From a bacterium (GTDB lineage: Bacteria > Ratteibacteria > UBA8468 > B48-G9 > DTJG01): 40,067 bases of DNA. Below, piece after piece: positions 1 through 40,067 of this stretch. The stretch spans positions 1 to 40,067 of the forward strand of contig JAJYYV010000016.1 of NCBI GenBank assembly GCA_021800535.1. Reading direction: 5' to 3'. Below the pieces are notes generated by a model. The model made no database searches and was not told where the DNA came from. It saw only the letters and a list, made by a program, of their open reading frames with translations. The position numbers were made by a program, and so were the translations under genes. Position 1 is the stretch's first letter; each line of letters begins with the position of its first letter.

Positions 1-178
1 TTACTTCGCTCAAGTTCAACTCTTCAAAAGAAGATTTGCGAGGAGGGGGAGTTGAGCGCCCCTCGCTCCCACTACGCTCGGGGTCGGCCACTCGCTAAAA
101 TTGCTACGCCCGCTCGCAATTTCTTACTTCGCTCAAGTTCAACTCTTCAAAAGAAGATTTGCGAGGAGGGGGAGTTGA
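1..178. repeat. 123-bp-period direct repeat carrying the tRNA-Leu 3' end
   Basis: Positions 1-55 are repeated without mismatch at 124-178, a period of 123 bp. The repeated block includes the last ~18 nt of the tRNA-Leu gene (acceptor 3' strand and part of the T arm) plus 37 bp of its downstream flank. The 68 bp between copies (56-123) is markedly GC-richer than the rest of the window and contains a 7-bp inverted repeat (AAATTGC/GCAATTT) around an 11-nt loop. The array touches the window edge, so more copies may lie outside. It could be a tRNA-tail tandem duplication or a relic of integration at the tRNA 3' end. No protein-coding signal is seen. Confidence 0.8.
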
Positions 179-240
179 ACCCCCATGCCAAAGGCACTGG
201 ATCCTAAGTCCAGCGCGTCTGCCAGTTCCGCCATCCTCGC
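160..240 (-). tRNA. tRNA-Leu (anticodon UAG)
   Basis: The minus strand folds as a class II tRNA. The acceptor stem is GCGAGGA/TCCTCGC. The anticodon stem CTGGA/TCCAG closes a CTTAGGA loop with anticodon TAG. There is a short variable arm, and the T stem GGGGG/CCCCC closes a TTCAACT loop. The base after the acceptor stem is A, the discriminator expected of tRNA-Leu. CCA is not encoded and would be added after transcription. The tRNA reads CUN leucine codons. Parts of both ends are duplicated nearby (3' end at 38-55, 5' end at 390-402). Confidence 0.95.
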
Positions 241-423
241 TTATATCAAAAACCTATATTTTTACTAACGCACTATATTATTACACTTTTTTATGTCAAT
301 CCAGTTATGCGCAGATTAATCACCCCCTGAGCATATACTCCTCATCTTTGGAAAGCAAAATAACTGTACGGAAAAAACAATCGTCGTGGCCGCCATCCTC
401 GCTTATATCAAAAACCTATATTT
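241..423. other. tRNA upstream region with no gene seen
   Basis: This stretch between the tRNA-Leu gene and the next gene has no convincing coding frame. An open frame crosses it on the plus strand, but it runs through the tRNA and has no gene-like composition. Its two ends are the copies of the 39-bp repeat described separately. The middle (267-389) is unique sequence in which I see nothing specific. Confidence 0.5.
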
Positions 424-428
424 TTACT
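390..428. repeat. 39-bp direct repeat of the tRNA-Leu 5' end and upstream flank
   Basis: Positions 390-428 repeat 228-266 exactly over 39 bp. On the minus strand this block is 26 bp of upstream flank followed by the first 13 nt of tRNA-Leu. The distal copy therefore carries the start of a second tRNA that is never completed. It also overlaps the stop codon of the neighbouring SLOG-family gene (424-426). Upstream regulatory sequence of the tRNA may have been duplicated with it. Confidence 0.85.
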
Positions 429-921
429 TAGAAAAAGCTAATTCCACTGCTTCTTCAGGAGTTTTAACAATATAAACTTTTTTATCAAGAACTTTAAAGG
501 TTTCTTCTTTGCTTAAAAATGATACAATCCCACAACTGGTGGAAAGTAAAATAACTTTTTTCTTAAGATTAACACCAATGGATATTTCATTTAATGTTCC
601 CCATCTCCCGCATATAGCAATAATACTATCTGCTGCATTAACAATCATATAATTCCTGGAAAATCCCATATTTGTAGCAATAGGAACATCTATATACTTA
701 TTTGCATCTTTTTTCCCCCAGGGAAGAATTCCAACAGTCATTCCTCCTGCACTTTTAGCCCCTTTTGCTGAATATTCCATAATACCACTTAATCCGCCAC
801 AGATAAGAATTCCCCCATTTTTTGCAATAAGATATCCAATTTTTTCTGCTAATTTTAAAGATTTTTCTGTTAAATTTCTATCATCTCCATTACTTCCACA
901 AACTGCTATCAGTTTTTTCAT
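424..921 (-). CDS. SLOG-fold nucleotide-binding protein, TIGR00725/LOG-like
   Basis: A 165-residue Rossmann-like protein of the LOG/lysine-decarboxylase-like (SLOG) superfamily. It begins with a beta strand and glycine motif (KKLIAVCGSNGDD). The middle carries GGLSGIMEYSAKGAKSAGG, the nucleotide-phosphate-binding region of the superfamily. A CGRWGTLNEI stretch near residue 104 stands where true LOG cytokinin-activating enzymes have PGGxGTxxE. That substitution and the short length fit the TIGR00725 branch, whose reaction is not established, so I do not call it a LOG phosphoribohydrolase. A GAAAGGAAA ribosome site precedes the ATG. Its last codons lie inside the duplicated tRNA-flank repeat, so the extreme C-terminus may have been reshaped by that event. 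It is transcribed away from the DUF2062 gene. Confidence 0.8.
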   Translation of the reverse strand: MKKLIAVCGSNGDDRNLTEKSLKLAEKIGYLIAKNGGILICGGLSGIMEYSAKGAKSAGGMTVGILPWGKKDANKYIDVPIATNMGFSRNYMIVNAADSIIAICGRWGTLNEISIGVNLKKKVILLSTSCGIVSFLSKEETFKVLDKKVYIVKTPEEAVELAFSK

Positions 922-1063
922 AATTATTTATTTCCTTTCAAAGATTTAATCAATTAATTATACATAAAATTTTGATATAATAAAAATTTTAGATAATAAT
1001 CATTTCTATTGTATAATCTATTTTTATTGTTTAAAAATAAATTTAAATTTATTTTTTATTTAT
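922..1063. promoter_or_regulatory. Divergent AT-rich intergenic promoter region
   Basis: This 142-bp, extremely AT-rich spacer separates two divergent genes and should hold both promoters. Candidate -10 boxes are TATAAT at 1012-1017 on the plus strand and TATAAT on the minus strand (957-962). Neither has a good -35 match at normal spacing, and such boxes are common by chance in this composition. Confidence 0.3.
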
Positions 1064-1564
1064 ATGAAATTCTGGACTGAATTTAAGGAAGAATTAAAAA
1101 AGGTTTCTACAACTGAAAAAGGTAAAATACTTAAAGAACTTAATTGGAGGCAGGAAGACCCTCAGGTTTTTTCCAAATCTTTTGCTTTTGGGGTTTTTAT
1201 AGGTTCCACTCCTCTTATAGGGCTTCATACTATTATCACTTATATATGGTCCAGACTATTTAAAAAAAATTTTTTAGTCGCCTTTGTTGGTTCTTGTATC
1301 CCAACAGGAACACCAATCCAAATGGTTTTTACTTATTTTTTTGCTTATAAAGTCGGCTTGTTTTTATTAAAACAACATTCATATCTGCATTTCAAGGATT
1401 TTAAACATATCCAGAATTTTTATACTATTAGCAAAGATATTCTTAAACCTTTATGGTATGGCTCTTTTTTTATTGCATCTATAGCAGGAATTTTAACCTA
1501 TTTTATTGTCCTTGTAATTATTATACAAAAACATAAAAAATTTTCTGATTCTAAAAAATTATAA
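1064..1564 (+). CDS. DUF2062 domain membrane protein
   Basis: A 166-residue integral membrane protein of the DUF2062 family. The diagnostic stretch is GVFIGSTPLIGLHTII at about residues 43-58, followed by a hydrophobic segment ending in PTGTPIQMVFTYFFAY. A last transmembrane helix lies near residues 136-156, then a basic tail. The N-terminus is charged and soluble. Members are small inner-membrane proteins of unknown activity. It is monocistronic and its 3' end lies 8 bp from the convergent malQ stop. No strong Shine-Dalgarno site is visible. The start is supported by the charged N-terminal segment typical of the family. Confidence 0.8.
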   Translation: MKFWTEFKEELKKVSTTEKGKILKELNWRQEDPQVFSKSFAFGVFIGSTPLIGLHTIITYIWSRLFKKNFLVAFVGSCIPTGTPIQMVFTYFFAYKVGLFLLKQHSYLHFKDFKHIQNFYTISKDILKPLWYGSFFIASIAGILTYFIVLVIIIQKHKKFSDSKKL

Positions 1565-1572
1565 TTTTTATT

Positions 1573-3150
1573 TTATTGACACAATCTATTTGCTTTGTTT
1601 ATTAATTCTTTTATTTCTTTACATACAGAATTTTCTAAAATATTTTCAATATAAACAGGTATAGTAATTGTCCAGTTTTTATTACTAATAGTCCCAGGAG
1701 TATTTATCCTCCAGATAGAAGAATCTCCTTTTAATATATCTGAAAGCCCTAATAAATCAAATATAGACTGAATTGAAAAAACTGATCTTGTTGAAAAACT
1801 ATATTTTAAAGCATCTTTTAAAATCTTTTTATCTGCCTTTTTTTCTATTTCTTTTCGTATATCAAATATTTCTATTATTTCTTTTTTTTCCATTTTTTCT
1901 GCTTCATTATCCCACCAGGATTTCCAGTTAGATGTATCATGTGTGGAAAGAGTTGAAATGCCTGTATATCTATATTCATCAGGTTTAAAAAATTTTCCTG
2001 TAGTTTCCCAGTGTTTTGTCCAGCGGAAAACATCTGTACCAGGAATACCAAATTCTTCAAGGACTTTTGGACAAAAAACAGGGATTACACCTAAATCTTC
2101 AGCACAAAGAAGCATATTAGTGTTTTCTGCCATAACCTTTAAAAGTTTTCTTCCATGAGATTCCCATAAATTTTCATCCTGTGGAATAAAAAATCCTTTT
2201 AATCCCCCATTTTTTAGCGATTCATTAAAAGGAATACTCCATATCCTGAAAAGTCCAACTACATGGTCAATTCTGATAATATCATAAAAATTTTCCGCAT
2301 ATCTAAGTTTTTCCTTTATATACCTATAATTATCTTTTTCTATATTGTCCCAATTATTTGTAGGCATACCCCATCTTTGTCCAATTTTAGAATACATATC
2401 GGGTGGAGCACCAGATGCATATTCAAGATTAAAAAATTCTCTCCAAGCCCACACATCAGCACTGTCCCTTGAAACAAGAATAGGAATATCCCCCATAACA
2501 AAAACACCTTTTTCTTCAGCATATTGTTTAACTTCTTTTAATTGTTTATATATCTGCCATTGAACCCATATATAAAAAAATATCTCTTTTGCATGAATTT
2601 TACGAAAAAGATTTAAAGTATGAGGTTCTTTTTCAATATATTCTTTGTCCCATTGTTCCCATGACTTGTTTTTAAAAAAATCCTTTAAGGTTTTATATAA
2701 AGCAAAGTCATACAGCCAATAGGAATTTTCCTCAATAAATTTTTGAAATTCAGAATTTGTATCCCAGGTGCCAGATTCAAAATCTATTTTCAATTTTTTT
2801 GTTTTTTCCTCTTTAACAATATCAAAATTTGTATAGGTCTGAATTTCTCCGGGAATATTATCTGAATCCATGGGTAGATAAATATACAAAGGTTCTATAG
2901 CAAAAGAACTAATAGCATCATATGGACAAAAATTATATGACATTTCATTAAGAGGTAATATCTGAAGAATAGAATTACCTGTTTCAACACAAAAATCAAT
3001 AATTAATTTTAAATCTTCAAAGTCCCCAACCCCTATACTTTTTTTTGACCTTACAGAAAAAAGAGGAAAAAGAACGCCAGCCCTTTTATCTATTCCAATT
3101 TTTTCCCATTTTACCCCCTGAGTTGTCTTTAATAAATTTTCTGATATCAT
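1573..3150 (-). CDS. malQ: 4-alpha-glucanotransferase (amylomaltase, GH77)
   Basis: A 525-residue cytoplasmic disproportionating enzyme that transfers 1,4-alpha-glucan segments between maltodextrins or glycogen chains. The GH77 signatures are present in order: RAGVLFPLFSVRSKKSIGVG near the N-terminus, GDIPILVSRDSADVW (220-234), RIDHVVGLFR with the expected nucleophile D295, AEDLGV with acid/base E351, and STHDTSNW with D405. The length matches the family. It is the last gene of the minus-strand cluster, and its start overlaps the stop of the upstream RNase HII-like gene by 4 bp (ATGA), implying translational coupling. No other glycogen gene is adjacent, so its place behind the lipid A genes probably reflects operon accretion rather than shared function. 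Confidence 0.95.
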   Translation of the reverse strand: MISENLLKTTQGVKWEKIGIDKRAGVLFPLFSVRSKKSIGVGDFEDLKLIIDFCVETGNSILQILPLNEMSYNFCPYDAISSFAIEPLYIYLPMDSDNIPGEIQTYTNFDIVKEEKTKKLKIDFESGTWDTNSEFQKFIEENSYWLYDFALYKTLKDFFKNKSWEQWDKEYIEKEPHTLNLFRKIHAKEIFFYIWVQWQIYKQLKEVKQYAEEKGVFVMGDIPILVSRDSADVWAWREFFNLEYASGAPPDMYSKIGQRWGMPTNNWDNIEKDNYRYIKEKLRYAENFYDIIRIDHVVGLFRIWSIPFNESLKNGGLKGFFIPQDENLWESHGRKLLKVMAENTNMLLCAEDLGVIPVFCPKVLEEFGIPGTDVFRWTKHWETTGKFFKPDEYRYTGISTLSTHDTSNWKSWWDNEAEKMEKKEIIEIFDIRKEIEKKADKKILKDALKYSFSTRSVFSIQSIFDLLGLSDILKGDSSIWRINTPGTISNKNWTITIPVYIENILENSVCKEIKELINKANRLCQ

Positions 3151-4040
3151 TTTTTTCTTATAATACAGTTAATATCTATATTTTTATAATAATCCTGTTT
3201 TAAAATATATTTTAACAACTTTTTTGTTTTTTTTTCTCTATACCCGGAAACAAATTCTTTATTTTCAAGGGAAATATTTATAGATGTCATTATTATTTCT
3301 CTTATATATTTACCTATTATACCTGAAAGGCATGCAGGAAAAGATTGATTTTCAACATTTTTTAAAAAATTTATATTAACTTTTTTATCCTTGTTTTTAA
3401 AAATATAAGAGGACTTTTCTTTTTTTTCCTGAATAACCTGATATTCCCAAAAAGGAAAAGTTTCTTCAAGAAACTGGGAATATTTATTTCTACCACCGAT
3501 TTTCCCGGCTAAAATTGATATGGTAGAAGATTTATCTGAAAAATATTTTATTATTTTTTCAAATTGTAAAAAATTAATAAGGTCTTTTTTAACTTTACTG
3601 GTGCACAGATTATTAAATTCAAAAGGACAAAGAATTACAGATTTTATATCAATTATATTTATAGAATTTTTTTTAAAAAATCTATCTAAAATATCTATAG
3701 TTTTATAAGTGTCGGATTTTATTGACCAGAGAAAAGATTGCGGAATATTTTCAGTACATATATTGTTTTTAAATGAATATGGACATTTAAAAGAAGAAAA
3801 TTTTTCAATATATTCTTCTGGATTTTCAGGAAAATATCCATATAACAAAAAAAATAAAGCCAGAGATATTTCTTCAATTGTTTTATAGCTTTTTTTATCT
3901 CTTACAAAAATCTTTTTACTATCTTTTATATCCTGGGGCCAACCTTTTTTTACATTTTTATTGGCGCAAGTTCCTGTAATAACAAGAGGACCCATTATAG
4001 GCCCATAACCATTTTCATCAATTCCAAGAAAATTTGACAT
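3147..4040 (-). CDS. RNase HII-like protein, divergent
   Basis: A 297-residue protein whose N-terminus, GIDENGYGPIMGPLVITG (residues 6-23), mirrors the RNase HII signature with its acidic pair (D8, E9), followed by IKDSKKIF (38-45), which resembles the DSKKL motif. Later segments, ILAGKIGGRNKY (176-187) and GIIGKYIREI (240-249), fall where RNase HII has its third Asp (in ..DG..) and the ASI-AK-TRD motif. Here the first lacks an acidic residue and the second has Glu for Asp. Canonical RNase HII is about 200-230 residues, so this is longer. It may bind RNA/DNA hybrids or have lost nuclease activity; function is inferred only. It lies 5 bp after lpxA and overlaps malQ, inside the cluster. Confidence 0.65.
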   Translation of the reverse strand: MSNFLGIDENGYGPIMGPLVITGTCANKNVKKGWPQDIKDSKKIFVRDKKSYKTIEEISLALFFLLYGYFPENPEEYIEKFSSFKCPYSFKNNICTENIPQSFLWSIKSDTYKTIDILDRFFKKNSINIIDIKSVILCPFEFNNLCTSKVKKDLINFLQFEKIIKYFSDKSSTISILAGKIGGRNKYSQFLEETFPFWEYQVIQEKKEKSSYIFKNKDKKVNINFLKNVENQSFPACLSGIIGKYIREIIMTSINISLENKEFVSGYREKKTKKLLKYILKQDYYKNIDINCIIRKK

Positions 4041-4045
4041 TTATA

Positions 4046-4822
4046 TTATCTTTCTTTAGATATTCCTCTTTGAGAAATTTTTATAAACTCAACCATTTCT
4101 TTTGTTTCTTTGGAATTTAATTTTGAAAGAACTTTTTCAATGGCCTCAGATAAATTAAGATTATCATGAAAAAGAATACGATAAGCTTCTTCTATTTCCT
4201 CTATTACTTCCAATGGATAATTTTTTCTTTTTAGACCTGTTTTATTTATTCCATAAGGCCTCGCAGGATGTCCATCTGCCATAATATATGGAACAATATC
4301 TTTTATCACCTTTGAAGCTCCTCCTGTAATAGACATTTTACCAATTCTACAAAACTGATGAACTCCTGCCAATCCCCCTAAAATTGCATAATCTTCAATA
4401 ATAACATGTCCTGCCAAAGAACCACAATTTGCTAAAATAACATTATTACCTATAAAACAATTATGAGCCACATGACTATATGCCATAAAAAGATTATTGT
4501 CCCCGATAATTGTTTTTTCATTTTCTCCTGTAGATTTATTTATTGTTACAAATTCTCTAATGGTGTTATTATTCCCAATATAAACAAAAGATTTTTCACC
4601 TTTATATTTAAGGTCCTGAGGAGGACTGCCAATAATTGCCGAGGTATATATTTTACAATTTTCACCAATGATTGTATTATCATAGATATGGACATGAGAG
4701 CCAATAAATGTATTTTCTCCTATAGAAGCATTACCCTCTATAATAGAATATGCAGATATTACCACATTATCTTTTATATCAGCTTCCTTGGAAACAATAG
4801 CAGTAGGATGGATTGAAATCAT
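4046..4822 (-). CDS. lpxA: Acyl-ACP--UDP-N-acetylglucosamine O-acyltransferase
   Basis: A 258-residue cytoplasmic trimeric enzyme for the first step of lipid A synthesis, transferring a 3-hydroxyacyl chain to UDP-GlcNAc. The left-handed beta-helix hexapeptide repeats run from IHPTAIV at residue 4 to about residue 180. The catalytic histidine is H120 in AYSHVAHNC. The conserved block from ILANCGSLAGHV through LAGVHQFCRIGK follows, then GHPARPYGIN and GLKR at the start of the helical C-terminal domain. Length matches LpxA (about 260). The gene begins 3 bp after lpxC-fabZ, so the two are surely cotranscribed. Acyl-chain length preference cannot be read from sequence alone. Confidence 0.96.
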   Translation of the reverse strand: MISIHPTAIVSKEADIKDNVVISAYSIIEGNASIGENTFIGSHVHIYDNTIIGENCKIYTSAIIGSPPQDLKYKGEKSFVYIGNNNTIREFVTINKSTGENEKTIIGDNNLFMAYSHVAHNCFIGNNVILANCGSLAGHVIIEDYAILGGLAGVHQFCRIGKMSITGGASKVIKDIVPYIMADGHPARPYGINKTGLKRKNYPLEVIEEIEEAYRILFHDNLNLSEAIEKVLSKLNSKETKEMVEFIKISQRGISKER

Positions 4823-4825
4823 TTT

Positions 4826-6151
4826 TTATTTTTCCACTAAAGAAAACATTAAGGTTGCTTCACAAACTATTTTTCCATCAACATAGGCTTTCCCAGAAAT
4901 TTGGCCTACCTTACTTTTTAGTTTATCTACTTCAACTTCAAGAATAAGTAAATCCCCAGGTTTTACCGCCTTTCTAAATTTTGCCTTATCTATACTTAAA
5001 AAATATGCAATCTTACCCCTGTTTTCCATTTTATTTAACATTAAAACTCCAGCCACCTGAGCAATTGTTTCAACAATCAAAACACCTGGCATAACAGCTT
5101 TTCCAGGAAAATGACCCTGAAAAAACCATTCATTAAATGATACACTTTTAATACCAACTGCTCTTTTATCTTCTATAATCTCTACAATTCTGTCTACTAG
5201 AAGAAAAGGATATCTATGTGGAAGAATTTTTTCTATATCCTCCACATCTAAAACCCTCTTTGTAATCTGTTCTGTAGAAGGAGATATAATGCCACTTGCT
5301 TTTTCTTTCTTCATAATATCGTTTATCTTTCTTACAAATCTTGTATTAAGAGCATGTCCGCTTCTTATTCCTATAATATGAGCTTTTATTGGCATATTAA
5401 CAAGAGCAATATCTCCTATCAAGTCACTAATTTTATGTCTGACCGGCTCATCTATAAAACGAAATTTATTATTAATTATTCCATTTTTACCAATTACCAC
5501 TGTGTTGTTATAATCTGAACCTTTACCAAGGCCTATAACCCTAAGCTTTTCAATTTCTTCTTCAAGACAAAAAGTTCTGGCAGGGGCTATTTCTTTAAGA
5601 TACACTTCCGGATTAATAACAAAGGATGTATATTGGGATTTAATCAAAGAATTTGGATAATCAAGTGTATAAGAAATTTTAAATTCCTCTGAAGGAAGAG
5701 CTATAATATGAGAAGAGTTTTCTGAAATATATACAGGCTCTTTTAACTTGAAAAATTTTTTTTGTTCATTCTGTTCTTTGATGCCTGCTTTTATAATACT
5801 TTCTGCAAAAATAAGTGAACTGCCATCAAGGCCTGGACACTCACTTCCATTTAATTCAACTATTATGTTATCTATCCCCATCCCATAGATAGAAGAAAGA
5901 AGATGTTCAATTGTATGAATATGCACAATACCATTTGTAATAGATGTTCTTCTGGGATATTTTTCAACATCTAATAATGAATCTATTTCAGCTTTTATTA
6001 TTATATCCTGTTCGGTTTGCTGGTGTGATTTTCTGATAAATATAAAACCTGCATTAATCGGCGCAGGTTTAAGATCTACAGAAACTTGCTCTCCAGTATG
6101 TAATCCAATACCTTCTATAGTTATAGAATTTTCAATTGTTCTCTGATTCAT
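4826..6151 (-). CDS. lpxC-fabZ: Bifunctional LpxC deacetylase / FabZ dehydratase fusion
   Basis: A 441-residue natural fusion. Residues 1 to about 295 are LpxC, the zinc deacetylase making the committed step of lipid A synthesis. HTIEHLLSS gives E82 and ligand H83, EPVRHKISDLIGD gives ligands H239 and D243, and SGHALN gives H266. Residues from about 303 are FabZ, the 3-hydroxyacyl-ACP dehydratase. ILPHRYPFLLVDR opens it, GHFPGKAVMPGVLIVE carries active-site H347 and E361, and AQVAGVL follows. Both active sites look intact. The same fusion is known in Bacteroidetes and some other lineages. It joins two enzymes that compete for or supply 3-hydroxyacyl-ACP. The start overlaps lpxD's stop by 4 bp. 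Confidence 0.95.
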   Translation of the reverse strand: MNQRTIENSITIEGIGLHTGEQVSVDLKPAPINAGFIFIRKSHQQTEQDIIIKAEIDSLLDVEKYPRRTSITNGIVHIHTIEHLLSSIYGMGIDNIIVELNGSECPGLDGSSLIFAESIIKAGIKEQNEQKKFFKLKEPVYISENSSHIIALPSEEFKISYTLDYPNSLIKSQYTSFVINPEVYLKEIAPARTFCLEEEIEKLRVIGLGKGSDYNNTVVIGKNGIINNKFRFIDEPVRHKISDLIGDIALVNMPIKAHIIGIRSGHALNTRFVRKINDIMKKEKASGIISPSTEQITKRVLDVEDIEKILPHRYPFLLVDRIVEIIEDKRAVGIKSVSFNEWFFQGHFPGKAVMPGVLIVETIAQVAGVLMLNKMENRGKIAYFLSIDKAKFRKAVKPGDLLILEVEVDKLKSKVGQISGKAYVDGKIVCEATLMFSLVEK

Positions 6152-7200
6152 TTTTCTTCTTTTAACTTTTTTTCCAGACCTAAAACTTTTTCTTCAAGTA
6201 ATTTTATCTTTTCAAAAAGCTCCGGCTGTTTATTAAGATATGCTCTTGATTTCATATCTTCATATTTTTCTCTTGCAGGAAAACCTGAAACATGTTTACC
6301 TGATGGAACATTTTTTGTAACACCCGCCTTACCGCCAATAATAACATTATCTCCAACCTCAATATGGCCAATAAGACCTGCCTGTCCGGCGATAATAACA
6401 TTTTTACCTATTTTTGTACTACCTGATATGCCAACCTGGGCTATAATTATTGAATTATCCTCTATAATTACATTATGAGCTATCTGAACAAGATTATCTA
6501 TTTTTACTCCATTACCTATATATGTTTTATCAAATCTTGCCCTGTCTATTGTAACATTTGAACCTATTTCCACATCATTGCCAATTTCCACTGTTCCAAT
6601 CTGAGGAATTTTATGATGGATACCTTTTACTGAAGCGAAACCAAATCCATCACCACCTATAACTGTTCCGGAATGAATTATCACCCTGTCTCCTATCTGA
6701 ACTCTTTCTCTTATAATAACATGGGGATAAATAAAACATTTTTCACCAATTTCAGTAAAATGACCTATATAACATCCTGCTCCTATTACTGTTCCATCAT
6801 CTATTTTCACTCCATCTTCAATTACAGCATAGGACTGAATTGAAACATCCTTACCGATTTTGACATCTTTACCTATAATTGCTGTTGAATGAATTCCTGG
6901 TAAAAATTTAATTGGCTCCGGACCAATCAAACTTAAAAGTTTAGAAAAAGCAAGAGAGGGATTTTCAACCTCTATTATTGTAATATCTGTATCTATAGAG
7001 TCTTTCATATCAGAGGATAATATAATAGCACTGGCTAAAGTCAATTTAACAAGTCCTAAGTATTTTCTATTGGCTATAAATGTAATATCACCTTTTTTTG
7101 CTTCCTTTATACCTGAAATACCTGTAATGATTTTTGTATTGTCTCCAAAAACTTTTCCATCAATAATATTGGCAATTTCTTTAATTGACATTTGGAACAT
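6148..7200 (-). CDS. lpxD: UDP-3-O-(3-hydroxyacyl)glucosamine N-acyltransferase
   Basis: A 350-residue lipid A enzyme that N-acylates the LpxC product. An N-terminal uridine-binding domain (residues 1-100, with KKGDITFIANRKYL) precedes a long hexapeptide beta-helix from PGIHSTAIIG. Catalytic H242 sits in VQIAHNV, and GGDGFGFA (182-189) is the typical LpxD loop. The tail from about residue 322 is a charged coiled coil. A second Met lies at residue 4, but AAGGA precedes the first ATG at suitable spacing, so I keep the longer start. It lies 19 bp after ompH and overlaps lpxC-fabZ by 4 bp, the common skp-lpxD arrangement. Confidence 0.95.
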   Translation of the reverse strand: MFQMSIKEIANIIDGKVFGDNTKIITGISGIKEAKKGDITFIANRKYLGLVKLTLASAIILSSDMKDSIDTDITIIEVENPSLAFSKLLSLIGPEPIKFLPGIHSTAIIGKDVKIGKDVSIQSYAVIEDGVKIDDGTVIGAGCYIGHFTEIGEKCFIYPHVIIRERVQIGDRVIIHSGTVIGGDGFGFASVKGIHHKIPQIGTVEIGNDVEIGSNVTIDRARFDKTYIGNGVKIDNLVQIAHNVIIEDNSIIIAQVGISGSTKIGKNVIIAGQAGLIGHIEVGDNVIIGGKAGVTKNVPSGKHVSGFPAREKYEDMKSRAYLNKQPELFEKIKLLEEKVLGLEKKLKEEK

Positions 7201-7219
7201 AATATTTTTTCCTTAAAAA

Positions 7220-7762
7220 TTATTTTGTTGTTTTAGTTTTGGTCTCCCCTTGATTTAATATACTAATAATCTGATTAGTAAGATTATCTCCTGAAGAGTA
7301 TAAAACCGCCTGTGAATCTAAAATTAAATCATATTTTTCTTTTTGAGCAAAATTTTTTACTATATCGTCTATTTTTGTTTTTAATTCTGTTATCATGGCA
7401 TCTTTTTCATGGGTTAATTTCTGATTAGCATTGTTTTCCAAACTTATAAGCTCATTAAGTTTCTCTCTTATTGCTGTTTTTTCCTTTTTTGCTTCTGCTG
7501 GTTTAAGCAGATTCTTCTGTTTATTGTAGTTATCCTGAAGAGTTTTTATTTCATTTTGAAGACTTGTAAGATTATTATCCTGAGTTGTCTGGTCAGTTTG
7601 CCATTTTTTCATATCCTGTTGTGTTTTATTATATGAGTAAAAAACTTTTACAAAATTCACATATCCCACCTTAATATTCTGAGCAAAAGATGTCCCTGTT
7701 AAAACCATACAAAATATTCCTGCTATTGCTAATCCCATCAAAAATCTTATTCCATTTTTCAT
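7220..7762 (-). CDS. ompH: OmpH/Skp-family periplasmic chaperone
   Basis: A 180-residue exported protein. Residues 1-27 form a signal peptide (basic start, hydrophobic run GLAIAGIFCMVL, cleavage probably after SFA). The mature start IKVGYVNFVKVF is the usual OmpH opening strand. Residues 45-145 are a charged, heptad-rich coiled coil forming the tentacle arms of Skp trimers, and EKYDLILDSQAVLY returns to the beta core. Skp holds unfolded outer-membrane proteins in the periplasm for BamA. It lies 45 bp after bamA and 19 bp before lpxD, the classic arrangement. Length is slightly above the E. coli protein (161). Confidence 0.92.
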   Translation of the reverse strand: MKNGIRFLMGLAIAGIFCMVLTGTSFAQNIKVGYVNFVKVFYSYNKTQQDMKKWQTDQTTQDNNLTSLQNEIKTLQDNYNKQKNLLKPAEAKKEKTAIREKLNELISLENNANQKLTHEKDAMITELKTKIDDIVKNFAQKEKYDLILDSQAVLYSSGDNLTNQIISILNQGETKTKTTK

Positions 7763-7807
7763 ATTAGCTCCTTATCTACTTGTTATGTTATTATTGTGTT
7801 ATATCTT

Positions 7808-10069
7808 TTAAAATCCCATACTCATACCAAAATCAAATGCTCCACTTGGCATACCTGGCTGACGATCAAGCGCCCATCCATAGTCCACTTTAATAGGAGT
7901 TGGAAAAAGAGGAATTTTAATTCTTAATCCCAGACCTACCCCATTTAACATACTGGGAATACCACTTGTATCCCATACATTTCCAACATCCCAAAATACC
8001 ACTCCCCATAATACATGCTTTTTTAAAGGATACAACAATTCTGAATTTTGTGCAAAATAACGTGTACCTCCTATTACATAACCATCAGACTGAGGCCCTA
8101 CACTTCTTATCTGATAACCTCTTATAGGCGCATTTGTATCTATACCTCCACCAAAAAATCTTTCATAAAGAGGCACTCCGATTGTTGAGGTTGAACCATA
8201 TGTTTTTTCATATCCCAGGTATGTTTTGCTGCTAAATGTCCATTTTTTTAAAGGAAAATAAAAATCATTTTCTGCTGTAAGTCTATAGTAATCTATTTGT
8301 CCTCCTAATATTCCCAATGAAATCTCAGGAGAAATACTAAATTTATCACCTTTTGTTGGCATAATAGGTCTATTTATATTAAAAATTGTATATGTTGCAG
8401 TAATACTATTTATTCTTTTTGTACCTGCCTGGTCCTGAAATACAGGTATTTGAATATCACTTAATCCTACATCCTGGGATTTAATTGTAAACCCTAATGA
8501 AGAATGTTTCCATCGTTTTCCCACCCTTATATCTGCTCCAACATGTTTTTCTGTATAATCTGTCCATACATAATTAAAATCAAAAATATCAAACCCAAGC
8601 CATATCGGTTTATCTTCAAAATATGGCTCAGTAAAACTTAGTTCTCCACCATGGGTAACACTACCAATTTCAAGCCACAATTTCAAATCCTGTCCACCAC
8701 CGGTAAAACTTGGGGGATTATTTATGGCAAAATTTGGCTGTTCAATACTTATTAAACCAATGACATCCTGAAGGCTACTATATCCTCCACCTATCATAAA
8801 TGTCCCTGTTCTTGATTTCTCCTTGACATCTACAACAAGATTCATCATTTCAGGATTGGATGTGGGTTGTGGATAAATGTTAACAGATTTAAAATAGCCA
8901 AGGTCAGTTAAATTATAATATGTATGCCTTATTTTTTTTACTGAAAAATATTCTCCAGGATATAGATACACCTGTCTTCTTATTACCTTATCTTCTGTTA
9001 TTGTATTACCGGTAATAATAATCTGGTTCACTCTGATTCTTTCACCGGGGGTAATATAAAATGTATAGTTCATAACATGGTTTTTTATTTCGGGTATAGG
9101 CATAATATTAATATTTAAATACCCTTTATCAAGGTATAAGCCTTTTAAATCCATCATAGTTTCATCCAATTTCTTATTGGAAACAGTCTGACCGGTTTTA
9201 AATTTAATATCTTTTTGCAAGACTGATTTTTGGAAAATAAGATTTCCCTGAAAATTTACTTCTCCAAATCTATAAAGATGGCCCTCATTCAAAGTAATTG
9301 TAATATTAAGCATACCGTTTGTTAATTTCACACTTTTTTTTATAATCTTACAATCAGGAAAACCATGGTCATTATAAAATTTTATAATATGTTCCATATC
9401 ACTAACAAAAATATCAGGTTTATATGTCCCCATAATAAATGGCCACCATCTTTGTTTTATTGCCATGATTCCCCTTAATTTATCACTGGAAAAATGTTTG
9501 TTTCCAATAAAAACTATTTTTCTAACATGGGCAAGCGGTCCATCATTAATGTTTATATAAAGATTAATATATCCTGGGGGACCTGGTGTTTTTGTATAAG
9601 AAATATGAGTAAAGTAATAGCCTTTTGCGGCATACTTTTTCTTTAAGGCTTTTATAGCCTTTTTTACCAGAATAGACTGGTAAAAATCCCCAATTTTTAT
9701 TTTAAAGATATTTTTCAGGTCTTTTTTATTAAAAATTCTTGTCTTTGAAAAAATAATATTATAAATTTTGGGATTTTCAACAACCATAAGTTTTATATCT
9801 ACACCACCAGGAACAGATTTTATTTTATAAGTGATTTTAGAAAAGTATGGTTTTAGAGAAAGTCTTGTAATATCCTGTTGCCATATAATAGAATTAAATG
9901 GTCTATCAACCTTTGTTCTTAAAAGAAGAAGGATTCTATTTGCAGAAACCCTTTTATTTCCTTCTATATTTATTTTTAAAACTTTCTGATTGGCTGAAAA
10001 AACGATGCCACAGAAAATAAATATACTAAGTAGAAGCCAGAGAAATCTTTTTTGAATTGTCAATTTCAT
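7808..10069 (-). CDS. bamA: Outer membrane protein assembly factor BamA
   Basis: A 753-residue Omp85 protein that inserts beta-barrel proteins into the outer membrane. It has a signal peptide (residues 1-25), then about five POTRA repeats to roughly residue 410 (recurrent patterns such as IVFIGNKHFSSDKLRGIM and IIITGNTITEDKVIRRQ), then a 16-strand barrel. The lid-loop motif RGY occurs in APIRGYQIRSVGP, and the protein ends in the C-terminal Phe of an outer-membrane beta signal (MSMGF). The start overlaps the clpC 3' end by 44 bp but has a GAAAGG ribosome site and begins right at the signal peptide, so the overlap looks genuine. Confidence 0.95.
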   Translation of the reverse strand: MKLTIQKRFLWLLLSIFIFCGIVFSANQKVLKINIEGNKRVSANRILLLLRTKVDRPFNSIIWQQDITRLSLKPYFSKITYKIKSVPGGVDIKLMVVENPKIYNIIFSKTRIFNKKDLKNIFKIKIGDFYQSILVKKAIKALKKKYAAKGYYFTHISYTKTPGPPGYINLYININDGPLAHVRKIVFIGNKHFSSDKLRGIMAIKQRWWPFIMGTYKPDIFVSDMEHIIKFYNDHGFPDCKIIKKSVKLTNGMLNITITLNEGHLYRFGEVNFQGNLIFQKSVLQKDIKFKTGQTVSNKKLDETMMDLKGLYLDKGYLNINIMPIPEIKNHVMNYTFYITPGERIRVNQIIITGNTITEDKVIRRQVYLYPGEYFSVKKIRHTYYNLTDLGYFKSVNIYPQPTSNPEMMNLVVDVKEKSRTGTFMIGGGYSSLQDVIGLISIEQPNFAINNPPSFTGGGQDLKLWLEIGSVTHGGELSFTEPYFEDKPIWLGFDIFDFNYVWTDYTEKHVGADIRVGKRWKHSSLGFTIKSQDVGLSDIQIPVFQDQAGTKRINSITATYTIFNINRPIMPTKGDKFSISPEISLGILGGQIDYYRLTAENDFYFPLKKWTFSSKTYLGYEKTYGSTSTIGVPLYERFFGGGIDTNAPIRGYQIRSVGPQSDGYVIGGTRYFAQNSELLYPLKKHVLWGVVFWDVGNVWDTSGIPSMLNGVGLGLRIKIPLFPTPIKVDYGWALDRQPGMPSGAFDFGMSMGF

Positions 10070-12548
10070 TTTTACCTTTCAATTTGGTTTTAAAAACAAT
10101 CTGATTATTTTCCTGTTCTGCAATAATTTCTGTATCAGAAGAAATTCTATCTCTAAGAATTTCTTCTGATACAGGGTCTTCCAAGTAATGTGTAATAGCT
10201 CTTCTTAAAGGCCTTGCACCAAATTTAGAATTAGTTCCAACTTTTTTTAAAAAATCCTTTGCACTATCTGTTAAAGTAAGAATAATTTTTTGTTCTGCCA
10301 ATTTGCGAATCACTTTTTCAGATTCTATATCTATAATTTCAGTGAGATGTTTTTCTTCTAATGGATGGAAAATAATAATATCATCCAATCTATTTAAAAA
10401 TTCAGGTTTAAATACTTTTTTTATATCCTGTGAAATTTTTTCTCTTATATTATCAAAACCTATTTCTTCTTTTACAGGTTTAAATCCTATTATAGATATA
10501 TTATCAAGATATTGAGTTCCAATATTTGATGTCAAAATAAGTATAACATTCTGAAAAGATATACTTCTGCCCAGGCTATCAGTCAGTCTTCCCTCTTCAA
10601 GAATTTGAAGAAGAATATTAAAAACATCCGGATGCGCTTTTTCTATTTCATCAAGTAGAACTACAGAATAAGGATTTCTTCGGACTTTCTCTGTTAATTG
10701 CCCGCCCTCTTCATATCCTACATACCCGGGAGGGGCGCCTATAAGTCTGCTTACAGAAAATCTTTCCATATATTCAGACATATCTATCTGGATAAGAGTG
10801 CGTTCATTCCCAAAAAGAAATTCTGCCAGGGCGCGGGCTAAAAGTGTTTTTCCCACACCAGTAGGACCAAGAAAAAGAAATGAACCAATAGGTTTTGCTT
10901 TATCTTTAATCCCAACCCGAGATCTTCGGATTGCTCTGCTTACAGCAGAAATTGCCTCATCCTGACCAACAACAATTTTATGAAGATAATCTTCAATCTC
11001 AAGAAGTTTTTCTTTTTCTTCTTTGCATAAATTTGAAAGAGGTATTCCTGTCCATTTTGATATAACCTCTAAAACCTCTTTTTCATCAACAATTTCTTGC
11101 TTCTCAGAAAAAGTAGGTGACCATTTTTGTTTAATTTCCTCTAACTGATTTTTCAGCTCTTTTTCTCTATCTCTCAGTTTGGTTAATTTTTCAAAATCCT
11201 GTTCCTGAAATGCCTGAGTTTTTAATACTGATAGATAAGATATTTTTTTTTCTATTTCTTCAACAGGAAAAGGCTGTTTATTCATTTTAAGTCTTTGATA
11301 ACTGGCGGCTTCATCAATCACATCAATTGCTTTATCCGGTAAAAATCTGGATGTAATATATTTATCACTAAATTTTACTGCTGTAATTAAAGCAGCATCT
11401 GTAATTTTAAGATTATGATACTCCTCATATTTTTGTTTTAATCCTTTTAAAATATCAATTGTTTCTTCCACATTTGGAGGATTTACAAAAATAGGCTGGA
11501 ATCTTCTTTCTAAAGCCGCATCTCTTTCAATATATTTTCTATATTCATCAAAAGTTGTTGCTCCAATACATTGAATCTCACCTCGAGAAAGAGCGGGCTT
11601 GAGAATATTTGAAGCATCCATTGCACCTTCTGCTCCACCGGCTCCAACAAGTGTATGAATTTCATCTATAAAAATAATAATGTCTTTTGAATTTATAATC
11701 TCATTTAAAAGTCCTTTTATCCTCTGTTCAAATTCCCCCCTGTATTTTGTTCCTGCAACAAGAGAAGCAAGGTCAAGCATTATAATTTTTTTGTTTTTTA
11801 AAACATCAGGAATATCCCCTGATGCTATTCTTTGAGCCAAACCTTCAACTATAGCTGTTTTTCCAACTCCAGCCTCTCCAAGGAGTACAGGATTATTCTT
11901 CTTTTTACGGCATATAATTTGTGTAATTCTTTCTATCTCTTTATTCCTGCCAATAACAGGATCCAATTTCCCTTGCATAGCAAAGTTTGTAAGATCTTTA
12001 CCAAAAGTATTAACAATAGAAGATTTCTGTTTCTTGGTGTTTGAATAATTGGAAACAGAAGAAAATTGTTTTCCTAATCTATCTGAAGAAAAACTCTCAT
12101 CTGCCTGACCCCATGTCAGTTCTTCTATAGCTTGTTTTATTATCTCAATAGTAAGTCCAAATCTATCAAGGATTTTAGCGGCAAGCCCGTTTTTTTCTAT
12201 AATCAATCCCATAAGAAGATGTTCTGTTCCTACATAAGTATGATTCATATCTAATGCATTTTGATATGCTATTTCCAACACTTTTTTGGAAGAAGAACTT
12301 ATTGGAATATTTCCGGACATAAAAAATGGTATATCCACCTTGGTGTTTTTTTCCACTTCAATTCTAATCCTATCCAGGTCTATTCCAAGATAATTAAAAA
12401 TATTAATAGCAATTCCATGACCTTCATCAAGTAAACCCAAAAGAATATCTTCAGTCTCCACCTCTTGATGGCCATGTTTTATAGCCTGTTTTTCTGCTAA
12501 TTTAAGTACGGATATTACTTTATTTGTAAATCTTTCAAATCCAGCCAT
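10026..12548 (-). CDS. clpC: ATP-dependent Clp protease ATP-binding subunit ClpC
   Basis: An 840-residue Hsp100 unfoldase. The N-terminal double Clp-N domain spans about residues 1-145. The first AAA+ module has Walker A GEAGVGKT (224-231) and IIIFIDEIHTLVGAG. A short middle region carries a UVR-like coiled coil (FEKLTKLRDREKELKNQLEE), which marks ClpC rather than ClpB, whose M-domain is much longer. The second AAA+ module has GPTGVGKTLLARALAE and VVLLDEIEKAHPDVFN, then the Clp D2-small domain. It feeds unfolded protein to ClpP, which is not in the window. It sits between ilvE and bamA. Its last 44 bp overlap bamA, so protein quality control and outer-membrane assembly are cotranscribed. Confidence 0.94.
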   Translation of the reverse strand: MAGFERFTNKVISVLKLAEKQAIKHGHQEVETEDILLGLLDEGHGIAINIFNYLGIDLDRIRIEVEKNTKVDIPFFMSGNIPISSSSKKVLEIAYQNALDMNHTYVGTEHLLMGLIIEKNGLAAKILDRFGLTIEIIKQAIEELTWGQADESFSSDRLGKQFSSVSNYSNTKKQKSSIVNTFGKDLTNFAMQGKLDPVIGRNKEIERITQIICRKKKNNPVLLGEAGVGKTAIVEGLAQRIASGDIPDVLKNKKIIMLDLASLVAGTKYRGEFEQRIKGLLNEIINSKDIIIFIDEIHTLVGAGGAEGAMDASNILKPALSRGEIQCIGATTFDEYRKYIERDAALERRFQPIFVNPPNVEETIDILKGLKQKYEEYHNLKITDAALITAVKFSDKYITSRFLPDKAIDVIDEAASYQRLKMNKQPFPVEEIEKKISYLSVLKTQAFQEQDFEKLTKLRDREKELKNQLEEIKQKWSPTFSEKQEIVDEKEVLEVISKWTGIPLSNLCKEEKEKLLEIEDYLHKIVVGQDEAISAVSRAIRRSRVGIKDKAKPIGSFLFLGPTGVGKTLLARALAEFLFGNERTLIQIDMSEYMERFSVSRLIGAPPGYVGYEEGGQLTEKVRRNPYSVVLLDEIEKAHPDVFNILLQILEEGRLTDSLGRSISFQNVILILTSNIGTQYLDNISIIGFKPVKEEIGFDNIREKISQDIKKVFKPEFLNRLDDIIIFHPLEEKHLTEIIDIESEKVIRKLAEQKIILTLTDSAKDFLKKVGTNSKFGARPLRRAITHYLEDPVSEEILRDRISSDTEIIAEQENNQIVFKTKLKGKNEIDNSKKISLAST

Positions 12549-12566
12549 TTATTTTCTCCTGATAAA

Positions 12567-13442
12567 TTAGTATACTGGATAACCATCCTCTATGACAACT
12601 TTTTTAAACATTTCCCTTATTTGTTTTGTAATTTTACCACATTTTCCAGTACCAATAATCCTTCCATCTATTTTGGCAACAGGAATAATTTCAGCAGCAG
12701 TCCCACTTAAAAAACATTCTTCAGCATTGTAAAGGTCATATCTTGTTATATTCTCCTGTTTAACTGTTAAATTCATGTTCTGGCCAATTTCAATAACACA
12801 ACTTCTTGTTATTCCATCAAGAGCACCTGCAGATACAGGAGGAGTAAATAAAATGTTTTTTGATAAAGCAAAGATATTTTCTCCTGTACATTCCGTAACA
12901 AATCCTTCATTATTTAAAAGAAGCCCTTCCATTACGCCTACATTATTTGCTTCAATTTTTGCAAGAATATTATTCAGATAATTCAAAGATTTTATTGCAG
13001 GATTTAGACTTTCAGAAAGATTACGTCTTGTAGGAACTGTTATTATAGAAAGTCCATTATTATATAACTTTTCAGGATATAACTGGATTTTACCGGCAAT
13101 TACAAATATCGTGGGCTTTGGACATTTTTTCGGGTCCAAACCAAGGTCCCCAATTCCTCTTGTAACAACCACCCTTATATAGCCATCCATCAGATTATTT
13201 TTTTTTAATGTCTGACATATAATATTTTTTATTTGCTCTTTGGAAACAGGAATATTCAAATCAATAGCATGAGCAGACATAAAAAGTCTGTCTATATGTC
13301 CATCTAATTTAAAAATCTTCCCACTATATTCTCTGATACCTTCAAACACCCCATCTCCATATAAAAGCCCATGGTCAAAAACAGAAATTTTAGCATCTTT
13401 TTCTTCTACAAATTCTCCATCAAGATAAATAATAAGCCCCAT
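12567..13442 (-). CDS. ilvE: Branched-chain amino acid aminotransferase
   Basis: A 291-residue class IV (fold type IV) PLP aminotransferase interconverting Leu, Ile and Val with their 2-oxo acids, using glutamate/2-oxoglutarate. The N-terminal DHGLLYGDGVFEGIREY is the family hallmark. The PLP lysine is K151 in NPAIKSLNYLNN. EGFVTECTGENIF contributes cofactor phosphate binding, and LSGTAAEIIPV lies near the C-terminus. Length matches IlvE (about 290-310). D-amino acid transaminases and ADC lyases share the fold, but the GxxEGIRxY pattern and length favour IlvE. It starts 1 bp after lolD ends and is followed by clpC after 18 bp. Confidence 0.9.
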   Translation of the reverse strand: MGLIIYLDGEFVEEKDAKISVFDHGLLYGDGVFEGIREYSGKIFKLDGHIDRLFMSAHAIDLNIPVSKEQIKNIICQTLKKNNLMDGYIRVVVTRGIGDLGLDPKKCPKPTIFVIAGKIQLYPEKLYNNGLSIITVPTRRNLSESLNPAIKSLNYLNNILAKIEANNVGVMEGLLLNNEGFVTECTGENIFALSKNILFTPPVSAGALDGITRSCVIEIGQNMNLTVKQENITRYDLYNAEECFLSGTAAEIIPVAKIDGRIIGTGKCGKITKQIREMFKKVVIEDGYPVY

Positions 13443-13443
13443 T

Positions 13444-14133
13444 TTAGATTCCTTTTTTTATCATAGTATTTATTATCTTACCATTTTTCAAGTATACAAC
13501 TTTTGAAGCAATTTTCAAAAAATTTTCATTATGAGTGGCAATTACAAAGGTTTTTTCTGTATTTTTATTGAGTTGCCGAATCATTTCTATAACTTCTTCC
13601 GAAGAATCCTTATCAAGATTTCCTGTAGGTTCATCTGCAAAAATTATATCAGGATTGCATATTAAACTTCTGCATATACTTATTTTTTGTTTTTCTCCTC
13701 CAGAAAGCTGATTAGGATAAGAATTTAATTTTTGTTCCAAACGAAATTCTTTAAGTAAACCCAAAGCCTTTTCCCTGTAATACGAAATATTATGTTTTTT
13801 TTCTTTTATCCATAATGGAAGAAATATGTTTTCCAAAATATTAAGTTCAGGAATAAGATTAAAAAATTGAAATATAAAACCAAAAGTTGTATTTCTTAAA
13901 TAAGCTGCTTCTTTCTCAGAAAAGTTTGTAATATCTTCACCATTATATAAAATTTCACCCTTTGTTGGTTTATCCAAAAGAGCAAGCATATTTAATAATG
14001 TACTTTTACCCGAACCAGAAGGACCAAGTATAATTACAATTTCTTTTTCTTTAATTTCATAAGAAAAATCTTCAACTGCAATAATATCTGGCTGGTAAAT
14101 TTTTGTAAGAGATACCGTTTTTAGTTTATTCAT
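13444..14133 (-). CDS. lolD: Lipoprotein-releasing ABC transporter ATPase LolD
   Basis: A 229-residue ABC ATPase of the MacB/LolD type. Walker A is GPSGSGKST (37-45), the Q-loop follows at GFIFQFFNLIPELN, the signature is LSGGEKQ (143-149), and Walker B is DIIFADEPTGNLD. The LIPELN region just after the Q-loop is typical of LolD. It powers extraction of mature lipoproteins from the inner membrane together with the LolC/E permease, whose gene overlaps its start by 8 bp. The paired permease and the outer-membrane context favour LolD over FtsE or MacB. Confidence 0.88.
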   Translation of the reverse strand: MNKLKTVSLTKIYQPDIIAVEDFSYEIKEKEIVIILGPSGSGKSTLLNMLALLDKPTKGEILYNGEDITNFSEKEAAYLRNTTFGFIFQFFNLIPELNILENIFLPLWIKEKKHNISYYREKALGLLKEFRLEQKLNSYPNQLSGGEKQKISICRSLICNPDIIFADEPTGNLDKDSSEEVIEMIRQLNKNTEKTFVIATHNENFLKIASKVVYLKNGKIINTMIKKGI

Positions 14134-15304
14134 ACCTTATGGCTATAGCAGGCTCCATTTTCCCCGCCTTATAAGCAGGAAAAAGACTTGCTAAAAGTGT
14201 CATTAAAATAACTGCAATACAGATAATAATAATATCTTTTACTGAAATCTCCAAAGGCAAATAAGAAATATTATAAATAAATTGAGGAAGTTTTACAATT
14301 TTATATTGTTTTACCACATAAATAACAGCTCCGCCAAGAATCAAACCAAAAATTAATCCTCGGATTCCAATAATAAGTCCCTGGTATATAAAAACCTTTC
14401 TTATTTCCCAGGAAGTCAATCCAATTGTTTTTAAAACACCTATCTCTTTTATCTTTCTATAAACTGTCATCATAAGACTGCTTGCAATATTAAAAGAAGC
14501 AATAAGTATAATAATAGCAAGAATAAGAATCATCGCTTTCTTTTCAAGTGCTAAAGCTGAAAATAATACTTTATTTCTCTGTATCCATGTTGTAGTTCTG
14601 CAATAAGGAGGAAGAACTTTAGACATTTTTTTAGCAATTTTATTTGAGTTATAAAAATCCTTTACTTTAATCCCAATGGCAGCAAGTTTTTCCCCATTTA
14701 AAAAATCCTGCTGGAAATTGGAAAGTGAAATCAGGCCCAGAGAAACATCCACATTATAGACACCATATTCAATAATCCCAACAATTTTATATGAAATCTG
14801 TATAGGAGGAAAACCGGAAACAACTGTAATTGTATCCCCTACACTTACACCTAATTGTTTGGCAAGTTGGCTCCCAATAACAATACCATTTTTAAGATTG
14901 GCAGAACCCTTTTTTATAAACCTGCCTATTTCTTCTGAAGAATTTTGATAACTAATGCCTTTTAAATCCCCCCCTATCATATATTTAGAAGACCTGTAAA
15001 TAACCTGAGTCTGGGTAAAATATCCAATATCTGTAATTTCAGGAAAATTTTTCTTTAGATTATTTGCTATCTCATGATAATTAAAAATATAGGGAGAACC
15101 TTCTACTATAATATTGGGACTTGCTCCTATTATTTTACTTTTAAGGTCATTGGTAAATCCATTCATAACCCCTAAAGTAATCATTAGACTTGCCACTCCA
15201 AGAGTAATACCTATAATACTAATAAGAGTTATAAACCAGATAAAACTTTCCTGATGCCTTTTCCCCAAAAATTTTTTAGCAAGAAAAAAAAGATGTCCAT
15301 CCAT
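14126..15304 (-). CDS. lolC: LolC/LolE-type lipoprotein-releasing permease
   Basis: A 392-residue inner-membrane protein of the LolC/E (FtsX-like) family. A first transmembrane helix at about residues 22-46 (FITLISIIGITLGVASLMITLGVMNG) carries the usual ending VMNGF. A periplasmic MacB-PCD-like domain of roughly 200 residues follows, then three C-terminal helices, with MTVYRKIKEIGVLKTIG as the FtsX coupling motif and LFPAYKAGKMEPAIAIRYE at the end. Only one permease gene is present here, so the transporter may be a homodimer or the partner lies elsewhere. LolC and LolE cannot be told apart from one copy. It is the first gene of the 11-gene minus-strand cluster. Confidence 0.88.
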   Translation of the reverse strand: MDGHLFFLAKKFLGKRHQESFIWFITLISIIGITLGVASLMITLGVMNGFTNDLKSKIIGASPNIIVEGSPYIFNYHEIANNLKKNFPEITDIGYFTQTQVIYRSSKYMIGGDLKGISYQNSSEEIGRFIKKGSANLKNGIVIGSQLAKQLGVSVGDTITVVSGFPPIQISYKIVGIIEYGVYNVDVSLGLISLSNFQQDFLNGEKLAAIGIKVKDFYNSNKIAKKMSKVLPPYCRTTTWIQRNKVLFSALALEKKAMILILAIIILIASFNIASSLMMTVYRKIKEIGVLKTIGLTSWEIRKVFIYQGLIIGIRGLIFGLILGGAVIYVVKQYKIVKLPQFIYNISYLPLEISVKDIIIICIAVILMTLLASLFPAYKAGKMEPAIAIRYE

Positions 15305-15464
15305 AATTTATTATTATGCTCTTAATTTGATAATTTAACAAAAATATAAATCTGTTTAGTTATAGAAAACTTATTTAAATATGCTATATTTTCATTAGTA
15401 ATGACAGATTATATCTAAGTTAATAAATTTTTAAGGATAATAAAAAGTCAGCAAATATAAAAAA
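15305..15464. promoter_or_regulatory. Divergent promoter region between lolC and the AAA ATPase gene
   Basis: A 160-bp AT-rich spacer separates divergent genes. On the minus strand, toward lolC, there is TATAAT (15408-15413 on the plus strand) without a clear -35. On the plus strand, TGcTATATT (15382-15390) resembles an extended -10 box, with 74 bp of leader to the ATPase start. Both are pattern matches in a composition where such boxes arise by chance. The minus promoter is expected to drive the long envelope cluster. Confidence 0.35.
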
Positions 15465-16736
15465 ATGGAAAAACAATTATTACGTGAAATCATTATCGAA
15501 CAAAAAGATATAATGGAATCGTTGAACTTAGGAATACAAAGGGATATATTTGATATTATGAAAAAATATTTAACCCTTCCGCATGTTGTTGTAATTTCTG
15601 GAATACGCAGAACTGGAAAATCAACACTTTTAAGACAAATAATGGAAAAATTTTACAACAATAATGTTTATTATTTGAATTTTGAAGATGAACGTTTATT
15701 AAACTTTGAAGTAAAAGATTTTAATACGCTATATGAAGTTTTTCTGGAATTATTCGGAGAAAAAAAAATCTTTTTTTTTGATGAAATTCAAAATGTTAAA
15801 AACCGGGAAATTTTCGTTAGAAGGATGCAGGATTCTGGTTATAAGTTTTTTATTACAGGTTCAAATGCTTCTCTTTTGAGTAAAGAATTAGGAACAAAAT
15901 TAACAGGAAGATATGTTATGATTTCTTTACTGCCATTTTCTTTTAGGGAATTTTTACGCTTCAAAGGGCAAAATATCAATTCGGATATATTATTAGTTAC
16001 CAAAGGAAGAGGTTTAATAAAAAGATTTTTTAATGAATATTTAGAAGAAGGAGGAATGCCTGAATATTTGAAGTATAAAGATAAAACCATCTTAAAAAGA
16101 ACCTATGAAGATATTCTTTATAGAGATATATCTGTCCGCTATGAAATAAAATCTGTTAAGAAATTAAGAGAGCTTTCTCTCTATTTTATGAGTAATCCGG
16201 GTTGTGTTTTTTCTTATAACAATCTTAAAAATATGCTTCAATTAGGCAGTGTTAATACAGTAAAAAGTTATATAACTTATTTAGAAAATAGTTTTTTATT
16301 GTTTACAATAAACGCTTTATCTTTTTCTCTTAAAAAACAATTTATCACACAAAAAAAAACTTATTGTATAGATAATGGGGTCATGAATGCGATTTCTTTC
16401 CAATTTTCAAAAAACAAAGGAAAATTTCTTGAAAATATGGTTTTTATTGAACTTAAACGTAGATATGATAAGCTATATTATTACAAAACAAAAAATGGAA
16501 AGGAAGTGGATTTTCTTATAAAAGAGGGTAGGGATAAAAAAAATATTACACTTATTCAAGTTGCAGATTCTTTATCCAATAAGGTGGTATGGCATAGAGA
16601 GGTTGATGCATTACTTTCTGGTATGGAAGAGCTTAAAGTAACCAAATCTCTGATTTTAACTAATGATGAAGATGAAACTATCAAAATAAAGGGAAAGAAT
16701 ATAGAAGTTAAATCTATTTATAAGTGGCTTATCTAA
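15465..16736 (+). CDS. AAA+ ATPase with C-terminal DUF4143 domain
   Basis: A 423-residue protein of the AAA_14/DUF4143 family. Walker A is SGIRRTGKSTLL (45-56), Walker B is KIFFFDEIQNV (101-111), and a sensor-like FITGSNASLLSKELG and LTGRY follow. The C-terminal domain (from about residue 215) has the PEYLKYK, YRDISVRYEIK and FLENMVFIELKRR / YYKTKNGKEVDFLI features, the last resembling a nuclease-like KxGKEVDF core. Members are abundant, lineage-expanded and often scattered between strains; their role is unsettled. It is monocistronic, sits beside a decayed transposase and between two long divergent clusters, and is probably accessory. Confidence 0.85.
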   Translation: MEKQLLREIIIEQKDIMESLNLGIQRDIFDIMKKYLTLPHVVVISGIRRTGKSTLLRQIMEKFYNNNVYYLNFEDERLLNFEVKDFNTLYEVFLELFGEKKIFFFDEIQNVKNREIFVRRMQDSGYKFFITGSNASLLSKELGTKLTGRYVMISLLPFSFREFLRFKGQNINSDILLVTKGRGLIKRFFNEYLEEGGMPEYLKYKDKTILKRTYEDILYRDISVRYEIKSVKKLRELSLYFMSNPGCVFSYNNLKNMLQLGSVNTVKSYITYLENSFLLFTINALSFSLKKQFITQKKTYCIDNGVMNAISFQFSKNKGKFLENMVFIELKRRYDKLYYYKTKNGKEVDFLIKEGRDKKNITLIQVADSLSNKVVWHREVDALLSGMEELKVTKSLILTNDEDETIKIKGKNIEVKSIYKWLI

Positions 16737-16756
16737 ATAGAGTAAAGAACCCCGAC

Positions 16757-17815
16757 TGAAAGCTATCCATTACCCACAAAATCTGCATACTCTGCACTTA
16801 AAAGAACACCTTGTGCCATAAGATACAAATCGTGCATACCTCTCATCAGCGCGTTATCCATCCAGGCGATCCATCGGATTTTCTTCCGATAAATCCGTCC
16901 AATTTTGCTATAAGTAATAATATATTTTTAGATCTTACATCCCAACTTTCTTTTGGGAATTGTTTTTGTAGAACAAACATCTGAAGAGGAGATAATATAA
17001 TTTCAACCGAAGAAGGATTTTTTGATAAATACCTTAATAATAATAATTGATACACTGTTATAGAAAAAACCCCTAATAGTTTTTCTAATTTTTCCCTACT
17101 TTGTAATTGCCTGTCTTCTATTTTACAGCCGGTTTTTAGTCCTTTATGGAATTCTTCTATCAACCATCGGAATTGATAATATTTAACCACTTTCATGCAA
17201 TCTTCAAATGTATCTACAGGTTCCCCAGTTAAAAGAATCCAGTATAATCGATCAGTATTTATAGGAGGATTTATTTCTTCCACAATAACTATATTTATTG
17301 CTAAACTTTCACATTTTTTATTGATAATTTTAGGTGCCATTATATTGGTTTTGCAAGATTTTATTTCAATATTTGCTGTCCTTTTTTTTCTATTTCCATT
17401 TCTCCGAATTTTTATTTCTGTATTACCAATAATATTAGCCTTTTTTATCTCATCGTAAATATGTCCATTTTCTGTAGAACGACCTTTTTCTCCGCAACGT
17501 ATAACAAAACTTTGTTCTTTTTCCAATACCCTCTTTATAAAAAGGTATATATCTGCTTCTCTATCTCCCACCTGAATAACTTTTTTATGACCCTTTAATA
17601 ATTCGCTACTGGCTATTAATCCTTTTTCCCATTTTTCACTTTCTCTTTTTCTTGATAATTTCTCTTTTTTAGTTTCTTCTTTTTTTATTCTTTTATTTCT
17701 TACAATTATTTGTTGGTCTATCAACCCTAATGGTTTTCTATCCTTTCCACTAACTCCATATACATTATGGACCAGCATTCCTATATAATTTTTATTTTAA
17801 CAAGGATTTTTTCAG
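16757..17815. mobile_element. Degraded IS4-family (Tn5-like) insertion sequence remnant
   Basis: The remnant contains a 5'-truncated, frameshifted transposase gene. Possible imperfect terminal repeats are CTGAAAGCTATCC (16757-16769) and GGATTTTTTCAG (17804-17815). They share the CTGAAA...ATCC pattern, but the match is weak and I see no target duplication. At about 1.06 kb it is shorter than intact members (about 1.5 kb), consistent with loss of the region encoding the transposase N-terminus. The boundaries are therefore approximate. Confidence 0.55.
16763..17778 (-). pseudogene. IS4-family transposase, truncated and frameshifted
   Basis: The intact frame (down to about 16846) gives 310 residues. 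They cover the middle and end of a Tn5-like DDE transposase: the second catalytic Asp is in QVGDREADIYLF (D72), and the YREK signature is exact at Y201-R204-E208-K215. The N-terminal DNA-binding region and the first catalytic Asp are missing, with an in-frame stop about 20 bp upstream of the ATG. At the 3' end the frame reads GWITR then stop. Removing 2 bp (one CG of ACGCGCTG) would continue it as GWITLMRGMHDLYLMAQGV and on to a stop at 16763-16765, the usual family ending. Both lesions argue for an inactive copy. Confidence 0.85.
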
Positions 17816-17835
17816 AAATCTTGCAATGCGCTAAA

Positions 17836-17870
17836 TTGACAAATTCATTTGAAAAATATAAACTTATAAT
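17836..17870 (+). promoter_or_regulatory. Candidate promoter for the long plus-strand cluster
   Basis: A perfect TTGACA (17836-17841) lies upstream of TATAAA (17857-17862, spacer 15) and TATAAT (17865-17870, spacer 23). Neither spacer is the ideal 17 bp, so the exact -10 is uncertain. A strong AAGGAGG ribosome site (17904-17910) stands 5 bp before the first ATG of the cluster. The promoter lies 20 bp beyond the proposed IS end. Confidence 0.45.
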
Positions 17871-17915
17871 GGTTTTAATTTACCTGGTTCTACTAAATTT
17901 AACAAGGAGGCAAAT

Positions 17916-18881
17916 ATGAAATTAGGATTATTTTTAGTGCTTTTTGGAGATAAGACTTTTGAGCAGGCTTTAGATTTAGCAAAATCCTTTGGAATAGAAA
18001 TAGTGGAAATAGGAACAGGCAATTACCCTGGAAACGCGCACTGTAATCCGGAAATTCTTCTTAATGATAAAAACAGCCTTGAAACATTTAAAAAAACCCT
18101 GGGGAAAAAAGGTTTTGAAATTTCTGCATTATCCTGCCATGGTAATCCATTACATCCGGATAAAACTATTGCAGAGGCCCATAAAGATGTACAAAGAAAA
18201 ACAATACTTCTTGCAGAAAAACTGGGTGTTAAAACAGTAATAACTTTTTCAGGTTGTCCAGGAGATAGCAAAGATGCAAAACATCCCAACTGGGTTACAT
18301 GCCCCTGGCCGGAAGATTTTTCAAAGATAGTCCAATGGCAATGGGAAGAAGTAGCTATTCCTTACTGGAAAGATGAGGTATCCTTTGCCAAAAAACATAA
18401 TGTTCAACAAATAGCCCTTGAAATGCACCCGGGTTTTATTGTTTATAATACAGAAACACTTCTTAAATTAAGAAACGCCGTAGGAGAAGAAATAGGAGCA
18501 AATTTTGACCCAAGTCATTTATTCTGGCAGGGAATAGACCCAATGGCATCTGTAAGAAAATTGGGGAAAGCTATATTTCATGTGCATGCAAAAGACACAA
18601 AGATTGATATATACAACACATCCGTCAATGGTGTGCTTGATACCAAAACCTATCTTGATGAAATTAATCGTTCATGGGTATTTAGAACCATTGGATATGG
18701 ACATGGACCTGATTTCTGGAAGGATTTTATAAGCAATCTAAGACTTATCGGTTATGATGGCACCTTAAGCATTGAACATGAAGACAGTCTTATGAGTACA
18801 AATGAAGGTCTAAAAAAAGCTGTTGAATTATTAAAGGATATTCTTTTCAAAGAATCCAAACCAAAAGCATGGTGGACATAG
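17916..18881 (+). CDS. Sugar phosphate isomerase/epimerase-like TIM barrel protein
   Basis: A 321-residue cytoplasmic protein of the xylose isomerase-like TIM-barrel (AP endonuclease family 2) superfamily, related to IolE/IolI-type sugar isomerases and epimerases. Metal-site motifs appear at the ends of successive strands: ISALSCHGNPLHP, IALEMHPGF, GANFDPSHLFW, FHVHAKDTK and LSIEHEDS, supplying the expected Glu/Asp/His set. Position-specific substrate residues cannot be read, so the sugar is unknown. The start is well fixed by the AAGGAGG site. It leads the plus-strand cluster, 13 bp before the oxidoreductase gamma gene. Its role relative to the envelope genes downstream is unclear. Confidence 0.85.
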   Translation: MKLGLFLVLFGDKTFEQALDLAKSFGIEIVEIGTGNYPGNAHCNPEILLNDKNSLETFKKTLGKKGFEISALSCHGNPLHPDKTIAEAHKDVQRKTILLAEKLGVKTVITFSGCPGDSKDAKHPNWVTCPWPEDFSKIVQWQWEEVAIPYWKDEVSFAKKHNVQQIALEMHPGFIVYNTETLLKLRNAVGEEIGANFDPSHLFWQGIDPMASVRKLGKAIFHVHAKDTKIDIYNTSVNGVLDTKTYLDEINRSWVFRTIGYGHGPDFWKDFISNLRLIGYDGTLSIEHEDSLMSTNEGLKKAVELLKDILFKESKPKAWWT

Positions 18882-18894
18882 TTTTTCCAAAATC

Positions 18895-19503
18895 ATGAAA
18901 AAAAATTATGTGTGGAAAATTATTGCCGGTGGTTCAGGAGGACAGGGAATTATTACCCTGGGAAAATCTTTAGCATATGCTGGAATCTATAAAAATCTTA
19001 ATGTGTCATTTCTACCCACCTATGGAGCAGAAATGAGAGGAGGCTATGTATTCTGTATGATAATTCTCTCCACTTCCAAACTCAGTTCTCCTGTTATTTC
19101 AAATGCTGATTTTGGTGTTTTTATGGATACATATTCTTTTCAATTACTTTATTCCAAACTCAATTCTTCAGCCCTTTGTTTATGGAATAGTTCTATTTTT
19201 ACAAATTTTTCAGCAAAAAAATTTTTAAATTTGGGCATACCTGCTACAGAAATTGCAGAAAAAAAAAGCAGCATAAAAACTGCAAATATGGTAATGCTTG
19301 GTGCTATTGGTAAAATAATCAATAATATCAACAATAGTCTGGGCATAGACAAAAAAAGTCTTATTTTTGGTATAAAACATGTAATAAAAGATAAAGAACA
19401 TATTAAAGAAAATATAGATTCTATGTCTGAAGGCTGGAATATTGCAGGTAAAAATATAAAAGCAATTGAATCCCATGACATTATCAACCCCACAGATTCA
19501 TAA
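18895..19503 (+). CDS. 2-oxoacid:acceptor oxidoreductase gamma-type subunit
   Basis: A 202-residue protein with the pyruvate/2-ketoisovalerate:ferredoxin oxidoreductase gamma fold. GGSGGQGIITLGKSLAYAG at the N-terminus and SFLPTYGAEMRGGYVFC are the family signatures. The C-terminal half has NMVMLGAIGKI, also conserved. In complete enzymes this subunit binds CoA and works with TPP-binding (beta), alpha and ferredoxin-like delta subunits, none of which is in the window. The Lys/Ile-rich C-terminal part is ordinary for this genome. It may partner with subunits encoded elsewhere. Its 3' end overlaps rtcB. Confidence 0.85.
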   Translation: MKKNYVWKIIAGGSGGQGIITLGKSLAYAGIYKNLNVSFLPTYGAEMRGGYVFCMIILSTSKLSSPVISNADFGVFMDTYSFQLLYSKLNSSALCLWNSSIFTNFSAKKFLNLGIPATEIAEKKSSIKTANMVMLGAIGKIINNINNSLGIDKKSLIFGIKHVIKDKEHIKENIDSMSEGWNIAGKNIKAIESHDIINPTDS

Positions 19504-20932
19504 AATAAACAATTACAAGTGGTTAATTCCGAAATCAGAAAATATGAATGTGCCGGGTATTATCTATATATCAGAAAACATGCTGCCCAATTTAATCCAT
19601 GAAAATGTAATTCCTCAAATCATAAATGTAGCAAAATTACCCGGTATAATTAAATATAGTCTTGCAATGCCGGATGTTCATCAGGGTTATGGTGCTCCAA
19701 TTGGCGGGGTTGGCGCCTTTGATATTGAAAACGGGTTAATAATCCCTGGTTTTGTAGGTTATGATATCAATTGCGGAGTCCGGCTTCTTAAAACAAATTT
19801 TTTAAAAAAAGATATAGAAAAAAATCTTGAAAAAATTATTACTGCCATTTATACAAATATTCCTGCAGGTGTAGGTTCTTCAGGAAAACTCTTTTTAAAT
19901 AAAAAAGAAATGGAAAAAGTTGTTATATCCGGAGCAAAATGGGCTGTTGATAATGGATATGGATTTCAAACAGACCTTGAAAATACTGAAGAAAATGGAA
20001 AAATGGAAGGAGCTCAACCGGATAAAATAGGTGACCATGCATATAAACGGGCGGCAGATCAGATTGGAACCCTTGGTTCAGGAAATCACTTTCTTGAAAT
20101 TCAGGAAATAAAAGAAATCTATGATGAAAAAACAGCCGGTGTTTTTGGACTTTTTGCCGGACAGATTACTATAATGATACATTCAGGAAGTAGAGGTTTG
20201 GGCCATCAAATATGCCAGGATTATCTAATGAAATTTTATAAATCCATCTCAAAATATAATATTAATCTTCCGGATAGGCAGCTTGTAGGACTTCCTATTA
20301 ATTCCCATGATGGAAAAGATTATTTTTCAGCCATGACAGCAGGAGCAAACTTTGCATGGGCAAACAGACAAATAATGAGCCATAGAGTAAGAGAATCCTT
20401 TTCTCAGGTGCTAAATACATCTATAGAAAAACTGGAAAAACTGGAAATTACAACTCTTTATGACATAGCTCATAATATAGCAAAAAAGGAATTCCATAAT
20501 ATAGATGGGAAAAAAACAGAAGTTCTTATACATAGAAAAGGAGCTACAAGAGCATTTCCAAAAGAACATCCGGAAATACCTGAAAAATATAGAAATGCCG
20601 GCCAGCCGGTTATTATTCCAGGAACAATGGGAACATCCTCCTATGTTCTTGTAGGAACACAAACTGCAATGGAGGAAACATGGGGCTCAACATGCCACGG
20701 AGCAGGAAGGAAAATGTCCCGGCACCAGGCAGTAAGAGAAAACAAACAAAGAAATATTATAAAAGAGCTTGCAGAACATAATATTATTGCAAAGGCAGGG
20801 TCAAGGATTGGACTTATTGAAGAAATCCCGGAAGCATACAAAGATATAGATGAAGTCATCCGGATTGTTGAAAATGCAGGACTATCAAAAAAAATTGCCA
20901 AAATGGTTCCTTTAGCTGTAATAAAAGGATAA
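19475..20932 (+). CDS. rtcB: RNA-splicing ligase RtcB
   Basis: About 485 residues, a GTP- and Mn-dependent ligase joining RNA 2',3'-cyclic phosphate (3'-phosphate) to 5'-OH ends in RNA repair or tRNA splicing. Motifs in order: MPDVHQGYGAPIGGVGAFD, GYDINCGVRLL (metal-binding Asp and Cys), LGSGNHFLEIQE, HSGSRGLGHQ, and STCHGAGRKMSRHQA with the guanylated His. A TTG 9 bp earlier (19466) is also possible. I prefer the ATG at 19475 because homologues begin just before the INNYKWLIPK segment. Either way it overlaps the gamma-subunit gene by about 29-38 bp. No archease gene is adjacent. The next gene starts 1 bp after its stop. Confidence 0.95.
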   Translation: MTLSTPQIHKINNYKWLIPKSENMNVPGIIYISENMLPNLIHENVIPQIINVAKLPGIIKYSLAMPDVHQGYGAPIGGVGAFDIENGLIIPGFVGYDINCGVRLLKTNFLKKDIEKNLEKIITAIYTNIPAGVGSSGKLFLNKKEMEKVVISGAKWAVDNGYGFQTDLENTEENGKMEGAQPDKIGDHAYKRAADQIGTLGSGNHFLEIQEIKEIYDEKTAGVFGLFAGQITIMIHSGSRGLGHQICQDYLMKFYKSISKYNINLPDRQLVGLPINSHDGKDYFSAMTAGANFAWANRQIMSHRVRESFSQVLNTSIEKLEKLEITTLYDIAHNIAKKEFHNIDGKKTEVLIHRKGATRAFPKEHPEIPEKYRNAGQPVIIPGTMGTSSYVLVGTQTAMEETWGSTCHGAGRKMSRHQAVRENKQRNIIKELAEHNIIAKAGSRIGLIEEIPEAYKDIDEVIRIVENAGLSKKIAKMVPLAVIKG

Positions 20933-20933
20933 A

Positions 20934-23159
20934 ATGGAAAATCTTTATCAGATAAAATTATATCTTGATTATTACAGGAAACTTGAAATTAAAAACAAAG
21001 AAAAAGAAAATTTTTTTATATTTATCTCCTGCCTTATAATATTTTTATTTCTTATTTTATTGACTGAAAATATTTTCTTTATAAATATCGCCTGGGAAAG
21101 AACAATAAAGAGCCTCTTTATATTTATTATTGCTTTTATTTTCCTAAAATCTATTTTTGATTTTGTATTATGGCATAGAATGTCTTATGAAAAATTATCT
21201 CTTCTTATTGAACAAAAAACCTTTAAGTTCAATAATCATCTTATAAATTCATGGCAACTATCAACGCAACCTAATTCTTATTCAAAGATTTTAATAAAAA
21301 AAATAGCAGAAGATGCAATACTATTACTAAAAGGTACAAATATTTCAAAAAGCATAAACAGAAAAAAATTATTCTTATACAGAAAAATTGCACTTCTCGG
21401 AGTTCTCTTTCTGTGTATGTATATTATCTTATTCCATAAAAATTTCAGGACAATATCTTCATCATTATTTATGCCATTTTCACATATATCTTCTATAACC
21501 CCCATTCAAAAAAAATTATTAACCTCCAATCTTGAACAAGCCCCCTATGTGCAGATTATAAAACCAGGGAAAGATATTGCTGTAAATACTTTAAACATAA
21601 GTATCCCTCTTAAAATAGTATCTTCAGATAATTCAGGCCTGGGCATACTCAGTCTAAAATATCATATCGGTCCTGGTGAAATTTCTTCAAATGACCCTGT
21701 ATTTTTTCAGAAAAATTTAAAAAATGTAAAAGAAGATATAATATCCACATTTTTAAAAATCCCTTCAAATCTTTCTACAAAATTAGCATACTATGCAGAA
21801 TGCACAAACAATAACCCTGCCGAATCAGAAATGGGCAGGTCTACTGTTTTTTTTGTCTATCCGCCATCAATGTTTCCGGAACAATTAAAAAAAGAAGCCG
21901 CAAAAAATCAATACGAAAAAATTAAACAGCTTCAAACAAAAATGAAAAAAATAAACAAACAACTAAAAAATTTTATCACATCACAGACTTCAATAATCAA
22001 GGCAACAAAAAAAATTGGAAATCCTAAAAATTTTGCAGGAGAACAGGATTTAAAATCTCTTGCAGAAAAAGAAGAAAAATGGCTTCAAACCTTTCAAAAA
22101 TTAACAAATGACCTTAATAATATGGGCATTCAAACAAAGGGAAAGTTTACACTTGCCAAAGAACTTGTGGAAATGATGGACCATGTCCAGAGTGCAGAAT
22201 ATGGAATGATGCAGCCTATTACAACAATTGCTGTAACCCAGGCAGAAATGGGGCTGGAACTTGCAAAAGAAATAACATCCAATATAGAAAAATGGCTTGC
22301 ACAATCTCCGGATAATGTAAACTGGAAAATGCCGCAGGTGCCTGAAGCATATAATGTCCCTCAAGCCCCTCTGCCATCTGAGCTTGAAGATATGATAGGC
22401 GACCTAATCCAGAATGAACAGAATATGCAAAGCAATATAGAGGAAACAACAAAATGGATGGATAGTTTGGATAAAGGCGCAGGATGGTCTGTAGCTGATG
22501 GACCAATAAGTGATATGAGCGCAAAAGGCATCACAGGAAATCTTATGCCAGGGTCCCAGGAAGTGGGAGGAAGAAGCGGAGAAGGAAGAACAGGCAGGTC
22601 TTATGGTGAAATGGTGGGCAATACTGCTATAGGGAAAGGTGGAAGATTAACCCCCGCAGAACTTACACCTGACAATCTTGAACCAGGGATAATCAAGGAT
22701 AAAAGCGGAGAAAATCCCCTTGGACCTACAGGCGGCGGAAAAATAAGCGGTTTGGGTCCGGAAGGGTTACAGGGTCCCACCCAAAGTAATTATTTTACTT
22801 ATAATCTTCTGGACACACAGCAAAAAAAATTAATTGAAAAGGCTGAATCCATTGAAAGGTCAATGATAGTTTTTAATGTTTACAACCCCCAGCTTCAACA
22901 AGCAATTTCCGCCATGAAAAAAGTTCATATGGAAATAAAAGGCGGAAGATATACAAATTTACTTACCACAACACATTTTATCATTTCAAATTTAAGACAA
23001 ACACAAAATACCCTTATAAAAAATGATATTATAAATATGGAAAACAATGAACACATTTCAAAACAAAAATATAATTCAACAGGAATATGGGAAGAAAAAA
23101 TCCCACCCGGGTATGAAAATGTTATCTGGAAATACTATAGTAAAATTTTTAACCATTAA
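20934..23159 (+). CDS. Large membrane-anchored coiled-coil protein, DUF4175-like
   Basis: A 741-residue protein I recognise mainly by context and architecture. Two hydrophobic segments near residues 26-50 and 58-78 and a third near 150-167 (IALLGVLFLCMYIILF) anchor it. A beta-rich domain (200-310) probably faces the periplasm. Residues 315-400 are charged and coiled-coil (KIKQLQTKMKKINKQLKNF). Residues 525-620 are Gly-rich and disordered-looking (SGEGRTGRSYGEMVGN, GPTGGGKISGLGPEG). The C-terminus is helical. Comparable large proteins with N-terminal helices and Gly-rich tails (DUF4175-type) accompany MoxR/DUF58/BatA genes in planctomycete-like bacteria, from memory of the families. Likely a structural scaffold of the system; function unknown. 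Confidence 0.7.
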   Translation: MENLYQIKLYLDYYRKLEIKNKEKENFFIFISCLIIFLFLILLTENIFFINIAWERTIKSLFIFIIAFIFLKSIFDFVLWHRMSYEKLSLLIEQKTFKFNNHLINSWQLSTQPNSYSKILIKKIAEDAILLLKGTNISKSINRKKLFLYRKIALLGVLFLCMYIILFHKNFRTISSSLFMPFSHISSITPIQKKLLTSNLEQAPYVQIIKPGKDIAVNTLNISIPLKIVSSDNSGLGILSLKYHIGPGEISSNDPVFFQKNLKNVKEDIISTFLKIPSNLSTKLAYYAECTNNNPAESEMGRSTVFFVYPPSMFPEQLKKEAAKNQYEKIKQLQTKMKKINKQLKNFITSQTSIIKATKKIGNPKNFAGEQDLKSLAEKEEKWLQTFQKLTNDLNNMGIQTKGKFTLAKELVEMMDHVQSAEYGMMQPITTIAVTQAEMGLELAKEITSNIEKWLAQSPDNVNWKMPQVPEAYNVPQAPLPSELEDMIGDLIQNEQNMQSNIEETTKWMDSLDKGAGWSVADGPISDMSAKGITGNLMPGSQEVGGRSGEGRTGRSYGEMVGNTAIGKGGRLTPAELTPDNLEPGIIKDKSGENPLGPTGGGKISGLGPEGLQGPTQSNYFTYNLLDTQQKKLIEKAESIERSMIVFNVYNPQLQQAISAMKKVHMEIKGGRYTNLLTTTHFIISNLRQTQNTLIKNDIINMENNEHISKQKYNSTGIWEEKIPPGYENVIWKYYSKIFNH

Positions 23160-24063
23160 TGCTTTCTGTCTACTTTTTATTATCAGCGCTTATGGGAAAA
23201 ATTTTTCTATTGTCCTTTCTTCAAAAAAATCCTGTTATATGGAAGAAGAAACCATTTCTTTAAATGTTACTATAAAAAATATTTCCCCCACTTCCAAGCA
23301 ATTAAAATTCAACTATCTTCAACCCATTACAGATAATGCTCTTTTCGTTCCTTCAGACTTTAAATTAAAAATCTTTAAAAAAGATATCCACAGATTTACC
23401 AACTGGCTGCCTCCGGAGCCAAAACCTGGCATAAAACTTATTTATCTAAAACCAGGCTCTTCAATAAACTTTAATCTTCCATTTCCATGGTATCATTATC
23501 CTATTAACCTGCCGGTAAAGTTTCATTTAAAAATAGATTATAAAAATAATTATTCAAACACCATATTATTAAAAATTATTCCTACACCAGGGAAAAAAGG
23601 TAAAAAAAATATTTTAGTAAATGGAAATTTCTCACAGGGCAAGAATTTTCCTTTTGGATGGATGCTTGACAATAAAAATGTCTCATGGAATTCCCAAAAA
23701 CATTTAGTTCGTTTCTCTCTTGATAAAAACACTGCAGAAAATCAGGGTGTGTGGCTAAATTCTATTTTTTATCCTGTCCAATCCCCTTCTTCATGGGCAC
23801 TATCCATCAAGGCAAAAACAACCGGACCGCAGCTGATAGTTTTTGTAGAAGGATGGGGAATTGTTGATGGGGAAAGAAGGCTAATTGAAAGGAATGATTG
23901 TTTTTTTAATACACAGGCAAACCAGTGGAAAACCTATACATCCAGAGCAATCTTTGAAAACCCTGATGTAAAATGGTTAAGAATAAAACTTTTTGCCTAT
24001 TTGACTGCAGGCACAGTTCTATTTAAAAAAGTAGATTTACAGCAAAAAAATAATTTATCTTAA
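23113..24063 (+). CDS. Secreted beta-sandwich protein with CBM-like C-terminus
   Basis: About 316 residues from the chosen ATG at 23113 (another at 23119). The frame is open further upstream, but an earlier start would place a charged 22-residue tail before the signal peptide and lengthen the overlap with the previous gene, which is already 47 bp. Residues 1-28 are a signal peptide (FLTINAFCLLFIISAYG). The first domain is a beta sandwich with the pattern of an extracellular Ig-like module (SYMEEETISLNVTIKNISP-like repeats). The second begins NGNFSQGKNFPFGW, the opening typical of CBM4/9- or galactose-binding-like domains, and ends with a VLFKKVDL strand. It may bind glycan or protein in the periplasm. 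Specific function unknown. Confidence 0.65.
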   Translation: MKMLSGNTIVKFLTINAFCLLFIISAYGKNFSIVLSSKKSCYMEEETISLNVTIKNISPTSKQLKFNYLQPITDNALFVPSDFKLKIFKKDIHRFTNWLPPEPKPGIKLIYLKPGSSINFNLPFPWYHYPINLPVKFHLKIDYKNNYSNTILLKIIPTPGKKGKKNILVNGNFSQGKNFPFGWMLDNKNVSWNSQKHLVRFSLDKNTAENQGVWLNSIFYPVQSPSSWALSIKAKTTGPQLIVFVEGWGIVDGERRLIERNDCFFNTQANQWKTYTSRAIFENPDVKWLRIKLFAYLTAGTVLFKKVDLQQKNNLS

Positions 24064-26076
24064 ATGAAAAAATTTATTTTTATTTTGATTTTATTATTAT
24101 ATATTTTTATTATCCCGGCTAATGCATCTATCTGGCTTAAAGGCTGGCAATATAGAAAAACCCTTAAAATTGAAGGGACACAGGATAATTATCCTGTTCA
24201 AAAAATTACAGTTTTTCAATTCACAGGAAAAGCCAAAAAAAATGGTTCTGACATAAGAGTAATAAATTCAAAAGGGATTGAGGTTCCATACAGGTTAATA
24301 TCTGCAGGTCCGGGAAATTATTACCAGATATGTTTTCCTGTTAATGAAAATATTTATTATCTGTTTTATGGAAATCCTTTTGCGCAAAAAATAAAATATT
24401 CTTTTATTCCTCATAGAGGACTCTTTCTCCAGGTTTATAAACGACAGGGTTTTTATGCAAACACATGGAAATCCGCAGAAAAAATTATACAGCAGAGCAT
24501 CAAAGGAAAATGTTTTGGAAAAAGTCTCTGGCCAAAAGTATGGGATGCAAACAATCCATTTGGTCCTGATGAAAATTTTATAAGAATTTATAAAGGATAT
24601 TTTTATATAAAAAAAAATGTCCATATATCTTTTGGCACAAGTTCAGGAGGACCTTCCTTTCTTATTATAGATAATAAACTTACAGCCTCCTGGCCCGGAT
24701 GGCATGGTGCAGAACCATTTATCCAGCCATCCCATTCAGGAAATATTGATTTAAAACCTGGTTTACATTATTTTGTTTATTATCAATTAGCACGACCGTG
24801 GCAAACAATAGCAGTTGCCGCAATAAAAATGCCGGGAGAAAAAAAGTTTCATGTAATCCCTGAAAGTTTTTTCCTTCCTGTTGAAAAAATAAAAGTTATA
24901 CAAACAGAAAAAAAAGACAGTGCCTTTTCAGTGGAATTTTCATGGGAAAACACTTTTTATCTGCTCAGGGAATCTTTTCAGTTAATAACTTTTAAATTTA
25001 CTCCTGAAGTTTTTGGCAATCTAAAAGATATAAAAGAATATTACTGGAATTTTGGGGATGGACAAACCAGCAGAAACAAAAAACCAAACCATACATATAT
25101 AAAAAGCGGACTCTATCCTGTAAGGCTTTCAATCATAACAAAACAGGAAAAAATTTATTCTAATACTCTTTTAGTAAATGTCAGTCAAAATTATGCCAAA
25201 ATATACATACCTTCAGAAAATGGATATCAATATCTTAAAGAATTTAAAAAATATAATTTTAAAAAATTATCTGTAGATAAACTTTTTATTCTTGCAGAGA
25301 TATTTGAAAGTTATTCTGACCTGACTGATGCTTTTTCCTGTTATAAGATTTTGTTAAAACATACACTAAACTATTCAGAAAGACAGAATGTCTCACTCCT
25401 TGCAGCTTCTCTGGCAATAAAAACAAAAAAGTTCGCTCAGGCCGAAAACATATATAAATCTCTTTTAAAAATAAAAGATTATCCGGAGGTAAAACTTAAA
25501 CTCAGCAAATTATATTTCTTGGAGAATAAATTAACATTGGCAGAAACAGGATTTAAAGAAATACTTAGGACAAAAAACATCTCTAAGAATATAAAAAATT
25601 CTTCAGAAATAGGATTAGGAGATATATATAGACAGGAAGGAAACAAACAAAAAGCAATGGAAGAATATAAAAAAGTTTCAGGTATCACACTGGATTATGA
25701 AAAAACATCTGTATACAGCCAGGAGGTACTATACTATATAAAAGATAAAGATTTTGTTATGGCTTTTCACACTTTAAACATCTGGGCGGAAACAATACCG
25801 CTTGCAAAAATGGAAGGACTCTGGTCAGTTCTTTTTGCCCGGGCATGTTTTGATGCCAAAGAATATCACAAAGGGTTAAGGGAGATTAATACTTTTACAA
25901 AGATATCATCTATACATAATCCATATATGGTATGGATTTTATTCATTAAAGCAGAAACATATAAAAAACTTGAAAATTATCAAGAAGCGAAATACTATTA
26001 TAGAAAGGTTATTGATCTTTTTCCTGGAAGCATGCTTTCTATAATTGCAGAAAAAGAGGTTTCATCTTTTCACTAA
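24064..26076 (+). CDS. Exported DUF2341/PKD/TPR multidomain protein
   Basis: A 670-residue protein starting immediately after the previous stop. It has a signal peptide (residues 1-21), then a DUF2341-like domain from WLKGWQYRKTLKIEG. A second beta domain (about 110-270, with FIRIYKGYFYIKKNVHISFG and a WPGWHG loop) resembles PA14-type carbohydrate-binding folds. A PKD domain follows, with WNFGDGQTSRNKKPNHTY (about 328-345). The C-terminal 280 residues are alpha-helical TPR repeats (SDLTDAFSCYKILLK, AQAENIYKSLLK, QEAKYYYRKVIDLFPGS). The build suggests a periplasmic scaffold that binds envelope polymers through the beta domains and partners through the TPRs. No catalytic motif is seen. Confidence 0.75.
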   Translation: MKKFIFILILLLYIFIIPANASIWLKGWQYRKTLKIEGTQDNYPVQKITVFQFTGKAKKNGSDIRVINSKGIEVPYRLISAGPGNYYQICFPVNENIYYLFYGNPFAQKIKYSFIPHRGLFLQVYKRQGFYANTWKSAEKIIQQSIKGKCFGKSLWPKVWDANNPFGPDENFIRIYKGYFYIKKNVHISFGTSSGGPSFLIIDNKLTASWPGWHGAEPFIQPSHSGNIDLKPGLHYFVYYQLARPWQTIAVAAIKMPGEKKFHVIPESFFLPVEKIKVIQTEKKDSAFSVEFSWENTFYLLRESFQLITFKFTPEVFGNLKDIKEYYWNFGDGQTSRNKKPNHTYIKSGLYPVRLSIITKQEKIYSNTLLVNVSQNYAKIYIPSENGYQYLKEFKKYNFKKLSVDKLFILAEIFESYSDLTDAFSCYKILLKHTLNYSERQNVSLLAASLAIKTKKFAQAENIYKSLLKIKDYPEVKLKLSKLYFLENKLTLAETGFKEILRTKNISKNIKNSSEIGLGDIYRQEGNKQKAMEEYKKVSGITLDYEKTSVYSQEVLYYIKDKDFVMAFHTLNIWAETIPLAKMEGLWSVLFARACFDAKEYHKGLREINTFTKISSIHNPYMVWILFIKAETYKKLENYQEAKYYYRKVIDLFPGSMLSIIAEKEVSSFH

Positions 26077-26081
26077 AAATT

Positions 26082-27518
26082 ATGAAAAGAAAATTTATTA
26101 TATTTATCTTTGGTTTTACATTTTTTTCACCTTTTATATATGCATGGAATGCATGTCAGGCACCACCTATTCAACACCCCCAGCATAGAAAAGCAGGGGA
26201 AAGTTTTCCTCCGCTTCCCCTGCCAGCCACTCCATTAAGAAGAACAGAAAAAAAGAATCCACCTGCTCCACCTATCCTTGTTGGCAAAGTAATCTGCGGA
26301 CCAGATAACAAATGGGGAAGAGCCGGCAATGACATAGACAATCTTTTAAATCTTGCCTCTATACCTTTAGGTGTAAGATACCGTGCAATAAGAGTAAACC
26401 TTAATAATTTTTCCTTTGACCCGGATAAGGTCCCAATTCTTTATATCTCTTCATTTGAGGCTTATACTCCCAATAAAAAACTCTTTCCTAAAATAAGAAA
26501 GTATCTTCAGGAAGGAGGCTTTATCTGGCTTAATTCTATCCTTGGAAGTCCTGATTTTACCCGTTCATCGCTTCAATGGCTTTCCCAGATTTATCCTCAT
26601 AGAGCCCTGTACAGAGCATATTCAAACCATCCGCTTTTAACATGTTTTTACAATCTTTCTTCAGTAAAAATAATGAGATACAATGTTATAAAAAATTCAA
26701 AACCTGACCTTCTGGTTTTAAATATAGGAGCCAGAGCCGCAGTTATATTTTCAAAGGAATGTTTAGCCTGCGGATGGTGCGGGGATACAACTCCTGCAGG
26801 TGTTGGATATATGCCAAAAGATGCCGTAAAAATAGGAATTAATATGCTGGTTTACTGTTTGGGATGGATGGAATATGGCAGAATGTATCCAATGATTGCT
26901 CTTTATTCAGAAAAAACAAAAAGAAAAGAAGGTAAAATTTATATAGGCCAACTCATAAATTCAGGAAACTGGGACCCAAATCCTTCAGGTTTGGAACATC
27001 TGCTTAAAAGAGTTGCCCGGGTTACAGGAGCAGGGGTTTACATTAAAAATATCAGCATAAACTTGAATAAAGACAGTCTAAAAAATATACCTATACTTTA
27101 TATGACAGGACAATTTAATCCTAAACTGGGCTCTGAAGAATTAAAAAAACTTAAACAATTTCTGCTTTCAGGAGGAACACTTATTGCAGATAGTTCCTGT
27201 GGAAGCAATGAATTTACCCAGGACTTTAAAAAAATTATTCCTGAAATTTTACCCGGAGCAAAAAAAGTTATCTGGAATACAAAATCTCCTGTTTACAATG
27301 TCCCATTTCATATTAAATTTAATTATACAATACCGGAAAAAAATCCACCTGCTCCATTGGAGGCATACATATTTCACGGCTTTCCTGCAATAATTTTTTC
27401 TCCTTACGGCATTGGAGATAGCTGGAATGGACTGCCGGAACCCTATACAAAAATATTTTCACCCTCACAATCAACTGAACTCGGTGTCAATCTAATAACA
27501 TATATCATGACACATTAA
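26082..27518 (+). CDS. Exported protein with tandem DUF4159 domains
   Basis: A 478-residue protein: signal peptide (residues 1-21), a proline-rich linker (PPLPLPATPLRR, then NPPAPP), and two DUF4159 domains in tandem (about 66-270 and 285-470). Each shows the class I glutamine amidotransferase-like core. PILYISSFEAYTP / YLQEGGFIWLNSILGSPDF in the first is matched by PILYMTGQFNPKLG / FLLSGGTLIADSSCGSNEF in the second. Class I GATase catalytic triads are not evident, so they are probably binding or structural domains. The first domain carries CLACGWCG, a three-cysteine cluster. DUF4159 genes are frequent neighbours of MoxR/DUF58/BatA genes; the molecular role is unknown. Confidence 0.8.
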   Translation: MKRKFIIFIFGFTFFSPFIYAWNACQAPPIQHPQHRKAGESFPPLPLPATPLRRTEKKNPPAPPILVGKVICGPDNKWGRAGNDIDNLLNLASIPLGVRYRAIRVNLNNFSFDPDKVPILYISSFEAYTPNKKLFPKIRKYLQEGGFIWLNSILGSPDFTRSSLQWLSQIYPHRALYRAYSNHPLLTCFYNLSSVKIMRYNVIKNSKPDLLVLNIGARAAVIFSKECLACGWCGDTTPAGVGYMPKDAVKIGINMLVYCLGWMEYGRMYPMIALYSEKTKRKEGKIYIGQLINSGNWDPNPSGLEHLLKRVARVTGAGVYIKNISINLNKDSLKNIPILYMTGQFNPKLGSEELKKLKQFLLSGGTLIADSSCGSNEFTQDFKKIIPEILPGAKKVIWNTKSPVYNVPFHIKFNYTIPEKNPPAPLEAYIFHGFPAIIFSPYGIGDSWNGLPEPYTKIFSPSQSTELGVNLITYIMTH

Positions 27519-27527
27519 GGAGAAATC

Positions 27528-28517
27528 ATGGAAGAGGAAATTTTAAAACTTGAAGAGATAGGAAACCTGAAAAAAGAAATTATTTCAGAAATGCATAAAA
27601 TAATTGTGGGACAGGATGATGCCCTGGAAAAAATGCTTATATGTCTTTTTTCAGGAGGACACTGTCTTTTAATCGGCGTCCCTGGATTAGCCAAAACCCT
27701 TATGGTAAAAACATTAAGCCACATTTTAGATTTAAGTTTTAAAAGAATTCAATTTACCCCTGACCTTATGCCTTCGGATATTACAGGAATAGAAGTAATA
27801 CAGGAAAATTCTGTTTCTTTTAAAAGAAATCTTGAATTTATTCCTGGTCCTGTATTTGCTAATCTTGTTCTATCTGATGAAATTAACCGGGCACCGCCAA
27901 AAACACAGTCAGCACTTCTTGAAGCAATGCAGGAATATCAGGTAACAATAAGAGGGGAAATACATAAAATTCCAATTCCTTTTTTTGTTATAGCAACACA
28001 AAATCCAATAGAGTTAGAAGGAACATATCCTTTACCAGAAGCTCAATTGGATAGATTTATGATGAGCATATACCTTACCTATCCCAGCAGTAATGAGGAG
28101 AAAAAAATTGCCAGTATAAATACAATAGATATAGAAAAAAATATAAAAAAAATACTCAATTCAGAAAAAATTATCTCTTTTCAGTCTTTTATAAAACAGA
28201 TACCTGTCTCTGACTATGTTTTAGATTATACTGTAAGACTAACAAGAAACACACGGCCATCAGATACTCAGTTTACATTTATCAAGGAAAATATCAGCTG
28301 GGGAGCCGGACCCCGGGCCTGTCAATACCTTGTTCTTGCAGCAAAAACCAAAGCAGCATTATCCGGACAGGCAAATGTTTCTGTTTCTGATATAAAAGAT
28401 ATTTCAGAAAATATTTTCAGACACAGAATCTTTGTAAATTTCAATGCAGAAGCATCAGGAATTAATTCAGCAGAAATAATCAAAAGACTGATAAAGGAGG
28501 TCCCTGAAACATTGTGA
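27528..28517 (+). CDS. MoxR-family AAA+ ATPase
   Basis: A 329-residue AAA+ ATPase of the MoxR family: IIVGQDDALEKML at the start, Walker A GVPGLAKT (50-57), Walker B LVLSDEINRAPPKTQSALLEAMQE (about 113-136), sensor 1 with FFVIATQNPIELEGTYPLPEAQLDRFM, and a C-terminal lid with GAGPRACQYL. MoxR ATPases act as chaperones that remodel vWA-domain partners. The gene is followed directly by DUF58 and two vWA genes, each overlapping by 4 bp, the standard partnership. A clear AAGGAG ribosome site precedes the ATG. It is the cytoplasmic energy source of the eight-gene system. Confidence 0.94.
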   Translation: MEEEILKLEEIGNLKKEIISEMHKIIVGQDDALEKMLICLFSGGHCLLIGVPGLAKTLMVKTLSHILDLSFKRIQFTPDLMPSDITGIEVIQENSVSFKRNLEFIPGPVFANLVLSDEINRAPPKTQSALLEAMQEYQVTIRGEIHKIPIPFFVIATQNPIELEGTYPLPEAQLDRFMMSIYLTYPSSNEEKKIASINTIDIEKNIKKILNSEKIISFQSFIKQIPVSDYVLDYTVRLTRNTRPSDTQFTFIKENISWGAGPRACQYLVLAAKTKAALSGQANVSVSDIKDISENIFRHRIFVNFNAEASGINSAEIIKRLIKEVPETL

Positions 28518-29419
28518 CAGAAAAAAACACTGAAATATTAGATGTTAAACTATTTTCTAAATTTTCAAACCTCTATCTTATAGCAAGAAATATAGTTGAA
28601 GGATTTATTTCAGGTCTTCATAAAAATATTCACAGAGGCTCCAGTATAGAATTTTTTGAACATAGAAAGTATGTTCCTGGAGATGACCTGCGTTATATAG
28701 ATTGGAAAATTTTTGCACGAACTGACAGATTTTATATTAAAACCTTTAATGAAGAAACAAATCTTAAAAGCTATATTCTTCTTGATGTCAGTAATTCAAT
28801 GAATTTTCAAACTACAGAATTAAACAAATTACAATACGCAATATATCTTGCAGCAAGTCTTTCTTATATGATGATAAACCAAAAAGATGCTGTTGGACTT
28901 GTACTTTTTGATTCTGAAATCAAAACCTTTATTCATCCCGGCTCAACCAAAAACCATCTTTATAATATTATGAAAATACTTCAGGAAATTAAACCGGGAA
29001 AAGAAACCTCAATAAGCAAAATCCTAAAAGAAATAGCCCTGCATGAAAAAAAAAGAGGACTTATTATTTTAATATCTGATCTTCTTGATAATCCTTCGGA
29101 TATTATGAAATATCTTTCCCTTTTTAAGTATAACCACCATGATGTTATTGTTTTTCATATTTTAGACCAGCAGGAAATTTTTCTGTCTATGGAGGGAAGT
29201 TATCAATTCATTGATATGGAAACAGGCGAAAAATTAAATGCAGATACAGTTTCTTTAAGAAAAATATACCGCCAGACCATAGAAGAACATATCTCCTATT
29301 ATAAAAAAGAATGTGCCAGAAAAAATATAAGTTATGCCCTTGCAAACACTTCAACAAAATTTGATAAATTTCTCTGGACATACCTTGAAACAAGAACAAA
29401 AATCAAAGGAACCAAATGA
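28514..29419 (+). CDS. DUF58 domain protein with vWA fold
   Basis: A 301-residue cytoplasmic protein starting at GTG, overlapping the moxR stop (GTGA). RGSSIEFFEHRKYVPGDDLRYIDWKIFARTD (41-71) is the DUF58 signature. The vWA fold begins at SYILLDVSNSM with an intact MIDAS DxSxS (D91-S95), then KQ..GLVLFDSE and LIILISDLLDNPSDI. DUF58 proteins are standard MoxR partners. Here the gene lacks the N-terminal transmembrane helices some homologues have, so it is probably soluble. MoxR probably remodels this protein; the metal site could mediate contact with the vWA proteins that follow. Confidence 0.92.
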   Translation: MTEKNTEILDVKLFSKFSNLYLIARNIVEGFISGLHKNIHRGSSIEFFEHRKYVPGDDLRYIDWKIFARTDRFYIKTFNEETNLKSYILLDVSNSMNFQTTELNKLQYAIYLAASLSYMMINQKDAVGLVLFDSEIKTFIHPGSTKNHLYNIMKILQEIKPGKETSISKILKEIALHEKKRGLIILISDLLDNPSDIMKYLSLFKYNHHDVIVFHILDQQEIFLSMEGSYQFIDMETGEKLNADTVSLRKIYRQTIEEHISYYKKECARKNISYALANTSTKFDKFLWTYLETRTKIKGTK

Positions 29420-31422
29420 CTTTTCTGTACCCTGTTTTTTTATGGAGTCTTGCAGGAATAAGTATACCTTTATTGATTCATCTTTTTGGTAAAAAAAAAG
29501 CAAAACCATTAAGATTCAGCTCTATTCTGTTTTTAAAATATTCATTAACAAAAACAGGAAAATTTAACAAAATAAAAGAAGCCATTATTCTATTATTACG
29601 GACACTATTTCTCCTGTTTTTGCTTCTTTTTCTGACAGGGCCTTTAAGCAGGTCTTTCCTTAAATTTAAAAAAGCAACAAATATCATTTTTCTTGTAGAT
29701 GATTCTTATAGCATGTCTGCCAGGGATAATCCCACGCCATTTAATGAAACAAAAATCTGTATGGAAAACATTCTTTCATCCTTAAAAAATCCATCAACAA
29801 AAGTTGGAATAATTTTTTTAAGCGGAAAAACTATTGCTCCTACAAGAAACTTTTCTAAAATAAAAAATATCATAAAACAAAGTCATGTTTCATACAATGC
29901 AGGAAAGATTGAATCAGTAATTAATAAAATCAATAAAATGTGTTCAGAAAAACAAACAAATACAGATATATATTTCTTTACTGATATGCAAAAATACACA
30001 TGGAAAAATTTTTCACCTATCGGATTAAATAAAAACATTAACTTTGTAATAGTCAATACAGGAAAAAATAAAACGGATAATCTTTCTATACAATCCATAC
30101 AAAAAATCCCGGGTAAAAATGTTTTCTCCTGTAAAATTATAAACTGGGGAAGAAAAAATACTGTTTCAAATATTGTTTTTAATATTGGGAAAAAACAAAT
30201 AGTCAAAACAGCTTCCATACCTAAAAATGGTTATACAAATATAATAGTTCAATCTCCTTTTAGCATTCATACTATTGAAGCATACTTAACAAAACCCGAC
30301 CTTATTTCTGATGATAATTATTTTTTCTTTTCACGAATAAATAATAAAAGTAAAAAAATTCTTATAGCAGGAAATGATAAAAAGGGTGTTTTTTATATTA
30401 AATCAGCTCTGGAAGCAGGATTTTTTTCTTATAATATTAAAACATCTTCTGTCTTATCTTTAAATCATTTAAATTTAAGCAAGTATTCTGTAATTTTTTT
30501 AGTAAATCCTGTTATCACAGGTTTAGGAATACAAAATAAATTAAAGAACTTCATAGACCATGGAGGTAATATTGTGTTTTTCGCAGGAGATAATATATTA
30601 CCGGATATTTTAAATAATTACAGAACTGAAAATAAAAAAAGATTATCCCTGCTGCCCGCTCAATTTACACATCCAATTATACTTAAAAAAGCAATCCCTG
30701 TTATATCTATTAACACAGAAAGCCCAATATTTGAAATGTTTGGAACACAGATTTTTCAGTATCTAAACCCAGTGTCTTTTCATAAATGCTATGGGGTTAA
30801 AAACATTTCAGGTGAAACTTTAGCATCACTACAAGGAAATATACCTATTATTATTGAAAAAAATATAAAAAAAGGAGATATATTTTTATTCACATTTTCT
30901 CCGGATTTATCCTGGACAAATTTCCCTGAAAAACCATTTTTCCCTATTTTAATTAACAATATTGTTTCCTATAATTCAGAAAAAAATCCTTCTTTATATT
31001 ATCCTGGAAATCCAATCTTTGTTTCAGGTAATAAAAATTCTACAAAGATTTACTCTCCTATAGGGAAAGAAAAAACATTTTCTATGTCCTCCAATGGAAC
31101 AATGTATTTTATTCCTGATTCACCAGGTTTCTGGAAAGTTCAAACATTAAAAAATGGAAAAGAAAGCAATAAAATATTTCCTGTAAACTGTAATTGGAAA
31201 GAAGGAAATCCCCAAAAAATATCTATAAGCCAGATCAAAAAAATTATGTCAGGATATCCGGTTTTATATACCCAGGCGAATCATATACATACATTTATCT
31301 TTCAACAAAAATATTCCTCCAATTTAGCAGAACCTTTTTTAATTATTGCATTTATTTTCCTTATAGGAGAAATAGTAATTTCCAATTTATTTCATAAAAA
31401 TAAAACCGGAGCAATAAAATGA
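29416..31422 (+). CDS. BatA-type membrane vWA protein
   Basis: A 668-residue membrane protein. The N-terminus (FLYPVFLWSLAGISIPLLIHLFG, then KAKPLRFSSILFL) is the BatA N-terminal domain with its first helix, and a second helix follows at about residues 55-75. A vWA domain opens at IIFLVDDSYSMSARD with an intact DxSxS MIDAS (D95-S99). The second half (from about residue 310) is a GATase/Rossmann-like domain (KILIAGNDKKGVFYIK ... FIDHGGNIVFFAGDN), and the protein ends with a C-terminal helix near 640-660. It overlaps its neighbours by 4 bp on each side. Probably an inner-membrane sensor or effector controlled by MoxR. Confidence 0.88.
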   Translation: MTFLYPVFLWSLAGISIPLLIHLFGKKKAKPLRFSSILFLKYSLTKTGKFNKIKEAIILLLRTLFLLFLLLFLTGPLSRSFLKFKKATNIIFLVDDSYSMSARDNPTPFNETKICMENILSSLKNPSTKVGIIFLSGKTIAPTRNFSKIKNIIKQSHVSYNAGKIESVINKINKMCSEKQTNTDIYFFTDMQKYTWKNFSPIGLNKNINFVIVNTGKNKTDNLSIQSIQKIPGKNVFSCKIINWGRKNTVSNIVFNIGKKQIVKTASIPKNGYTNIIVQSPFSIHTIEAYLTKPDLISDDNYFFFSRINNKSKKILIAGNDKKGVFYIKSALEAGFFSYNIKTSSVLSLNHLNLSKYSVIFLVNPVITGLGIQNKLKNFIDHGGNIVFFAGDNILPDILNNYRTENKKRLSLLPAQFTHPIILKKAIPVISINTESPIFEMFGTQIFQYLNPVSFHKCYGVKNISGETLASLQGNIPIIIEKNIKKGDIFLFTFSPDLSWTNFPEKPFFPILINNIVSYNSEKNPSLYYPGNPIFVSGNKNSTKIYSPIGKEKTFSMSSNGTMYFIPDSPGFWKVQTLKNGKESNKIFPVNCNWKEGNPQKISISQIKKIMSGYPVLYTQANHIHTFIFQQKYSSNLAEPFLIIAFIFLIGEIVISNLFHKNKTGAIK

Positions 31423-33497
31423 TTAAGATTCATTTTCTTTCTTATTTACCAGAAAGTATAATTTTTGCATCATTTATATTTTTTATTTTTATTGTTTTAA
31501 TATCATATAAATGGTCTGGCATTTCCAATAGAAAAATTTTCTGGATTCTTCATCTGATAGCCGGTATCCTTATATTATCTATACTTTTTAAACCGCAGAT
31601 TACTTTAAAAATCAAAGGGAAAAATCCATTTTATGTTCTTATTGATACATCCATGAGTATGGGAATCACTAATTCTTCAGGAAAAACACGACTTCAGAGA
31701 GTTCAAACATTTATTAAAAATCATCATTTTATAAGGAATATACATCCTGTTTTCTATCAATTTGGCAAAAACATTGAAAAAATCCCTGAAAATAAAATTT
31801 CCTCATTAAAACCATTACAAAATATAACTTCAATTACAGAAAGTCTATATAAAATATCCCAGATATCTGATAATCACTGTGCAGGAGTCATACTTTTTAC
31901 AGATGGCCAGGAAACAGGTAATACAAATAGCATAACAAATATACACTACCCTGTTTATATAGTTGGTGCGGGAGGAGAAAAAATTCCTGATGCTTCAATT
32001 ACCAATGTCATATCAAACTCTCCTGTATTTTCCGGGGAAAACTTAAAAATAAAGGTATATGGAGAAATTTCAGGAATACAGCAAAATAATATAATTGTCC
32101 AGATTAAAAATAATAATAAAATTTTAAAGGAAAAAACAATTCCTGTTAAAGAAAAATTTTTCAAGGCAAATTTCACAATAAAAGAAAACAATCCTGGGAA
32201 ATTCATTTATACAGCAAATGTTCTGCCAATTCCAGGGGAAACCATTCTCCAAAATAATTCTTTGCCATTTTTGGTCCGGGTAATTCATCAAAGAATAAAA
32301 ATACTATATGTAGAAGGCACCCTGAGATGGGAATATAAATTCCTTAAAAGATATATGGAAACCAACACATATTTTCAACCGGTTTTTTTAATCAGAATAG
32401 GTAAAAATATTTATCAACAAACAGGAGGAAAACCTGTTTCCATACCAAAAGATATTTTCAGCAGTAAAAAATTTCTGAAAAAATTCAATATTATTGTTTT
32501 GGGGGATATTGATTTTTCTTCTTTTACAAACACAGAAATTGAAAATTTAAAAGATTTTGTTTTATCTGGAAATGGATTACTTTTTCTTGGCGGGGAAAAT
32601 TTTCTTAATGGGCTACAAGGAACAAAGATGAATAATTTAATTCCCATAATAATCACAGGAGAACAAAAAAACATATTGAATGGAAATTTTGTACCATCTA
32701 TAACTCCAGAGGCTATAAGTTTAGGTTTGTTTAATAAAAATTATATTTTCCCTGGACTTTCCCGTGTTAATAATGTTTTTCAGATTAAACAGGGAAGTAT
32801 CCCTATTATTACAGCACAAGGGACCAATCCTGCCATAATTGCGGCAATAAATAAATTTTTTGGCGGAGAAACAGCTGTTGTCTGTACAGATAATACATGG
32901 AAATGGAATTTTCAGGGTAAAAAATCTCAAAAAGCCTATCAATATTTCTGGACAAAAATTTTCAGATTACTTTGCAGTCCTGATAATATTCTGGGTATTG
33001 GAAAATCTTTACCTGACATTATTATTGGCCATAAAATTTATGGTATAGGGGAAAAAGTTTCTGTAAAATTTATTCTCAAACATTTAAAAAATTCAGGTAT
33101 AAAAGCATTTGTTTTATCTCCGGATGACAAAAAAACATTCGTAAAAATAAAATCCAATTCCATCACTTTTACACCGTATAAAAAAGGAATCTATCTTATT
33201 GAAGTTAAAAACAAAACATCAAAAATCTTTAAAGATATACTTGTGACAAAATATGGCAGAGAATTTGTTCATCCGGAATGGAACCAACCCTACATGAAAA
33301 ACATTGCACAAATTACAGGAGGGGATTATTACACGCTTAAAAACGCTGATGTTCTTAAAACCACTTTGAAAAACAGGAAAAATCTGCGGACAATAAATTT
33401 AACCCTTTCAAAAAATACAGACAGATGGTTAATTTTTATTATTTTAGTTCTTTTAGGTGCATGCTGGTTTCTAAGGCGTAAACAAAACATAGTGTAA
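31419..33497 (+). CDS. Membrane vWA protein with GATase-like domain
   Basis: A 692-residue membrane protein. Two N-terminal helices (about 13-31 and 42-57) lead into a vWA domain, FYVLIDTSMSMGITNSSG, with intact DxSxS (D76-S80) and GVILFTDGQETG. A beta-rich segment (195-280) follows, then a glutamine-amidotransferase-like domain (ILYVEGTLRWEYKFLKRYM ... FNIIVLGDIDFSSFTNTEI ... FVLSGNGLLFLGGENF) with no visible Cys-His-Glu triad. A single C-terminal helix (WLIFIILVLLGACWFL) precedes a short basic tail. The layout matches the large vWA genes that end many MoxR clusters. It ends the 11-gene operon. Confidence 0.85.
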   Translation: MIKIHFLSYLPESIIFASFIFFIFIVLISYKWSGISNRKIFWILHLIAGILILSILFKPQITLKIKGKNPFYVLIDTSMSMGITNSSGKTRLQRVQTFIKNHHFIRNIHPVFYQFGKNIEKIPENKISSLKPLQNITSITESLYKISQISDNHCAGVILFTDGQETGNTNSITNIHYPVYIVGAGGEKIPDASITNVISNSPVFSGENLKIKVYGEISGIQQNNIIVQIKNNNKILKEKTIPVKEKFFKANFTIKENNPGKFIYTANVLPIPGETILQNNSLPFLVRVIHQRIKILYVEGTLRWEYKFLKRYMETNTYFQPVFLIRIGKNIYQQTGGKPVSIPKDIFSSKKFLKKFNIIVLGDIDFSSFTNTEIENLKDFVLSGNGLLFLGGENFLNGLQGTKMNNLIPIIITGEQKNILNGNFVPSITPEAISLGLFNKNYIFPGLSRVNNVFQIKQGSIPIITAQGTNPAIIAAINKFFGGETAVVCTDNTWKWNFQGKKSQKAYQYFWTKIFRLLCSPDNILGIGKSLPDIIIGHKIYGIGEKVSVKFILKHLKNSGIKAFVLSPDDKKTFVKIKSNSITFTPYKKGIYLIEVKNKTSKIFKDILVTKYGREFVHPEWNQPYMKNIAQITGGDYYTLKNADVLKTTLKNRKNLRTINLTLSKNTDRWLIFIILVLLGACWFLRRKQNIV

Positions 33498-33503
33498 CCG
33501 ATA
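33484..33503 (+). repeat. 20-bp motif recurring downstream of GH116
   Basis: AAAACATAGTGTAACCGATA here matches AAAACATAGCCTAACCGATA at 39875-39894 in 18 of 20 positions. The two copies bracket the regulator-to-GH116 module. In an AT-rich 40-kb window, several 18/20 matches are expected by chance, so this may be coincidence. Confidence 0.3.
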
Positions 33504-33549
33504 TTTTTAAGCATTGGTATTAAATTTTACAAAAATAAATATCTATAGT

Positions 33550-33574
33550 AACTTATTGATTGAGTGAATAAGTT
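33550..33574. promoter_or_regulatory. Operator-like inverted repeat upstream of the regulator
   Basis: AACTTATT (33550-33557) and AATAAGTT (33567-33574) are perfect 8-bp arms with a 9-bp spacer, and the repeat ends 25 bp before the regulator ATG. It lacks the U-tract of a terminator. Dyad operators upstream of GntR/LacI-type genes are often autoregulatory, so this is a candidate binding site for the product of the next gene. Confidence 0.5.
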
Positions 33575-33599
33575 TATATTACAATTTCCATAAAAAAAC

Positions 33600-34649
33600 A
33601 TGAAAACATTTACATGGAAAAGACCAGCCAAGTATCTGGTAGTAAAGAACATTCTTAAAGAATCGCTTCTCAATGGTGAGTATACTTCGGGAGAAAAATT
33701 TCCTTCCCAGAATGAACTTGCAAAAAAATTCGGAGTCGTGCCAAATACCATCCGTGAAGCAGTTTCCGTGCTGGTAAACGATGGTCTACTTACCCGACAT
33801 CACGGCAAAGGCACTTTTGTTACCAGTCCCACCCCGAGACTCACTACAAAAGAAATTGTCGGTCTTATCATGCCAACCACAGGACATCTTTATGAGTCTT
33901 TCTCAAAAAGAATTATCCATGGTCTTACTGACCATAACTACTTTTGCATTGTTAATAACCATCACTGGGGAAACAGAAACAGTATAAAGAAAATAAAAGA
34001 TTTAATAGACAGGTCTCCTGCAATTCTTATTATCCAGGGAATTTCCAAATTCCCATTCAATTTTCTTGATAATTATCCAGGCAAGGTTATATTTTTAAAT
34101 AATTTTGAAAGTGAAAAAAAATTATCCAGGGCAAGATACGTTTTGTCTGACTATTTTGCAGGAGGCAGGACAGTGGCAGAATATTTTATTTCTCTTGGCC
34201 ATGAAAAAATTATTTTCTATACGCATCCAATTTCCCCCGGCCAGAGGGGGCATCTCAATTTAATTAAAGGAGCAAAAACGGCATTCAAAGAAAAAAACCT
34301 GTCGGAAGAGAATTTTATAATTATTACGGATGAAAACAAAATTCCAAATGTATTGGAGACAGAAGAAAAACCAATGGCTGTATTTTGTGATGGAGATTTC
34401 AGAGCAAAATTGACTTATGAAACAGCAAAAAGATTAAATTTAAGAATCCCTGAAGACGTTTCTGTAATTGGATATTTTAATACTCCTTGGTGTGAAATAT
34501 TTCAGCCTAATCTTACGTCAGTATCTATAAGAGAAGAAGAAATGGCAGATTATGTAATAGAGGAAATAATTGGCAAAAATACAAATAAAGAAATTATTCT
34601 TCAGCCCAAATTAATAATAAGAGATTCAGTAATCAAAAATGTCAGATGA
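33600..34649 (+). CDS. GntR-HTH transcriptional regulator with LacI-type sensor domain
   Basis: A 349-residue regulator. Residues 1-75 are a GntR winged helix (PSQNELAKKFGVVPNTIREAVSVL, then the wing HHGKGTFV). Residues about 85-349 are a periplasmic-binding-protein-like sensor of the LacI/GalR type (VGLIMPTTGHLYESFSKRI, FNTPWCEIFQPNLTSVSIRE, IIRDSVI). GntR DNA-binding domains joined to LacI-type sensors are common in Lentisphaerota-like genomes and typically sense carbohydrates. It leads the GH116 module, so its likely ligand is a sugar from that substrate. No clear Shine-Dalgarno precedes the ATG. An inverted repeat just upstream suggests autoregulation. Confidence 0.9.
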   Translation: MKTFTWKRPAKYLVVKNILKESLLNGEYTSGEKFPSQNELAKKFGVVPNTIREAVSVLVNDGLLTRHHGKGTFVTSPTPRLTTKEIVGLIMPTTGHLYESFSKRIIHGLTDHNYFCIVNNHHWGNRNSIKKIKDLIDRSPAILIIQGISKFPFNFLDNYPGKVIFLNNFESEKKLSRARYVLSDYFAGGRTVAEYFISLGHEKIIFYTHPISPGQRGHLNLIKGAKTAFKEKNLSEENFIIITDENKIPNVLETEEKPMAVFCDGDFRAKLTYETAKRLNLRIPEDVSVIGYFNTPWCEIFQPNLTSVSIREEEMADYVIEEIIGKNTNKEIILQPKLIIRDSVIKNVR

Positions 34650-35518
34650 CAAAAGAGATGACAAAAGATATGAAAAAAAACAGAAGAAGTGGCTTCACCC
34701 TCATAGAGATTTTGGTTGTCATAGCAATCATTGCCATATTGGCGGCAATGTTGCTGCCGGCATTAGCAAAGGCAAGACTACAGGCAGAACTTACAACTGA
34801 CATATCAAACTTAAAGGAAATTGGACTTGGTATATTGATGTATGAACAGGATTATGGATATTTCCCACCGAGCCAGGGAACAGTATCTGGTATTTACTAT
34901 GTCCGTTGGCCTGTGCTTCTTTTCCCCTATACACTTGGAATTCCGGCAAATGAAACCAATGCTAATCAAGAGTTTCAACAGGCTATCTACAGCTATCATC
35001 GGCATAACAGCATTTTTGTGGACCCAAGTGGGCATAACTATATTTATGGCTGGTCTTCATATGGAATAAATGGTAACAGCGGCGCCGCCGCATTTCCACC
35101 CCCATATGGCATAACTCTGGCTTCTATTGCTCAAATACCATATCCGGACGAAACCTTTATGGTTACTGATAGTGCAGATATAGATGGTTATGGGTTTATG
35201 GCAACGCCTTTCATTGGATGGGAAAAAAATCCTCCACATACAGAATCTACATCTCCTTTTACTGCTGACGAATTTGGAGCCGGCGCATACAGACACAGTC
35301 AAAATGGGGACATTGCAGATGCGATGATAAACTTTGTATATGTAGATGGACATTCCTCAGCAATGCCATTTAGAGATATACCTGTTTCTCCACGGTATAA
35401 CATCCAGAGATGGGTGCAAACCAATTGGGGATTTACTTCACCGCTTGCTACTCAAAAAAAATGGCTTTTGGGGACTAAACCAATAATATCTACTTTGATA
35501 TTTTGTAAAAATGTATGA
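34646..35518 (+). CDS. Type II/IV pseudopilin-like prepilin protein
   Basis: A 290-residue exported protein. The prepilin signal RRSGFTLIEILVVIAIIAILAAMLLPAL gives the Gly-Phe cleavage site and Glu at +5, processed by prepilin peptidase. The C-terminal beta region has RHSQNGDIADAMINFVYVDGHS, similar to the H-X9-DG motif of PVC pseudopilins. Three Met codons stand at 34646, 34658 and 34670. The first overlaps the regulator stop (ATGA), which supports coupling, but the third gives the more usual short basic leader. Placed between a sugar regulator and glycan-acting genes, it may present or capture substrate. No other pilus genes are in the window. Confidence 0.88.
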   Translation: MTKEMTKDMKKNRRSGFTLIEILVVIAIIAILAAMLLPALAKARLQAELTTDISNLKEIGLGILMYEQDYGYFPPSQGTVSGIYYVRWPVLLFPYTLGIPANETNANQEFQQAIYSYHRHNSIFVDPSGHNYIYGWSSYGINGNSGAAAFPPPYGITLASIAQIPYPDETFMVTDSADIDGYGFMATPFIGWEKNPPHTESTSPFTADEFGAGAYRHSQNGDIADAMINFVYVDGHSSAMPFRDIPVSPRYNIQRWVQTNWGFTSPLATQKKWLLGTKPIISTLIFCKNV

Positions 35519-35545
35519 TAATATCGCTGTTTTAACAGGATATTT

Positions 35546-37234
35546 ATGAAAAAACAGATTATGAAAAAATATTTAATGCTCGGTTTTTTGATAATGTGTT
35601 TTAACTTCGGCACATGGAAAATTTATTCCGCAGACATAAATTTCCCTGTCTTGAATCTACCTGCAACACCAGGCCAATTGGAGGAAGCAAGCAGTTCATA
35701 TCCGGACCTGATTAACTGGTCAGGAAACATGGTTTACGAAGAAGACCAGTCCATGCTGTTGAATGAAAAACTTCCTCTGGTAAGACTGAAAAATTGCGTA
35801 TGGGCTGATAAATTAACAGGCAGACCATTACGTATTCTCATTGTATCAACCCTTCAGATTGAAGGAGACCTTATGTATTTTCCCTCTGCATTTCCTGCAG
35901 ACTGGGTCCGTATTCCTGCTTATTATGGTCCGTCATATCAGGCATTTGGATTACCCCCTGAAGTTATGGGTTATTCGTTAAATTTTTTAAAAAAAGCGTT
36001 TGCTCAGCATCCTGACGTAATAATTCCGACTATTTCCGAGGCTCCGTTTCCATCTGATGTGCATAAATTCATCCTGAAATACGTAAAAGACAATGGTGCG
36101 GGACTGATTCTTTGCGGACTTGACTATTATGGATGGGATGGCACATGGTGGGATAATATTTATGGAAAAGAATCCCCCTTATCCGGAAATGGCGGAGAAA
36201 GACAGATAATAAATAAAATGTCCTCAATTATTTCAACAGATTATCCATCATTTGGAGGAGTTCCGTTTGCGATATTTCCACCAATCAATGTTTATGAAAA
36301 TATCCATCTTGTTAACAATGGAGTCCCTGTATGGTCAACGAATAATGGAGTTCCACTTGTTGCAATGGAAAAATATGGAAAAGGAAAAATTATTGCGACC
36401 GGCTGGTTTGCAGGAGAATATTTTGAAAAAAATCTCCAGGTTTCAGATGGTCAGCAATTAGGACAGATTATTTTTCAGACGGGATACAAAAATTGTATTC
36501 CCTGTTTTGTGTATAAAAAACATGGAAAAGGACAGGCGCTGCTTTTAAATTTTCTCTTATCTGCATATACACGGGCACAGGACCAGTGGTCCAACCTGTT
36601 GGGACAACAAATACTCCGTCTGGCAGGAGTTAAACCATCCATCCTTGTTTCCAATAAAGAAGGCGTTCCTCTGCAGGGATTTGAATTGACACGATGGCGG
36701 GACAAAAATGCAGAATATTTCGGGATTTTCAGAAGAAAGGATTCTTCTCCGCTTATACCATCAAATGTTTATCTTTTCTTTAAAAAACCCGGGTGGACGT
36801 ATCTTATTGGCGGAGAAAATCCCATAAAGGGAAAAATTATTCCTGATAAATATCTTGGATATTCCAGGAAAGTAAAAATCAAACTTGCTGCTGGTGGAGT
36901 AATCCTGATTGCAAGACTTCCTTACAAAATTGAAAAATTGGATGCAAAACTCATGAGTGACAGAAAATCATTTTGGGGTGCGAACATACTTGTTCATCTG
37001 ATAACATCAGGAAATAACAATTACTCCGGTTCCATTGTCCCTTATGTCGTTCATGTCAGTGTATTCAATCCTTCAGGTGTTGAAGAGGGCGTCTTAAGAA
37101 GAAACGTTGTTCTTCACAATGGTAAAGCAATAATTCCTGTTCATCTTTTCCTGAACGCTCCAAAAGGACAATGGAAGATTATTTTAAGAGAAATAGTGTC
37201 AGGAAAAAAAGCAGAAGTGTCATTTAAAATTTAA
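35546..37234 (+). CDS. Exported GATase-like protein of the GH116 module
   Basis: A 562-residue protein with a hydrophobic leader (residues 1-29, YLMLGFLIMCFNFGTW). The central region alternates predicted strands with a GATase/Rossmann-like fold (RPLRILIVSTLQIEGDLMYFP, FILKYVKDNGAGLILCGLDYYGWDG, GVPLVAMEKYGKGKIIATGWFAGEYF). Such domains resemble the trimerisation domains of GH42 beta-galactosidases and BatA/DUF4159 C-terminal domains. The last ~190 residues are beta-sandwich-like (SGSIVPYVVHVSVFNPSG). No catalytic glycosidase motif is recognised. It is 17 bp before GH116 and probably acts with it on the same substrate in the periplasm or on the surface. Confidence 0.7.
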   Translation: MKKQIMKKYLMLGFLIMCFNFGTWKIYSADINFPVLNLPATPGQLEEASSSYPDLINWSGNMVYEEDQSMLLNEKLPLVRLKNCVWADKLTGRPLRILIVSTLQIEGDLMYFPSAFPADWVRIPAYYGPSYQAFGLPPEVMGYSLNFLKKAFAQHPDVIIPTISEAPFPSDVHKFILKYVKDNGAGLILCGLDYYGWDGTWWDNIYGKESPLSGNGGERQIINKMSSIISTDYPSFGGVPFAIFPPINVYENIHLVNNGVPVWSTNNGVPLVAMEKYGKGKIIATGWFAGEYFEKNLQVSDGQQLGQIIFQTGYKNCIPCFVYKKHGKGQALLLNFLLSAYTRAQDQWSNLLGQQILRLAGVKPSILVSNKEGVPLQGFELTRWRDKNAEYFGIFRRKDSSPLIPSNVYLFFKKPGWTYLIGGENPIKGKIIPDKYLGYSRKVKIKLAAGGVILIARLPYKIEKLDAKLMSDRKSFWGANILVHLITSGNNNYSGSIVPYVVHVSVFNPSGVEEGVLRRNVVLHNGKAIIPVHLFLNAPKGQWKIILREIVSGKKAEVSFKI

Positions 37235-37251
37235 AAATTGGGAGATAAGAA

Positions 37252-39876
37252 ATGCAAAAAGATTTTTCAAAAAAAGAATTATTGGAAACCGGACCACAAA
37301 AAATCCTTAAAGGCAGGAATCTTGAAAAGGTATTGTTTCCCCTGGGCGGAATTGGAACAGGAATGGTTTGTTTAAGCGGATGGGGAAGTCTTGCGGAATG
37401 GCAGATAATGAACAGACCTTCAAAAGGCCTTGTTTTTGAACATTCCTTTTTTACTTTGAAAATCAATAATGGAAACAAACCCATTGTAAAGGTGCTCCAT
37501 GGACCTTCCCCTGTGTATGAAGGAAATGGTCATACCGCACCAAATGAACTGGGACAGAATTTTCCGCATTTTAATAACGTTTCATTTACAGGAAGTTTTC
37601 CTTTTGCAAAAGTCATGCTTGAGGATGATATAGTTCCATTGAAAGTTTCCCTTGAGGCATTTAATCCTTTTATACCCCTTAACGATAAAGATTCAAGTAT
37701 ACCTATTGCCATTCTTATTTATAAGCTGAAGAATCGGACAAATAAAAAAATTACCGGTACCATATTTGGAAATCTGCCCAATATCATTGGCGGAACAAAA
37801 AAAGAGAGAAAACTGAACGTACAAAAAAAAGAAAATGAATTAACGGGACTTTTTCTTACGGCAACGGAGATTCCTGAGGATATGTCATCTTATGGAAACA
37901 TGACTTTATGTACCAGCCATAAAAATGCAAGGGTATGGCAAACATGGAAGTATGATGATAATGGTCACCCGGACATAAAAAATTTTTGGGAAACCATCAC
38001 TGAATCAAACCAATTTCCTAAACCTGCAGAACAGGATAATGCTTCAATTGGCACTGTTGCTGCAGATTTTGTATTACCATCAGGAAAAGAAATAGAAATT
38101 CCATTTTTTATAACCTGGTATTTTCCTGTTTTTGAAAATTACTGGGATACTGCCAAACAGCCCTGTTGTGACAAAAACGACTCTAAATGTTGTTCAAGTA
38201 GTTTAAAATGGAAAAATTATTATGCTACAATGTGGAAAGATTCATGGGATGCGGCAATTTATACCCGTGAACATTTTGAAAGACTTTATAAGGAAACAAA
38301 GGTTTTTCATGATTCTTTTTTTAATTCAAGCCTTCCTGTTTATGTCCTTGATGCTGTCAGTTCAAATATTTCAATACTTAAAACCCCGACCTGTCTTAGA
38401 CTTGAAGATGGAACATTTTATGGATTTGAAGGATGCAGTAATGATTCAGGTTGTTGTGTGGGTTCATGTACGCATGTATGGAATTATGCCCAGGCACTTG
38501 CCTGGCTTTTCCCAAAGCTACAGCGTTCAATGCGTGAAGTGGATTATCAGTATGCCATGCGTGAGGACGGGATGATTCATTTCAGATTACTTCTTCCTCT
38601 TAAAACTAAGCCTGACTATTCATTTTTTCCTGCGGCTGATGGCCAATTTGGTGGGATTATCCAGGTTTATAGGGAATGGCTTATAAGTGGAGATGATGAT
38701 TGGTTAAAGAAAATGTGGCCGGATACAAAAAAATCTCTTGAGTATGCATACCAGCACTTGGATGCTAACAGGGATGGAATAGTTGAAGGGGTGCAGCATA
38801 ATACTTATGACATAGAATTTTATGGACCCAATACTGTTATCGGGAGTCTTTATCTTGCTGCCCTTCAGGCAGCAGAGAAAATAGCGGAATATTTAGGGGA
38901 AAATGAAAAAGCCAAGGAATATAAAAATCTTTTTCTGAAAGGTTCAAAATGGACGGATGAAAATCTTTTTAATGGGGAATATTATGAACAGAAAGTGCTT
39001 CCTGATGCGTATAAAACACTACCTGAAAATTTAAAAAAAATCACAGGAGACCGCGGCAGGGATAACAAATTCCCATGGCCAAAGTTCCAGTATGGAAAAG
39101 GATGTATGTCTGACCAGTTAATCGGGCAATGGTATGCAAGAATGCTGAATATGAAAACTCTTTATTCTGCAGGGAACGTAAAAAAAACAATGAAATCAAT
39201 TTTCAGATACAATTGGAAAACGGATTTTACCAATCACGTAAATCTAAACGTAAGAAGGACGTATGCAGCAAATAATGAATGTGGGCTTCTTGTCTGTACA
39301 TGGCCAAAAGGAGACAAACCGGAAAAGCCTGTCCTGTATGCAGATGAAGTATGGACAGGTATTGAATACCAGGTGGCAAGTCATCTCATATATGAAAATT
39401 TTGTAGAGGAAGGACTTACAATTGTCTTAGGAGCAAGAAAAAGATATGATGGTGAAAAAAGGAATCCATGGGATGAATTTGAATGTGGACATTACTATGC
39501 AAGAGCAATGTCAGGTTATGCCCTCATTCCTGCACTCTCAGGGTTTTTCTATTCTGCACCGGAAAAGACAATCTGCTTCAAGCCCAAGATTTTCACAGAT
39601 GATTTCCGTTCTTTCTTCTCCGTTGGTTCAGGCTGGGGTGTTTTCAGACAGAAAAAAACAAAACAAGGTATGCAATTTTCATTTGAAATTCTCTACGGGA
39701 CACTTGAAATTTCAACAATTATTCTCTCATCCAAAAAATCACTCAAGACCATCAATATTTCTTTTTCCAATAAATCCATAAATGCCAAAATTGAACAAAA
39801 CGAAGAGGAAGTAAAAGTCATACCGGAAATACCGCTGGAAATAAAAAAAGGTAAAAAATTAAAAGTGTGCTTCTAA
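37252..39876 (+). CDS. GH116-family glycosidase (DUF608/GBA2-like)
   Basis: An 874-residue protein related to non-lysosomal glucosylceramidase GBA2. The N-terminal beta-sandwich domain opens with FPLGGIGTGMVCLSGWGSLAEW (29-50), and the DUF608 (alpha/alpha)6 catalytic barrel starts near residue 365. By motif alignment with GBA2, E393 (GFEG) is the likely nucleophile and D520 (QHNTYD) the likely acid/base. CTHVWNYAQALAWLFPKLQ and DEVWTGIEYQVASHLI are also conserved. Members act on beta-glucosides, beta-xylosides or beta-N-acetylglucosaminides, so the substrate is open. A GGGAG ribosome site precedes the ATG. There is no signal peptide, unlike the previous gene. Two clusters of cysteines (C305, C306, C313, C314; C395, C401, C402, C406) are unusual. 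Confidence 0.9.
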   Translation: MQKDFSKKELLETGPQKILKGRNLEKVLFPLGGIGTGMVCLSGWGSLAEWQIMNRPSKGLVFEHSFFTLKINNGNKPIVKVLHGPSPVYEGNGHTAPNELGQNFPHFNNVSFTGSFPFAKVMLEDDIVPLKVSLEAFNPFIPLNDKDSSIPIAILIYKLKNRTNKKITGTIFGNLPNIIGGTKKERKLNVQKKENELTGLFLTATEIPEDMSSYGNMTLCTSHKNARVWQTWKYDDNGHPDIKNFWETITESNQFPKPAEQDNASIGTVAADFVLPSGKEIEIPFFITWYFPVFENYWDTAKQPCCDKNDSKCCSSSLKWKNYYATMWKDSWDAAIYTREHFERLYKETKVFHDSFFNSSLPVYVLDAVSSNISILKTPTCLRLEDGTFYGFEGCSNDSGCCVGSCTHVWNYAQALAWLFPKLQRSMREVDYQYAMREDGMIHFRLLLPLKTKPDYSFFPAADGQFGGIIQVYREWLISGDDDWLKKMWPDTKKSLEYAYQHLDANRDGIVEGVQHNTYDIEFYGPNTVIGSLYLAALQAAEKIAEYLGENEKAKEYKNLFLKGSKWTDENLFNGEYYEQKVLPDAYKTLPENLKKITGDRGRDNKFPWPKFQYGKGCMSDQLIGQWYARMLNMKTLYSAGNVKKTMKSIFRYNWKTDFTNHVNLNVRRTYAANNECGLLVCTWPKGDKPEKPVLYADEVWTGIEYQVASHLIYENFVEEGLTIVLGARKRYDGEKRNPWDEFECGHYYARAMSGYALIPALSGFFYSAPEKTICFKPKIFTDDFRSFFSVGSGWGVFRQKKTKQGMQFSFEILYGTLEISTIILSSKKSLKTINISFSNKSINAKIEQNEEEVKVIPEIPLEIKKGKKLKVCF

Positions 39877-40067
39877 AACATAGCCTAACCGATAAAAGTA
39901 TGGTAGATATACCCATTATGGCACAATGCGACAAAAAATAAAAAAAGAGTTCTTTATGGTCCTGCCGTACAGTTTATATCCACCACTGTATCAAACGATG
40001 AAAAACCAGGGAGAAATATTTTCCACATTCCGGATAGTCTGCATCTTTATCCGTCCGGATTTACAAG
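39877..40067. other. Terminal stretch; possible coding remnant
   Basis: The last 191 bp hold no confident gene. Two plus-strand frames stay open to the window end: one from ATG 39926, and one from just after TAG 39904. The second reads RVLYGPAVQFISTTVSNDEK and onward, more protein-like, but has no in-frame start. It may be a decayed gene start or the 5' part of a gene using an unusual start. Confidence 0.3.

Follow-up and report, generated by a model that had tools for sequence, protein, structure and literature searches.

Structured, protein-less units at the tRNA 3′ ends of Ratteibacteria-like bacteria: a candidate gene-sparing mobile element

In a Ratteibacteria-like genome and its relatives, many different tRNA genes are followed, on the tRNA strand, by a unit of ~105-130 bp whose ends correspond to the particular tRNA beside which it lies. 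Read in the sense of the tRNA, the type A unit runs from the 3′ tail of the tRNA through a short flank (F, ~10-25 nt), an inverted copy of the T-arm and a 79-nt core to a second copy of the tail, after which there is often a further F, a further inverted arm and the start of another core. The units are short, present in multiple copies and without an open reading frame, in the manner of MITEs, and their turnover between related genomes points to mobility. We give an even chance to the reading that they represent a lineage-specific, non-autonomous, gene-sparing, structured and protein-less mobile element residing at tRNA 3′ ends. Named metagenome-assembled genomes (MAGs) containing the core pattern are labelled Candidatus Omnitrophota, Candidatus Ratteibacteria, TA06, 'Vermiphilus' or simply bacterium, and for this reason the host group is only called Ratteibacteria-like here, without any claim to the name.

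The unit at one end of the window (the whole stretch of DNA analysed, 40,067 nucleotides, which is the entire contig C83 of genome G000) is set out in Table 1. Sequence comparison shows that positions 1-55 and 124-178 match exactly with a period of 123 bp, in agreement with the tandem repeat of a tRNA-Leu 3′ end described in an earlier, sequence-only reading. That reading divided the repeat into 18 nt of tRNA and 37 bp of flank; the total of 55 nt stands, and the measured division is 19 nt of tRNA-Leu end plus 36 nt of flank. At 97% identity the repeat extends to 61 nt. The spacer was rightly noted to be GC-rich (62% in its core, vs 31.9% in the whole window), and it also contains the inverted T-arm copy, which the sequence-only reading did not report. 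Model R1 matches the window core at 56-134, and a flank motif resembling CTTCTTTGAA is seen again at several other tRNAs. The folding energy of the window unit as a single strand is not unusual (z -1.27).

Table 1. Features at the tRNA-Leu locus of the window
Feature	Positions	Strand	Basis
tRNA-Leu (anticodon tag), host gene	160..240	-	ARAGORN; Rfam RF00005, 57.1 bits
First tail copy: tRNA-Leu 3′ tail from T55	160-178	-	sequence
Short flank F (AATCTTCTTTTGAA), tRNA 3′ end to inverted arm	146..159	-	sequence
Inverted arm GAGTTGAAC	137..145	-	reverse complement of T-arm positions 53-61 (GTTCAACTC) of the same tRNA
Type A structured core: two hairpins that covary, with a tandem GA internal loop in the second	56..136	-	
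Second tail copy TCAACTCCCCCTCCTCGCA, from T-loop position 55	37..55	-	exact repeat of 160-178
Second F and inverted arm, then the opening 13 nt of another core, cut off by the contig end	1..36	-	
39-nt direct repeat: the initial 13 nt of the intact tRNA-Leu preceded by 26 nt of upstream flank	228..266	-	
Second copy of the 39-nt upstream/5′-tRNA repeat	390..428	-	228-266 = 390-428
Segment between the 39-nt repeats	267..389	-	sequence

As had been noted, the array reaches the edge of the window: base 1 is the contig end, and a core runs off it. Positions 1-127 are identical, in reverse complement, to positions 1-127 of another contig end in the same genome (C25), which starts with an overlapping copy and beyond the shared 127 bases runs into different sequence. 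A k-mer length of 127 is used by common assemblers. The exact 127-base overlap suggests a branching node in the assembly graph, and the true array at this locus therefore probably holds more units than the contig displays. The possibility that the repeat is an artefact of the contig end, which the sequence-only reading had allowed for, is rejected because the same architecture lies within contigs of other genomes; it is contig-internal in six of seven sampled genomes, the seventh (G014) being without it, and an assembly artefact is rejected on the same grounds. The core also occurs in named MAG records whose contig names suggest different assemblers. Several model matches start fewer than 300 bases from the first base of their contigs (C12, C35 and C58 of G002; C79, C82 and C111 of G006; C111 of G029), as would be expected if the arrays break assemblies.

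A search of the window genome, which is 91% complete, with positions 1-178 of the window found 13 places, so that the repeat is not unique to its locus. At 11 of these ARAGORN places a tRNA at the unit: Leu (3), Met (2), Tyr, Gly, Gln, Asp, Thr and Lys. Of the other two, one is the overlap end of the window locus, and the other is a type A unit that follows the 3′ exon of a tRNA gene with a group I intron (RF00028, 100.7 bits, L056 2177-2419). There are 16 core-model matches in this genome, of which one repeats the core of the window through the contig overlap. Rfam finds 43 tRNAs in it, and, leaving out that of the window, which has a tail copy of its own, 17 of the 42 are followed within 900 nt by a repeat of their own 3′ tail that agrees in at least 13 of 14 nt. 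An inverted-arm score of at least 8 is reached at 28 of the 42, and 11 of these 28 have no tail copy.

Tail copies also follow 11 of 19 tRNAs in G001, 13 of 30 in G002, 8 of 26 in G008, 4 of 26 in G010 and 7 of 23 in G029, fractions that are biased upward because the tRNA regions came mostly from the top of Rfam score lists and because extra regions in these five genomes were picked on a core-model match. None follows the 27 tRNAs (of 46, picked by tRNA score alone) sampled from G014, a genome of the same order without model matches. Across the phylum, the type A core model matches 20 of 35 genomes, one of them (G030) by a single weak match, and none of 64 genomes outside the phylum, the searches over more than 40 genomes having been run with stricter filters. 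Of 27 loci that the model retrieved from relatives, 24 have a tRNA on the same strand 25-186 nt upstream, the exceptions being one contig end and two split tRNA-Ser sequences; a 28th locus, the weak match in G030 (L077), begins 28 nt after a tRNA-Tyr. It is this recurrence of the unit beside many different tRNAs of the genome and phylum, usually with the tail of that tRNA, that bears out the suggestion of the sequence-only reading that a tRNA-associated family copies tRNA tails. Whether the tRNA gene encodes its CCA end shows no association with filling (CCA in 3 of 88 filled and 5 of 78 empty tRNAs; p = 0.48).

The joints of the unit fall at defined points of the tRNA. Among 69 tail copies at other tRNAs, 41 start at position 56, 11 at position 55, 12 at position 58 and five elsewhere, and the start largely tracks the type of core. 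All 11 copies that start at 55 sit at Leu, Ser or Cys tRNAs, and in the rows read their arms reach the complement of position 53, most others starting at 56 and ending at 54. The right end of the last tail copy is variable, and in some units the second tail is lost (for example L034 of G000 and L139 and L145 of G001). At a tRNA-Val of G008 (L175) a two-hairpin insert (GTGCTTGTGAAACAAGCAC..) breaks the second tail copy, as if spare tails were themselves targets.

The inverted arm fits its own tRNA beyond chance. Over 48 loci, which were pre-selected for at least six of ten pairs in the best of six registers, positions 54-62 pair in 92-100%, position 63 in 88%, positions 64-65 in 52-56%, position 66 in 31% and positions further out in 10-46%. 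A first permutation test favoured the own-arm reading, because its registers had been tuned to the own arm after the six-of-ten filter. When the filter was dropped and the registers were re-tuned for each permutation, 49 loci defined by the core-start motif (including L223 of G010, with four of ten pairs) gave 447 of 490 pairs with the own arm, compared with 372.5 on average and 397 at most in 3000 permutations, none of which reached the observed value; the window locus itself is in neither set. The own arm is uniquely the best at 17 of the 49 loci, tied at 20 and beaten by the arm of another tRNA at 12. In nine of ten type B arms of G000 and G001 a G faces position 60, making a G-U pair. Some loci retain an inverted arm only and complement the 5′ side of the T-stem as well (L026 of G000, L147 of G001 and L180 of G008).

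The type A core is a conserved, covarying fold. In 86 matches to its model (80 distinct), 93.3% of pairs are standard; 275 cells are changed on both sides, vs 70.8 after shuffling and 17-48 when the partner strand is slid, counts that lean towards the model since the alignment was fitted to it, and both-sided changes occur in 17 of 19 core pairs. By eye, the tandem GA internal loop of the second hairpin lies between helices that covary (CCC-GA-GCC / GGC-GA-GGG); L110 of G002 has the variant GGT-GA-GCC / GGC-GA-ACC. At the gathering score, Rfam 15 returned only tRNAs and the group I intron of L056 and nothing for the cores, and at E values up to 10 a type A unit gave two weak matches (E 0.39 and 6.1) and a type B unit none. 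A known ribozyme or other Rfam family was accordingly rejected as the identity of the cores.

Further core types, B, C and E, are distinguished by eye or by loose patterns. Type B (..GGTTCACCAC[GT]ACG..CTTTCCAAAG..GTGCGTCA..) occupies the same place at the tRNAs for Ala, Cys, Pro, His, Glu, Ser (2) and Leu of G000, and its tail copies, where present, start at 58. Depending on the pattern, it has 10 or 11 hosts in G000 and G001; with the looser one, which gives 11, the loop reads TTCAAAT in 10 of the 11, vs 28 of 61 tRNAs overall. Type E is found in G001, at Ala(cgc) and Arg(tcg), as well as beside tRNAs of G010 and G029, and type C is a smaller two-hairpin insert at Val(tac) and Lys(ttt) of G000 and within A cores of G002 and G008. 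Units occur singly, in tandem (three identical A cores at the tRNA-His of G008) and mixed (B, A and truncated B at the tRNA-Asp of G001). A separate repeat of G001 and G000 (..AGTTTGGATTGTCTTT..AGAGCAATCC..AACTTATTTC..), with the look of an ordinary MITE, lies downstream of tRNAs at L135, L137 and L140, and is also seen at L016.

Cores seem to spread between tRNAs and to have their ends renewed from each target. Their mean similarity is 0.742 between different tRNAs of the same genome (196 pairs), 0.580 between the same tRNA in different genomes (26 pairs) and 0.608 for other pairs (906 pairs). Nearly identical cores, such as those at the Lys and Met tRNAs of G008 (0.986), have different arms, each of which pairs 8/8 with its own tRNA. 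Between the congeners G000 and G001, the tRNAs for Cys and His carry B in the former and A in the latter; tRNA-Asp is followed by A and a truncated B in G000 and by the three-core array in G001; and tRNA-Trp is filled in G000 and arm-only in G001. This within-genome likeness and turnover between congeners are what argue for movement with target-renewed ends. The insertion event itself was never seen, and the orthologous flanks of G000 and G001, and of G002 and G008, are too divergent for an insertion boundary to be read letter by letter.

A different layout is found in four genomes of two families (G002, G009, G010 and G012; L260, L261, L262 and L263), in which a conserved hairpin stretch of 30 nt and an A core separate T-stem position 53 of a tRNA-Ser(CGA)-like sequence from its continuation at C56, the left side being without a tail copy. 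An intact tRNA-Ser(CGA) lies closely downstream of the split copy in G002, G009 and G010, and the contig of G012 stops where the next tRNA-Ser copy starts. The split tRNA-Ser may be a source gene, a degenerate unit without the first tail or a chimeric non-coding RNA; since it has no left tail, the gene-sparing layout is not universal.

For a mobile element of this kind, the mechanism that seems most likely is one in which the core would enter the T-loop through a staggered break, repair would duplicate the tail and so spare the tRNA gene, which stays whole, and the inverted arm would be written by fold-back synthesis on the exposed strand of the T-arm. Recombination between tail copies would then allow arrays to grow, or cores to be removed leaving scars that consist of the inverted arm only. 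Such a break and fold-back synthesis would give an arm with a fixed core-side end and a fading outer end. The spacing between the core-side end and the tail-copy start does tend to be constant, both shifting together by 1 nt between the two A subclasses, and the other end fades between positions 63 and 66; the movement of the arm end in step with the tail start is the strongest hint for the mechanism. Against it stand the lack of a mobilising enzyme among the families searched, the split tRNA-Ser without its first tail, the 12 of 49 arms that are beaten and the G-U pair in most type B arms, which plain copying would not give and which is possible under selection at the RNA level. We suggest tentatively, with the chances somewhat against it, that this is a new kind of mobile element, in which the unrelated cores A, B and E share a route through the T-arm that writes the reverse-complement arm of the target together with a fresh tail, in hosts without Cas1, Y1 or RT. 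Such an element would fit any tRNA and leave its gene working, and the tRNA-Ser(CGA)-core chimera could be its source gene.

It is also conceivable, if rather unlikely, that no transposition is involved: the tRNA 3′ end and its flank would have been duplicated locally in tandem, the cores would be an old, vertically inherited RNA domain with a role in 3′ processing or regulation, and the arm would be kept by selection against pairing of the spare tail with the tRNA body. Several observations are in keeping with this, namely the covariation of the cores, the tolerance of the arm for G-U at position 60 of type B loci, the conservation of the tRNA-Ser(CGA)-core chimera over two families and the minimum-energy folds of some units, which pair the 5′ acceptor strand of the tRNA with the second tail and so make a masking role sensible. 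It is hard to square, however, with cores that are on average more alike between the tRNAs of one genome than at the same tRNA of two, with orthologous tRNAs that, from one congener to the other, are without the core or have B in place of A, and with arm-only loci that complement the 5′ side of the T-stem in the absence of any second tail.

The remaining explanations invoke known enzymes. The T-arm is a dyad with a 7-nt loop, like many attB sites, and the units might be remnants or satellites of tyrosine-recombinase elements that integrated at the T-arm, a common attB of tRNA islands. Most joints indeed fall in the T-arm, and restoration of the tail with a displaced fragment is the rule that the Islander account gives for islands, yet the tails vary by tRNA though the core is common, the inverted arm has no place in attL/attR, the phage, plasmid and viral collections contain no match, and Phage_integrase matches are few (one each in G001 and G002, two in G008 and none in G009, as would be expected for Xer proteins alone; 1-5 across G000-G008); we consider this origin improbable. 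The attL/attR-like integration scar put forward in the sequence-only reading is not supported either, the interval being only ~70-130 bp with a conserved structured core and the tail varying by tRNA, and the integrase-bearing integrative element it also envisaged fares no better, given a single Phage_integrase match in each of two genomes (G001 and G002) with many units. Retrotransposition, by target-primed reverse transcription of a tRNA-core read-through RNA, would leave the 3′ joint fixed in the T-loop and the 5′ joint and target duplication variable. One joint is largely fixed (55/56) and the other variable, the core is a conserved structured strand in tRNA sense, and there are nested and mixed units; but RVT_1 (PF00078) matches only 3 of 35 phylum genomes and none of G000-G010, and even allowing that a divergent or borrowed reverse transcriptase is possible, this route is quite improbable. 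Most improbable of all is insertion of the Cas1/casposase type, in which a palindromic target (T-arm ... inverted T-arm) would be cut with a stagger at each end and duplicated in the manner of a CRISPR repeat. It would account for the repeat-core-repeat-core layout, the palindromic repeats and the mixed cores (L144 of G001), but the right end of the last copy is variable and Cas1 has no match in eight element-bearing genomes (G000, G001, G008, G009, G015, G019, G024 and G029), four of them at least 90% complete.

Among all 35 phylum genomes, Cas1 is matched in 16 and Y1 transposase (PF01797) in 23; Y1 has no match in G000, G001, G002, G004, G005 and G008-G010. A host enzyme identified by co-distribution is rejected, because Cas1, Y1, RVT_1 and Phage_integrase do not track the elements, and phage, plasmid and viral carriers are rejected as well, in view of the empty searches of those collections.

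The repeat family is not described in the literature searched, a body from which most subscription papers were out of reach. REP/RAYT and IS200/IS605 elements are hairpin-rich non-coding repeats, and the tRNA units resemble them in both respects but have a tail duplication and an inverted arm and, in eight genomes, no Y1 match. MITEs are recognised by terminal inverted repeats shared with an autonomous transposon; the ends of the unit are tRNA-specific and form no fixed repeat of this kind, and the search for an autonomous partner covered the Cas1, Y1, RVT_1 and Phage_integrase families. In Islander-type islands a 3′ fragment of the tRNA is duplicated, the tRNA remains whole and the displaced fragment lies on the far side. 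The units likewise duplicate the tail, spare the tRNA and displace the fragment; they differ in being ~105-130 bp long and gene-less, in placing one core at many tRNAs, in the inverted arm and in that no dedicated integrase was found. The YPAL and RU-2 repeats of Yersinia are structured and protein-less elements of <200 bp with targets at or next to dyad symmetry and, for YPAL, target duplications of 3-26 bp (PMC2229807). They share with the tRNA units small size, structure, the absence of a protein, a target duplication of variable length and a dyad target (PMC2229807), whereas the tRNA units target the T-loop/3′ end, duplicate the tRNA tail, form tandem and mixed arrays and carry at one end an inverted copy of the arm of each target. 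Family 2 casposons also target a tRNA gene with a target duplication (PMC6614799); the units, by contrast, contain no casposon genes, their duplications are variable and the window genome has no Cas1 match. The units behave partly like a MITE with a variable target duplication and partly like an island that leaves its tRNA intact, but on the enzymes that define them, islands, casposons, REP/RAYT elements and retroelements all fail to accommodate the units, as far as tested.

Gene-less units of ~120 bp, or traces of them, stand behind 28 of 42 tRNA genes in the window genome, about two thirds, each matched to its tRNA. tRNA genes are classic docking sites of large islands and phages. If the arm is written at insertion, this would be a target-templated formation of ends that fits no family tested; if it is selected instead, it would mean rapid, genome-wide co-evolution of tRNAs and their trailers at the RNA level. 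Dozens of tRNAs, several core types and ~20 genomes make the origin of the arm a testable question. A practical consequence is that assemblies of such MAGs can break at tRNA 3′ ends.

The 5′ side of the window's tRNA-Leu is repeated as well, a feature that the sequence-only reading did not mention. Part of the tRNA 5′ end is copied upstream of the intact gene, and the two 39-nt repeats (Table 1) flank a type-B-like core. In tRNA sense, the segment between them opens with this core (CCACGACGATTGTTTTTTCC..CTTTCCAAAGATGAGGAGTATATGC), which by eye is like the type B core of L144 in G001, and it ends, again by eye, with a promoter-like stretch, TTGACA..TAATAATAT, ahead of the intact tRNA.
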